A stretch of DNA of 64,000 bases, from NCBI GenBank assembly GCA_947034895.1, contig OX344765.1, forward strand, positions 35,655,001 through 35,719,000. The letters are read 5' to 3'. The stretch's first letter is position 1. Each line of letters opens with the position of its first letter. Below the pieces are notes generated by a model. It searched no databases and had not been told where the DNA came from. It saw only the letters and a list, made by a program, of their open reading frames with translations. The translations under genes were made by a program, and so were the position numbers. The DNA is from Rhytidiadelphus loreus (Eukaryota; Streptophyta; Bryopsida; Hypnales; Hylocomiaceae). Below, one piece after another: positions 1 through 64,000 of the stretch.

Positions 1-352
1 TTTGAATTTTTTATTTTTACCTAGACTCTCAACTCAATTCTCCACTATAAAGAATTAAAGCTCAAAAATATATAGTGCAAAAATTTTAAGTTAAAAATGT
101 TCAAAGTCAAAAAATCTAGGCCCCCAATGTGCTGAAAAACTTGTTTTCCCCACTTTTTAAAATGCAGATATCTTGCAATCTGAGCAGTCAAAAATTCTGA
201 ATTTTTTGCACACACTCTCATACTAGTTAGGTGTAATATCCTATAGTTAGATATGGAAAAAAAAATTCCAATTTTTTTTACTCCTCGCTATAGATATGGC
301 AATTTTGAATGTTTTCTGGCAAAAAAAAGGCCTTGGTCCTTTAGGGGTTAAT
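1..352 (+). repeat. Dispersed AT-rich repeat family A, copy 1 (cut by window start)
   Basis: This segment resembles 17641-17925 and 27700-28077. Shared landmarks in the same order are an aatttaagttaaa block, an 'atatcttgcaat' block, a 'catactagtt' block, a 'gttagatatg' block, and a closing GGCCTTGGTCCTTTAGGGGTTAA. No coding capacity is visible. It looks like the 3' part of a degenerate transposable-element family. The class cannot be told from these copies. Confidence 0.6.
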
Positions 353-3300
353 CATTATAAAACTAACTTTTTGGTTGTCATTTAGTACATGCATTGAGAA
401 ACTATTTATATGATTAGATTTCAATTGAACTACAATATGGATTGATAGCATAGTAGGAGACAAACAACAATGTAGAAGCTATTGAAGGAAGTCTCAAATA
501 TATTGCCACTATACAAAAAAAACAATACAATATATTAGGAATCTCCTTAAGAAGAATAAATATAAAGAATTAATAGTCACATCAACCAAAATTTGAGGGA
601 GAACTTTGAATGATTTTAAGATATTATAAAAATTGATGTGATTTTTGATAGGCTTTAGATGTGGATTTTGGTTATAAATTTTGGTTATAGATTTTGTTTG
701 ACTTTGGCTTTAATAATTCAAGTTACTTCAAATTGGCATGCAAAGTTTCTATTATGATTCACCCTTGATGTCATTGATCATCTAACTTCATTGAGGTTCT
801 ACAATAATGAGCTTAATATGATTGATTAGGCAACATGCCCACTTGAGATGTCTATTACTATTTAAAATGAGTGGTGTCTAAAAATCAACTATACTTCACA
901 CGAGGTTTAATACTTTGATTCAATTGCCAAATGGGTGCAATTTTTTGTTTCAAAAAATTTACATAAAAAAAAATACTAATACATTGGTTTTGCATTACCA
1001 AGTTTTGACATTTTATACAAAAAAGAGTAACACTTTAATTTTGTTGCAATGGAGGAAATGAGAAGAATAGTTTACAACAAGAAAATGTGTCGTACTTATG
1101 TACTTTTACTAGAGTTTGGTATTCTGATTTCACGTCATGCCTACTTAACATCTTAATTGCTTGTAATCACGAAGTCATTTTTACGTGGAATAGCTCCCTA
1201 CAAAGCATCTCTCTCATTCTAAACAATTTTCAAGAAACTTTCTATTATTCCACGACAATGAATGGTTCCTTCAAAACTTTTCAATACATTTCTAAAATAG
1301 TAGAGGAGAAGGAAGTTTGAGGGACATGTTAGGCTTGGTGTCTTCAAAGACAAGTGTCTTGAAAACTTTTCAAGATTTACTTCAAAAGAATATTAGAAGG
1401 AATAGAAGCAACAATGTTAAAATTTGAGAATTGTTTTTTCTTAAATTTTCATTTATGATCCTCCAACCAAGATGCACTCCAATGACTTCTTGGTTAGTGA
1501 CCCAAAGTGTCATATCACTATAACCTCAAAGTGAATTTTTTGTTGTTGCACTTCACTTTTGACAAGTAGTAGTTGGAAACTCTTAAGCATTTAATCCTTA
1601 AGAATGATATAATTAATAAAAGAGGTAATAAAAAGTTTTTTGGAAACTTTTTAATACAAAATGGGAGGTGCCGAATAAACGCAACAATATAATGCAAAGT
1701 ATTATGAAAATTAATGAGAAAACCATTAAGAATTTTTCTCATAAATTAGTGGCCTCAAACAATTCCAATAGAACTTTACAACTAGTGTAGAATGTAAGAA
1801 TTATTTTTTGATTTTCATAAAATTTTAGTAGTCATTTAGTTTATTTGTTAATTTGAGATTCTTATAAGTTTCAAAATTGTATCATGTACAATCAAAGTGA
1901 ACGTGAATAAATCATCAAAATATAGTCTATATTTATTCATAATACTTAGCTAAATCCAAAATTAGTAATGGTCATTAGGAGAAAAAAAAACTAGTCATTT
2001 GGAGATAGTGCAAAACATCGGGAGATCTATACAAACATCGGGGATCCCTTGATGTTATTACCTAAATGTTTTGTTCAAAATTCATTGAATAGTCCAAAAA
2101 TAGTTAAATGTGGCATTTACAATTTATATTAATTTGTGTTAGCTATTCATAACATTTATTTATGGTAAACAAAAACTTTAAAAGCTTTTAAGGAAATCAT
2201 CTTTAAGAAAATTTAAGTCTCAAATTCATACACAAGTCTATATATGTAACAAATATGATGTTTTATATAACATTGAAATGTAGATAATTTGCTTGTGACT
2301 TAGAATTTGCCAATGTTCATTTGTACAAGTTGTAAGAAAAACATCAATCACAATATAATATTTTTCTCTTCATAATTAGCTTATTTATGATTATATTTAT
2401 TTACAATAAATTTCTTAAAAAAATAGAATGTTATAAATATGTTGAAATACCAAGTGACCAATAGAGCAACAAAAATTTATTGTGGGCACAAGCATTGTGT
2501 TTTTAATTATATTTATTGAAAATGCATTAAACATATTTTTAACTTGTAAATGCCCAAGTTTTTTTCTAAGCTTTTAGGAATTTTCTCTAAATTGAAACAA
2601 AAAGCTAACATTTTGATAAGTTGTATCAATATTTTTGAATTGTTATCATACAAATTCAAACTAAATATGTTAGATATCACATAGGAAAAGAAAACAAACA
2701 ATACCAGTTATGGATTGAAAGATTTTAGTGTTTGATCATGACGGTGTTAGAAATGCAAAAGTGATTTGAAGTCTTTTAGTCTTCTTTTCACATGTCAAAT
2801 CTAAAAAGTTGGTCACCAAAAATATGAGGATAAACTGATAAAAGGCCTAATGTACATAACTCCAATCAATTTAAGGCTTCTCAAAATCTACTCCACAATT
2901 ATTTTAAATGAATTTCTAATGTGATTTTTTCTCCAAGATCTAGTGTATTTGAGGCTCATTTCCAAGAGCCCTCAGCACTATGGAAGTCAAGATTGCAACA
3001 CTATGGACATAGTTGCACAAAGCCACAAAATCTTGAATAGAAAAATCATAATTAATCATTTTCAAAATTGAATTTTTGATGCTAAAACTAGACTTCAATA
3101 AGAATTTTTCAAAATATAAACTACTAGAAATAGCAACTTGGTTGGATTTTATTTAACTTCAAAGTATTGTCAACACCAAAATTTGGTGCCTTGGGCATTT
3201 AGGGGTTAATTTGCAATGAAAAATGAGATGAGTAGAAGATTCAATAGAAATATTAATCAATTAGTAAAAATACAAAGTCTATTGAGACTATTGTATGCAA

Positions 3301-4040
3301 GGTCGTATTGAAATTTCCTCACATATAATGTGTATATACACATAATCATCATTAATTTCCCAAATGTGAATTATATTTGGATAAAAAGTAACCCTCAAAC
3401 CTAAATAGTGATGGACATAGTCCTAGTGTAGAAGGCCCACATGATTAAGACCTGCAATGAAGGGTCTCTCCTGTAATTAGGGGGCTTTGGGCAGACTTGT
3501 AACCAATTTTCTCCCTACTTGAAGTTTCTCCCACTTTGAAGTCCTACTAAGGTGTCTTTAGTTGCTTATTACCCGTGATCTCTGAAGGGGTTCAATATCG
3601 AGCTCCCCATTAAGATCATGCCATGACAATAAAATGTACACAATCAAAACAAGAGAGTCAAAGAGAGTTGTGTCCATTTTTAATCACGGATTTTTAATAC
3701 ACCTATAGACAATATTTTGAAATTTTAGAATTTATTCATACAATGTCTAAATATTGCATGCTAAATTGTTGGACTCCTCTTTCACTTGACAATAAGATAC
3801 AATAAAAATAATTCATACTTTGTGATATTATGTCTAATTAATTATGATTAGTTTCTATTTTGGGTGCACTTGATGTAAAATAATCCATTGTCATCCCTTT
3901 GATTGTTGTACACATTTAGACAAATGAGATTCATAAATTTTTCTTGAATTAGAACAACAAATTAGAGATTTTTTCACATGTTTAATTCGGTCGATTCAAT
4001 GTTGAAATAAAGAAGATACATATGTCAAAGCAATAACATA

Positions 4041-4092
4041 TATTCCCTCTATCTCAAAACAAGACTGGTATTTTTTTTACATGGAGGGAGTA
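4041..4092. mobile_element. Miniature Stowaway-like (Tc1/mariner-type) MITE remnant
   Basis: The segment opens with TATTCCCTCTAT and closes with ATGGAGGGAGTA, whose reverse complement is TACTCCCTCCAT. These are the CTCCCTC-type inverted ends and TA flanks typical of Stowaway MITEs. Only about 30 bases lie between the ends, far shorter than a usual Stowaway element, so this is probably an internally deleted copy. It lies in AT-rich intergenic DNA. Confidence 0.5.
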
Positions 4093-5587
4093 GTAGCTTC
4101 TCTATTCATGTCCATTTAGATTTCAAAGTGAATTTTTTAATTTCGTACTCAATTGCAATGGTAATCTAAAAAACATCCTTCAAGATTGTGGAATAATGAA
4201 TGAACTTTTTGCCATATGTAGAAATCACATAGTTTGTGTTCATTGAAGTTTAATTACCATGACTTAACAATCCCAATTCCAATCCTTTCAATCCTAATTA
4301 CACACTCAAGTGATCATAATGGCAATCATTGAAAGTTTCGACTACATTAGGACGAAACCAAACATAATTGTGCTCAAAAGTAGAGGACAAGTCTAAGTTT
4401 GTATACCTTACTTTGAGATGGCACCCTGGATCTAACCAAAAATCACTACACCAATGCCATAATGAAGGGTAAACTCCAAAAAAAACTCCCCAATGCCCCA
4501 GAAGAATTTGTCCCTCTTTACTCCTAACCTTGACATTTTTCTTCCCAAGTCTGACAAGTTGGCAAGATATGAAGAGCCCACAACTTGATTCACAATAAAA
4601 AGATTCATAATTGTCATACCTTTTAAAGCTTTGTTATGGGGGCCAATAAACTCAAGAACTTCCTTTTTTGCATGAAAAGTCTTTATTAAATGTAGAATCT
4701 TTTCCTCTCCTTTTTATATTGCGGAAAAGTCCATTTGAGGTTTAGATTGCCAACCTTGCATTGGGGCAATTATTTTTTAAAAGTCACCTGAATAGAATGA
4801 GGTATACAACCTTCTAAAATAAACTACTCTATGATATGACAAGACATCTAAGGAATTAGCCGTTACAATGTTACATCAACCCATGACATAATTTTTGCAA
4901 TAAATTAGATTTGAGCTAATTAGGTTGAATTAGTGGTGACAATCAATGTCTTGAATGATGGTGATGGAGTGCTTAGTGAGTGCATTAGGAACTTCCACCT
5001 TTTGAATGTATATTGATCACAAGAAGTGATTTTTTTAAGCCTTCATGTTGTGGCCATGTTAGGAAATATTGTGACTGCTTTAGTTGAGTAAAGTGATCAT
5101 TATGGATACACTTTTTGTTGGTTTTGGGGTAGTCTAAAGACTCTTTTGGACCAATTGGATAGTACACTTCAAAAATTCATAACAAATTCATACTTTGTCA
5201 AAAAAATAAAATTTCAATTGCTCTTCCCATTTCTCACATTTGTCTTTATGTGGATTTTTTTTTTAACATTTTCTTTACTGGTTTACCTTACTTGAAAATT
5301 CGAGTTCAGTATTGTCCTTGTTTCCAAAAGTGCATTGAAGATGCTCCCCCTTCTATCCAAAACTATAGAGTTAATCATGAAGTGGCTGTAGCAATGGACC
5401 AAGACCTGAAGTTTGAAAAAAATACACTATAAAACTCCTAAAAGCACCCAAATTGGCTCCAATGGGGTTTGATACTTTTTTATTTTTTAAAATTTTTACT
5501 ACCGTATTGTTAGTTAAACCTTCTTGTGACACCCCTTTATTATACAAACTGGGGATCACTTTATGATTAACTCTAATAAATAAACTA

Positions 5588-6778
5588 TTGTTATTTGAAA
5601 CAGAAGCAGCGAGATTTTTGACATTCTTCACCTTGCACGCGACTGACAGACGCAGCAGCTTCAAACGAACTCATGTCAAATCCGTCGTCAAATCATCCGT
5701 CGGACGACGTCGAAGATTTCGACGCACGAAAGAAAATCTCCGTCGTCGCCGCGACAACAAACGAACCCAACTCACCGTTCAGACGAACTCGTCAACACAG
5801 ACGAACGAAGAATCTCTCCGTCGTCTCGTCCCCACCACTCCCGTGGTCTCCTCCCCATTTGTGCGAATCACGCCGGTCTTCGGGCATCCGCTGGCGATTC
5901 TTGCTACCGATTTGCCGCCGATGCATTTTGTCTCTCTGTTTAGTTAAAAGAATGCTCTTTTTTTTTACTGTGCACATCTGTTTCCTTGCGACGCCGGAGA
6001 CCCTATTGGATCACAGATCGGGAGGCGGTATCTGAAAAAAAAATCAGCTGCCAAAGTGGTATCCGATTTGCAGGGTTGAATGGCAGCTGCGTGACGCCGA
6101 CGGACCCTTTCAACACGATTGCAAGGGAACATATCCGCAATTCCGTCCGTAACGACGACGATCTCTGTGGTTGACTTGCTCAGATTTGTCTGCAAACTCA
6201 CCGTGTCACGTAGAGCCCTAGACCTCCAGATTTAGGTCTTCCTTGCCCAGTTTCCGGAAAGCTCACACGCAGTCTGACTCTTGGGAGTTTTGTGGTTTGT
6301 TGTGCAGTGGTGAGCTTCTTGCAATTGCTTGCCTCACCACGCATTCGACGACTGTAGGATGCCAAGGTTGAAGAGCGTTTTTGATTTTTGGTCAGTAGGC
6401 GACACGGCACAGCGCTTCAAGGATCGGGCCTAGTAATTTTGTTGCATCGCGTACTTCGAGTCTATTTGTGCATTAGTCTTGGCGAGTGAGTGAGTGAGTG
6501 CGTGCGATGTGAAAGTTTCTAGAACTTTTTTCAAGCAGTTTTCGAGATATTTTTTCCCGGACATAATTTTGTTGCAAGTCACACTTCAGCTTCATTTGTG
6601 TATGTGTGTGTTTACGAGTGCGTGCGAGTGATTTGAAATTTGGAAGAGAGTTTCGAGAAATTTGCTAGCGAGTTTCGAGGTTTTGGGTGAGCTGGTTTAG
6701 CGTGATCGGAGTTGCAAGAAACAGGACAGGAGACGCTTTTTGGAATCAGCCGATGAAGCCACAAATTTCTTAGTTTAC
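5588..6778 (+). promoter_or_regulatory. GC-richer promoter and 5' leader of the LRR receptor kinase
   Basis: Composition changes sharply near 5590 from AT-rich intergenic DNA to a region rich in CGTCG and CGACG words, followed by GTGAGTGAGTGAGTGCGTGCG-type repeats around 6483-6504 and 6600-6630. The region runs into the first coding exon at 6779. Several overlapping open frames (for example 5588-5947 and 5673-6035) reflect arginine- and serine-rich composition rather than a recognisable protein. No transcription start can be fixed from the sequence, so promoter and untranslated leader are not separated here. Confidence 0.45.
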
Positions 6779-9700
6779 ATGGAGGGGATACGTGTGAACT
6801 TTCAGGCTGCTCCAAGCTGGAGAACGGTGTGGCCATGGCTGCTGTTGTGGTGTTACGCTGCCTCGTTTAGTCTTCTATCGATTCCGGGAGATGCGCAGGG
6901 GACTTGCAATTCGGTCCATACCACTATACGGTCGGAAGGTGAACACAAACTTTGGCGACCTTCAGCAATTGTGTGGAAGACCTAATCCTCACTTGGAATG
7001 TAGGGCTGATAAGGTTTCTCTTTTGTCTGTTCGTGTGTGATTTGCAGTGAGTGCACTTCAAGAAATCTACAAGGGATTTGTGTCAGTGTTGCCGGGGAGT
7101 TTACCTGGCTGGGATGGTGGAGGAGACCCTTGTAGTGTGGGTGCAGGATGGGGGGGCGTCGTTTGTCAAAGCACTCGGACTGGAAATTGTAACACCACCG
7201 TTTCGGGATTGTACGCACCTCTCTCTCTCGGAATCATATGTGTGCACAACATGACAGATTCTCATAGTATACTGGCAATGTGCAATTAGAGAGCTTGTCA
7301 TTGACGAGGGTTGAGTGGAGTAGCTTATCAATTTTTTAATCTGTAATTGCCGTTTCATGAAGTTTTGTGTGAAGTGAGTGGACGGTTAGTTAGTTTGCTA
7401 AGAAATGTTCCGGTTGACATATACAGGCAATTGACAAATTTGCAGCTCCAAGGTATCTTGTCTCCTGGGGTCCAGAACCTAACAAATTTGACAATTTTGT
7501 AAGTGAATTCTGATGAACGCGTCTTAGAGGAAAATTAGGTTTTGTGGCATGCTGGATTTGAGAGTTTTTTAAAAAGTGATGCAGGGAAGTGATATTTCTT
7601 TAAAAAAATTCTAAACATAGTAGGCTTGGCACCCGAAGGTTTACATTTTCATATTGGTTATGAAACATTTGGCGTCATGTCAGAGATAATACTGTTGTGC
7701 ATTAGCTGAATTTGTGGATAAACTATTGCACAATTTAGTGACCTGGTTTGAGGTGGCGCACTCTTGAAGCTGCTCAATTGTCGTTGTGGAGCAATACAGT
7801 GTAGCAACTCATTTTGAAAGTAGATATTTATTTATTTATGAGTGCAGAAATGTAGCTGGTAATCCGGGACTCACGGGAGCAGTCCCAGGTTCAATTGCGA
7901 ACCTGACCAAGTTAGTCATTCTGTAAGTTTCGACACCTTTGTTTGGTGAGCTTTGTACCGTAGGTGACCGTATGTAGTCGTTTGCAGAACTGGACAGTTT
8001 GTCGAGATCCGATTGCAGGCTAAGCTGTGTGGTCTTATAAATTGTCTCATTGCACAGGGATCTTCATGATAACGGCTTCACCGGAGCTATGCCGCCGTGT
8101 GGTACACTAAAGAGTCTTCAGTCTTTGTGAGTTTTTTTTATCAGCCTTCCTTGCCGATTGGCCATGTTTTCAAGGTATAAGACGTCATTGATTAATAGGC
8201 ATATGAGTTTTTCAGTACGATTGTAACTTGCTGATTAAGATTGCTTGTACTGGTACGGTACAAGGCTTCAGTGTCTTGAATTACTCCCACCTATATCCAT
8301 GAACGGATGGCAATTATATGTACACGAACAATGGAGGTCCTGGCCTATTTCATAAGAGGGTAGAGCCGCAGTTCGATAATGGTTTCAAGTTACTGACACC
8401 CTTGAAGATCTGATAGTGGATTTTTTTTCCCCTGATCCAGAGACTATAGCGGAAACCGGCTTGATGGTCCGGTGCCTTCGTGGTTGGGTAATTTGACGCA
8501 GCTCCAACGTCTGGACTTGTCAAATAACAATTTCAACGGTACCCTTCCTCTTAACAGTACGGTTACATATGGTCTGAGCAACCTAAAGTATCTTGTTCAA
8601 ATGTGAGTTTAATCCGGGGACTCTAACCTCCTCTTGCAGTAGGATCATTTCCTTTTGCTCACCAGTACTAGTTCTAGCAAGTATAGAATCATAAATTTTT
8701 TATGCAAGTTTGAAGAGGGACTCATCTTCAACTTCGCTAACAAATTAGATCTTCTGCTTTTATTTTTTGGGGGTAGATTCATCGAGTGATAAATCAACCT
8801 ATTTGAGGGATTCATTACTTGAAAGAGGTCTAGAAGATGGACAAGACGCCTTAAGCAACTAACTTATTGATTAATGACCGAAAGTAGTGTACCCTTTGTA
8901 GCCACACCTATTATAGTACTATGACAAGGACCGAGGGTGTTTGAAAATTTAGTAGAATTTGAAGAATACGAGTGCAGATATTCATACTCTATACTTGTAT
9001 GAGGAGCCAGGTGACGTATGTCACTGAAGGGATTCCACTTTATTTGTTTGACCTGCTTGTGGTATGGCTGCAGATCATTCAGTAACAATAATTTGTCAGG
9101 ATCATTGGATTATTTCAACGCTCTTTACTCCCTCAGAACTTTGTGAGTATCTTGCTTTTCTCCATGAAAGGGATTGCACAAGCATACTACAGTTGATCTC
9201 TGTGCCTTAATTTTTTTTATAGCTTCATATATTTTGCACACCTTCGCTTCAAGATTCTTATTTAAATTCAGAGCTTTAATTTGCGATAATTCTCTTTATT
9301 TTGTGATATAGGAATGGCAGCAATAACCACTTCAATGGCACTCTTCCTCTTACTGTCCTTCAAAATGGGTCACAACTTTCTGTGTTGGACCTATCAAACA
9401 ATGAGATCACCGGAGGCTTGCCAAATGCGACGGTCCATAGTCTTCAACAGATGTATTCTATTTCTTTTAGTAACTCTGCTTTATGAAGGTTGGATGTTTG
9501 AGCCTTAGAATACTTAGGCGCTCTTCACAGTAGGATCTCTGCGACAATCCTCGATATTTACATTTGCAACTTCCTCTTTTCCAGGAACATGGCGAACAAC
9601 AAGCTGAGTGGCAATATGTCAGCTAACTTTCTGGGCAGCCCTAACCTTCAGAACTTGTGAGTGCAACTAATTGCATCAATCGATTTTTGTGCATTTCTCC

Positions 9701-12700
9701 CTTCACATAAATGACGATGACCAGTTCATGCTAGTCACCCGTGTTTATTATGTTGTTACGCTTGCGCAGGAATCTGGATGGCAACCACATTTCTGGGACC
9801 TTGAATCTGCCATTGATAAAGAACTTTTCTACGTTGCAGCAGATCTCGCTGGTCAATAACAACATCACTGACGTTGTGTTTCCAAATGCGAGTTTGCTAT
9901 CTGTTTTCAGTCTCACTTCGTCCGACCTACTTTTGTAAGTATCTGCATTTTTTCAATGACATTTTGATACAAACTCAGAATCTGTTTAATGGGTCTTGTT
10001 TGGCTGCTGCTTTTGTTTAAGTGTCTGAGAGTTGATGATTAATATTTTCAGGTTTATATTGCTTGTGACTGATTGCCTCCTTGGTTGAAATTTGCAGTCT
10101 TGGTGGAAATCCCTATTGCGTTGATCCTCAGTCAGCCCTTCAGCTGCAAATCTGTCGTTTAAATTCGAGCCAGATCTTGACAAGACGTCAGTATTTCATT
10201 AATTTGACCCTCTGGTTAATTCGCACAGGAAATTCTCAAGTTAGAAATCTCCAATAGAATAAGACCTTAGTTTGTTTTTTCCAGATCTCTGCACTTATAC
10301 TGGAAATTGAACTTCGTAATCAACGGAGGCCTTCGAATTTGTTTTCTCAAAAGATTGAAATATATATAACAAATATTAATGTAGATCAATAAAATATAAT
10401 ATTAGTTCTTGCGATAGATATAAGCTAGTCGTCAAAGTATAGCTTCTGGTTGTGCTCCTGCTGCTGCTTGAGGAAGTTTTCCTTGTCTATTCTTGTGTGT
10501 CGGGTAGGTAGTCCTCTGGTTCTTGATAAGATTAATAAAGCGGTTGTCTGCATTCTCATCACTAACAAAATCTCCGTTCACGGGTTGCTATTTTGGGGAA
10601 CAGCTGTTCGTGCAAAAACCAACTCGAAGCCGCTCATTATCGTTGTGACCTTTGCCGCAGTCCTCATGTTGCTAGCGTCTAGCGTCTTTTTGGTTATCAT
10701 CCGGAGATTGCTAAAAAGAATCATACTGCTTCGAGACCTTCATAGAGGTATGTTCTGTTAGTTCTTTTATTTATTTTCGATTCTACAACTTTGAGCAATC
10801 TGGTTGATTCTTCTCTTGCATGAAGTATCTGAAATGATTGAAAATTAGTGTAATGTTAATTCGATATGACAGCACTTAGGTGTTGAGAAATATTTTATCG
10901 CTTTTTGTATTTTCATTACTAAAATACTCAAGCGTTTTAAGATCTGCAATGAAAGTGGATATGACATTTCTGTTTTGTTTTGGTCTCAGAATTTGCGAAA
11001 AACGAAGTTCAACCGAACCTGTACTCATACACTGAGCTGAAGGTAGCTACTGAAGATTTTTCTCCCGACAGGAAGTTGGGGCAAGGTGGCTTTGGTATTG
11101 TATACAAGGTAACTTGTCATTTAAGTTGTGATTCATCTTTTTTACACTGATTGATATTGAGTTATCTGAATTTAATGGTGCACATAGCAACATAGTATTT
11201 TGTTTGAGATGAGTCGTGTTCTTCTCATTGAAATGGTGTGGTTGGATCGTGGTCACTCAGGGCGTTCTTCCCGATGGCACAGAATTGGCTGTCAAGCAAT
11301 TGACCAACTCGGAGCAAGGACTTGCAGAGTTCTTGAATGAGATTGTAACCATCAGTGGTGTGAAGCATCGGAATTTAGTTAGACTAAAAGGATGTTGCAT
11401 TAAAGGTGACCAACGAATGCTTGTATATGAGTATGTGGAGAACAAAAACCTTGCTGAAGCTTTATGGGGTATGTTTCACTATCTCTTCTAAGCTTGCTTT
11501 GGTTTAGGCTCATTGTCAAGTGAACATATTTAGAATCTGGCATGTAATCATTTATGTTGTTGATGTGTATGATGTTTTTTCCTGCAATGTTCTTCCGTGA
11601 CCTATGTTATATGTATCGTTTATCAATATGAAGTCAAATTGAATGAATTCTTGAACTTATGCGGAGGCTTGAATTTTGACTGGAAATCCACTTTGCTCTT
11701 ATAGATAGCCCTTCGATGGGAGGCCGTGAGCTGGACTGGTCGGCACGGTTCAATATCATTTTGGGGATCGCTCGGGGGCTAGCATACTTGCACGAGGAAG
11801 TAACTCCACCAATAATACATCGAGACATCAAAGCTGCTAACATTCTTCTTGACAAATATCTTGAACCCAAAATTGGAGATTTTGGGTTAGCGCTACTGTT
11901 TCCAACGCTTGATAACGACCAAGAAAATCGAACTCATCTGAGTGTCAATATTGCGGGAACTAAGTACGTTTTCAATCAAGAAAACTCGGCCGTTCACTTC
12001 AATATTTTCTATTGGTAGATTCTGTCATTTAGTTTCATGAATCTTTTATGCTTATGAAGAGTTACTAGATTCTCAGTACAGCTGTTGACGCTCATTGCTA
12101 TTCTGGAGCTAATGCATGTCTTGTATGTCCTTCAGGGGTTATTTATCACCAGAGTATGCAAGTTTGGGCCAAGTGTCAGAGAAAGCTGATGTATTCAGTT
12201 TCGGAGTCTTGGTACTTGAAATCATCAGTGGACGGAAAAACATTGCCTTGCGACTCCCCGCTGAGCAGCGATACATCCTAGAATGGGTGAGTTTGTTGGA
12301 TTCTCCTGTACCTGTTTTATCAACTGTTCTGTGAGTTTCTTGCATATGCATGGTATTTACACTGTCGTGATTATTTGGCAGGCATGGAAATTGTATGAAG
12401 CTGGCAAGTTGTCAGACTTTATTGATCCGAAACTGGTCGATAAATCGAGAGAGGAGGACATTAAGCAGGTCATGATATTAGGATTAGCTTGTGTACAATA
12501 CTCACCAACTAAAAGGCCAACAATGTCGAATATTGTGTCCATCTTATTGGGCCACCAGGCAGTAGGAGCTATAAACAGGGAAGGTGAACTGTCAAAAGAA
12601 GAAGTTGATACAATGTTTGCAACCATCCAAACAGCTTCCCTCACCCCAGTGAACGAAGACAGTCCTTTGCTAGTTGGCCTACCTACTGCAAGTGCCAGTG

Positions 12701-12738
12701 GAGCCTTCATTGAACTAGGGAAACTAAAACCCAGATAG
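6779..12738 (+). CDS. LRR receptor-like serine/threonine kinase (17 exons, 824 aa, complete)
   Basis: Exons: 6779-6938, 7048-7210, 7427-7498, 7848-7922, 8058-8126, 8441-8602, 9074-9142, 9312-9452, 9585-9656, 9770-9934, 10098-10186, 10604-10747, 10990-11108, 11261-11468, 11705-11963, 12136-12286, 12382-12738. Every intron is GT-AG and the frame is unbroken. Order: signal peptide (about residues 1-41, ending near GDAQG), N-terminal cap with paired cysteines (GGGDPC, GGVVCQ), about nine LRRs largely one or two per exon with phase-2 introns inside the same leucine codon, a GNPYC capping motif, one membrane span (about 423-445) and a cytoplasmic kinase. Kinase motifs are GQGGFG (491-496), AVK (Lys512), HRDIKAAN (Asp610), DFG (628-630) and SPEYA, so it should be an active RD kinase of the plasma membrane. 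The kinase looks closest to the LRR-VIII/cysteine-rich receptor kinase group. Ligand and pathway cannot be inferred. The ATG at 6779 is the first one giving a signal peptide. Confidence 0.93.
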
Positions 12739-13061
12739 AGGGAAGATGAAAGGGTTATAGGTCAGTTAGTCACCCTCCGCATGAGAAAATGTGAGAAGGC
12801 GGTGTTTATCTTTATTAACAAACTGTACATTTTTGAGTCATTTGCGAGGGTGACGATTGAGTGTTTGGATCTTGCAACTGCGTAGGCAAGAGCTTGTTGT
12901 GACGCTTCATTTGAGGTTATTTCAGCAGGAATCTGCAGCCGCATGTATGACAGTTACAGTTACAGGTTACGGTTCAGGGTTCAGGGTGAAGCTCTTGTGT
13001 GGATAGAAATGATGCCCTACCTTCACTATTGAACAATGTTTTAGGGTTTCATTCATTGTAA

Positions 13062-13067
13062 AATAAA
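13062..13067 (+). terminator. Candidate poly(A) signal of the receptor kinase gene
   Basis: AATAAA lies about 320 bases downstream of the stop codon at 12738 and is the first canonical hexamer I see there. The transcript end itself is not visible from sequence. Confidence 0.35.
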
Positions 13068-13080
13068 TGAGTGACCCCGA

Positions 13081-13141
13081 AATCCTAAGAACCTTAAATC
13101 CTAAACCTAAAACCTAAAACCTTGACCCTTACTCCCTAAAG
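13081..13141. repeat. Degenerate interstitial telomere-like block
   Basis: Several variants of the plant telomere repeat on the C-rich strand occur in a row: CCTAAGAACC, AAATCCTAAACCTAAAACC, then CTAAAACC and CCCTAAAGG. A TTTAGGG on the other strand lies just upstream at about 13040. The units are irregular, so this is a decayed or chance telomere-like tract and not an array. Confidence 0.35.
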
Positions 13142-15019
13142 GACTAAGGTTCTTTGCAAGTTCATATTGACTTCATAGTTTGGAATTTTTGTATGATGGG
13201 TGTTAATCATTCTAATTTGTGTGTGAAGTTTTGTTTCATGTCATTTTGATAAATATTGCAAAAGTTATAAGTTTTTTTTATTGATTTCAATGTTAAATTG
13301 GGCAACTAAATATACATTCTAGAAAAAATCCATACCTCAACCTTGGAGTGTTGGGATTCATTGAAGAAGTGTCTAGTTTTTGGAGAGGAATCATTTGAAG
13401 CTAGTTGTACGAAATGGTTGTGGATGCACAAATCATGAGCTTTGATCGTTAGAACAGGGGTGTTGACTTGGATGGGTAGTTGGTGAGTTGAAGAAAGAAT
13501 ATGTCATCACGACTACAAAAATGCATGGAAAAATATGAAGAAAATAGCTTAGCATAGACTGTGAAATCATGATTGGGATTTAGCATTCTTCAAGTTCTCG
13601 CATGTCTGCAATTCAGAGGACCTTGCAACGTGAAGAACTCTTGCAAGACGGAAACAGTGATTGTTTTTGCACGAAGCAGACTAGACCAAAGCACAACCCA
13701 CTTCCGAATGTAGTAGAATTTCACACTCGTGATAGATGGTGGTGGTTGGGTCTACAAGAGTACTACAATAAGCGTATAACAGTCAGTGTGTGATGCCAAT
13801 GTGTGTGATGCATGAGAAGCCTTCTATTTCAGCTGGAAAAAAAATATGTTTTCTTGTCATTCACAGACACAAGTGGCGCACTACGAAACTTATTCTTCAT
13901 TATAGACATCGTAGAATAGTTGTTGCCTATGAATATACTAAAGCTCATCGTCAATTTTTCTAATGAATAAATGTGTTGTCCTTCTCTTCTACCCCATGTG
14001 AAATCTTGCACTGCTTTTTGAGTGCCCAACACTTTCCTTACTATAGACAACTGCAAATTTTCTTCCGTGAATCCACAGAGAATTCCTGTTCTCTTAGAAA
14101 AAAGGATGGATGAAAATTCAGCACCCTCTGTTTTCTAGTGAGCTTGGGACTTTGTTCATCGTCCACTTTTTGGACATCAGAGCGCTCCAAGGTTAAGTTA
14201 GGTTGTTTGTTTGTTATGTTGAGATCTTTGGGATCATGTGTCCCCCGGGTTGTGTTCTTGGTACAGTTGGAAAGCTCTCAACAAGGAAGGGTGCATGGGC
14301 TCTATATTGTGGCGTTTGGACCTATGGTGTAAAAGATAATGAATTTCAAATTTTTTATGAATGAAAAAATTAGAAAATTATTTTTGTTTTTGTTTAGGCT
14401 CTGGCAATGGCACAAGGCACACTAGTATTAATTAATTTTACCTAATTGTATAGATAGATACCTACTAAAAAATATTTGAATCATTCAATCTAAATAATGA
14501 GGTGAAAGTTATAGCAAGCCTTATTTGCTAGTAAATTGTACAAAGATAAAATATATAACATCAATTTTTTGGATTCAATTTTGAAAATTTCCAAATAAAA
14601 ACAAAACACAAGGATACCTACTACTTTCTAGAACATTTCACCATTGGGATTAACAATTTTCAATTCTTGTACAATTTATTAGCAAATTAGTTTTTTCTTT
14701 CATCTAGTACTACCTTCTACTTCATAATTTTTTTGAAGATGGATATGAAAGTTTATGGGTTAAATTCTACAATATATTCTCAATTCATTTTCAACATATT
14801 GGCTAAATTACATGAGTTCTAAATTTATTTGTTTCTTTCTAAAAATGTTGAAATACAAAACTTGACTTTTAGGAATGACTAGAAAAACTTGTTTTTTAAA
14901 GTTTAGGTACAATGAACTTGAAATTGGTAGGGATTTTGAATCAAATTTTTTGGTAGTGTGTACCTGAATAAGTTAAGTAAAGGATCCTACAATGCAACAA
15001 CTTTAGCATGATTGCGAGC

Positions 15020-15250
15020 CTGGGTGTAAGTAGGTACTCTACAACTATTGAAGGTGTCTATAACATATGTACCTATAACCATGGAAGGTAGCTATAACAT
15101 AGGTACTTATAACATAGACACCTATAATATAATCATATATACACCTATAATATAACCATATAGGCACCTATAATATAAATATCCTATAACCATAGAAAGT
15201 ATTTATAACATAGGCTCCTAGGTTCATGGACTCAAGATCTTAGGCTCACA
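15020..15250 (+). repeat. CTATAACATAGG-type short-period repeat, copy 1
   Basis: About a dozen imperfect units of the form ACCTATAACATAGGC / CTATAACCATGGAAGG follow each other. The same text in the same order, reverse-complemented, is found at 41020-41530, where extra sequence separates its two halves. It lies directly upstream of the MITE at 15292. Confidence 0.55.
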
Positions 15251-15291
15251 AACTAGCAATTGCATCCTATAGTAGGATTCATTAGAAACTT

Positions 15292-15843
15292 GGGGGATGC
15301 ATTTAGTTCTACTATAACAAACCACATGCGAACAAGTGGTTTCTAATAAACTATAATTTCAACCTAAATTTTTTAGCATTGTTTAATAATGACTATAGGT
15401 TTCTATTGCTGAAATTTCCAACTCAAAAAAAATATGAAATGATTTCTAGAAGAGGTTGAAAATGAACTAAAATGACATGTTTTTCAACTCAAATAATTAT
15501 AGAGGACACATTTAGATGACCATTGAATCAATATTCAATTCAAAATCAGCTTTCAGTAGAGAATAATATTCAGGAATTTTTTGTTCATTTTTAGACAAAT
15601 TTTTCTTATATAATATAGGGATGTGAAAGTTATTTTTTAGTTCTATAATGTATGTTTTTACTTCAAAAATTTGTAACTAATTATTATTAACAAATAAAAA
15701 TATTGATAATTCAAAACAGAAACTTTCAAAGTAGGAAAATCTATTCATATTTTATTTATTTATTTTTGTTTAAAATTTAAAAAGTATATAGGGGTTCAAA
15801 GTTTTGTTTGCATGTGGTTTCTAATGGATAGTCTAAGTGACCC
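15292..15843. mobile_element. MITE-like element, ~550 bp family, copy 1
   Basis: This element is near-identical over its whole length to 29304-29862 in the same orientation. Its ends form imperfect terminal inverted repeats: the left starts GGGGGATGCATTTAG and continues to AAACCACATGCGAACAA, and the reverse complement of the right end reads GGGTCACTTAG and continues to AAACCACATGCAAACAA. There is no coding capacity. The structure fits a non-autonomous DNA transposon. I could not define a target-site duplication, so the superfamily is open. Confidence 0.65.
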
Positions 15844-17039
15844 TCATGAGATTAGAAAACAAATAGAGATGAAGATTTTAGCTTGTTTTAGGTATAAGTA
15901 TTTTAAAGCTATTTTGGAATAAAAACACCACAATGTTTTAGGGGTTAATTGAAAATTGAAAGATTATTCTAAAGTGATATAGCATCTCTTTTGAAGACTA
16001 CATATGAAGAAATTGTGAACTTTTAATATGCTATAATTTGAGATATATATTTGAAATCAATGTTACAATAGTCATTCAAATCCAAAATATATATGTGCAT
16101 TTTAGACAATTGTTACCCCCTATAGGACCATTTGTCCCTTCCAAAGACAAATAAAAGTTTGGGTACATTCCTATAACCTCAATTTTTGGTGTGAATTTTG
16201 GAATTTCTTTTGGAAGAAAAATGGAGTTTATTGTAGCATAAGCAATGATAGCTTTTGAAAGCTAATTTGTTTTACTTCAATTGGTGCCCAAGAGCAAAAA
16301 ATATGTGGCTTATGCCATAATGAAAAAAAATTAGTTTGTTGGGCAACAAATCAAACTACAAAAATTTGAAATAAAAATAATTTTTTGAATAGATTGTATT
16401 TTTTTCACTATGACAAGGTTTGTTTCATTTAATTTGAATAAGTAATGAGAAAGTTATGAAGCATTTTATTGTGGGCGAGATTGTGGGCAATTAAAGCATT
16501 TTCTTGAAAAAATCCACTTGGAATTTATCTTTTCATCTCAATGAACTCATTCTTTGAAAAATTAAAAATTCTACAAAGTTAAATTTGACTGTGAGCATTG
16601 GAATTATTGTGTTTTAATTCTATCATAGAACAATTAACAATTTAGCTTTTTCCTCTATTTAGTACCTATTTCTGCTTATCAATTTCTTAAAGAATAAAAA
16701 TTACTTTATTTTTGTATTTATTTTTCTAGAAATTCAAAGCAATTTTTTGTAAAAATAGTGCAAACTAAATATAGTATATTAATACCCAAAAGTTGTTTGC
16801 ATCTTTTGGGTACATAGTAACAAGTTGTCAATTTCAAGGAAAACCACATGATTTTCAAAAGGGATACATGTAGCATTATCCCATTGGTTGTTAAACTTTT
16901 GCAAAATTTCTAAATGGGGTGCACATAATTTTACTAACAGTTGTAAATTTTTGGAGCAAATCCCTTGTGTGAAAATGAATTTCATGAATTCAACATGTGA
17001 AATCCACTCCAATGGCCCATTGTATTCCTAGGGAACATG

Positions 17040-17640
17040 GGGAACTTGCAAATCATATGGGATATATTTGTATTTTATATGGATATATCCATATTCTATA
17101 TGTATTCTATATCCATATTCTGTATTCATAATCCTAACTCATATCCATATTCTATAATTGTATCCGCATTTTAAATACGTATTTTGTATTTAGATTTGGA
17201 CAACCAAGATCGTTTGTTCCATAGGCATCAACAACTTTGATGGTCAATTTCGTTAAAATGGCGGTATTCCGTTAAAATGGCACAAAATGAAACCACTGAA
17301 AGAATGAAAACAATGGAAAGATTGTCTAGAGAGGAGTGGAAATGTGTGAACTAGGAATGATTTGAATGTGCTAGGCATAAAATTGGCACATTATGACCCT
17401 ATCGTGGCACACTTGTTCTCCATTTGTAGAAGATATTCCATTAAAATGGCATGCGGAATACTGCCATTTTAACGAAATTGACCCATTTTGGTTTTTTCAG
17501 AAGAGTGATGGCATTTAGGGAAGAAGGAATTTTTCTTGAACTTAGATCAACAACTCTTGTTTTTTCCAAGGGAAGGGGGGGCAAGGAGGAATTGAAATAC
17601 AAACATCATGTTTGCATCTTTTTAGTATGTAGTGATAATT
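17040..17640 (+). repeat. Dispersed repeat family B, copy 1 (interrupted by a MITE)
   Basis: The segment starts with tandem TCCATATTCTATAT-type units and continues through 'ccaagatcgttt' and 'gatcaacaactct' to 'tgtttgcatctttt'. The same landmarks occur in order at 28590-28870. The copy here is longer because a 242-bp inverted-repeat element sits inside it at 17242-17483. Confidence 0.6.
17242..17483. mobile_element. 242-bp MITE with ~30-bp terminal inverted repeats
   Basis: The left end reads GGTCAATTTCGTTAAAATGG followed by CGGTATTCCG. The right end is its reverse complement with a single mismatch in the first 30 bases, finishing in GAAATTGACC. A second internal inverted match (CGTTAAAATGGC and CCATTAAAATGGCATG) extends the ends. 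There is no coding capacity. The related repeat at 28590-28870 lacks it, which marks the insertion. The target duplication is unclear, so the superfamily is not assigned. Confidence 0.75.
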
Positions 17641-17925
17641 TTTTTTAAATTAGAACTCCATAGTCCAAAAATTTAAAGTTAAGTTGATTGAATGTCTTAT
17701 AATTTGGTCATGCAATTTTTTTTTCCTTCTACTTTGACTATAAATATCTTGCAATCCATACAACCAAGGTTTTTAAAATTTCTTCTACATATTCTTAAAG
17801 TAGTATAGTACAACATTCTAATGTTAGATGTCCCTCCAAAGAAGTTTTCAAAGTTCTTTTGTTCTTTGTAATTATGACTGTCTTTTTAACAAAAAAAGGC
17901 CCTAGTCCTTTAGGGGTTATTAGGG
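17641..17925 (+). repeat. Dispersed repeat family A, copy 2
   Basis: The landmarks match copy 1 and copy 3: 'aatttaaagttaa', 'tttggtcatgcaa', 'atatcttgcaat', 'gttagatgt', and the closing GGCCCTAGTCCTTTAGGGGTTA. It follows directly on repeat family B. Looser relatives of the upstream part of this family occur near 14600-14830 and 16560-16770. Confidence 0.5.
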
Positions 17926-20900
17926 TTTGCTTTGGGATAAGGGTCACAATCAAAAGTAGTAATCCAATAACTTACTTTTGTCTCTAAGTATGCAATAAAA
18001 CAATAGTATCTGCAACATAACTGGAAAGTCTTGCAATGTAAACTCGTGTTAGCAATTTCACATCAAAATTCATCATTTTGATCACCAAGCAATGCGGGTG
18101 CTTGAAAATGTGGTGATTTTAGGTGTATATACCTTACATAACATTCTATAGCTCATTTCACACACTCCATTGGAAGTTAGACCAATTAGATACTAATATT
18201 TTATTTCCAAAACCCATTTGTCACATATAGATCACCCTTAGGAATTTAAGTTCAGTATAAGAAAATCAAGCCTTTTTTACATCTTAAAGAACAAAGAGAG
18301 GATGTTCAATTTGACGAGTAACTGTTTTAGTATAGATGTTTCCTAAAATCCGTTATATTTGACGAGCAAAAAACATGCAAAATCACAAGAAACATGCAAA
18401 ATTTTAGGTTAATTTTTTCCTAATGTCGCAAAAAAAACGTAGTCTTTGAAGCTCTCCAAAATGTCACATGTTGGACAAGTCACCACCATAGAAGCACAAC
18501 ATGGGGGGGCATTGCTACATAGGATATTTTTTCATCCATCCAATGAGTGACGTGGATTGTGATTTGGGCCCCTCTGATTTCTGACATGATAGTTGGTATT
18601 GGTTTTGGATTTAGGATTTTTGAGACATCAAATTAGACATTTTTTGAGACATCAATTGGTGCATTTCCTACCTATAAGGCAAGATCAATAAAAATTAATT
18701 ATTTAAAATCAATTAAAAAATAAAATTAATGAACAAGAAAAATTGTTGAATTCAACAAGGATTAAAGAAAACTTATCATCTACCATCAAGAGAATTTTTG
18801 ATGGCAAAATGAAGGGATCCCTTCACTGAAAGTAAGAATGAAGGATAGAGAGGTCATATTTATATCCATTCTCTATCCATGATGAGACAAAAGATATGAG
18901 ATAATTAGAACATGGAAACTTGACCATTGTACATCTCAACGTTGTTTCAGATGTCTAGATGTTGTTTCAGACATCTGTGTATCATGTTGTTTCAGACGTT
19001 TTTCTTGCAAACACAATTTTTGCTTTACATATCCCATATGGATTATTTCACTTCCTATCACCCCTTTTGAATAAAGACCATCTCTTTTCACCCCTATTTT
19101 TGCAAAGCATGCCGTGTGGTTGTTGGCCTTTTCCTAAATTCTTCACATATGGTGAACATTTTACTATAGACCGTAGTAATTTTTACTAACTTATTCATAG
19201 TAAAAATGAATCTACTTGTTGATATGGCAATTTATGTTTTTTTGGACATCCTTAAAAACATCAACATGCCTTTAATCATGTCAAGTAAAATGTTAGTGTC
19301 AATGATAACATCAACTTGAATTTACAGTAATGTACGAATGTTCTCCACAATGTCCACAAAAATCTACATTGTTACGCCAAATTTCCTTTGACATCATCAT
19401 GTTTTGTTGGACATCACGTATTAGCGGTAAAACACAGCCAAAAATGTGGTTTTCTTATAGTGGTTGATTCTCATTCAAAGTTGACATCTTCAGCTAGAAG
19501 GCCTTGAAAATTGCATCAACATCTATTATATACAAGAGAACACATGTATGTGTCTTGAATCCTCAATAATTCCATATGAAAATTTTCACCCACACTCTTG
19601 TAAAAAATGATTTAAAAAATCTTGACAATAAGAAAAAAGAGACAAAGAAAATAACACTTGGTAGACCCAAGATTAAATGGACAAGACTTGTGATTCTATT
19701 TTTGTTTTCTTCTTGCTTTGTTGGATACCGAAAACTCGTTGACATAGACAAAGAATATGCAGATTTGGTAGTGCCTTGTTTACTTTAGCAGATGTTATTC
19801 CATAAAGGAGGCACAATTGAGAAGAGTCAAGTACCTCAAGCTTTGTCATTGAATTTGCTAAAGAATAACTCTCCTATGGAGTTGAAGACAAAAGTTTCAT
19901 CAAATTCAATGAAGCCTCTTCAACAACCCAATAAAAATTCTCCATGTGGATTCTTCATTGAGTTCAAAGAATCTTCATTCTTTTTGTGATTTCTCTTCTT
20001 GGCTCTCTATTGAGTTTGAAGAATCTTCATTCCTATTGTGACTTCCCCTCATGATTCCTACTATATCTTTGTCAACATCAAACTTGTCAAAGCCTTGGAC
20101 TATCTATGATTCCTTGATATTGTGCATGAGGTGTAGACCATGCTTAAAGATTATTTTGTTGTTTACCTCTTGAAGGTCTACCTATTCAACAAGTATGATG
20201 TTGTCAAGAAGCAACCCAACCCAATGGATCTTTGTGCGGACTCTTTGCAGTAGTGTACACCATGGACATAAAATTCCGCATCATGTTGGAGACATTGATT
20301 TATGTTGTCTCAATGATGAAGGCACATACATAGATGTGCGACAATGAGAAGAAGTTCACACCATTCTCCAAAACCATTCTTGAAGACCCTTCTTTCCAGA
20401 CTTACACATTTGTGTGAAAATTTTGTTACCAAAGTCTTTGGATCCCAACATAAAGCCCTAAAACCTTTATTCATTTGTCACTAGTAACATGGAATCAAAG
20501 CAACAAAGCCTTATTAATAATTAGAAAGTTGTAGGTTGTATATTAGAAATTTCTAATTTTGAAATGATTCAAATTTAAAATTTGTTAATTTACATCAACC
20601 CTTGAACGTCGATACAAACGCCAAACGTCCGATGGATGGCAAGGAATCTTTGAGTGTAGGACAAAATTGCAATTATTCATCCTTGGAATTGGGTTTGGAA
20701 AGGAAAGATCTCCTACAATACTTTGACTTCTAATAGGTGCTTTTGCTATTTCTTTGACCAATGATTCACACGGTAATACAAAAAGATGATTTTTGAGCAT
20801 CACCCCTTTGATGTTCAAGGGTTAAAATTTTGTAAATACATCATATATTTCTAAATTTAATTAAAATAAAAAATAAAAAATCTTTTCTACCAAAAAAATT

Positions 20901-21812
20901 GTTAATGATCAAACTATCAATGAAACAAATTGGTTCTAGAAAAATGGTCCAATTCACTAGTTGTCGTAAAGTTGGGAAAGTAAATGTTGGCCACAATGTG
21001 AGATTGAATTAGTAGCCATGGCTTAATAGTTACATGAATCATCTCATTTCTAAAGTGGTTGATGATACTAAAGGGGTTGTAACATCTAATTGATGTAATA
21101 ATCCTTTAGTTCAGGTTGTGATGAAATGTGAAAAGAAACAACGCTTCACTTGTTTGGCTCCTTTTGCATCTTTTTAAAAGAAATGTTTTTTTTAATCATG
21201 TTTTCAAAGTAGACTAGGCTCTTATGACCTTACCCAAAACATGGAGTGTCAAAAGAATCGCACACAATCCACCTAGCTTGTGACTTTTCCTTCTCAAGAT
21301 TGCTTGACATTCTCAGGCAATGTTCACTTTTTATTTCTGGAATGATGTATGACTCTTGTAGAAGATCAATCAAAATGAGGGATTATTTGAAGAGAGAGAT
21401 GAAATTGTGTATAGTTGTATTTTTGAGATCATTGATTCCAAATCTTTATATGATTATGGACATTGATTGCAAACCATCTTCTTATTTTTTTCTTCAAAGA
21501 CCTAAATATTCTCTTGCGACAAATATTGTTTGCAGTGATGGCTTGAGAGAAAATTCAAATCCAAGTGGAATCAAGGTTTATATGCCTTAGGCTGTTGCTT
21601 TTGTAATGACATTGTGATTGTAACCACACGTCACAAGGTGGCTATAACTTAAAGTGTGTAAGAAGGCACATTCTTGTATGCAAGATTGATGTGTTCTTAT
21701 AGGTCTCTAGAAAGAGGTCATGCCATTCGGGAGCCATCTACTTCCTCCATCTTGTTGGTTGTGAACCACTACCAATCCAAAAAATTCTTGTGGATTTTTT
21801 GAGCATTATAAT
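17926..21812. other. AT-rich intergenic region with traces of decayed sequence
   Basis: I find no supportable gene. Small local repeats include three 'tgttgtttcaga' units at 18940-18995 and a tandem duplication of about 60 bases at 19945-20058 ('gagttcaaagaatcttcatt' and 'gagtttgaagaatcttcatt'). Between about 19800 and 20460, frames are longer than elsewhere but broken by stops, as in a decayed gene or element, with no family recognisable. The last part is the promoter side of the vasohibin-like gene. Confidence 0.5.
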
Positions 21813-24800
21813 ATGGCGCAACAAAAGGAGCCCAACAACAACATGGTAGAGCTTGCTAACTTCTATAGCCAGCTATTCAGTGGTGTATTAGGGCACAATT
21901 TGTACCTTTATCATAGCCATTTTGCTTTCGAAGGCTACTATTTTTCATCAACATTGGTGACCTAATTTTGTTTGAATTTAAATGAAATTTACTTGGATTA
22001 TTTTTTGGAATATTAATAAGTTCTTTTACTAGTTGTTTGACTTGTTTGTTCCTACATTCTAGGGCAACAACAATGCTGTAGTGGTTGGTGAAGATGATGT
22101 GACTCAAAAAGGGAAACTTACAAATGCAGTAGATTCATCATTGCTAGGTTTGGGAACAAGAGCCCTCTCAAGCACGAGCACCAAACCAAAAGTGCCAGAG
22201 GGTTTCAACAATCTTCCAACAAAAATACGCCTCAAAGCTTTGAAAGAAGTAAGTTTGGTTGCAAGTCAAGTAGATGAGACAATTCATGTTGACTTTTCTT
22301 TAGGCAATTGTTTGAACTATGTTTTTAACTATATTTGATGCTCACTTGATGCTTTGTTTTTTCAAAAATTAGAATTTTGGCAATCATGGATGATAATAAA
22401 TGTGAAATAAAGAGGTTCAAGCTTTGAGGACTTACAATTGTGTTTGTTTTAATATGGTGAAATATGGAGAGCAGTATATTGAATCTTTTCATTATAGGCT
22501 CAACTCTCAAACAAACTTTAACACACACAAATTACGGCCTCTAGCACGCATCATGGATACAGCAAGGATGGTAAACTTACTAATCATCAATTAATAAGCT
22601 CTTTCATGCTCAAAAGTATGTAGTATTTGTGATATTGTCTCCACAATATAATATTTTGTTTTAAAGTTTCTATATATATTTTGGTAACTTGGCTTCAAGT
22701 TCGTGCTCAAGTTAATTCAACTAGTGCAAAATACTCCAATTGTTTTATGTATTTCATTTTTTTGTACTAGAGATCATTTTATCTTTATTTGTTTAGAGAC
22801 TTTTAGAGGGAGGAAGTATCTTATTTGCCGTGAATTCATTCAAAACTTGACAATAAATATTATTGTAGTAGAAAAATGAAATATTTAAAACAATCAATAC
22901 TTTATGGTCTAATTGAATTAACTTGAAAAGTACTTATTTGACTAAAAGCAAGCAAAAGGAGTTGTCCAATTAAGCCCTCATGGCCATTTTTTTTTTTAGA
23001 CATACTAATTTATGTAGGATTGTTTTTCTTAAAGAAGATAATAGATTTTTTTGTAAACCATTGTTGCAGATTATATATGCACCCCAACCCATCAAGTGCG
23101 TAGAAGCTGTTTTTGTTGCTCTCTATTTGACTGTAAGTATTTTCTTTTCCACCAGAAAGTTTTGAGAAATGCAGACTAGATTCTTACATCAAAAATTAGA
23201 TTAGACCTTACTAAAGAGTTAAATTTACAATTGTTATACTTTCATTTTTAAGTGTTTGAAATGAGAATATTTAAAAGATGGATTATTGATTTGGTCAGTA
23301 TTTGTGGATGCATTTGTGGATGTAGGCTGACCTATTTGATGTAGAGCGAGTTCCATTGGGGTTCAAAACTAAATTATATGGTCAGGTAGTCCCTTTTAGC
23401 ACAATGTGTTAACTGTGGGCCAATGACAGTTATGATCAAGGTAAAGCTATATTAGCAATAAAAAATAGTTAAATAAAAAAAAGTTAGATGGTTCAACCTA
23501 TTAAATTGAAAGTATAGAATATATATTGAATAGTTATTATATAATTAATAACTCTATTTATACATTGCAATAAAGACATGATGAAGGAGAGGTTACACAA
23601 TCATAATTAGCAATTTTAGTACAAAGATTTATTTAATTAATTGCTATATATAAATGAGTATGTACCTCAATATGATTGTGTAAACTTGTCTTTGTTTTTT
23701 GCTTTGCCTTTGAGAATGAATGTTTGATTTGAGAATTGGGCGTCAAATTGAATCTTGAGCTGCAGACGTATCAACACATTGTGCTTCTAGTGCAACATGA
23801 TGACAAGTGGGGAACTTTTGGAATAAGCCGTTGTCCCGATCTCATGAACAAGGACTTCATATTTGATAGGTAATATTTAGTTTTTAGAAGAATATTTTGT
23901 TGTTTTAAAGAATCCTTTATAAATAAGGATTTTGATTTGTTTGTTTGTTGTTTTATGAATTTTTCAAAATTTTCTACAAGCTTCTAATTATGCACATAGT
24001 TTGTCTCTAGATGTATAGATGATGATGAACTACTTTTCAACAATGAGATTATTGGTCATCTTTTACTTGAACTTAAAATGCTCATTTTGACAATGCATGC
24101 AGTATGTCAAGTGCAATAGAGAACTTCAAGAAAACCTATGAGTCACAACGTCACATCGTGCTTAAAGTTCGAGTAGGCCTCCCGGTTAGTTCATTAAAAT
24201 ATACTTTTTGAATTAAAAAAAAATAATCTAATGTCCAAATGATGATCATACTAGAACCCTTGTATACTTGCTAATGTTTTGAGGTAGTTAGATTTTAGAA
24301 ATAGTCTTATCTTCATTCTATTAATAGATATTGAACATCCTTTTCTCTATTAGTATTGGCATTCATCGATTATTATTAAGCTTATGAGGCTTAACAATAA
24401 TTGATTGATTCAGGGATTGATTAAGAAATCATCACAATTCTAGCTTTTATCCTAAAGACCAATGCTTTAGAAATCAAATTTGACATCTATTATTTTCTCT
24501 TTATTGCAAAGTTTTAGACCCAAGTTGATGTGTTTTCTTTGTACCCCTTTCAGGTTGAACATAGTATTATATCTCCAAATTTTGTATGTTGGCGTCATCT
24601 CAATCTCAATTTAAAATACACATCATGGTCAGAGGTAATCTAAGTCTTATCAATTGCAAACCTCCAACTTACCCCTTGAAGATCATCATTTCTATTTGCA
24701 TTTTTTCCTTTGTATCCCATTTTAATTCAAAGTTTCTCAAATTGATATTAGAATGGATATTGACACAGATACTACTAGTATCCTTTTGCTTGACTAAGTT

Positions 24801-26261
24801 GTGTTTTGGATAATTAGTGTATTGTTGCAATTCACAAGCACTCAACCCAAGGAAAAAGGCTTTGGGACTTGTAAGCCCAATGATCCATCTTTTCTACATG
24901 TATTAATGCCATCATATTAGCTTAAATTAAAGTAATTTCAAATAGGATCATTGTGTAAAAACAATATAGTTCAAATGTAAAATAACCATTGGATGGTCAA
25001 TATTATTTATAAAAGTTTTTTTGAAGCAATGAAAATTTTGAAATCCTCTTTGAATTGCTCAAGACATCTATTAAAATATAACCCTCAAAATTAATTGTTG
25101 AAGTAATTCTTGACAAAATCAAAAAATCAAAAAACTAAATTTTGGGACAAAGATTGTTGATGGCTTGATTTAGCAAAGTCTTAGAATTTATTTAATTTGC
25201 TTCAAGATAATTATTAGAATTTCTACTAGAGCAATTATACATCAAAACACTCTTCTACTGTTGTATTTTGATGTCCCACAACTTTGGCAATGTCCTTGGT
25301 ATTAATTAAATTTTTTATGAAAAAAACTAGGAAAATACATCTCTTTTCATTGTACAAAATTATTAGATCGCTATAATATCAAGTGAAAAAGAATATTTTC
25401 CTCACTATAGATACTTCACACTCGAGTTCACACTTGATACAAGGAACTAGGAAATATCTAAACAATTAAGAATGTTGCTTTGTAAAGTCAATCATAAATT
25501 CAAGGATGTGTCTCAAAAAGATTTTTTTTGATATTTAAAGAATGGTGTAATTTACATGTTACACAATTATTAATTTATAATGGAGTAATCAAAGACAAGT
25601 TTACAAACAATGAAAAGTATAATAATAACTTGTATTGGTGAATAGGTGGGTTCTTTCTGAAAAAAGCGAAGATCCACACAAATCAAAAGCCATATACAAG
25701 GCACCTTTGGACACCCAAGTTTTTCCTTTCAATAACAAAATTGAAGACAAAGGCAAGAAGAAAAAGAAGTTGTCTAGTCGAGATGCTATTCTTATAAAGG
25801 CCAAGTCCATTGCAATAGAACCAAACACAATTAGTTTTGGGGAAGCATCATCAACCTCCTATAATGTACTAGAAACTTCAACCATAGAGTCCCAAAGCTC
25901 TAAAACTATTACTGTTGCAATGTGTCCAACAATTGTGGGAAATAGCAAATTTAGGATATCAAAAAATAACAATAATAATTATGTAGATAAAAATGATCAA
26001 GCCAACTCAAAAGTTGGTAGAGGGACCAAAGAGATGAAAGTTGTGCCTGGTAGGATCATTATTAATCAAGTATTAGCTGTAAGCAAAGACATTTTGAGGG
26101 CCAAGCATTTTGAAAGCACAACTTCATTTGGATCACATCCTAAAATGATATTTGTAGGTCCCAATCTGTCGGTAAAGAGGATTCCAATTTGTATTTCTTA
26201 TCAAACACTTAATGCTGAAGCTCTAATTCAAAAGTCTCCAACTTTAGCAAAAGTTGGATAG
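21813..26261 (+). CDS. VASH: Vasohibin-like tubulin tyrosine carboxypeptidase (10 exons, 457 aa)
   Basis: Exons: 21813-21845, 22063-22248, 22475-22570, 23070-23132, 23326-23385, 23766-23869, 24103-24184, 24554-24634, 24818-24870, 25646-26261, all with GT-AG introns and one continuous frame. Residues about 50-235 align by eye with animal vasohibins: KLRPLARIMDTARM, PIKCVEAVFVALYLT, ERVPLGFKTKLYGQ, YQHIVLLV, FGISRCPDLM, HIVLKVRVGLP. The Cys-His-Ser triad is Cys115, His150 and Ser167; the 35- and 17-residue spacings equal those of human VASH1 (Cys169, His204, Ser221), and the substrate-contacting Lys and Arg beside Cys and Ser are kept. The family removes the C-terminal tyrosine of alpha-tubulin in the cytoplasm. 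The last exon encodes a long lysine- and asparagine-rich tail of about 200 residues, longer than in animal proteins. The first exon (11 aa) is the least certain. The acceptor of exon 3 at 22475 was chosen by phase and alignment. Confidence 0.87.
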
Positions 26262-26381
26262 ATATTTTTTTAGTATAGAACTTTTATGCAAAGTTGGATT
26301 TTTTAGTGTAACTACTTATTAATTTTGGTGTTGTAATGTGAAAATTTATTCTTGATTTTAACACACTATTTAAATAGTCAA

Positions 26382-26387
26382 AATAAA
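26382..26387 (+). terminator. Candidate poly(A) signal of the vasohibin-like gene
   Basis: AATAAA lies about 120 bases after the stop codon at 26261, in a suitable position for a plant gene. AT-rich DNA makes chance matches common, so this is tentative. Confidence 0.35.
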
Positions 26388-27699
26388 ATTTGAAGCATAA
26401 TTTTTTCGCTTTTGTTCCCACATTACAATTCCATCATATACATTTTTGAAGTATTGTGCAATTATGAAGGTTTGAATTTTTATTTGTAGGAGATTTTGTT
26501 AAAAAAGAATTGTGGAGTAAAAAATGGTAATATTTTGGTCCTGAATAAGTGTACGATATCCATTAGTTTGTCAATACACTTTACATTGCTTTATTCTTTT
26601 ATTTTTTTTCTTTGCAAGCTTACAAACAACTATATGTTGGTAGCCATGCTAATCTAATAAGAAGTATAATGAAAATTATCATTTGAGAGTTGAATAAAGA
26701 GTGCATGAAATTTACCAAAGAATGTGTGGCATATAAATCAAAGTATTAGCAAGGACATGAATAGACCACAAATTAATCTCATCCTTACAAAATTAAGGTT
26801 GGAGTACCCAATTATATATATAATTTCATTAATCTAAAATCTTTGGCAATGATTTATCACTATCTATAAATGTACACCTAAGTAAGCACTAGATTTTATA
26901 TAGATTTTAGATCGCCTAAAAATAAAACAATTCCTTCTTTGTTTTTTTTGAAGCAATTCAAATTTATTTGCTAGTGTGAACATGGAATAAGACACAAATC
27001 AAGTGAATATGACTTTAGCAAGAAAAAAATCATTCTAGAATCCAAATTTGTTCTTACATTGTGAAATAACACATATTTAAGGAATATTGATATTTTGTCT
27101 TCAATTGCTAAGAAGACTCTAAAATTGATAGGCGATGCATTGGAAGATGAATGTATCAATTTTGGCTTCCTTATCTTCTTACATTCTACTATAATTATGT
27201 AAAATATGACATCAACTTTCAATAATATGAATAAAATGTTATGTGTATGTATTCTTAACTTCTAATGCAAGAATTATTTATTTATTTCAATATTTGACCA
27301 TATGATTTTGGGTCTTATGATTTTGAGTCTTAGAATCTTTTGTCCAAAATATTTTATTAGCTTTTAGTTTTATGACCTTTTGTTTTTATCCAATATAGCT
27401 TAAAATATTTGATTGAAGTTACTAATTCTAACAAATTTTGCATAAGATTTTCCATTCGGCAAAAGAAATATATTAAATGTATCAAATATAATTGTTATGG
27501 AATCTAGCTAAATTAATTAGTTTTCCTCCTTAAATTTCCTATAAATTTATAATTAGACCAAAATATGTATTGAAATTTGATAGTAGTAGTCCACAAAAGA
27601 CAACTAAATTTCTAAAAATAATTCTATAATGTATTTGAAAATCAATTCCATCTTAGAACTATTAGCGATTCAATTTGTCTTCTATCTTGTACTTATTTC

Positions 27700-28077
27700 T
27701 ACTTTACAATTTTTTTGATGATGAAAATGAAGTTTCTTTATTAATTATTTTTTCCTAGCTCTGAAATCAATTCTCCAATATAATATTTTTAATTTAAGAT
27801 CTGTATTGCAAAAAATTTAAGTTAAAGAAGATTCAAAGCCTTAAAATCTGGTCATACAACGTGGATGAAAAATAATTTTTTCACTTTAAACGCACATATC
27901 TTGCAATTTACATTGTCACAGTTTCTAAATTTTTTTTCCACAATTTCATACTAGTTCAAAACAAGATCTTAAAGTTAGATATGCAAAGAAATAATTTTTT
28001 AAGAATTTTGCACTTTGCAAGATATGGTAGTGTTGAGTGTTTTTTTACTAGAAAAAGGCCTTGGTCCTTCGGGGGTT
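27700..28077 (+). repeat. Dispersed repeat family A, copy 3
   Basis: This is the most complete copy for comparison with 1-352. It carries 'aatcaattctcc', 'aaaatttaagttaaag', 'acatatcttgcaattt', 'catactagtt', 'gttagatatg' and the terminal GGCCTTGGTCCTTCGGGGGTTAA. The relationship extends upstream to about 27600. No coding sequence is visible. Confidence 0.6.
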
Positions 28078-28589
28078 AATGTGAAGTACTTAAGGTAGAG
28101 AACAAGGGAACCAAAAAATGTTACTCAATCAAATGTTCCATTGATGTACATTTTCTAATGTACCTACAATAAAAGAATTTTTTTGCCAATAAACTTTGAT
28201 CCATGAGAACAACATTTAACCCTAAAATTTTTGGAAGGATGTAAAATATCCTTGGGACGAATGAAAATCATGATTTCATCCATTATTTTCTTGAATATTG
28301 TCAAAATTGATACAAGGTTTGAGGAGTACCTCATAGAGCACTGCATAGAAAATATAATATAATTCAATTATTGCATCTTTTGAATATATTGTGAAGAAAT
28401 GTCAACTTTCAACCAAAATGTTGTGGATTTTCAAAGGGGGGTCCACATCCCATTTGTTGTTCATTTTTCCAAAAGGGGTACAAACTATCACCCAATGACC
28501 CACCTACTTGGTCACCCGGTCTTCCACTTAGTCAGCCCTCCTTTGTATTTTTGGTAGGCAGTTTTGATACCATTTAATATGAATTATTT

Positions 28590-28870
28590 TGTTTGTGCAT
28601 CTCCATATTTGTATCTTGTATTCCATATCCGTATTTGAAGTCTCTCTATATCTTGTATTCTATATCCCTATCCACAGTCCATATACATATATGTATTTGA
28701 TGGCCAAGATCGTTTCCAATCAACGGTGGATGTTTTTTGAAGATAAATAGCATCAGGGAAGGGGAAAAAAAAATTCTTGAGAGAGATCAACAACTCTCAA
28801 TTTTTCTAGAGAAGAGGGGTGGTGGTGGTGAAAAAACAAATGTTTGCATCTTTTTGGTACATTGATGGAT
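28590..28870 (+). repeat. Dispersed repeat family B, copy 2 (MITE-free)
   Basis: It carries the same ordered landmarks as 17040-17640: TATCTTGTATTC and CCATATCC-type units, 'ccaagatcgttt', 'gcatcagggaagg', 'gatcaacaactct' and 'tgtttgcatctttttgg'. The junction near 28736 corresponds to the site occupied by the 242-bp element in copy 1. Confidence 0.55.
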
Positions 28871-29303
28871 CAAGTATTTCTTGAAACAACCTAAATGAGA
28901 AAAAATGGTGAAGTTGAATCCATAATCACCGGGTATTGTATTTTGGCAATTTGTGCTTTGTGCTTGGAATTTTGAATTTAAGCCCCCCAAAAGGTCTTTT
29001 TTTAAAATTTGAATTCAAATAATGACATGAAGTTTATCAACTCTAGTTTCTAGTACAATTCAAAAATTTCAAAAATTCCTAAACTTGAATATTTTGTTGC
29101 AATTTGAACTTTAGGCCTATTACTTTGGAGTGATGATTTTTGAATTTTCAAATGCTCATCAAAAAAAAAACTACATCATGGTGCTCTACATTATAATATA
29201 CACCTATGGAAAAATTTCAATTTCTTAAAGCATACTTTGTATTTAATATGAGTTTGTTTCACTTCTTACTCAAAAATTTATAGTAATTTCAAATTTCTAC
29301 CTT

Positions 29304-29862
29304 GGGAGGTGCACTTAGTTCTACTACATAAACCACATGTGAACAAGTGGTTTCTAATAAACTATAATTTCAACCTAAAGTTTTGAGCATTGTTTAATAA
29401 TGACTATAGCTTTCTATTGCCAAAATTTCCAATTCAAATAAAATATGAAATGATTTCTAGAAGAGGTTGAAAATGAACTAAAATGTCATGTTTTTCAACT
29501 CAAATAATTATAGAGAACACATTTAGATGACCATTGAATCAATATTCAACTCGAAATCAACTTTCAAAAGAGAGTTATTCTTAGGAATTTTTTGTTCATT
29601 TTTTAGACAAATTTTTCTTATATAATATAGGGGTATGAATGTTATTTTTTAGTTCTACAATGTATCTTTTTACTTCAAAAATTTGTAACTAATTATTATT
29701 AACAAATAAAAATATTGATAATTCAAAACAGAAACTTTCAAAGTAGGAAAATCTATTCATATTTTATTTATTTATATTTAATATTCAAAAAGTATATAGG
29801 GGGTCCAAAGTTTTGTTCGCACATGGTTTCTAATAGACATTGTAAGTGATCCCCCCCCCCCC
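29304..29862. mobile_element. MITE-like element, ~550 bp family, copy 2
   Basis: This is a near-full-length match to 15292-15843. The left end reads GGGAGGTGCACTTAG and continues to AAACCACATGTGAACAA. The reverse complement of the right end reads GGGGATCACTTA and continues to AAACCATGTGCGAACAA. The right end runs into a homopolymer of C, so its exact last base is uncertain. There is no coding capacity. Confidence 0.65.
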
Positions 29863-30031
29863 AAGATTTCCATAGAAAAAAAATCTGAAATTTTTATCCC
29901 TTGTAGAAGTCATGTACTTACATCTCTAAAACTAATCAATATTATTTTATTCATATATAATTGTAGAATGAAAGCTTATAAAGAGAGGAATTTCAAGGTT
30001 TGGAAATGCAACAAAAGATAGTGAGGTTGTC

Positions 30032-30388
30032 ATTAGAGAAAAAATGAGGCCTCCGGAGGGCTCCTCCAATAGCAACTGAACTACCCTTCCATCTTTTTTT
30101 CCCCTAAAATTGCCCACCTCAAACCTGCAGTTTTTAACACTGCAAGTGGCACATGAACCCAGTTTTACATTTTTTTTTTCTCAAAAAATAAAATAAAATA
30201 TAGTCGCAAGAAAAAAACTGAAAAAAAAATTAAAAAAAATTTTAGTCGCTGGGGCTGATTGCTCTGGTGATATTCACCCAAGCTAACTTTCATCTGCAAC
30301 TAGATTCCGGCCAGGGACTTCTTTGAAAACAATAGCCTTGTCTAGTCACTCCAAAGCAGCCCTCTGGAAGCCTCATTTTTTCTCTAAT
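30032..30388. mobile_element. ~357-bp inverted-repeat element with GC-rich ends
   Basis: The left end ATTAGAGAAAAAATGAGGCC is repeated inverted at the right end as GCCTCATTTTTTCTCTAAT. The match continues inward, less exactly, to CCGGAGGGCT and AGCCCTCTGG. The interior is non-coding, with a poly-A/poly-T-rich middle. It fits a MITE. No clear target duplication is seen. Confidence 0.6.
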
Positions 30389-31051
30389 ATCACATGGTCA
30401 TAGGTTCCATCATCAAATGCAATGGAGAATATATATAAGAGCACTTGAAGTTATTTATCTCATGACAATAGGCTTAGTCATTACATGATTGTTGAAGGAT
30501 TATATTTTAGTACTCCTATGAGCCTTCTATAGGGGTGAGAATTTTTTTAAAAACTTGTTCTCTATTATAGACTGCTAATTTTGTATTTCATCACTTCACA
30601 TCTTGTGTTCAAAGTCTTTGGATTCCGAATATGAATTCCAAATCTTTCAATATTATCATCCATTTAAAATAATTTATTCATGTATTTTCATGGAGGCACA
30701 AATTTGGAACTCCAAATTTTTACCCTCCAAAACACGACTCATAGGTCTACCCTAAGTGATGTCAAATTTGACAAGAGTTAAGTCAGTTTTATCAAAATGT
30801 GCCACGTGTCATCATGTGATTCGTTTAAAAAGGATGTGTACCTTTCAAAGTTTGACGTGGAATTTCAATTTCAGTGAGTCCGTTATACAACCGCGGCACG
30901 GGTTTAGGAGAGACTAACCGGGGTATCTAAGACCGTGAAGCTGGGACGATCCATAGAAATGGTCTCGCTTTTGCTCCGCGCGCTGCAGGCCTGTCTGCTT
31001 TGAAACAAGCTCCCCTTCCTCGGAGATTTGAAAATTTTCAAACGGTTGGCG

Positions 31052-33452
31052 ATGGCGGATGGTCGAGAGCACGCCGCACCTGCGAATTCGGCTGCCGTGG
31101 GCGACGCAGCGCAAACCCACAACGATGCCGCTCTCGTCGATTTCCTCTCTTCTCTCAACGATTATACGCCCACTGTACTACTTTCTTTCTGGGTTTTACG
31201 TTTGGTTTCTCTGTTCTGCGTGTTGATGGTCTGCACACTTCCATATTATTATGATTATAAATGTGGTGAATGAGAGAAGTCTAGTGATTTCTTGTGATAA
31301 TTCGCTCGAAGAAAAGAAATGATGTTTTGGTGGCGATCGGGTGTTTCAATGATGTAGTATTGATTATGGTTTAATCTAGGGTTCTGATTTCCTGTCTTTT
31401 AAACGATTACATGGTTACTATTACAAGGGTTCACTATTACACGCCCACGATTACACCTTTGCTCTGCTTTCTGGGTTTATGAGTAGTTTTTTCAGTTCTG
31501 TGTATTTGTGGTCTGCTCACTTTGTGATGTTGGTCTAGTTCTAATTGTAGTCATGGAGAATCATTCTATTGCCTATGAGAATTCGGGCAAAGGATCCGGT
31601 TTCTGTGTTATGGTGGCGATCGGATATGTCATGATGATTTTTTTGTTAGGGTTTTCTTAGAGTTGTGATTTAGGCTTTGGAATTGTTGCTTTAGTTCTAA
31701 TTTCGGCCGAGGAGGAAATTCTAATACTTCGTGTTTTTTGTGGTGTTTCGTTCAAAAGAGTGTGGTTTCTGTTTTTATCGTGGTGATCGGGAAAATTTCG
31801 TGATGAAATTTTGATTAGGTTTTTTCCGAGGGTTGTGATTTGGTGATTTGGAATTGAGTCTTTTCCTTTTTTCAACTTTGTTGTAGATTCCTGATGAACT
31901 TGCTGAGCATTACTTGAGCAGAAGCGGATTTCAATGCCCCGACAAGTGTGTGTAAGTGTATTTTTCCCCTGCTCTTGTGGTTTCCGTTTTTCTTCCTGTC
32001 CTTTCTGCTTTCAAGCTTCAGGTGTAGGGCTTTGTTTTATTGGTGGTGGTTCTTGACTTTGAATATGATATTAGGGCTGTAATATTTTGTTAACTGATGA
32101 TGCAGGACAAGACTTGTATCTATCGCTGCGCAGAAGTTTGTTGGAGAAATTGCCAGTGACGCCCTCCAGTAAAGTGCTTAAAAACCTGTTGAGTCTCCAG
32201 TGGCAATGATACATCCCATTGTCTTTGATTCAATTTTTTCCTTCTTGTTCTTGTCAGTTTAGCAATCCTCAGGATTTTAGATTCGTCTTCATAACATTTC
32301 TAGCGAGATCCCTCTGCCTTCTGCAAATATAGAAACCCTTTTAGTGAGGTGTGAATGACCAGTTCAGTACTAAAAATCACTTCCCAGGGAATTACGGGTG
32401 AGCTATTCTATCCCTTGGTGAGGCATCGCAAAGGCCGAAGTGATGAAATCTCTGGGGTTTAGTATGTTATGCTTATTGCATATCACAATCTAATATGTGG
32501 TGAGTGGTGTGATAGGTACTGCAAAATTCGTCAGACTGCTCTTGCCAAGGACAAGAAAGGCCATGTGCAAGCTAAGGTTTGCTATGCCAAATATGATGAC
32601 CTTTTCTCTGTGTTTGTGGCACAAACTCAAGATCATTAAACGTTTATTTTATCAAGTGATTTGACCATGACGAGTACGATATTTGGGGGATGTCCGCAGG
32701 AGAAGCGACTGGTGTTAACCACAGAAGATTTGTCACAAGCATTACGTGAGGTTTGGAACTGAACTTATTCTAAGAACTGGAATTGGAATTCCTGTATTTC
32801 TTTAGCAGTATTCAACAGATGGGAACTTTTTGTCGTTCAATTTTTTTTTTTAATGTTTTTTTTGGCCAACTCGTGAAATTGCTTGATTGATTCTAGTGAT
32901 ATAAATTTGATCTCATTTGAATTATATTCGTCATAATATGATCAATCCAATTGGTCTTTTCACACCAAGAATCCCTAGTCCTTTAGTGGTGAACCACCGC
33001 TTTTGGCAGGCAATATTGTCCTTACTGTATATAGACACAAAAGTAACGGGATCAACCGTGCTATTACCACTGTATAGTCTTGATCTTTAAGATGAAGCAC
33101 TGGTTTTTATTAAGTTAACTGGGTTTTTTTAAGCCAAGAATTTTAGTGCATTTAGTTTTTTTAACATCTGGAAAAGCCTTCTACTGTTTAGTATTTCAAT
33201 GCATATTTGTGGGACATCATTGTATCTTTGGTGCTCTATGTAGACTAAGTGGTCAGCTGTTAAAATTTGCAGATCACTTTTCATGAATATAGTGGTTGAA
33301 CTTGAAGTGGAGTCTCGTGCTTGTGATTCATTTGCATCCCATTTTACTAAGTTACTACGTTTGTTTTGCAGTATGGAGTTAACTTACAACGGCAGGAGTA
33401 TTTCGCTGACTCTATTGCCGCAGGAACCACCAAAGAGAAGATTGGCGATTGA
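31052..33452 (+). CDS. TAF10: TBP-associated factor 10, TFIID/SAGA subunit (6 exons, 147 aa, complete)
   Basis: Exons: 31052-31174, 31887-31951, 32106-32168, 32516-32576, 32700-32750, 33372-33452. All introns are GT-AG and the frame is continuous to TGA at 33450-33452. TAF10 is a histone-fold subunit shared by TFIID and SAGA-type coactivators and acts in the nucleus. The exon-2 to exon-6 part is highly conserved: IPDELAEHYLSRSGFQCPD, RLVSIAAQKFVGEIASDAL, a lysine-rich linker, LVLTTEDLSQALREYGVNL and QEYFADS. Its length is close to plant TAF10 proteins. The first 41 residues (start MADGREH, then alanine-rich) are variable, as usual for the family. The ATG at 31052 is the first in frame. The gene stands alone between AT-rich repeat regions. 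Confidence 0.95.
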
Positions 33453-33900
33453 TACTTTACTGAAGTCTTACAATCTGTAATATAAAATTATGCCACAACA
33501 AATGTCTTGCCTGTATCGGCGCACATGATACATTAGTTGTTGGTTCACTTGGGATTCCCTCCTTTTTGTGGATACTGTTCTCCAGGAATTATTTTTAATT
33601 CTGATGTTCAAGCTGAATTCAGAAGTTGATACTTGGCACATTGTGCGTATTGAGCGAGTCTTAATCTCGCCGTCGATCAATTCATATGTCGACCCATTTC
33701 TTTGAGCTCGACCGAGGAGAGGCAAAAGCAGCAGACGTTGTGACCTCTTTTTTTTGGAAGGTTACCACACCTGAGCATCAAAACGTATCTGAATAAGCAT
33801 TTGGGCGTGGTTCGCACTATTAAAGTATCTTATTGTTTGTTGGTTCTTGGCAGTTGAAAGAGGATTCCAGATTCTCTTAGCATGTACTTTTCAGATATTG

Positions 33901-33906
33901 AATAAA
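33901..33906 (+). terminator. Candidate poly(A) signal of TAF10
   Basis: AATAAA occurs about 450 bases after the TGA. It is the first canonical hexamer downstream. It implies a rather long 3' untranslated region, so the assignment is tentative. Confidence 0.3.
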
Positions 33907-34251
33907 TCATGAATTTTCAAACCATTGAACATAGTTATTCCGAATTTGACCCTAGGCTCTCATTTACATCATGTACATTTTAGAATGATTCTATTATGGT
34001 TGGTTTTGCAACTTGTTTGCAATTGGGGGTGGTTACCTTAATATTCTTGCATTCATGATATCAATGGAATATTTAAAGTGTGTAAGCCATAGTTTGTTCT
34101 TTTTGTTGACTCTAGATACAAGAGGACAAGGCTTTGCATTGATGAAAGACACTTATAATTAAGTTGGAGTAGGAACTTTTTTGAAAATTAAACTAGTACT
34201 ATAGAAACATAGTATAGTTTGTGGACATAGTTGTTTATTTTTTATGTAGGC

Positions 34252-34369
34252 ATAAGGTGTGAGACCCTATTTGTACTAGTTATTAAAAGTGAAAGCATTT
34301 GTTCTTAATTAAATTTTCTGCAAAGGGTCTCATACCTTATATTATATATAGTATATAAGGTAAGAGACC
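34252..34369. repeat. Inverted-repeat cluster with a 44-base near-perfect hairpin
   Basis: The word ATAAGGTGTGAGACCCT at 34252 occurs inverted at 34325-34340 and again forward at 34355-34369. The last two form a hairpin at 34326-34369 with 16-base arms (one mismatch) and a 12-base AT loop. No gene or element could be tied to it. Confidence 0.5.
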
Positions 34370-35828
34370 TGTTAGTACATGTCATTCTTATGTGGCTATT
34401 GAAGTGGCTCCTAATAATCACATTTTGTCTAATCTTCTAATACATTTGATTTTGCACCAAATGTCTTGGATTGCAAGTTGGAACAACTTTCATATAATTG
34501 ACAAAAATTGAGATTTCATATAGAAAGAATTTTATAATAAGAGCTTTAGGAAAATCATGACCACTACGTAAAACCTCAATCATTGTGTTGGTGGTGAGAT
34601 GAAACCATAAGCAAAAGAAAAACTTCAAGTTTACAATAGTTTACACCCTATTGGATTTTCAACAACAAATTATATACAATTATTCAAAGTGGACACTTAA
34701 ACAATGAAATTAAAGGGTTCATTTTTTTTTGTTGCTTGATGCATATTGTAACAAACATTTTAAGCTAAGGATGATAGATGTGTGACATAAAATGCATTAT
34801 GTAGAAGTGGAAAGAGAAGGTCACAATCTTTCATCTAAGAAAGGTAGTACAAAAAAACTTGTGTGCATTGAAGTTCAAAATTTTGAAAGTTCTCCTATGT
34901 TTATAGAAATTGAACTTCATTACTTGTGGTGAACTCTAATTTTTTTTTTCAAGCTATGTACCCAAAGTACAAGACCCCCCCCCCATCTCAAGTCCAATTT
35001 CAACATTCCAATGTAAAATTTCAAAGTTTTGACTCCAATGCACATCAATTTCTTGTGACAAAAACATTAGTTTGTACACTATAGTGTGCAAAATCTCCAA
35101 TATAGATTAATCATTTTAGAATTTCTTTTTAGTATATCTACAAGTGTATTAGAAATTGGAACAACTCCTTTAATTTCAGCTTCAAATTCTTTAAAATGGA
35201 TATTCCAAAATACTTTTGTCTCCAAAAATCTCAAGTGTAATATAATATTGAAAATTAGTGTATCCTAAAACCAACTTCAATTCTAAATAAAGTTATCTAA
35301 ATTTGGAATTTAAATTATGTAAATCAAGAATATGGACAACCATGTCAAACTACCATGTCTACTGGAAATAAAGCCAATCATCATTGATACTAAAATCAAC
35401 ATGAGTCTACAAACTTTGTTGGTTTTGTAGTTGGCTTCAATGTACACACCAAATATTTTGTATTCATCTAAGCTCCCTTTTGAAATAGTATATACATACC
35501 AAACATGGAATAAAAAATCATGCACTGACTATTCTTTGTACCTCTCTGCTAGGAAGTATATTCTATATTAGCACTAAATACCTTTGGGAGTCTAAGTGAC
35601 ATGTCTTCTCTTCCCAAAGCCTTCTTGGATATCTAAGCAACAAGGTACCTAGATTTCCCACTGTAGTTATAGAAGAGTATAGTTGAAATAGACTACGGTA
35701 GTATATGATAGTACTAGACATCTTATTAACGCATCAATTTGAATTCCCAACCACTTCACAAAAAATCATAAGTGTGCCATGATCAAAACTCATTAATCAA
35801 AGCATGGTGCCTCACCTTCTTAAATCAA

Positions 35829-36566
35829 TCATGGTTTTCTTTGAATATCAGGATTATCTTTACACTCCGCAGCACGATGACCTTTTTGTTCACAATAAAA
35901 GCATCTCCCACCTTTCTTCAATTCCACAACTTTCTCACCACCAATCTTTCTCCCGTTTGTAAACTGAATGAAACTTTTTTTTCTACCACTCTCATTGATC
36001 AAATCACTCAAATCTTCCACCTTTCTCTGCCTCTTCGACGTCTTGTGACTAGATTCACCAATTGTCATTGCAGCTTGAGCCAACCTTTGAGTATCATATG
36101 CAGTCATTCTTTCACTCAAACCAAGCTTTCTCTCATTTTGTTTCTCGAAATGGTAACCACGGTCTAATCTAATATGGTCTGTAGTGGTAGTAGTCCTAAC
36201 AATGTTTCGAGACTCATGTGCCCAAAGCTCTTGGGAAGCAATTGGCAACAAGTGATCAGCTTCTTTCTCGCCAGGAGCTTCGTATCCTGACAGTGCAATT
36301 TCCTTGTCGTCTTCGTAACTCATTCGAAGTGACTTGATGAACTTCTCCCACGACGATTTCTCTTTGCCAGCGGCTTCAATTGTCTTGGCAGCCTTAAGCC
36401 AATGCTCATAAACTGCATATTCAATGTCAGATCTCTTGTTCTTTAGCCTGGCGACAGTAGACTTGAGTTCATGAACTGCAGCACTGCCTTCTACTATGTG
36501 GGTGGCAATCCGATGCACCAATGCTTGTAAATTCTCTTGCTCGGCATCGCTCATTTCTTGTGTCAT
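35829..36566 (-). CDS. Solitary gag-like CCHC zinc-knuckle protein (245 aa)
   Basis: This is a single uninterrupted frame starting at ATG 36564-36566. The N-terminal 100 residues are predicted mostly helical and charged (AVHELKSTVARLKNKRSDIE, EHWLKAAKTIEAAGKEKSSW). The middle is hydrophilic. The C-terminus has a basic stretch followed by one zinc knuckle, C222-x2-C225-x4-H230-x4-C235 (CFYCEQKGHRAAEC), ten residues before the end. CCHC knuckles of this kind bind nucleic acid and are typical of retrotransposon gag proteins. No protease, integrase or reverse transcriptase lies on either side and I see no flanking long terminal repeats. It may be a remnant, a non-autonomous element or a host gene derived from gag. 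It is clearly GC-richer than its flanks, and its frame is free of stops. Confidence 0.65.
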   Translation of the reverse strand: MTQEMSDAEQENLQALVHRIATHIVEGSAAVHELKSTVARLKNKRSDIEYAVYEHWLKAAKTIEAAGKEKSSWEKFIKSLRMSYEDDKEIALSGYEAPGEKEADHLLPIASQELWAHESRNIVRTTTTTDHIRLDRGYHFEKQNERKLGLSERMTAYDTQRLAQAAMTIGESSHKTSKRQRKVEDLSDLINESGRKKSFIQFTNGRKIGGEKVVELKKGGRCFYCEQKGHRAAECKDNPDIQRKP

Positions 36567-39500
36567 CGTTTTTTCAGAGTAGAAAAGTGAAAGAAAAGTA
36601 CTAGTACAAGTTCTACATTCATGTGAAGAAAGGGTAGTTATACTCTATCTATGGAAGTGGAATGATGCAGGTTGCGAGCTTTCAAACTTTTCTACATACC
36701 CGTTCTCAATTTGTTTCACGGTCTCGTTCAATCCTGCGCCAAAGGCTCATTCAAACTTTTGCATATGTTGATTGATTTCCATCCTGTGCATGATCAGCTT
36801 ATCCAATTTTTTTGTGGAGATTCTCATTTACTCCCAAAGCTGAGGCTCATTTCAATCTTGTGGAGAGGCTCATTCAATCTTGTTTCTAGGCTTGTTCCAG
36901 TCTGTACAATTATACAATAATTAGTTTGGAAACAATTTACTAACATGGTTGTTTATGTTGCCACTAACTAAAGGTAGGCACCCAAAAAGTGCCACTTCTC
37001 ACTACTGGACCTAGTTACTATATTATTAGATTGGTCACCTTAGTATGATCAAATCAAATAAGTCTAATTGAGTACCAAGTAAAGTACACAATGACCTTAT
37101 TGACACAAAATGTTGATACTTGTTCCTATTAGCTTATTCACCTTTTCAATTAAACTTCAAAAAATAACTAGAATGGAGCTTGCAATATGATTCCAAAAGG
37201 ATTTCATTAAGCTGAAAGGTTTTAATTTGATGGTATTAGGGTTTAATTAGCAAGAATGAATGAATGATTAAAAAAACGACACGGATTAAAATAAGATGGA
37301 TGAAATTGTAGCAAAGTTCATATTCAATATAAGAAATAATTGTCTTCAAATTTCACCTTTTTAGTTAAGCTTAAAGGCTTGCTACAACTATAAATAAATT
37401 TGTCAATTTTTAGGCACATGATTTTTTCTTCTAGAGAGACTTCTACCGTTATTGATAATATTGTAAATAATATTACTCTTGAGTTGAACAATAAGATTGA
37501 AATTAATTAGTAAATTCCATTTTATCTATCTCGGGTTTTGCCTTTCATAACATTTAGTAACATGCACTATCATTACCTTGGCTCTACAATAGATGGTGTG
37601 GGATATTCCACAGCCAACAACCTTCATGCCAACTACTAGTGGGCCAAGGCAATGACAATGTATGTTACTAAATGTTATATTGTAGGGTGTTTGAAAGTCA
37701 ATGAGTTTTTATAAAACATTTCTTAGGTTGCAAAGGATCATAAGAAATGGGTTTTTTTAATAGAAGGTTTTTAGGTAATGTAAGAAAGTGGCATTCTTTT
37801 TCACAATTATTGAAAAAAAGTGTTTTAAGAATCATGTTGAATTAAAATTGTAGGAAGTGAGCTTTAAATCTTTGAAACTTCAATTTTCTTTATATAATAT
37901 GACACATGGCAAGTCATTTCTATGTTTTGGGGGCTTTGAAGTAGTACCTTGAAAAAATAGATTGTAACTTAAGTTGTTCTAGTTTTAAGATGAACCAGAG
38001 TTGTTGTTTTCTCTTTAATATAAGACAAGTGTCCTAAAAAATGTGTATTTATATCCAGGATTTTATATATTTTTTCAAGTTGATAGAAAGCATTGATACA
38101 TTGAACTTTATATAACATGTTCAAAATCTTAAAAGTAAAAAATAATAATTTTTTGTTATAAAGATAGAATTTAAAGTAAAAATTAAAATGTGTCCCAAAG
38201 CAAAGTGTATCAATTTAATATTTAACTTAATATTGTTGAACTTGCAATATACCATCCTTTTACAAAACCTAAATTTTGGTTGTCATAAAGATCTCTTTTA
38301 ATATATAAAGATATCAATTTGATTTCAGCAACTTACCTCTTTTTATAGCTTTCTAAAAGATATGACCACAATGACTTCGCAAACTTCCAAAACTTCCTTG
38401 GTCTGTAGTAATCTCTATATGAACACCTTCCACTTTTTGTCATAAATTTCTATCCAATTTTGCTACTAAACTTGTTGAAAACTTCCTATATTCTTTAGAT
38501 CTTTAATGAAATATACTAAAATCATAAATCAAATTCTAATTTTAGTCTACAAGATAGCAAATTTGTGTTGATCTACCTTGGTTCAAACATATAAAATCCA
38601 AAAAACTCCACCTCTAGTATATTTTGACAATCTATTGTAATTTGATCCTAATCCTTCTAGATAAAAATGAACTCAATGAAACTATTCTAAATCTACATCA
38701 GCATGAACCTTCCAACTATGAGGCAACAACTCTATGACTCCCTCAATATTCACAAGTATACTCATTAATAAGAAAAAAGATGATTCTCTCTAGCCTTGGG
38801 GTCTCTTTTTATATCCTCTCCTAATGCCCAGTTGTTGCCTTCTAATTAAAGTGATCTAAAGCAATTGTTAACTCATCTTATTTTAAGATCAACATGAATT
38901 ATATTAACTCTTTACACCTAATTTTGAATTTGTACTACCACTAAGGTCTATGATAACTCATTTTAACTTATCTTGAGCTTGAACTACTATCACACAAGTT
39001 ACAATAAGCTTAACTCACACTAGTCACTCATCTAAAAGTCTTTGAAAGTACATCTTGCACTTTGGACATAAAAATAAAAGTTAAAAAAATTGGATGCGGG
39101 ATTAAATAGTAAAAGGAATTGCCTTGCCATGTTAATAATAAAATAGTAACAGATATTCAAAATTCTTAATCCTTTGAGGACTAGACGTTTAGATTTTGAA
39201 GAACAGATCAAAGTAAACACATCCCAAATACACAAAATGCCTTTTTCATCCATCAATTTTTTTTTGTAGACTCTTGTGTTATTTCTTTAACATTTTTATA
39301 GCATAGATTCTAAAGAATTTAAATTTAAAATATTGTAAAATTCAAACGGCACTAATAGTTTTGGCATCAAAAAGTAATTTTTCAATTGAAAAAATGACCT
39401 TTCAAAAACAACTTGAATAAAAAAGTAAAACAAAAATCTCAAAAATCACTATGATTAGAATTTAACATTTTGAACTCAAAAAAACAAAAATTCTTGTGAA

Positions 39501-40519
39501 AGTCACAAATATTCAAACAAAATCAATTTTAGAAGGAATTTCAATTTCTGACTTCAAATTTAATTGAAAAATATTGGCTAGTGTAGTAGTTTATCAAACC
39601 ACAAAAAAATGATCTAATTATAGATTATATTTTCTAATTGTCATTCAAGGATTTTCATTAAATTATTTTTCTAAATAGAATTTTATCAATATAAATTTAG
39701 AAGTTTGAAAATTTGGGCTATCCCTTGGTTCTTAGAGATTAAAATATAAAAAAATTTACGATTTTAAGCAAATGCTTATTTAGGGCTTTGGGAAGAGGGA
39801 TTCTACTAAAAGACGTAATGTCACATACATACACAATATATCATCTTCAAAAACTTCTTGAACATCCATAGAATGTATTAATAGCAACTAGGGTTTCAAG
39901 TTGTTGTGCATTATTGCAAGGAAGAGACACCAATTTCTATTTTTATTTAAAAAATTTCATCGTCACCAACAAAGGAAGAGACATTGTAAACACAAAAATA
40001 CAATGACTTTTTAATTTAATTACTTTTTGATGATGATGCTGCCACCGCCAACTAAAATTTCAAATTTCAATCTAAGTAAATTTTGTAAAGTTTAAATATC
40101 ATCGATGGAATTAGAACTCAAGTAAAATCCTTTTAGAATATTAGATATATCCACCTTGTGAGTGAGATTCTATCTTAGGTAGATGACTTCTAAAACTTGT
40201 TGTAAAGCTACACAAAACCTTTAAGCCTAGCTCTTCTACACTGTGTATGCGTTTTTTCAATGCATCCTTGTAACTCCAATGAGTGCTATTTGTGAGCCTT
40301 GGAGCATGGCCCTAGGAGATTGGAGCCTGAAATTTGTAAAGTATTTAGAGTATTGTTTGAATTTTAGACCTATGACCATAGTTTAGGAATTTAAGATCTT
40401 TACACTTAGTGAACTTAAGAGAACATGTTGATAGGCTTGAAATAGAGTTGGGATACAAATAGAGTTGACTCCAAATGCTCACCAAACATTTTGTCCATTC
40501 ACCTTGTCTAATTTAATTT

Positions 40520-41000
40520 TCTTCTCAACTATGGCTCCATTACCCCAGATAAACAAAGCCCCCTTGACGGATGGGGGGTAGGACTGTCAAAACTATTTTT
40601 TCAAATACTTTTAATTTTTAATTTTTACTTCAATTTTTTTTGACATGACTCCATCATCCCCTAGAAACATCTCTTAGTATTAAGAGGTCCATAATTGGGG
40701 GTTTGGAGGTTTGGGACTCTCTCAAATTTATTTTATTTTATTTTATTTTATTTTTAATTTTACATTTTGTTTCCACATTTTTTTTTTGGTTTTTTAGTTG
40801 CAAATCCATTACTTTAAGAGGCCCCTTGGGGTTTGGGGGATTTGAGACTTTCTAAATGAAAATTCATTTAAAAAATTCATTTAATTTCATTTCATTTTTT
40901 TGTCTATGTATGTGGACTCCATCACCCTAAGAAAACTTTTTTAACACCAAGAAGCCCCTTCTGGAGTTTAGGGGTTGAGACACTCTAAGACTTTGCACAT
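40520..41000 (+). repeat. Degenerate tandem repeat, about four units of ~110-155 bases
   Basis: Units start near 40525, 40645, 40805 and 40912. Each carries variants of CTCCATCACCCTAG, then AAGAGGCCCCTTGGGGTTTGG, then GGTTTGAGACTCTCTAAA. Unit length varies because of poly-T and TTTTA runs between them. The repeat is non-coding. Confidence 0.55.
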
Positions 41001-41019
41001 GCCATAGGGATGGCGCCTA

Positions 41020-41530
41020 TCGTATGAACCCAAGATCATGAGCCTAGGATCCTAGACTCCTATGTTATCGGTACCTTCTATGGTTATAGGATATTTATGT
41101 TATAGGTGCTTAGATTATAGGTCATCATATTTTTTTGGTTGAAAATTTGAAATAGTACCAAATTGCACTAGAAAAAAATAATTTGGTTAAAAAATGATGA
41201 CAAATCACAAAGTATTTTGCCAAAAACTACAATTGAAAAAAATCTTTGATAAAATTGCTAGATTGTAGATGGAAACATAATTATGGATATGTGATATGTG
41301 CTAATGTGATATTTTCTATCCAATATGCAAATGAATGTTGAAATTTGGATCACAACTATAATATTTTTTATTGCTACTTTGGCACTTCATAAAGAATGAA
41401 AAAGAAAATGCTAATAAAGGTCTCTATTCTATAAGTACCTATGTTATAAGTACCTTCCATGGTTATAGGGTACTTATGTTAAAGACACCTTCAATAGTTG
41501 TAAATTCCTACTTACTTAGGCTCAAGGCTT
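41020..41530 (-). repeat. CTATAACATAGG-type repeat, inverted relative of 15020-15250
   Basis: Read on the minus strand, 41425-41530 matches 15028-15110 and 41020-41110 matches 15174-15250, in the same order. Between the two halves this copy carries about 300 bases (41111-41424) absent from the other, or the other has lost them. Confidence 0.5.
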
Positions 41531-42450
41531 GTAGTCTCACATGCTAGTATCATTGATCTGCTTGTTAGTTTTGTGATTAGTTTTAAATATTTTTAATTTT
41601 TAAGATTTTAGATGTTTGTATATTTTTCTTGTAGAAGCTCTTATATCATTTTTTTTTCTTTCCAGAATAGGTTATTCTAATGATAATTATTGGACATATA
41701 TAGGATTCACTTTACAAAAGAAAGGAACCTTTAAAGCTACAACTAAAATTGAAGCCATGACCAAAATGAGGGAATGAAGCCATGAATAAATTGTCGAAGT
41801 GATGACAAAATGAAGCCACAATGAAAATGATGGAATAAACATAGACAAAAATAATGGAATTACAAAGTTACATGACTAAAATAATAGCCTACAAAGAATT
41901 CAATGTCTTTTCAAATGTGGGAGTTTTTCTAGGGCTCAATTAATTTCCAAATCAAAGGTTGGAATTGTTTGGAAATTATTTTAAAAGATGAAAAAGTTAA
42001 AATAGGTCCAAAATGGCCTTAAACTACCAAGTGATAGAGGTAAGGTACCCACATGGTTGTGAATTCAATCCTTGGTGATGACAAGGTGTGAAATTAGCCT
42101 TTCTTCCTAATAAAAAATCTTTGCAATGTGTTTTTTGAACACACTTGTTTTCAATACAAAACCATTACACTAAAACTTCACCACATGCATACAAATTCTA
42201 ATCATGCCATAAAATTAATTACAATTTCTCATAGTTTGTAAGACTTGCTTTTTATTAGAAGATCATCATATAAGGTAAACTACCCCCATTATGGAATAAA
42301 TAGGAGCAAGTCCATTGTACACAAAATTCTAATGGTATACATTCAAGTTCTAAAATGTACATCACCATTAGGTAAGAATTAAGAGTGTTATGACAAATTC
42401 TACCACTATTACTTCATACCATAAGATAATTGGCTACTTATTTGATTGAA

Positions 42451-42638
42451 TGTGACTTTTATGGAACCTTGTAGTCAATACCAATATGGCTTATAATAGA
42501 TGCATATATGTTACATTAAAGCAAAGAACAACTAAATAGTCACATGTGCCTTTCATGGAAGTATACAATCAATACCAATATGGCTTATTGTAGATGCACA
42601 TATATCAAATTAAAGCAAGAAACAACTAAATCATCACA
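42451..42638 (+). repeat. Tandem duplication, two units of 94 bases
   Basis: Two adjacent units share CAATACCAATATGGCTTAT, TAGATGCA(T/C)ATAT and ACAACTAAAT with the same spacing, and differ by scattered substitutions. The repeat is non-coding. Confidence 0.6.
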
Positions 42639-43875
42639 TGTATATGTTGCAAATTATATTGTACTACTCTCAAGAAATAATGTAAATACACTCATAATAA
42701 CTACTAATACCAATTGAGACTTATTATTATTAAACATAAATTACTTTTATTAGATCTTATTGGCAAGCAAAAGAAGATTCTAGTACACTTTATTATACAT
42801 TATTTAGAATGTATATGAATAAGTTATAAATTTTCAAGGAATTCTCTATAGGTGTACCAAAATTCAATCCTCAACTTCCAAAGGCTCTCATTTTCTAGTT
42901 GTATACATCTCAAACAATCAATAACTAATTTTAGTGATGCTTTTTAATCAAAATGTAAATATGTCTTTTGGGGAGTACCTTAGACAATCTAGAATAGACA
43001 CCAATGCAATTCACGAATAATAACCAATGAAAATGCTAATAAGAACACTCCAGATTGTATTCATTGTCACAATGAATGAAGCAGTTCATCATAAACTCCC
43101 AAGAAAAGTAAAAATAACTTTGAATATTTTATAGACATGATAGAAACAATATATGAAAAAAAATTCTAAGAAATTTTGAACGCATATCTGTAAAATTTTG
43201 TGTAGTCAAAAATACCAACTTCTAAACAAATTAGTTGACTTATTCATATTTTTGGAGAATATATGGACAAAAAGATTCTGCAATTGGATCTACCAAAGAA
43301 ATAATAATGACAAAAAATTATATCATTTGTTTTATGAATGTTCTAGGACGCCTAGACCAAGTACTTTAGGGGTTCAGATACCACACCCAAGTGTGACCCT
43401 TAACCCAAATCATGATAGCCTGGAATTGACTTAGTACACCTATATTCATCGAATATCGTTCATTCTTGTGCCAAAAGTGTCCAAAAAAATGTACGATGAC
43501 TTACGATGACTTGCGAATCCTCTTGCGAAAATTAAGGCACTCTACTATAGTCTTCTACTATGTGAAAAGACTGAAATCAAGGGAGTCTAAGAGCTCGTAA
43601 AACACTTATTTGGAAATACTTCAAGTAGAAGATTATCTTTCCAGATGCCAAATAGTATAGAATAAATAAAATTCAACGCTAAATAGTATGTTTGGTCGCA
43701 ACTTGATTTTACAATAAATTATCTCAACGGGAAACCCAATCTTCGCATTTCCAAATCTAAATAGGCAATTGCTCACGGAGAACTCAGCTTTAGTACGAAT
43801 TCAAAAATGAAGCGTTCGAAGAAAGTGGTTTCTTGAACAGCTAGATAATGATTCGAGCCACATCAATATAAGATG

Positions 43876-46800
43876 TTACCTGCTCCCTGCAGGAATTCTG
43901 TCCTGCAAATACTGCAATAATGCTTTTGTGCCTTTCTCCAGAATTGGTCGTCTTATACTGCATAAGGGTAAAAGAACATGTTGAGAGTCTCACCTCACTC
44001 TGAGGGCCTACTCATATTGGTAGTTTGCAGACAGACCAAACAAGCGAATTACAACAGGACCCAATCTCAAAAACCTCATAATACACGGAGCAAGTCCTGC
44101 AAATTTGAGCATGATAATATGTCCCCAAAGAAAAGAAAGTAACTAACACGAATTTCAAAGATTATTACGAGTGGCACACAAGAATATAGTAAATAATACG
44201 TACCTCCGCAAGGGATTGCCATCTACTTTCAGATGCTTCAAAGAGGGTTCAAGTAGACCCTGCACTCGAACAAAGAGATACTTGTCAAAAATAGCACAAA
44301 CACCAGCAAATGAAAATCCTGAAAATCCTCCTTCCAAAGTTTTAAGGTAAAAACTCAATTCGTCACATACCAATTTAGGCGGAAGCTGTGAAATGTTGTT
44401 GTCGGAGATGTCAAGCGTCTCCAAGCGAGCTAAACAAGTTATCCACTGCATCACGAATCTAATGTGTCACTGAAAGTCACATGAAGCTTACAGATATCGA
44501 AAGCAAGAGCACGGGTTCGAAAACGAATAGCACAGACGTGCTCTATACATCTACTTCTCTACAATCCCAAGAAATGTTGCAGGAGAGTCTCTAATATACC
44601 CTTGCAAACCATAGGTATTCTTGAAAGACAAACTGATGTTGCCAAAATAAGCGTAATGAGTTGCTAAGCGTTTAGCATAGAAAATGTTTGGAATGAAAAC
44701 CTCAGGGATGACACTGATGGAATTTTGGCTGACATCAAGAATGCATAATTTCTGTAAGGACTTCAAGTCTTCTCGGAAATCCTGAAGCTGAGTCCTCCTG
44801 AAATCCAGATTCCAAATAATCAGAAATTCAACAACTGCACCTGCTGAAGTAAATCCTCGGTGATACAGTCCCTCAAAGCAGCTCAGTATTTGCAGACAGG
44901 GTGAAAATTGATGTCACGCTTCTCGATATCGAAAAATTGAATTCACAAATGACTACTCATTACATTTGCTTTTTGAACAACTTCAACGCAACTATTTTAC
45001 TTGCATACACCTGAAATCAATTATATTGCACGGATCACGTAAGTCATCAGAGAGGAGACCTATCATGAATAGCTTCATTTACCTCAGACGAAGTTCTCGC
45101 AAGTTTGGCATCTCCGCTAACGCTGGAGGAGGAGGCAGCCTGGATGGAGTTCCACTCAAATCTAATACAACAAGCTTTGCAACTGCGACAAAGGCTCCTT
45201 CAGGAAACTGTTCCACAGGAAGATGAAATATCATTCATTACTACCAGCCTCGACAAACTAGCTACATATGAAACACTAAAACAGTGCTGCCACAGACCAG
45301 AGAGATTACACTTAACACAGAAAAGACATGCCAGACGATGTGTCCTGCCTTGAAAGAAACTGGAAAATTTAGATATAGATTAGTATACCTCACGAAACGG
45401 GTTGTAAGCAGCGTGCAATTCTTGAAGATTTGGTACGGAGCCTAGCACTGCACCTGGCCACTCTGCAAGCTTATTATTCGATAGGATCAAAACCTGTGTC
45501 ATTAACAAACCTAGAGTCATCATTCCGAGTCCTTCTGGCTCTAAGCATAGAGCACAATTTGAGATCCTGACATAAGAAATTCGTGAAAGGGCTTACTTAC
45601 TAGAATTGACGGCATCATATTTCAGATACTGGATTTATTATCCTAATCGAAAGCATAATATGGGATGCATACTAGATCTTCATTCTCAGTGAGAAAATTT
45701 CCACCTAATTGATAAGATGTTTCTGGGGCTATCTCACCTCCAAAGCTGAGCACATAGAAAGTTCAGTTGGCAATGCCTTGATCTGGTTCTGACTCAGATC
45801 TAGAGTTGTGATGTCAGATGTTTCCCATGCCGCCGGAGGAACCTCAAAAAGTTTTTTCTTTGTTAAAGACAGAATCTGAATATACAACATCAAATTGCCA
45901 ACATTAGAAAGAGTGAGACAATCTAAATGCGAAATACTCTTGGAACCATTCTGGAGCTGTTGTCAGCACTTCAACAGACACCATACTAGCAGAATACATC
46001 CACCATATGGCAGACTAGCTGAAAAAAACGCAGATCATCATGTAAAGGTGGGATGTTAAAACGACTATCATGACCAACAAAAGAGTTCAACGGAATGCCT
46101 GAAGTCATACGAGATAGAATTAAAAATTCAACGATGCACCAGACCCCAAAACAGGCACCTGGCCACGCCAAGTTGACCATTGATACATCACAAGTGTGGA
46201 AATAACAATAATATAGAGCTTACCTTCGAAGCCGAAGCTTGACGAGCTGCATGCACGATTTGGTCAGGTAGACCTATCGTACCGAACACATTTCCTGATG
46301 CTGGCCCCTGCTCATTGGCTTCTGTAAAGAAAAATGTTTAATCTATGTACAAAGCACTTGACAAACTTTAAGTCAAATCAGGTCAGTTTATCTGAGCATC
46401 GAACTTGGCCCTGAACGCATTCAACACCCCCCCTAATAAAAGACGCTATCATATACATGAATACAAATAAAAAAAACAAGTTGCGGAACTGAATCCAATG
46501 TAGAGGCAGAATTTCTTGCCTGTTTCAGCCTCTGTTTCAGGAATTCGAGATTGAAGGTACTTCAGCAAAGCTGGAGTGGGTCCCATGACAAGTGTACTGC
46601 AAGAAGTATACTCCACGCAAATGGATTTAGACGCAAGGCAATAGATGTAGAGATTTCTTGAAAGACGAGAATGCATGAACTGACAAAACTCAGACCAACT
46701 GACATGAAATCACCCTAGCTTGCATTCCAGTTAGACAGCGTACCTTCGAAGGGACCGCATTGGATTACCAACCAGCAATAGCTTACGCAGAGAAGTCATG

Positions 46801-49800
46801 GCACCTGCCTCAAAAGGATGAAGCAGAATTCAGAAATAAGCAAAACATGGTCTCTACCTACGTCAATATAAAACAAAATGCCACTATATTGTTATTAAGC
46901 ACGTTCATCAAAGGCAGGGCATAAAACACTGCATAAAACAGATTGAAGGGGACGTACCAAGCTCAGATGGCAACCCCGAAAGGTTGTTATTCGACAGATC
47001 CAGGAGTGACAATCGCAATGAGCAAGCCTTAGCTGGATACTCTGTCAGCTGATATTCAAAGTGAATGAGTATGAGTATTAGCTCACAGCTGATATTCCAC
47101 TTAAATATAACATAAGAATTCCACTCGATTACAACATGACAATCTATAAAATATCAGAGCAATCTTTAATTTAAGAAGGTTCCCGGTTTCAGGTTCCTGA
47201 ATTAGGGGCAGAGTACAAAAGTGTACCTGGTTCGAGTGAAGATCAAGATTGCTCAAACTCTTGAGACTTCCAACCTCATCAGGAACTACCTTCAGTAGAT
47301 TATCACTGCAGTAACAGGAGACTAACAGTAACTACACAGTGTGTCCCCAGTAGATAGTATACTGCTCATGAGTAAAATAAAAAAATCTTCTATAAGGTTG
47401 AAGATTGGAGAAATCACGCAATTCATCGATCGCATGACGAAAGACAATCTAATCGAGGTCAAACTGGATGACAATTTCTAATCTGATTAATCTAATAATG
47501 AGCGATACTAACAGTGTACAGTGCTAAAAAACATTCAGATCAACTAAAGAGAGGTTGCCAGACAAATGATCAGGACAGAATACTTGTGCTAAACCTAAAG
47601 TTCAGTGAATTTCAACGGAACAGGAAATATCTTTTCTGTAAATACAAATATGTGAGATACACACCCCAAGAAAAGCTCCAACAAAGATGAACATCCCGCA
47701 ATTGATGGTGGAAGGTAAGTGAGGCCTGTAACAAAACCAATACCAAGATTAACTGATACACACTTCTCCATTTACAGAAAGTGTCGACGCATGAGCATGT
47801 TTTAAAGAAAGTAAAGTTCTCCTAACTTCCAACACGAAATCTAAGTAAATAAAGCCTCTCCAGCAATGGACACACAATACTAGAGAAGGATATAAAGTAT
47901 TCACTATGCTTGTGCGATCACTGTGGTGTGGTACATACGGTTCTGATGAAGGTCAAGGCGAATAAGCTTCGATAGTTTTCCCAAAGAATTAGGCAACGCC
48001 GTGAGTGCATTTCTTCCTACAATCAGAAGGACATCAAGAAAAATGCAGAAGTAGGACATCAATAAGAAAAGAATATGGAAACATTCAATAAGAAAATTGG
48101 AAACTTGGTATCCCAGTGCGAAGCAAACAACTCTAAGAAAGCAAACAATTTTTACGACATTATGCCACGAGACTATCTCGGGTGCATGAATAGGAAGTAG
48201 TTGCCCTTCTGTTAATTCAATAACCAACATACGACAGCAAGCCCTATTGCATTAAGATTTATCTGATATGGTACTTGCCTGCACTCAGTTCGGTCAAATT
48301 TGGAAAGGAACTGAATAAGCTCTCAGATAGCTCACTGATACGATTGCTCTGTTACATCATCATCGTCCCTAGTGAAAAAAAACTTCAAAGAAATCTAGAA
48401 CAAACATTGAAACTGTGGCATCTCCAAAACATGATGTGATTGTGTGGGATTATGACGGTTTTTAACTGGCATCTTAAAATATCGAAATACACGCATAAGA
48501 GCAAATACATAATGAAGGTCATAACATCATAACTTACACTGAATTTGCACAACCACGTTAGTAGGCACTCTAAAAACGACGTAGAAAACATGGAAAACAG
48601 CATCTACAACGAAAAAAAAATTATTTCATGAAATGTTTCATGCCTCAATATTAAGCGTAGAAAGCTTAGAACAGCTCCCTAGTTCCTCCGGAAGAGTAAC
48701 TAGCAAATTGTTGTGTGCCTGACCAAAAACATTACAAAATCTATTAGCCTTGCTCATACTGAAGACCATAAACCAAGAGAGAACGGGCAATTTCATCAAT
48801 ACAGCTTATATTGGTATTCTGCCGCAGCTTGTGAACAGTGTCAAACAGATTATGAGATTATGTCTGGCCAAGCATATCGAGGTATGGCATAATTGTACAG
48901 AGTACAACTTCCAACACCTATGTCAGAGAAAATGTTGACATCCTAATTATCAAAAAAAATCTTAGCTTCCATCGCTAAAGGAAGTAGCAAAATAGCCTCG
49001 AGCAGCACATACTCCTTTCCAAATTGGTTTATCAGCATAACCAACGCACCTTAAGCTCCACCAACTCGGTGCACCTACCAAGGCTACTGGGAAGCTTTGA
49101 CAAAGAATTGCTTGCACAATTGAGTCTGATGCAAAGAAGAGCAGAAAATTAGTGACGTCTGACCAAAGCAACCCAACAATATACAACCATATAAATTCAG
49201 TTTCTTTTGTACTAATAAATATAATTTTAAACTACATAACGAGACAATGAAGCACATAGACTAAAATCTGCCAAGAAGGAATGGTTTAGAGAAAAGACCT
49301 GACTAGGGAGGTCAAAAGTCCTAGTTCGGAAGGCAGCTCTACAATGGAGTTGCCAGAGACATCAAGAATCTTCAGCAGGGCGAGACTACACAACAAGATC
49401 AGCAGGATCACAAAGGAGTGAGAAATTCCACCACTTGCAAGGTTTTTTAAAAATTGAACAAGACCATGAAGAAATTTTAGAACTTACTTGCCAATAGCTG
49501 GAGGTAGAAATGTTAGCTGATTGTGACTCAAATTAAGAAAGGTGAGTGAGCCAATGTCCCCCAACCGATCAGATATGCCTGCAATATTGTTGTGCGATAT
49601 GTCAAGCTTGTGAATCTCCACCACCTAGCATCAAACAATGTGTTAAACAATCACATAACAGCTGGAATCAAGGTCTATAATCCGTATTCTATGAAGGTAA
49701 GCTAACAAGATAAATAGGTATCAAAATGGTGCATAAACAGGAACTCTAAATATCCCATTAAAAGCATCTTGAATTAAACAATTTAACATGGCTTTGAGTT

Positions 49801-50348
49801 CTATGAAACTTTGTCGCATCATCAAAAATCTAAATTTAAATTTGGAACAAATTTAGAAGAAAAAAGAAAGGAGTAGGCATGGTCTCACCTCCCACCACTT
49901 CTCTTCGGAGCCGCCTTCATTCAGCAAATTGTAGACGCGGGTTGGCACCTCTCTATTACACAAGAAAACAATCGTCAAGCCTTGTTTATACCTTAAAAGC
50001 AACTTCTACATCGTTCGTTTGAAACACCTAATTCTCGTTTTATACAAAAGGCACTGCTTTTCGTCCTGGTACTCTAAAACGCAATGCTCGATCCTTCTGG
50101 AAAGCTATCCCACTTCCTAGTGTCTAGAGGCTTCTCACGAACTCAACTATACCAAACCAAAACATTCGTAATTATCATTCACGATTGCAGACAAAGGCCA
50201 ATGCCATTCAGATCGGCCGCAAAAAAGACAGACGGAGAGCACAATGCATTTGAGCTAAAACATACGAGAGGCCGCGATTGGAAATGTTGAGCGATCCCGA
50301 GGCCTTGGCGGCCTTGATCATCCTCTCGATTCCTCCCATGGCGTCCAT
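43876..50348 (-). CDS. LRRC40-like intracellular leucine-rich-repeat protein (21 exons, 604 aa, complete)
   Basis: Exons (reading 5' to 3'): 50348-50266, 49952-49889, 49624-49488, 49385-49299, 49125-49050, 48718-48644, 48348-48279, 48016-47939, 47725-47665, 47305-47227, 47048-46958, 46804-46744, 46596-46520, 46321-46224, 45875-45738, 45493-45389, 45207-45083, 44797-44701, 44445-44371, 44259-44204, 43957-43876. The frame is continuous and the stop is TAA. The protein starts [18 protein letters not shown] and consists of about 20 LRRs of the LxxLPxxLGxLxxLxxLDL type in two blocks. They are separated by a short non-repeat segment (about residues 315-365) after a [10 protein letters not shown] motif. 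The C-terminus ends [18 protein letters not shown]. Order and length match a conserved plant protein of LRRC40 type (Arabidopsis At3g15410, from memory). No signal peptide or membrane span is present, so it is probably cytoplasmic. The molecular role is unknown. Three introns start with GC (see findings). A stop codon in frame six bases upstream fixes the start. Confidence 0.92.
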
Positions 50349-50351
50349 AAT

Positions 50352-50600
50352 TCATTCCACCACAACCCTGTCCTCTGTGAAACTGCTGACGAGTCGTTCT
50401 GCGCCAAATCGAGACCAAATGTCGCACAGAAAAAAAACAGCTGTAATCAAATGACATAGGCAGATCCGAAAAGAGGAACCTAAACTACCGATTTGCTGTC
50501 CACTATGGACGGTTTCAGACCATTTGGCCGCAAGAATCGCCGGGACGGCAGCACCGGGAGAGGAAGGAGAGGAGCTTCGAGGTTTGCTTGTGTTCGACAT
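50352..50600 (-). other. Upstream in-frame ORF in the LRR gene leader (82 codons)
   Basis: The frame starts at ATG 50598-50600 with MSNTSKPRSSSPSSPGAA and ends at TGA 50352-50354. It lies in the same phase as the LRR protein, whose ATG follows after a single ATT codon. It may be a translated upstream ORF, untranslated leader, or an N-terminal extension joined to the main frame by an intron that removes the TGA. GT and AG dinucleotides suitable for such an intron exist inside it, but none is compelling. Confidence 0.35.
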
Positions 50601-52380
50601 GAGCAGGCCCTGTAAAAGAACGGATGAATGACTTCATCGTCCCGAAGGAAAATAAAGGATGAATACTGCTTTCATTCATCTTGACCAGTGCACATGCGTT
50701 CAGCACTTGAAGGATTAGCACCTATTCACTCATTCAAGCAGCAGTACTGCAGATTCGGCACCCAAATAATTCATAAAATGGTGCATTTGCCCTTTGAAGT
50801 GGCCAAACTTAAATGTGAAAAAGCTGATGTAACATGAAAAGGGACAAATAAAATTTGACTAACAAAAGTTTGTTGAATTTCTTTCATCTAGAAGTGAAGA
50901 AACTCCCTTTTTTTTAAATTAACACAATCCTATCTCTTTTGGTAAAGGTTCTACTCAATCCACAACCCACACTAAAATGGATACGGTTTTTCCACAAATT
51001 GTACTAGTAGATGACAATGGCATGTAGGAGAAGATCATGTTAGGTCAAGTAACTACACCTGATTGTGACTTCTTTGCAATTCTATCCCATTGAAATCTTT
51101 GTTTAAAATCCAAGATTGTTTGTGGGTATACCTGTGTATAGCACTTTGAGAATTCATTGTTTATTCATATGCTACCAAATATGCATGTAAAGAGAATCTC
51201 AAATCCTTATTTGACTCTAAATAGGATCTATCCAAAATCTAAAGAGTCAAATAATGGAAATCAAGCTAAAATGTTTATTTGGATGATATAGATACAAGTT
51301 ACCATAACTACAATCTAATAGAAACCTTTAGCAAAATTGATTTTGACATATTCTTGTTTTAAATGTACATATTTTGAATATGAAAGTTTAGGATTGATTT
51401 TTGGATATGCATTACATATGACACTCTAAAAACACACACACACAAACCCTCCAATACTATGGTATCCTAAAGAAACAATTGAGAGATGATAGAGATTATG
51501 TCAACCACTAACATTATTGTTTGCCACTAAAACCAAAGAACACTTCCAACCTTGGCAAATCACACAATCACAAAAGAGAGTTAACTTAGTTTGTAGAAAC
51601 AATTCTCTATTTTCAAACATGTGTTAACAAATCCTACATTCACTTCTTATGACGGAATTCCACATCAGATTCAATGTCTTTTAAGCCACTTTTGATTGTT
51701 GGAGCAATGCCAACCACCAATTGTCTATGACAAATAACAATGGCACCACTTTTGGACTCCACTATGAAAGTATTTTTGTTATTGAAAACATGTCTACATT
51801 TATAAGTCTTTGTTTCAATATAATTTCATTGTAAGCTTTAACCCTAGAAATCATGCATTGTGTAACCATTAGTCATTGAAATAGGAAAATCCAAAAATAC
51901 TCATTGGAAGTCAAGCTACTACACATGTTCTCCACTTTCCACAAAAAATTCCAAGGATGAATAGTTGTAGTTCTAAACTACACTAGAAAATTCCTTGTCA
52001 TTCATCAGACACTTATTGTCCACAGCATCCTAGATGGATTTAGAGTAATAGCTATAATACAATTTGATTCTACAATCTAAACATAATTGACCCAGAAGAG
52101 TCGTTCCTTAAGGTCGGTTTCTTTATGGTAGGGACTGGGCATACATTAGCAGGAATCCAAAATGACCATCACTGCAAATGAAAAAAAAACATTCAGAAAA
52201 ATCTCCTCCCGAGTCAACTATATTTCTCTTAATTTTGTCAGGACCCAGCACGTGTCAGCAAGATTGGCCAGTGCATGGAGGTGTTCAGTCCATTGCACTG
52301 AGAACATCATGCCTTGACCAGTGACAAACAGTGCAGAAAAAAACCAATTCCGAAAGCTCAGCACAGGAATAATAACTACC
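50601..52380. other. Intergenic region between the LRR gene and CCT2
   Basis: The 5' upstream side of the LRR gene (about 50601-50760) grades into AT-rich non-coding DNA. I see no gene, no long repeat and no inverted-repeat element here. A short (AC)n run lies at about 51432-51446. Confidence 0.6.
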
Positions 52381-52805
52381 AAAAAACTGCCCTTGTCTAT
52401 CAAACAATTGCGTTATGACAATTGCACCGTGGGTATCGGTGTTCCTGCATTGACACTCCTTACAACAGGTGCAAGCCAATTTTCAAATAAAGGAAACTCT
52501 ACTGGTGACTTTGTGCAGATTCGAAAACAGGGTTATCGAGACCCTGAAGTGCTCAACGTATCATCCTTCCTGAAACCGAGAAAAAAAAGCTCTCTGAAAG
52601 AAGTCAACGTAACAGAACAGCAAGCAAAAGCTCAAAGCTCTAACAAAGGATTCTTCTACTCTCATCCTACACACAGTGGGAATGGATACATCCATAACCG
52701 TCGATTCCTACAGCACCAAATCAGGTGCATGCTGACATGGTGATGCACAAGCTTGAAACTGTACGGTCTCCGCAGACTGAAGGCAATTCAAGCCTCCAAA
52801 TACAT
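52381..52805 (-). repeat. Diverged 3' flank shared by the two CCT2 copies (copy 1)
   Basis: This stretch aligns with about 62224-62597. Shared landmarks are 'ctgcccttgtc', 'caacaggtgcaag', 'ctctactggtgactttgtg', 'ctctctgaaa', 'cacacagtgggaatggat' and 'tgatgcacaagcttgaaact'. Substitutions and indels are frequent, in contrast with the adjoining gene bodies. It includes the 3' untranslated part of CCT2. Confidence 0.7.
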
Positions 52806-52840
52806 CCACTTCAAAATTGCAGATCTGCCAAATGGAAACC

Positions 52841-55800
52841 TTACATACGGTCTTCTCTTTGCCTAGGAGCGCACTTAATAATCTCGTCCACACGGAGGAT
52901 CATTTCAGAAGCCTCAGTTGCTGACAATAACACAGCTTGCTTCACCTTAAACGACTCATAGATGCCAAGCTTCTCCATATCTCCAACCTGAATGGAAGGA
53001 CAAAACAGTACATACCACCATCAATGCACATCAACAGAAACAAACCGAAAACTCCAGAATTAAATATTGAACCGTTCTAGAACAAACAAAAAATCAAACT
53101 GTAAAATGACGAAGCATCAAAGCTGTACCTCTCCAGAAATGACATCAATGCCGGACCTGCAACCATCCTCGGAGTGAGCAGCTCGTAATTCCGACACTAA
53201 TTCCGCACTATCCAAACCAGCGTTGTCCGCGATAGTGGTGGGAATGGCTCTCAACGCAGTTGCGAAGGCGTCAATAGCAAGAGACTTCTTTCCTGCCGTT
53301 CGACGGCCAAGTTCCTCTACGCGCCGAGCCATCAAAAACTCCGGCCAACCACCGCCCCAGATGACACGGCTGTCTTGAACTGTTTGGACTAACACGCACA
53401 GGGCGTCATGGAGGGACCGCTCAGCTTCATCTAACACATGGGAACTGCAACACATAAAAAACGCTTATCAACAACTGAAAGAATGACAAGAGAAAATGGT
53501 TTAAAACGCCTCAAACCGGACCCTGAATCTAGAAATTAAACGCGTCCACGAAAAGTGAAAGATAAGAAAACAAAAAGGTATGCAAATAAAATGGACAAAA
53601 AAAACAGAGCACGCATCCAGATGATGCGAAAAAACAGACCATCACATTTCCGAGAAAAATAAACCCTAGAAAAAGCATAAAAACAGACACAAACGCCAAG
53701 AGCCAATGCAAAATACATGGGGAGAATAACAACCTGGCACCACGCAGGACAATGGTACAAGCCTGGCCCAGGGCAACACCCGAAAAGTGGATCAGGCGGT
53801 CTTCACCGATCATGATCTCCTCGATCAACTTGCAATGGCCCAGCTTCACATTCCCAGGATCATTGAATGTCGAAATAATTTCTCCTCCCGTCACCAGGGC
53901 CAAACGTTCGATTCCCTCAAAATCAGCATGCTCGATGGCCATGATCCCAGCATCTGCGAAAAGCTCCTCGGGGTAGTTATAAATAAGCTGACGATTCACA
54001 AAGCAATTAATACCATGTTTTAAGATGTTCTCCACTTTGTTCTTCATTTTGATCTTTTCCGCCGCCTCAATGTCGGCCACCTTCGACATCGCATCCACAC
54101 GCACACGAGCACCATAGATCTTCACCTTGTCCGTATCCATGGCAGTATTAGCGACAAGAATGTTCGCATTTTCAATGCGTTTAGGTTGACCAACTCCGAT
54201 CTTCTTGTCCAAAATGAACCTGCAATCCACAAAAATAAGAGAAAGGTGAATACAACGGCAACACAAGCTGAAATCGGATGAGATTCGAAACACCAGACAT
54301 GGCCTCCTGAGTTCAATAAAAGTACCCCTCATCCAAAAAGGAATCCTTCAATGCTCCACCGCACTTCTTAATGATCTGGATGGCCTCCATATTCATACTA
54401 CCCTGCATTCATTTCACACCGCACACTTCAGTCACATCCAATCATAGGATAACCTAAAATACACACCATTCGTAAGCGACAACGCAGACGCCATAATAGT
54501 TGCAAAAAAAAGATAATCAGAAAAAAAGCACCTCCGGGAACATGAGTAAATGGGAAAACCAATCCCAGACTTCACAATCGACACATGTCACACAAGTGAA
54601 TCAAAGAACAGGAAGGGATGAACAAGGCTTCACCTTCAGTCTCAGAACAGCATCAACAGCAAGATTTGCGAAGTGCACTTTGTCCTGGGACAAGATTTTA
54701 GAACTCAGAGTTGTCATCGCAATATTCACAAGATCGGACCTGAATTGCTCTGCAACACATCCACAAGTCATTACTCACAAATATAAATAAACCAGTTCTC
54801 TTCCGCATATTTATCATGGACAAAGTGATGCACGTCTCTGCGATCTGGTAGTCAATGATATCTGACGGGAGAAAATGACGGGAGGAAGATCGTCCAGTAC
54901 CTAAGTTGTCTTTGTTATTACGCACAGAAGCTGCGAGAGTACTACGTGCAGACTCAGACGCCATGCGATATCCTGCATGGATAAAAAAACAGCAACCACG
55001 TGAATGTGTACACAAAGCACAAGGTGTGCAGCTTCTAAACATGTCACAAACACTGCAATCTTCTTGCAAATTAAGGAATGATTTTTGAAGATCAGTGGTC
55101 TAATCAACAATCATATTCAGAAAAACAGGTTCGGTTACAACAAACACCTCCAGCCGAAAAAATCAGCGGACGGGAAAAAATACACTTGCATGGAGAACAT
55201 GTGGCAGGTTCCACATACCTGCGATGATGGTCATAGGATGAATCTTCAGTGCAATCAACTTCTCGGCCTCACGAAGCAACTCACCAGCCAAAACGACGAC
55301 AGATGTGGTGCCATCTCCTACCTCATCGTCCTGCACCTTCGAGATATCTGCCAAAAAATAATAGATGGCAGAGCCGAGAATCCCATCAAAAACCTCGCGG
55401 ACACAAAACAACCACCCAGCAAAGAACACCACGCTCCAACAAGAAAATCACTTAAGAACGTAAAGAAATTCAGACTTTCCTGGACTTGGAATCAGATACA
55501 AAAACTCTGAACTAATTATCTACGTTAGACCATGAAATGATGTCGGAGAATGCCGACAGACTGGAGCGGATAGTAATTAGGGACAAAGCCCTTGCAAAAT
55601 GAGGATAGTTGCCTAGGAAATCACTTAATGAACTACAAACTCAGATTTAAAGGAAACCTTCTGGATAAAGCAAGAAAAGTACTTTCCAGTAACTCTTAAA
55701 ATCAAAATGAAAGGCATATACTAAGTGGGATAATGAGGTTCAGCACGAAGTGCAGCAGGCAGGATAAAAGACGCACCGACAAGGACTTTGGCAGCTGGGT

Positions 55801-57763
55801 TATCAACGTGGAGCGACTTCAAAATAGTAGCACCATCATTCGTGACGGTTATGTTGTGCCCGCGACCTGTCGATTGTAAGATCTTGTCCTACGAACAAAA
55901 TTAAAGCACATACAAAGTTGAGGACGGGACGTGCCTCGTATGAAAAACGAATGATGTGATAGGTTACCCAATGCTGTTTTACACTAGTTTGGAAAACAGA
56001 ACCAAAATATCAGAACATTTCATGGCCTTGTGATAAGTGGTATATCTCATTTCAAATGCCTGCATCGAACACACACTCAACGCTAATGTTACCACTACCA
56101 ACGAGCTGCAGAAACCATACACTCAAACGGAGAGAAGGACATACCATTCCTTTGGGACCAAGGGTGCTTTTCACAAGATCTGCTATTGCCATGGCGCCAA
56201 TAAAGGAGGCCTGCGAGATGAAGACAAGGAAACGGTCATTTGAAAGATGAAAGAAAATTCCATCTTCACAAACATGTAGGAAGCATCTTGTTTGTCAGAA
56301 GAGGGTCGCAAATGTCCAAGAGGAATTCCCTTAGTGTCAAGGCAAGAACTGACATTGATACAAAAGAGGCACATTCATGATGCTCTCGAGCCGGGTAAGT
56401 AGAAACTTTCTGGGATACTTACGATCGTTTGCTCTACTGAAAGATGAAGTGGACGAAGCATATATCTTGATTGTGAACATGAAGTGAGAACAAGGAAATC
56501 TATGGGTGGGTGCTATATGAATACAAACGCTGTTCCAATATAGTAATTCGACAAGTCATCAAAACTACCAAAGGGGAACCATAGATTTCCTGTTCATGGA
56601 GTTTATCATACTAACATAGTTAATGATCAGAGGATTGCAACATACCATCCGAGCACGCTCGCCTTTCTCTTCCATGGCATCTGGCTTAAACAACTCCCCC
56701 TGAGAATAATTGCAAAAGTTACACGAAATCAACAGACTTCACCATGTCTTTCCAATGAAACAAAGAAGAATTAAGTGCGAAGACACCCAGAACGATGGGT
56801 CTTAACCCTACTGCATGACCTTTGGAATGTCGATCGATCGATCGGTCGATTAATCGAATTCAGAAACCGTACTACTCTGCAGTTTAACAAGAGAACAGAC
56901 TATTTTCTAAAATCGCAGATACCGCGATGCAAAATATCTGTCTGAGTGTGAATGATCAGTTGCAAAATCCTCATGGAACAAAATGCAATCCCCTCAATGC
57001 ACATCCATGTCGGAAAACGAGTCTATTTCAAAGTACGACGTCCACTCAGTGTAACAGCTGAATTTCCCACCATTTCATTCCGAAGAAACTGTTCCCTGTA
57101 CGCGAAAAAGTTCTCATAAACCCTAACAGTAAGTGGCACCTTTGATGCCTCAAAAGCTTGACAGACCCCTCAATACACATCCAATTCCAATATCTCACGC
57201 GTGTAGCATTTTTTTCGTTACCTTAAGTTAATTAAATAGTGTTGAATTAAAGCTACAAAAACAGTGACGCTGGCAACTGTGTACTACTAATCTCGGACCC
57301 AGGTAGGTTTAAAAATGGCTGCATATCGATGTTTGCTACTGTAAAACATCCTCTGTACTCAACCACGGAATACTACAAGTATCCTGTAACGCTCAAAAAA
57401 TCATACTGTAACCTAATCTGCAAGTTCCCGCATCGTCCAAGGACACATCACTGGAAGGCACTGTGCCTCGCCTGTCTCCAAAACGCCGCGACAGTCAAGA
57501 TATATGTCCAAAGTGAAGTCTGTTTCAGTTGCGTTACCGATCCTGCCTCAGCATTATCGTCTTTCGTCTTTTCCAAACGAAAACCTCCGTTTCCATTGAG
57601 AGTCGAAAACGACGCAATCCCGTTTCCCAACCCTAAAAATCGAAAACCACTGTCCCTTGGACGCGGATGGAGACCAGCGACGATAGCAATCGCCACTGGC
57701 GGTCCAATACGGAGTTGCAAAGTGATCGCAGGAGAGGGAGAAGGGGAGTACCGTGGTGGCCAT
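52841..57763 (-). CDS. CCT2: CCT2, chaperonin TCP-1 subunit beta (11 exons, 528 aa, complete)
   Basis: Exons (5' to 3'): 57763-57752, 56699-56646, 56210-56145, 55888-55777, 55347-55219, 54972-54901, 54749-54634, 54402-54326, 54219-53734, 53444-53129, 52987-52841. All introns are GT-AG and the frame is continuous to TAA. CCT beta is one of eight subunits of the cytosolic TRiC/CCT ring, which folds actin, tubulin and other proteins using ATP. Group II chaperonin motifs are present: [32 protein letters not shown] (GDGTT at 92-96), [15 protein letters not shown] in the apical domain, VLRGA, and [17 protein letters not shown]. Beta-specific text includes [16 protein letters not shown] and the C-terminus [14 protein letters not shown]. 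The length equals the usual plant protein. The first coding exon supplies only four residues (MATT) and is separated by an intron of about 1 kb. A second, window-truncated copy lies 9,792 bases to the right. Confidence 0.96.
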
Positions 57764-59130
57764 GGCTGACGAAGCGGATGGCGGAGAAGGTGGAACTGAG
57801 CTTGTGAGATGGAAGTCACGAGCGCGGCCTCGGAGCGTCGAATGCTTCAGTTGCGTTGCGACAAATCTTGGCGACGCGGGACTGCACCACAAAGAAGGCT
57901 GCGCTGCAGGCCATGGGGCATTTTGGACCGGTGACCGGGCTGACCGGTTGCCATCTCTCAGGTGAGGGTTTTAGGTTTTAATAAGGCAGGATCGCACCTT
58001 CTACCTTCTTCCATATTATTGACACTTTTAATCTGAGAAAATTTCTGAGACGAGCGTCAAGGAATTTTTCCTTTTTTTAATTCACATAAATAAATTTTCA
58101 ATTTAAAGATAGGGAGAATCCAAAAATAATATTTGAGTATAATATGCAAAGCTATAAGAGGTCAAAGTTAAATTGGTCGACTTTCTAAAATAGCATCTTG
58201 TTTTCAATGGTCACACCTTGAAGAGAGTTCAACAAGCATTTCCTTTTTTCTGAGTTTTTTAGGACTTGCTTTTGGGAAGATGTTTGGAATTGGGTAATCC
58301 TACTGCATTAGACTTTAGAATTGTAAAATCCACATTTCATGACGGAAAGTTACAGTTAATGGAGTAGGTAGAATGAACCCATATGCTAAGCCTCTAGAGA
58401 AAACATTGGAATTTGTTGGCTTTGAGCCAAAAGAAAGGAGGCATTGTATTGACACAAGCTAATGTAAAGAAGTGTAAGCAACTACCTTTACTCAAAAATT
58501 GACTTACTTTAAAAATACATATTAAAAGAACATAGAGGCATTGTTCACTCACCATTTTGTTCTTGTTTTCTAGTTCCACATTTTTAGTGTTGCATGTAGG
58601 AACAAAGCTTCCCATAGCATAGTTGTTTGTATATTTACTAAAGATGAAAATTTTGTGTTCATATTTAGAATTAGAAGTTATAAATTACAAAATTAACAAA
58701 CTACAAAATAATTGTTTTTTTTCTATTTAAAGATATGCTTCAATTGATCACATGAATTGGTGTGTCCAAACCTAGTTAAATGTTTCCTCAGTTTCATCTA
58801 TATTTCCATTCAATGAATGGCAAAAGTGACTAGTTAAAATTCTCTATGCAAGTCTAAATTCAATATTCTTTTTGAAATCCAATTCACCAAAGCATTGAGA
58901 CAAAAATGGATGATTTTGCATAGAAAGTGGATCAAGGTTGTCAGCTAGTATAAAGAGAAATGAGTCATTTGGTCAAACAATCTTGTCCATTTAGATCCCG
59001 ATTTTTTTAATTCACATTCTATCTTAACGGACACAATCCCAAATTGGTTGATGGATGGCAAATAATCCTTCTATTTAGAACACAAGTGCAAATATTCATC
59101 CTCTTAATTTGTGGAAGGTCTTGTATAGTA

Positions 59131-59364
59131 CATTAGATGGGATTCGGGGGGTGGAGGGCCATTTCAGGTTGTTCCCAACTCCATTCCCCCGGGCCCCATC
59201 GAACGCGGATGCCAATTTTTATTTTTTTATTTATTTGAAAAAAAAGATGTAGCAGTCGCTCGGCCAAGTTAGCAGAGCTTGCAAACGGCCAATTTCGACC
59301 AATTTCGGGGGATTCCCCGCTAGGGAACTCACGACCCTTCCCAATAGGGAAATCACATCTAATG
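59131..59364. mobile_element. ~234-bp GC-rich MITE-like element
   Basis: The left end CATTAGATGGGATTC and the reverse complement of the right end, CATTAGATGTGATTTCCC, form short imperfect inverted termini. The interior is much GC-richer than its surroundings (GGGGGGTGGAGGGCC, CCCCCGGGCCCC, TTCGGGGGATTCCCCGC) apart from a central T/A-rich stretch. There is no coding capacity. The assignment rests on the termini and the composition step only. Confidence 0.45.
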
Positions 59365-60589
59365 ATTTGACCCTTGATGAATGTTTCAGATTTTTTTATA
59401 AGTAAATGATTCACATAGTATAAGGAATTGTAATTTCAAAGGTTCCAACCTGATGTTTCATGGTTAATAATTTTGGCCTTTAATTCAATAGAAGTTTTTT
59501 TTAAAGTAACTAGAATTAATAAAATTATTGCATTTAAAAAACTGGATGGGTACTTTTCTAGTTAGTATACTCTAAATGGTTATCCCACCAAATTTTTTAA
59601 TTACAAATACAATATTATTCCATGTTTTTGACCTTCATGTTTTCTATCTAAATCTACATCCTATATCAAAAAATTACAATTTGTTGAGCGCTTCTTGGAA
59701 TCACTATGAATATTTTGAACTCAAATGCTTCAAAAATGAATAGTAATTTCAATTTACCTCTTAGCATAGGGAAAAATCTATAATTCATAGATGGCATATA
59801 GCTTCATCTAAGAAAAATATAAAATAAGATTTTTTGCTCACACTCAACATCCATATCAATTCACTTTGGCACAAGCATTTGTAGAAGTTAACATTGAAAA
59901 AACTATTCCAATTTCCAAATAATGGTTTGTGTTAGTTTTAGCCCAAATTTGACACAAAACCATCATTGGGAATGGGCTTTTCAATGTGAATTTCTATTGG
60001 TGAAGGTATAGTTTGATCATGTAATAAAAAATGCCATATTTTGAGAGTTATGGATTGTAGTCCTTTGCATTTCTTTATTGGAGATTAAATTTTTATACAT
60101 AGCATCTTGAAGGCCTATCTCTTGTTTTATTTCCAAAGATGAAGCTGTATGATTAATATTATTTGTAAAATATTTGAAAACTTTCCTGAAATTCTAAAAG
60201 TATTATGATTTTTTGAAAGGAAAGACAAAATATTTATATCAAGTACCATATATACTCAAAAAAATCAACATTCCTCAAAGTTTATCATAAAATTTTCTAA
60301 ACTTTGCAATTCAATCAAATAGATTAATTTCTTTTAGTAATCTAATCAATTGGTCTCACAACATGAATTTTTTTCTTTTCAAAAGGGTTCATAATACAAA
60401 ATTGATAATGTAAGCATCTATTGTTTGGACCCTCTCAAGCTTGCCCATTAGCAAATTTATCAATTATAAGACCATTAGAGAAAAAATTGAACTTTCAAAG
60501 TACCTATCAAGAGTTGACATGCAAAGCTATTTATTAATCCTTCATCACCGAAGAAGACCAAACATGTCCTCACATAGTTTCAAGTCCAA

Positions 60590-61080
60590 TTCAAAATGCT
60601 TTAACTTTTGCATCCAATGTCCGAATTTAATAAAATTTGTTGGTAAATTTCCGCTCTCTCTTCTAGTTTGTGTAGGAAAAAATTTCAAATCAATCCAAGA
60701 TGTCTTAATTACTTGGAAGCCAATCAAAGTTCATAGGTTCAATTTGAGTTCACTAAACTACATCTAAAGGCTGCAACTTTGGGGGCTTATATCTCCTTCA
60801 TCCAATGTTTGTTTTTAATAAAATTTGTTGTGTTATGTTCTACTTGAAGTCTAGTTATTGTGTAAAAAATTTCATATCAATCCAAGTTGTTTTGATTTTT
60901 TTGGGAGCAATTCAAAGTTCAAAATCCCAACATTTTTGGATTACATTGAACTTCGGCAGCTTGTCTCTTCTTCATACAATGTCAATTTCCAATTTTTTTT
61001 TTTGAAAAGTTGCGCATATTAGTCTGGTGTGTGTGGTTAAAATTTCATATCAATCCAAGAAGTTATGAGTGACTGAGAAG
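60590..61080 (+). repeat. Degenerate tandem repeat, about three units of ~175-188 bases
   Basis: The anchor words CATCCAATGT / CATCCAATGT / CATACAATGT occur at 60611, 60799 and 60973, and TCAATCCAAG recurs about 80 bases after each. Spacings are about 187 and 174. Between the anchors, TTTAATAAAATTTGTTG and GCAACTTTGG-type words also repeat. The 108-codon frame crossing it (60441-60767) is a by-product. Confidence 0.6.
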
Positions 61081-62223
61081 CATTTTAGTATAAGGAGGTT
61101 CAACCTTAGATGTGTTTTTTGCAACTTTTCTTGCTAATTTTTTGACATTTGAAAGCCATTTTGTAGACACAATGAGTCAATTCAATGATATTTTCTTCCA
61201 ACAATGTGTTTGTATCATGGTTTTGAATCACTATGTAGTTGAAATTTTTTCATTTGAGTAGGTTTAAAAATTGAATTTCAACTCCAAATGTGTTGCTAAA
61301 AAAATTTCAGCATCCTTTTTCAACACAAAACATTATAATCTTGCAATATACATGGTCAAATGACTCCAAATTTGATTCACATCATCTACAACACATACAC
61401 TACAAGATTGTACGGTTGAGATTTCTATAACTTAGTGGCATTTTGAACTATAACACTTCAAAAGCAATGATGATGCTTTTGAACTCAAACAAGCCTTAGG
61501 TGATGAAGGGTTAAGGGCTAGTGAAGATAGTGTAAGTACATAAATATGTACAATACATAAATGTGTTGAACTACCTTGTGTGAATTTCATGAAGTGCTTG
61601 TGAATTTTTGAAAAAATCAAATTCATTCATAGTACCAAGGGCTTGAATGACAATTACTTTTATCTTGATACATGACACACTAGTCTATATCTTAAATGAG
61701 GTTGTTTGTTCAACTGAGAATTCTAGAAAAAGGCATTCCAGAAATTGAACAAGCATTCCAGAAATCAATCTTACCTGGTCTTAAATACTGGTACCCTACA
61801 CAGTGGGCATGGCTCCCTAGTCAGAAAAGCTCTATGCAACGAAGGAAGCACAGACTTTGTTTTGTGGTGTTCCCACTCACGACAGAGAGCATGCTATTTT
61901 CGAGTTTATGAACTAAAAACTTCGAAAAATACTTTTACTCTTGTTTTATTATGCTGTTGGGGACACAAGTGCTAATGGTATTTACTCCCAATCTGTGAGA
62001 AAATGAGAAAATGGAAAATGGATGTCATCAATTTGTTATTTTAGAAATATAAAATATAATCCACTTTTCGGAAATGCGTGACTGAAAATGAACAATGTTT
62101 CGCTAAAGCACCACATACTCCCTCGAGATCATTATTGATTCCAAGGACTCTGCATGTAAATTACTTCAGACTGTTAAAAGACAAATAGTTGACATTACTA
62201 GCCAGGATTATCATTTCCACGGT

Positions 62224-64000
62224 GAAAAAAACCTGCCCTTGTCGATAAAACAAGTAGGACTCGGTGAACCTGTACTGACTTTCCTTCCAACAGGTGCAAG
62301 TCAATGTACAAATAAAGAAAGGGAACTCTATTGGTGACTTTGTGGGGCATCAAAAAAAGGGTAAATAACACCCCGAATTCCTGCTTCCTAAAACCTAGAA
62401 AAAAAGGCTCTCTGAAAAGAGCGCAAGCAAAAGCTCCATGTTCTAATAAAGGATTCTGGTGTTCTGATCCTACGCACAGTGGGAATGGATCCATCCGTAA
62501 CCGCCGATTCCTAAGGGTGAAAAGTAAAACGGTGATGCACAAGCTTGAAACTATACGGTCTCCACAGCCTGGAAGCAATTCAAGCCTCCAAACATATCCA
62601 CTTCAAAATTGCAGATCTGCCAAATGGAAACCTTACATACGGTCTTCTCTTTGCCTAGGAGCGCACTTAATAATCTCGTCCACACGGAGGATCATTTCAG
62701 AAGCCTCAGTTGCTGACAATAACACAGCTTGCTTCACCTTAAACGACTCATAGATGCCAAGCTTCTCCATATCTCCAACCTGAATGGAAGGACAAAACAG
62801 TACATACCACCATCAATGCACATCAACAGAAACAAACCGAAAACTCCAGAATTAAATATTGAACCGTTCTAGAACAAACAAAAAATCAAACTGTAAAATG
62901 ACGAAGCATCAAAGCTGTACCTCTCCAGAAATGACATCAATGCCGGACCTGCAACCATCCTCGGAGTGAGCAGCTCGTAATTCCGACACTAATTCCGCAC
63001 TATCCAAACCAGCGTTGTCCGCGATAGTGGTGGGAATGGCTCTCAACGCAGTTGCGAAGGCGTCAATAGCAAGAGACTTCTTTCCTGCCGTTCGACGGCC
63101 AAGTTCCTCTACGCGCCGAGCCATCAAAAACTCCGGCCAACCACCGCCCCAGATGACACGGCTGTCTTGAACTGTTTGGACTAACACGCACAGGGCGTCA
63201 TGGAGGGACCGCTCAGCTTCATCTAACACATGGGAACTGCAACACATAAAAAACGCTTATCAACAACTGAAAGAATGACAAGAGAAAATGGTTTAAAGCG
63301 CCTCAAACCGGACCCTGAATCTAGAAATTAAACGCGTCCACGAAAAGTGAAAGATAAGAAAACAAAAAGGTATGCAAATAAAATGGACAAAAAAAACAGA
63401 GCACGCATCCAGATGATGCGAAAAAACAGACCATCACATTTCCGAGAAAAATAAACCCTAAAAAAAGCATAAAAACAGACACAAACGCCAAGAGCCAATG
63501 CAAAATGCATGGGGAGAATAACAACCTGGCACCACGCAGGACAATGGTACAAGCCTGGCCCAGGGCCACACCCGAAAAGTGGATCAGGCGGTCTTCACCG
63601 ATCATGATCTCCTCGATCAACTTGCAATGGCCCAGCTTCACATTCCCAGGATCATTGAATGTCGAAATAATTTCTCCTCCCGTCACCAGGGCCAAACGTT
63701 CGATTCCCTCAAAATCAGCATGCTCGATGGCCATGATCCCAGCATCTGCGAAAAGCTCCTCGGGGTAGTTATAAATAAGCTGACGATTCACAAAGCAATT
63801 AATACCATGTTTTAAGATGTTCTCCACTTTGTTCTTCATTTTGATCTTTTCCGCCGCCTCAATGTCGGCCACCTTCGACATCGCATCCACACGCACACGA
63901 GCACCATAGATCTTCACCTTGTCCGTATCCATGGCAGTATTAGCGACAAGAATGTTCGCATTTTCAATGCGTTTAGGTTGACCAACTCCGATCTTCTTGT
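62224..64000 (-). repeat. Segmental duplication of the CCT2 3' region (copy 2, runs off the window)
   Basis: This is a direct-orientation duplicate of 52381-54208. From 62598 to the window end it aligns to 52806-54208 without any gap (constant offset 9,792), and I find four differences in about 1,400 bases. Left of 62598 the similarity drops abruptly to that of an old duplicate with indels. Confidence 0.9.
62633..64000 (-). CDS. CCT2: CCT2 second copy, C-terminal part (truncated by the window end)
   Basis: The visible exons are 64000-63526 (entered inside the exon), 63236-62921 and 62779-62633, each the exact counterpart of the last three exons of the complete CCT2 gene, with the same splice sites and stop codon. 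The encoded residues are identical to copy 1: the only coding difference found, in a Val codon within HFSGVALG, is silent. No premature stop or frameshift is seen. Whether the copy has a complete 5' end cannot be judged here. If complete, the organism would carry two genes for the same TRiC subunit. It could also be a partial duplicate. Confidence 0.88.

Follow-up and report, generated by a model that had tools for sequence, protein, structure and literature searches.

A vasohibin gene in the moss Rhytidiadelphus loreus with an intact predicted catalytic site, and a putative pseudo-vasohibin clade among its moss relatives

The window analyzed here, a stretch of 64,000 nucleotides from the moss Rhytidiadelphus loreus, contains an intact protein-coding gene of the vasohibin family, whose members are the enzymes that remove the terminal tyrosine of α-tubulin (positions 21813–26261, forward strand; Table 1). 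Its ten exons are separated by nine introns, all nine with GT-AG boundaries, and yield a coding sequence of 1374 nt made up of 457 codons and a single terminal stop, with no internal stop. The gene as rebuilt by us agrees with an earlier sequence-only reading in its exon count, intron boundaries and protein length, and the PIKCVEAV, YQHIVLLV and GISRCPDL motifs named in that reading are all found in the rebuilt protein. Introns 2–9, compared by eye, have identical positions and phases in two paralogues found elsewhere in the genome, and this match supports the joining of the exons independently of RNA-seq. The acceptor of exon 3 (gagagcag/TATATT) forms the same junction in the paralogues; an acceptor before 22498 was rejected since it breaks the frame, and only the one before 22475 works. 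Exon 1 is the weakest and least certain part of the gene model, and its residues have no counterpart in any relative that we examined.

Table 1. Exons of the vasohibin gene, its two paralogues and the remaining features of the window (window positions unless a contig is named)
Feature	Position	Strand	Content or basis
Exon 1	21813..21845	+	MAQQKEPNNNM, 11 residues; ATG and in-phase donor GT
Exon 2	22063..22248	+	N-terminal tail and first core helix (VDSSLLGLG ... RLKALKE)
Exon 3	22475..22570	+	YIESFHY ... THKLRPLARIMDTARM; holds Tyr80, Lys92, Arg94
Exon 4	23070..23132	+	PIKCVEAV: Lys114, nucleophile Cys115, Glu117
Exon 5	23326..23385	+	splice reading; paralogue comparison
Exon 6	23766..23869	+	YQHIVLLV (His150); GISRCPDL (Ser167, Arg168, Cys169, Leu172)
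Exon 7	24103..24184	+	splice reading; paralogue comparison
Exon 8	24554..24634	+	splice reading; paralogue comparison
Exon 9	24818..24870	+	last core helix; paralogue comparison
Exon 10	25646..26261	+	C-terminal tail, KKKKK at residue 290, stop
Paralogue B	C2, about 48,655,550-48,659,520	+	PIKCVEAV, intact triad, long N-terminal extension
Paralogue C	C2, about 21,472,850-21,477,800	-	PIKSVEAV (Cys to Ser), GISPNPDL (Arg to Pro)
Protein kinase exon pieces	11213..12015	+	by eye LRR receptor-like kinase
Dispersed repeat	15289..15843 and 29301..29852		copies 91% identical
Gag-like ORF	35832..36644	-	271 residues; weak CCHC zinc knuckle below the Pfam cut-off
LRR protein (by eye)	44158..48251	-	no Pfam match in the two pieces scanned
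Duplicated part of a chaperonin gene	52436..54208 and 62261..64000		Cpn60_TCP1; copies 94.2% identical; the second leaves the window

The protein matches a sole Pfam family, Vasohibin (PF14822), at 3.7e-48 over residues 50–246, with a score of 164.4 bits as against a curated cut-off of 24, which bears out its earlier description as a vasohibin-type gene. Its best matches among solved structures in the PDB are VASH2 and VASH1 (6.6e-30), with 60 of 182 aligned residues (33%) identical to VASH2, while its closest named relative is a protein from the moss Ceratodon purpureus (KC19_VG152000, hereinafter P0001), to which 93% of the window protein aligns at 58% identity. Given these three values, the family match is not due to chance. 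The evidence for the fold comes from the predicted model of P0001, the Ceratodon orthologue, in place of the spliced window protein: it has the transglutaminase-like VASH1/2 fold that the earlier reading had led one to expect, and its best 23 Foldseek matches are VASH1/2. The animal VASH1 and VASH2 thus have in common with the window protein the fold, the Cys-His-Ser site and most tail-binding residues, but offer no match to its C-terminal tail; the CPR-C4 protease is bacterial and only 12% identical. Exon 2 is 62% identical to P0001 over 50 residues and exon 10 is 40% identical over 231 columns, with the tail region being modeled in P0001 at low confidence and without secondary structure. We regard it as quite likely that the window gene (clade A in the following) is a moss vasohibin, that is, a transglutaminase-like cysteine carboxypeptidase, with a predicted activity and a putative setting in sperm.

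The host assembly comprises 407 Mb in 489 contigs. Five of these (C1–C5) measure 94.4, 89.9, 84.8, 75.1 and 50.7 Mb, while none of the 14 others that were sized exceeds 115 kb, which suggests five chromosomes; the window lies on C5. At least 31 relatives were recovered by sequence search and at least 63 by profile search, together 72 database proteins. Among the matches listed, the closest named proteins come from mosses, Ceratodon and then Sphagnum, and the named plant rows come from mosses (Ceratodon, Physcomitrium and Sphagnum), liverworts (Marchantia and Riccia), the lycophyte Selaginella, the fern Adiantum and a streptophyte alga, Klebsormidium. Seed plants do not appear by name in the 31 and 63 matches, which falls short of proving that the family is absent from them, since many rows of both searches are nameless and the profile search scored only 7995 candidates.

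A midpoint-rooted tree was built from three proteins of this genome and 25 of the 72 database proteins (28 rows in all), and 12 of its 25 inner branches reach the strict support mark. Lycophytes pair with ferns at 82/92 and liverworts with mosses at 97/91, and the mosses group with each other at 99/96. The window protein groups with Ceratodon P0001 and one nameless protein (96/98). P0001, which is annotated as a hypothetical protein and bears a V tag, has 81.8% core identity to the window protein and the same letters at the 13 site positions, but a shorter branch (0.07 as against 0.26). The Marchantia polymorpha "tubulinyl-Tyr carboxypeptidase" (P0005) and the Selaginella "vasohibin-1" (P0009) are of the same family with the triad present, but belong to a liverwort and a lycophyte, with core identities of 60.6% and 55.2%, respectively. 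Contamination or a horizontal transfer from an alga or an animal, for which nothing was found in favor, is rejected as exceedingly improbable in light of the Ceratodon grouping inside the mosses, the introns matching those of two other loci of the genome and the location on a 50.7 Mb contig. For Physcomitrium, a clade-D gene is present among the matches listed and a clade-A gene is not, and hence some mosses may lack clade A.

The triad Cys115, His150 and Ser167 is equivalent to residues 169, 204 and 221 of VASH1, and alignment confirms the spacings of 35 and 17 residues that had been read as those of VASH1. When VASH2, three proteins of this genome and 23 of the 72 database proteins are compared (27 rows), the VASH1-numbered His204 is kept in all 27, Ser221 in 26 and Cys169 in 24. 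The window protein also keeps Tyr80, Lys92, Arg94, Lys114, Glu117, Arg168, Leu172 and Lys175, and the equivalents of VASH1 K146, R148, K168, R222 and K229 are retained. The earlier claim that the neighboring Lys and Arg residues binding the tubulin tail are present holds for Lys114, Arg168 and Lys175, but not for the latter of the two Arg residues in the animal "SRR" (VASH1 Arg223; VASH2 R212), which is replaced by Cys169. A further position, that of VASH1 Lys145 (Arg in VASH2), is occupied by His91. VASH1 activity is disrupted in the mutants C169A, C169S and H204A and lowered by L226A or by changes at K145/K146/R148, and mutants at S221, K168 and R222/R223 are defective (PMC6937246). For VASH2, lowered activity is reported upon charge reversal at K135, K157, R211, R212 or K218 (PMC6642083); one of these five, R212, is substituted in the window protein. 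These residue-level comparisons support an intact catalytic site. The earlier proposal of a functional plant carboxypeptidase is therefore upheld as to plant origin, vasohibin identity and site, with the activity itself being what such a site would predict.

The third-position GC of the window gene is 0.37, as compared to 0.53 in paralogue B and 0.46 in paralogue C, and together with the long branch this could reflect relaxed constraint. One might go further and view the window gene as a decaying copy of reduced or absent activity, a reading to which the Cys in place of Arg at position 169 could also be adduced. However, all four rows of clade A and Sphagnum have this Cys169, which is thus no recently acquired defect, and the absence of internal stops, the wholly intact splice sites, the presence of the triad and the core identity to Ceratodon noted above render decay improbable.

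A search of the genome for the Tubulin_C domain returned 26 matches, and the tails were read at 12 of these, namely seven α-tubulins and five β-tubulins. All seven α-tubulins end in Tyr (EEY or EEEY); accordingly, a substrate for a detyrosinase exists in this genome. Some α-tubulin genes lie in pairs of opposite orientation (C5:39640567 and C5:39643296, 2.7 kb apart; C2:12764521 and C2:12892240, 128 kb apart). We posit that Cys115, activated by His150 and aided by Ser167, would attack the last peptide bond of α-tubulin and thereby release the tyrosine, with the acidic tubulin tail being held by Lys114, Arg168, Lys175 and Lys92/Arg94, and that the C-terminus, which is disordered and carries a run of lysines, might tether the enzyme to the microtubule lattice. 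The same fold and chemistry could conceivably be directed at a substrate other than α-tubulin, as might be surmised from the divergent tails, the loss of one tail-binding Arg and the lack of SVBP-type first helices. Yet the retained equivalents of K146, R148, K168, R222 and K229, the Tyr-ending tubulin tails and the dependence of detyrosination in Chlamydomonas on a vasohibin homologue (PMC11770126) speak against it, and we hold such a switch of substrate to be rather unlikely.

We next consider the partner of the animal enzymes, SVBP. The first helices by which those enzymes grip SVBP (contacts Trp74, Trp78 and Val81) have no counterpart in the window protein: its PDB match begins at residue 49, and the matches of the P0001 model begin at VASH1-numbered residues 86–104, depending on the row. 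In an ungapped alignment, the further SVBP contacts Gln133, His136, Thr137 and Phe141 correspond to His79, Leu82, Asn83 and Asn87 of the window protein. A search of this genome for SVBP (PF15674) gave no matches, as did the control genomes, and a similar search also missed the vasohibin exons of the window; no plant is named among the 120 SVBP homologues listed out of 235. A stretch shared within clade A, which in exon 10 of the window gene reads IINQVLAVSKD, slightly resembles the SVBP helix and was considered as an SVBP-like element in cis, but the idea was dropped because this stretch is of low confidence and helix-free in the model of the orthologue. The moss enzyme probably would not need an animal-type SVBP.

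The proposed activity would most likely have its setting in the axoneme and microtubule band of swimming sperm, wherein detyrosination would sort intraflagellar transport (IFT), as in Chlamydomonas. In a 2025 study, VashL mutants of Chlamydomonas are reported to lose most of the detyrosinated tubulin of their cilia and to show IFT stoppages and slower regrowth of cilia, with no visible change in axoneme structure (PMC11770126). VashL (Cre05.g241751) is also a green-lineage vasohibin homologue, to which the window protein is likened by description rather than by sequence, but its locus is described by the authors via an SVBP peptide. The axoneme of Trypanosoma brucei is reported to stay tyrosinated when VASH is lost (PMC12714142). 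The taxa of the named matches, the Chlamydomonas cilia and the V-tagged Ceratodon relative make a role in sperm plausible for the window gene.

We take the "VG" in KC19_VG152000 to be a tag for the V (male) chromosome of Ceratodon. This gene is located on a 110.5 Mb contig, and the P0001 cluster has three members, on one contig; the other Ceratodon rows, P0006, P0152 and P0183, carry tags that we read as chromosomes 1, 4 and 3, respectively. No U tag occurs in the Ceratodon names shown, which are incomplete. Thus, the gene might be male-limited in Ceratodon, though a missing annotation would look alike. V linkage is also possible for the window gene; in 20 samples (four of 10 kb from each of C1–C5), C5 is not set apart from C1–C4 in GC, ORF length or 16-mer sharing. 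An active detyrosinase might instead serve somatic microtubules, such as those of the phragmoplast or the cortical array, given that detyrosination is reported in seed-plant cells by two studies (PMC4378638, PMC11720312) and that several moss paralogues could split tissues between them. However, seed plants have phragmoplasts and none is named among the 31 and 63 matches, many of which are nameless, and the closest relative bears the V-chromosome tag; a somatic role is thus a possible but lesser prospect.

The genome has at least two further vasohibin loci, both on C2 (Table 1). Paralogue B has orthologues in Ceratodon (P0006) and Physcomitrium (P0008). The orthologues of paralogue C are Ceratodon P0152, with the same PIKSVEAV and GISPNPDL motifs, and Physcomitrium P0012, with PIKAVEAV and GINSNPDL. 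The nucleophile Cys is hence lost in all three members of this clade C that were compared (Ser, Ser and Ala), and the clade is supported at 100/99, and the copy in this genome also has Cys for Tyr134. As Ser and Ala are the two nucleophile changes that disrupt VASH1, these proteins would constitute natural C169S/C169A mutants. Core identities within clade C (82.8, 81.3 and 77.4%) are close to those within the catalytic clade B (82.8, 83.3 and 78.2%), and similar constraint therefore seems to act on both. P0152 is predicted to adopt the VASH fold over residues 171–370, with ten-residue confidence means of 76–98, lowest at residues 191–210, which include the tail-binding loop; the best PDB match of the model is VASH2 (4.2e-20). 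On this combined evidence, we interpret clade C as a conserved, predicted moss pseudo-vasohibin, of which we found no report in the open-licence literature searched. The 2016 family paper states that the Cys and His are completely conserved across vasohibins (PMC4866520); clade C would call for an exception to this statement for the Cys.

We tentatively sketch, as a conjecture that we think has a modest chance of being right, a two-part moss system without an animal-type SVBP and serving mainly sperm formation, with the catalytic clades A and B on one side and an ancient dead clade C on the other. In such a system, clade A would perhaps be male-limited and clade C might bind or shield the tubulin tail or regulate or stabilize the active enzymes, a role to which we attach the same modest chance. 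If true, the pairing of a sex-linked detyrosinase of tubulin with a pseudoenzyme of its own would be new for the tubulin code, and a dead paralogue kept by evolution would offer a direct way of asking what vasohibin does besides cutting.

The presence of the vasohibin family in bryophytes is itself already known: the 2016 account places plant vasohibins from green algae to bryophytes and not in vascular plants (PMC4866520), and the Marchantia record is already labeled as a tubulinyl-Tyr carboxypeptidase, so that the novelty implied in the sequence-only reading does not stand. The clause on vascular plants is contradicted by the matches from Selaginella (P0009, P0154 and P0155) and Adiantum (P0016). 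A plant tubulin-tyrosine carboxypeptidase was called still unidentified in 2015 (PMC4378638), and a 2024 study of rice and tobacco considered the animal enzymes to be so far without plant homologues (PMC11720312). Among the papers listed from the open-licence literature, we found none that studies a vasohibin of land plants. What appears to be new here is the putative moss pseudo-vasohibin clade, the V-tagged closest relative and the missing SVBP-gripping first helices. The window gene and its kin offer a concrete candidate detyrosinase for seed-free plants, one that is amenable to knock-out in moss. In clade D, the Physcomitrium vasohibin gene model P0011 also carries PF14223, presumably the retrotransposon gag domain, and the corresponding Ceratodon protein, P0183, stops short of the catalytic His.
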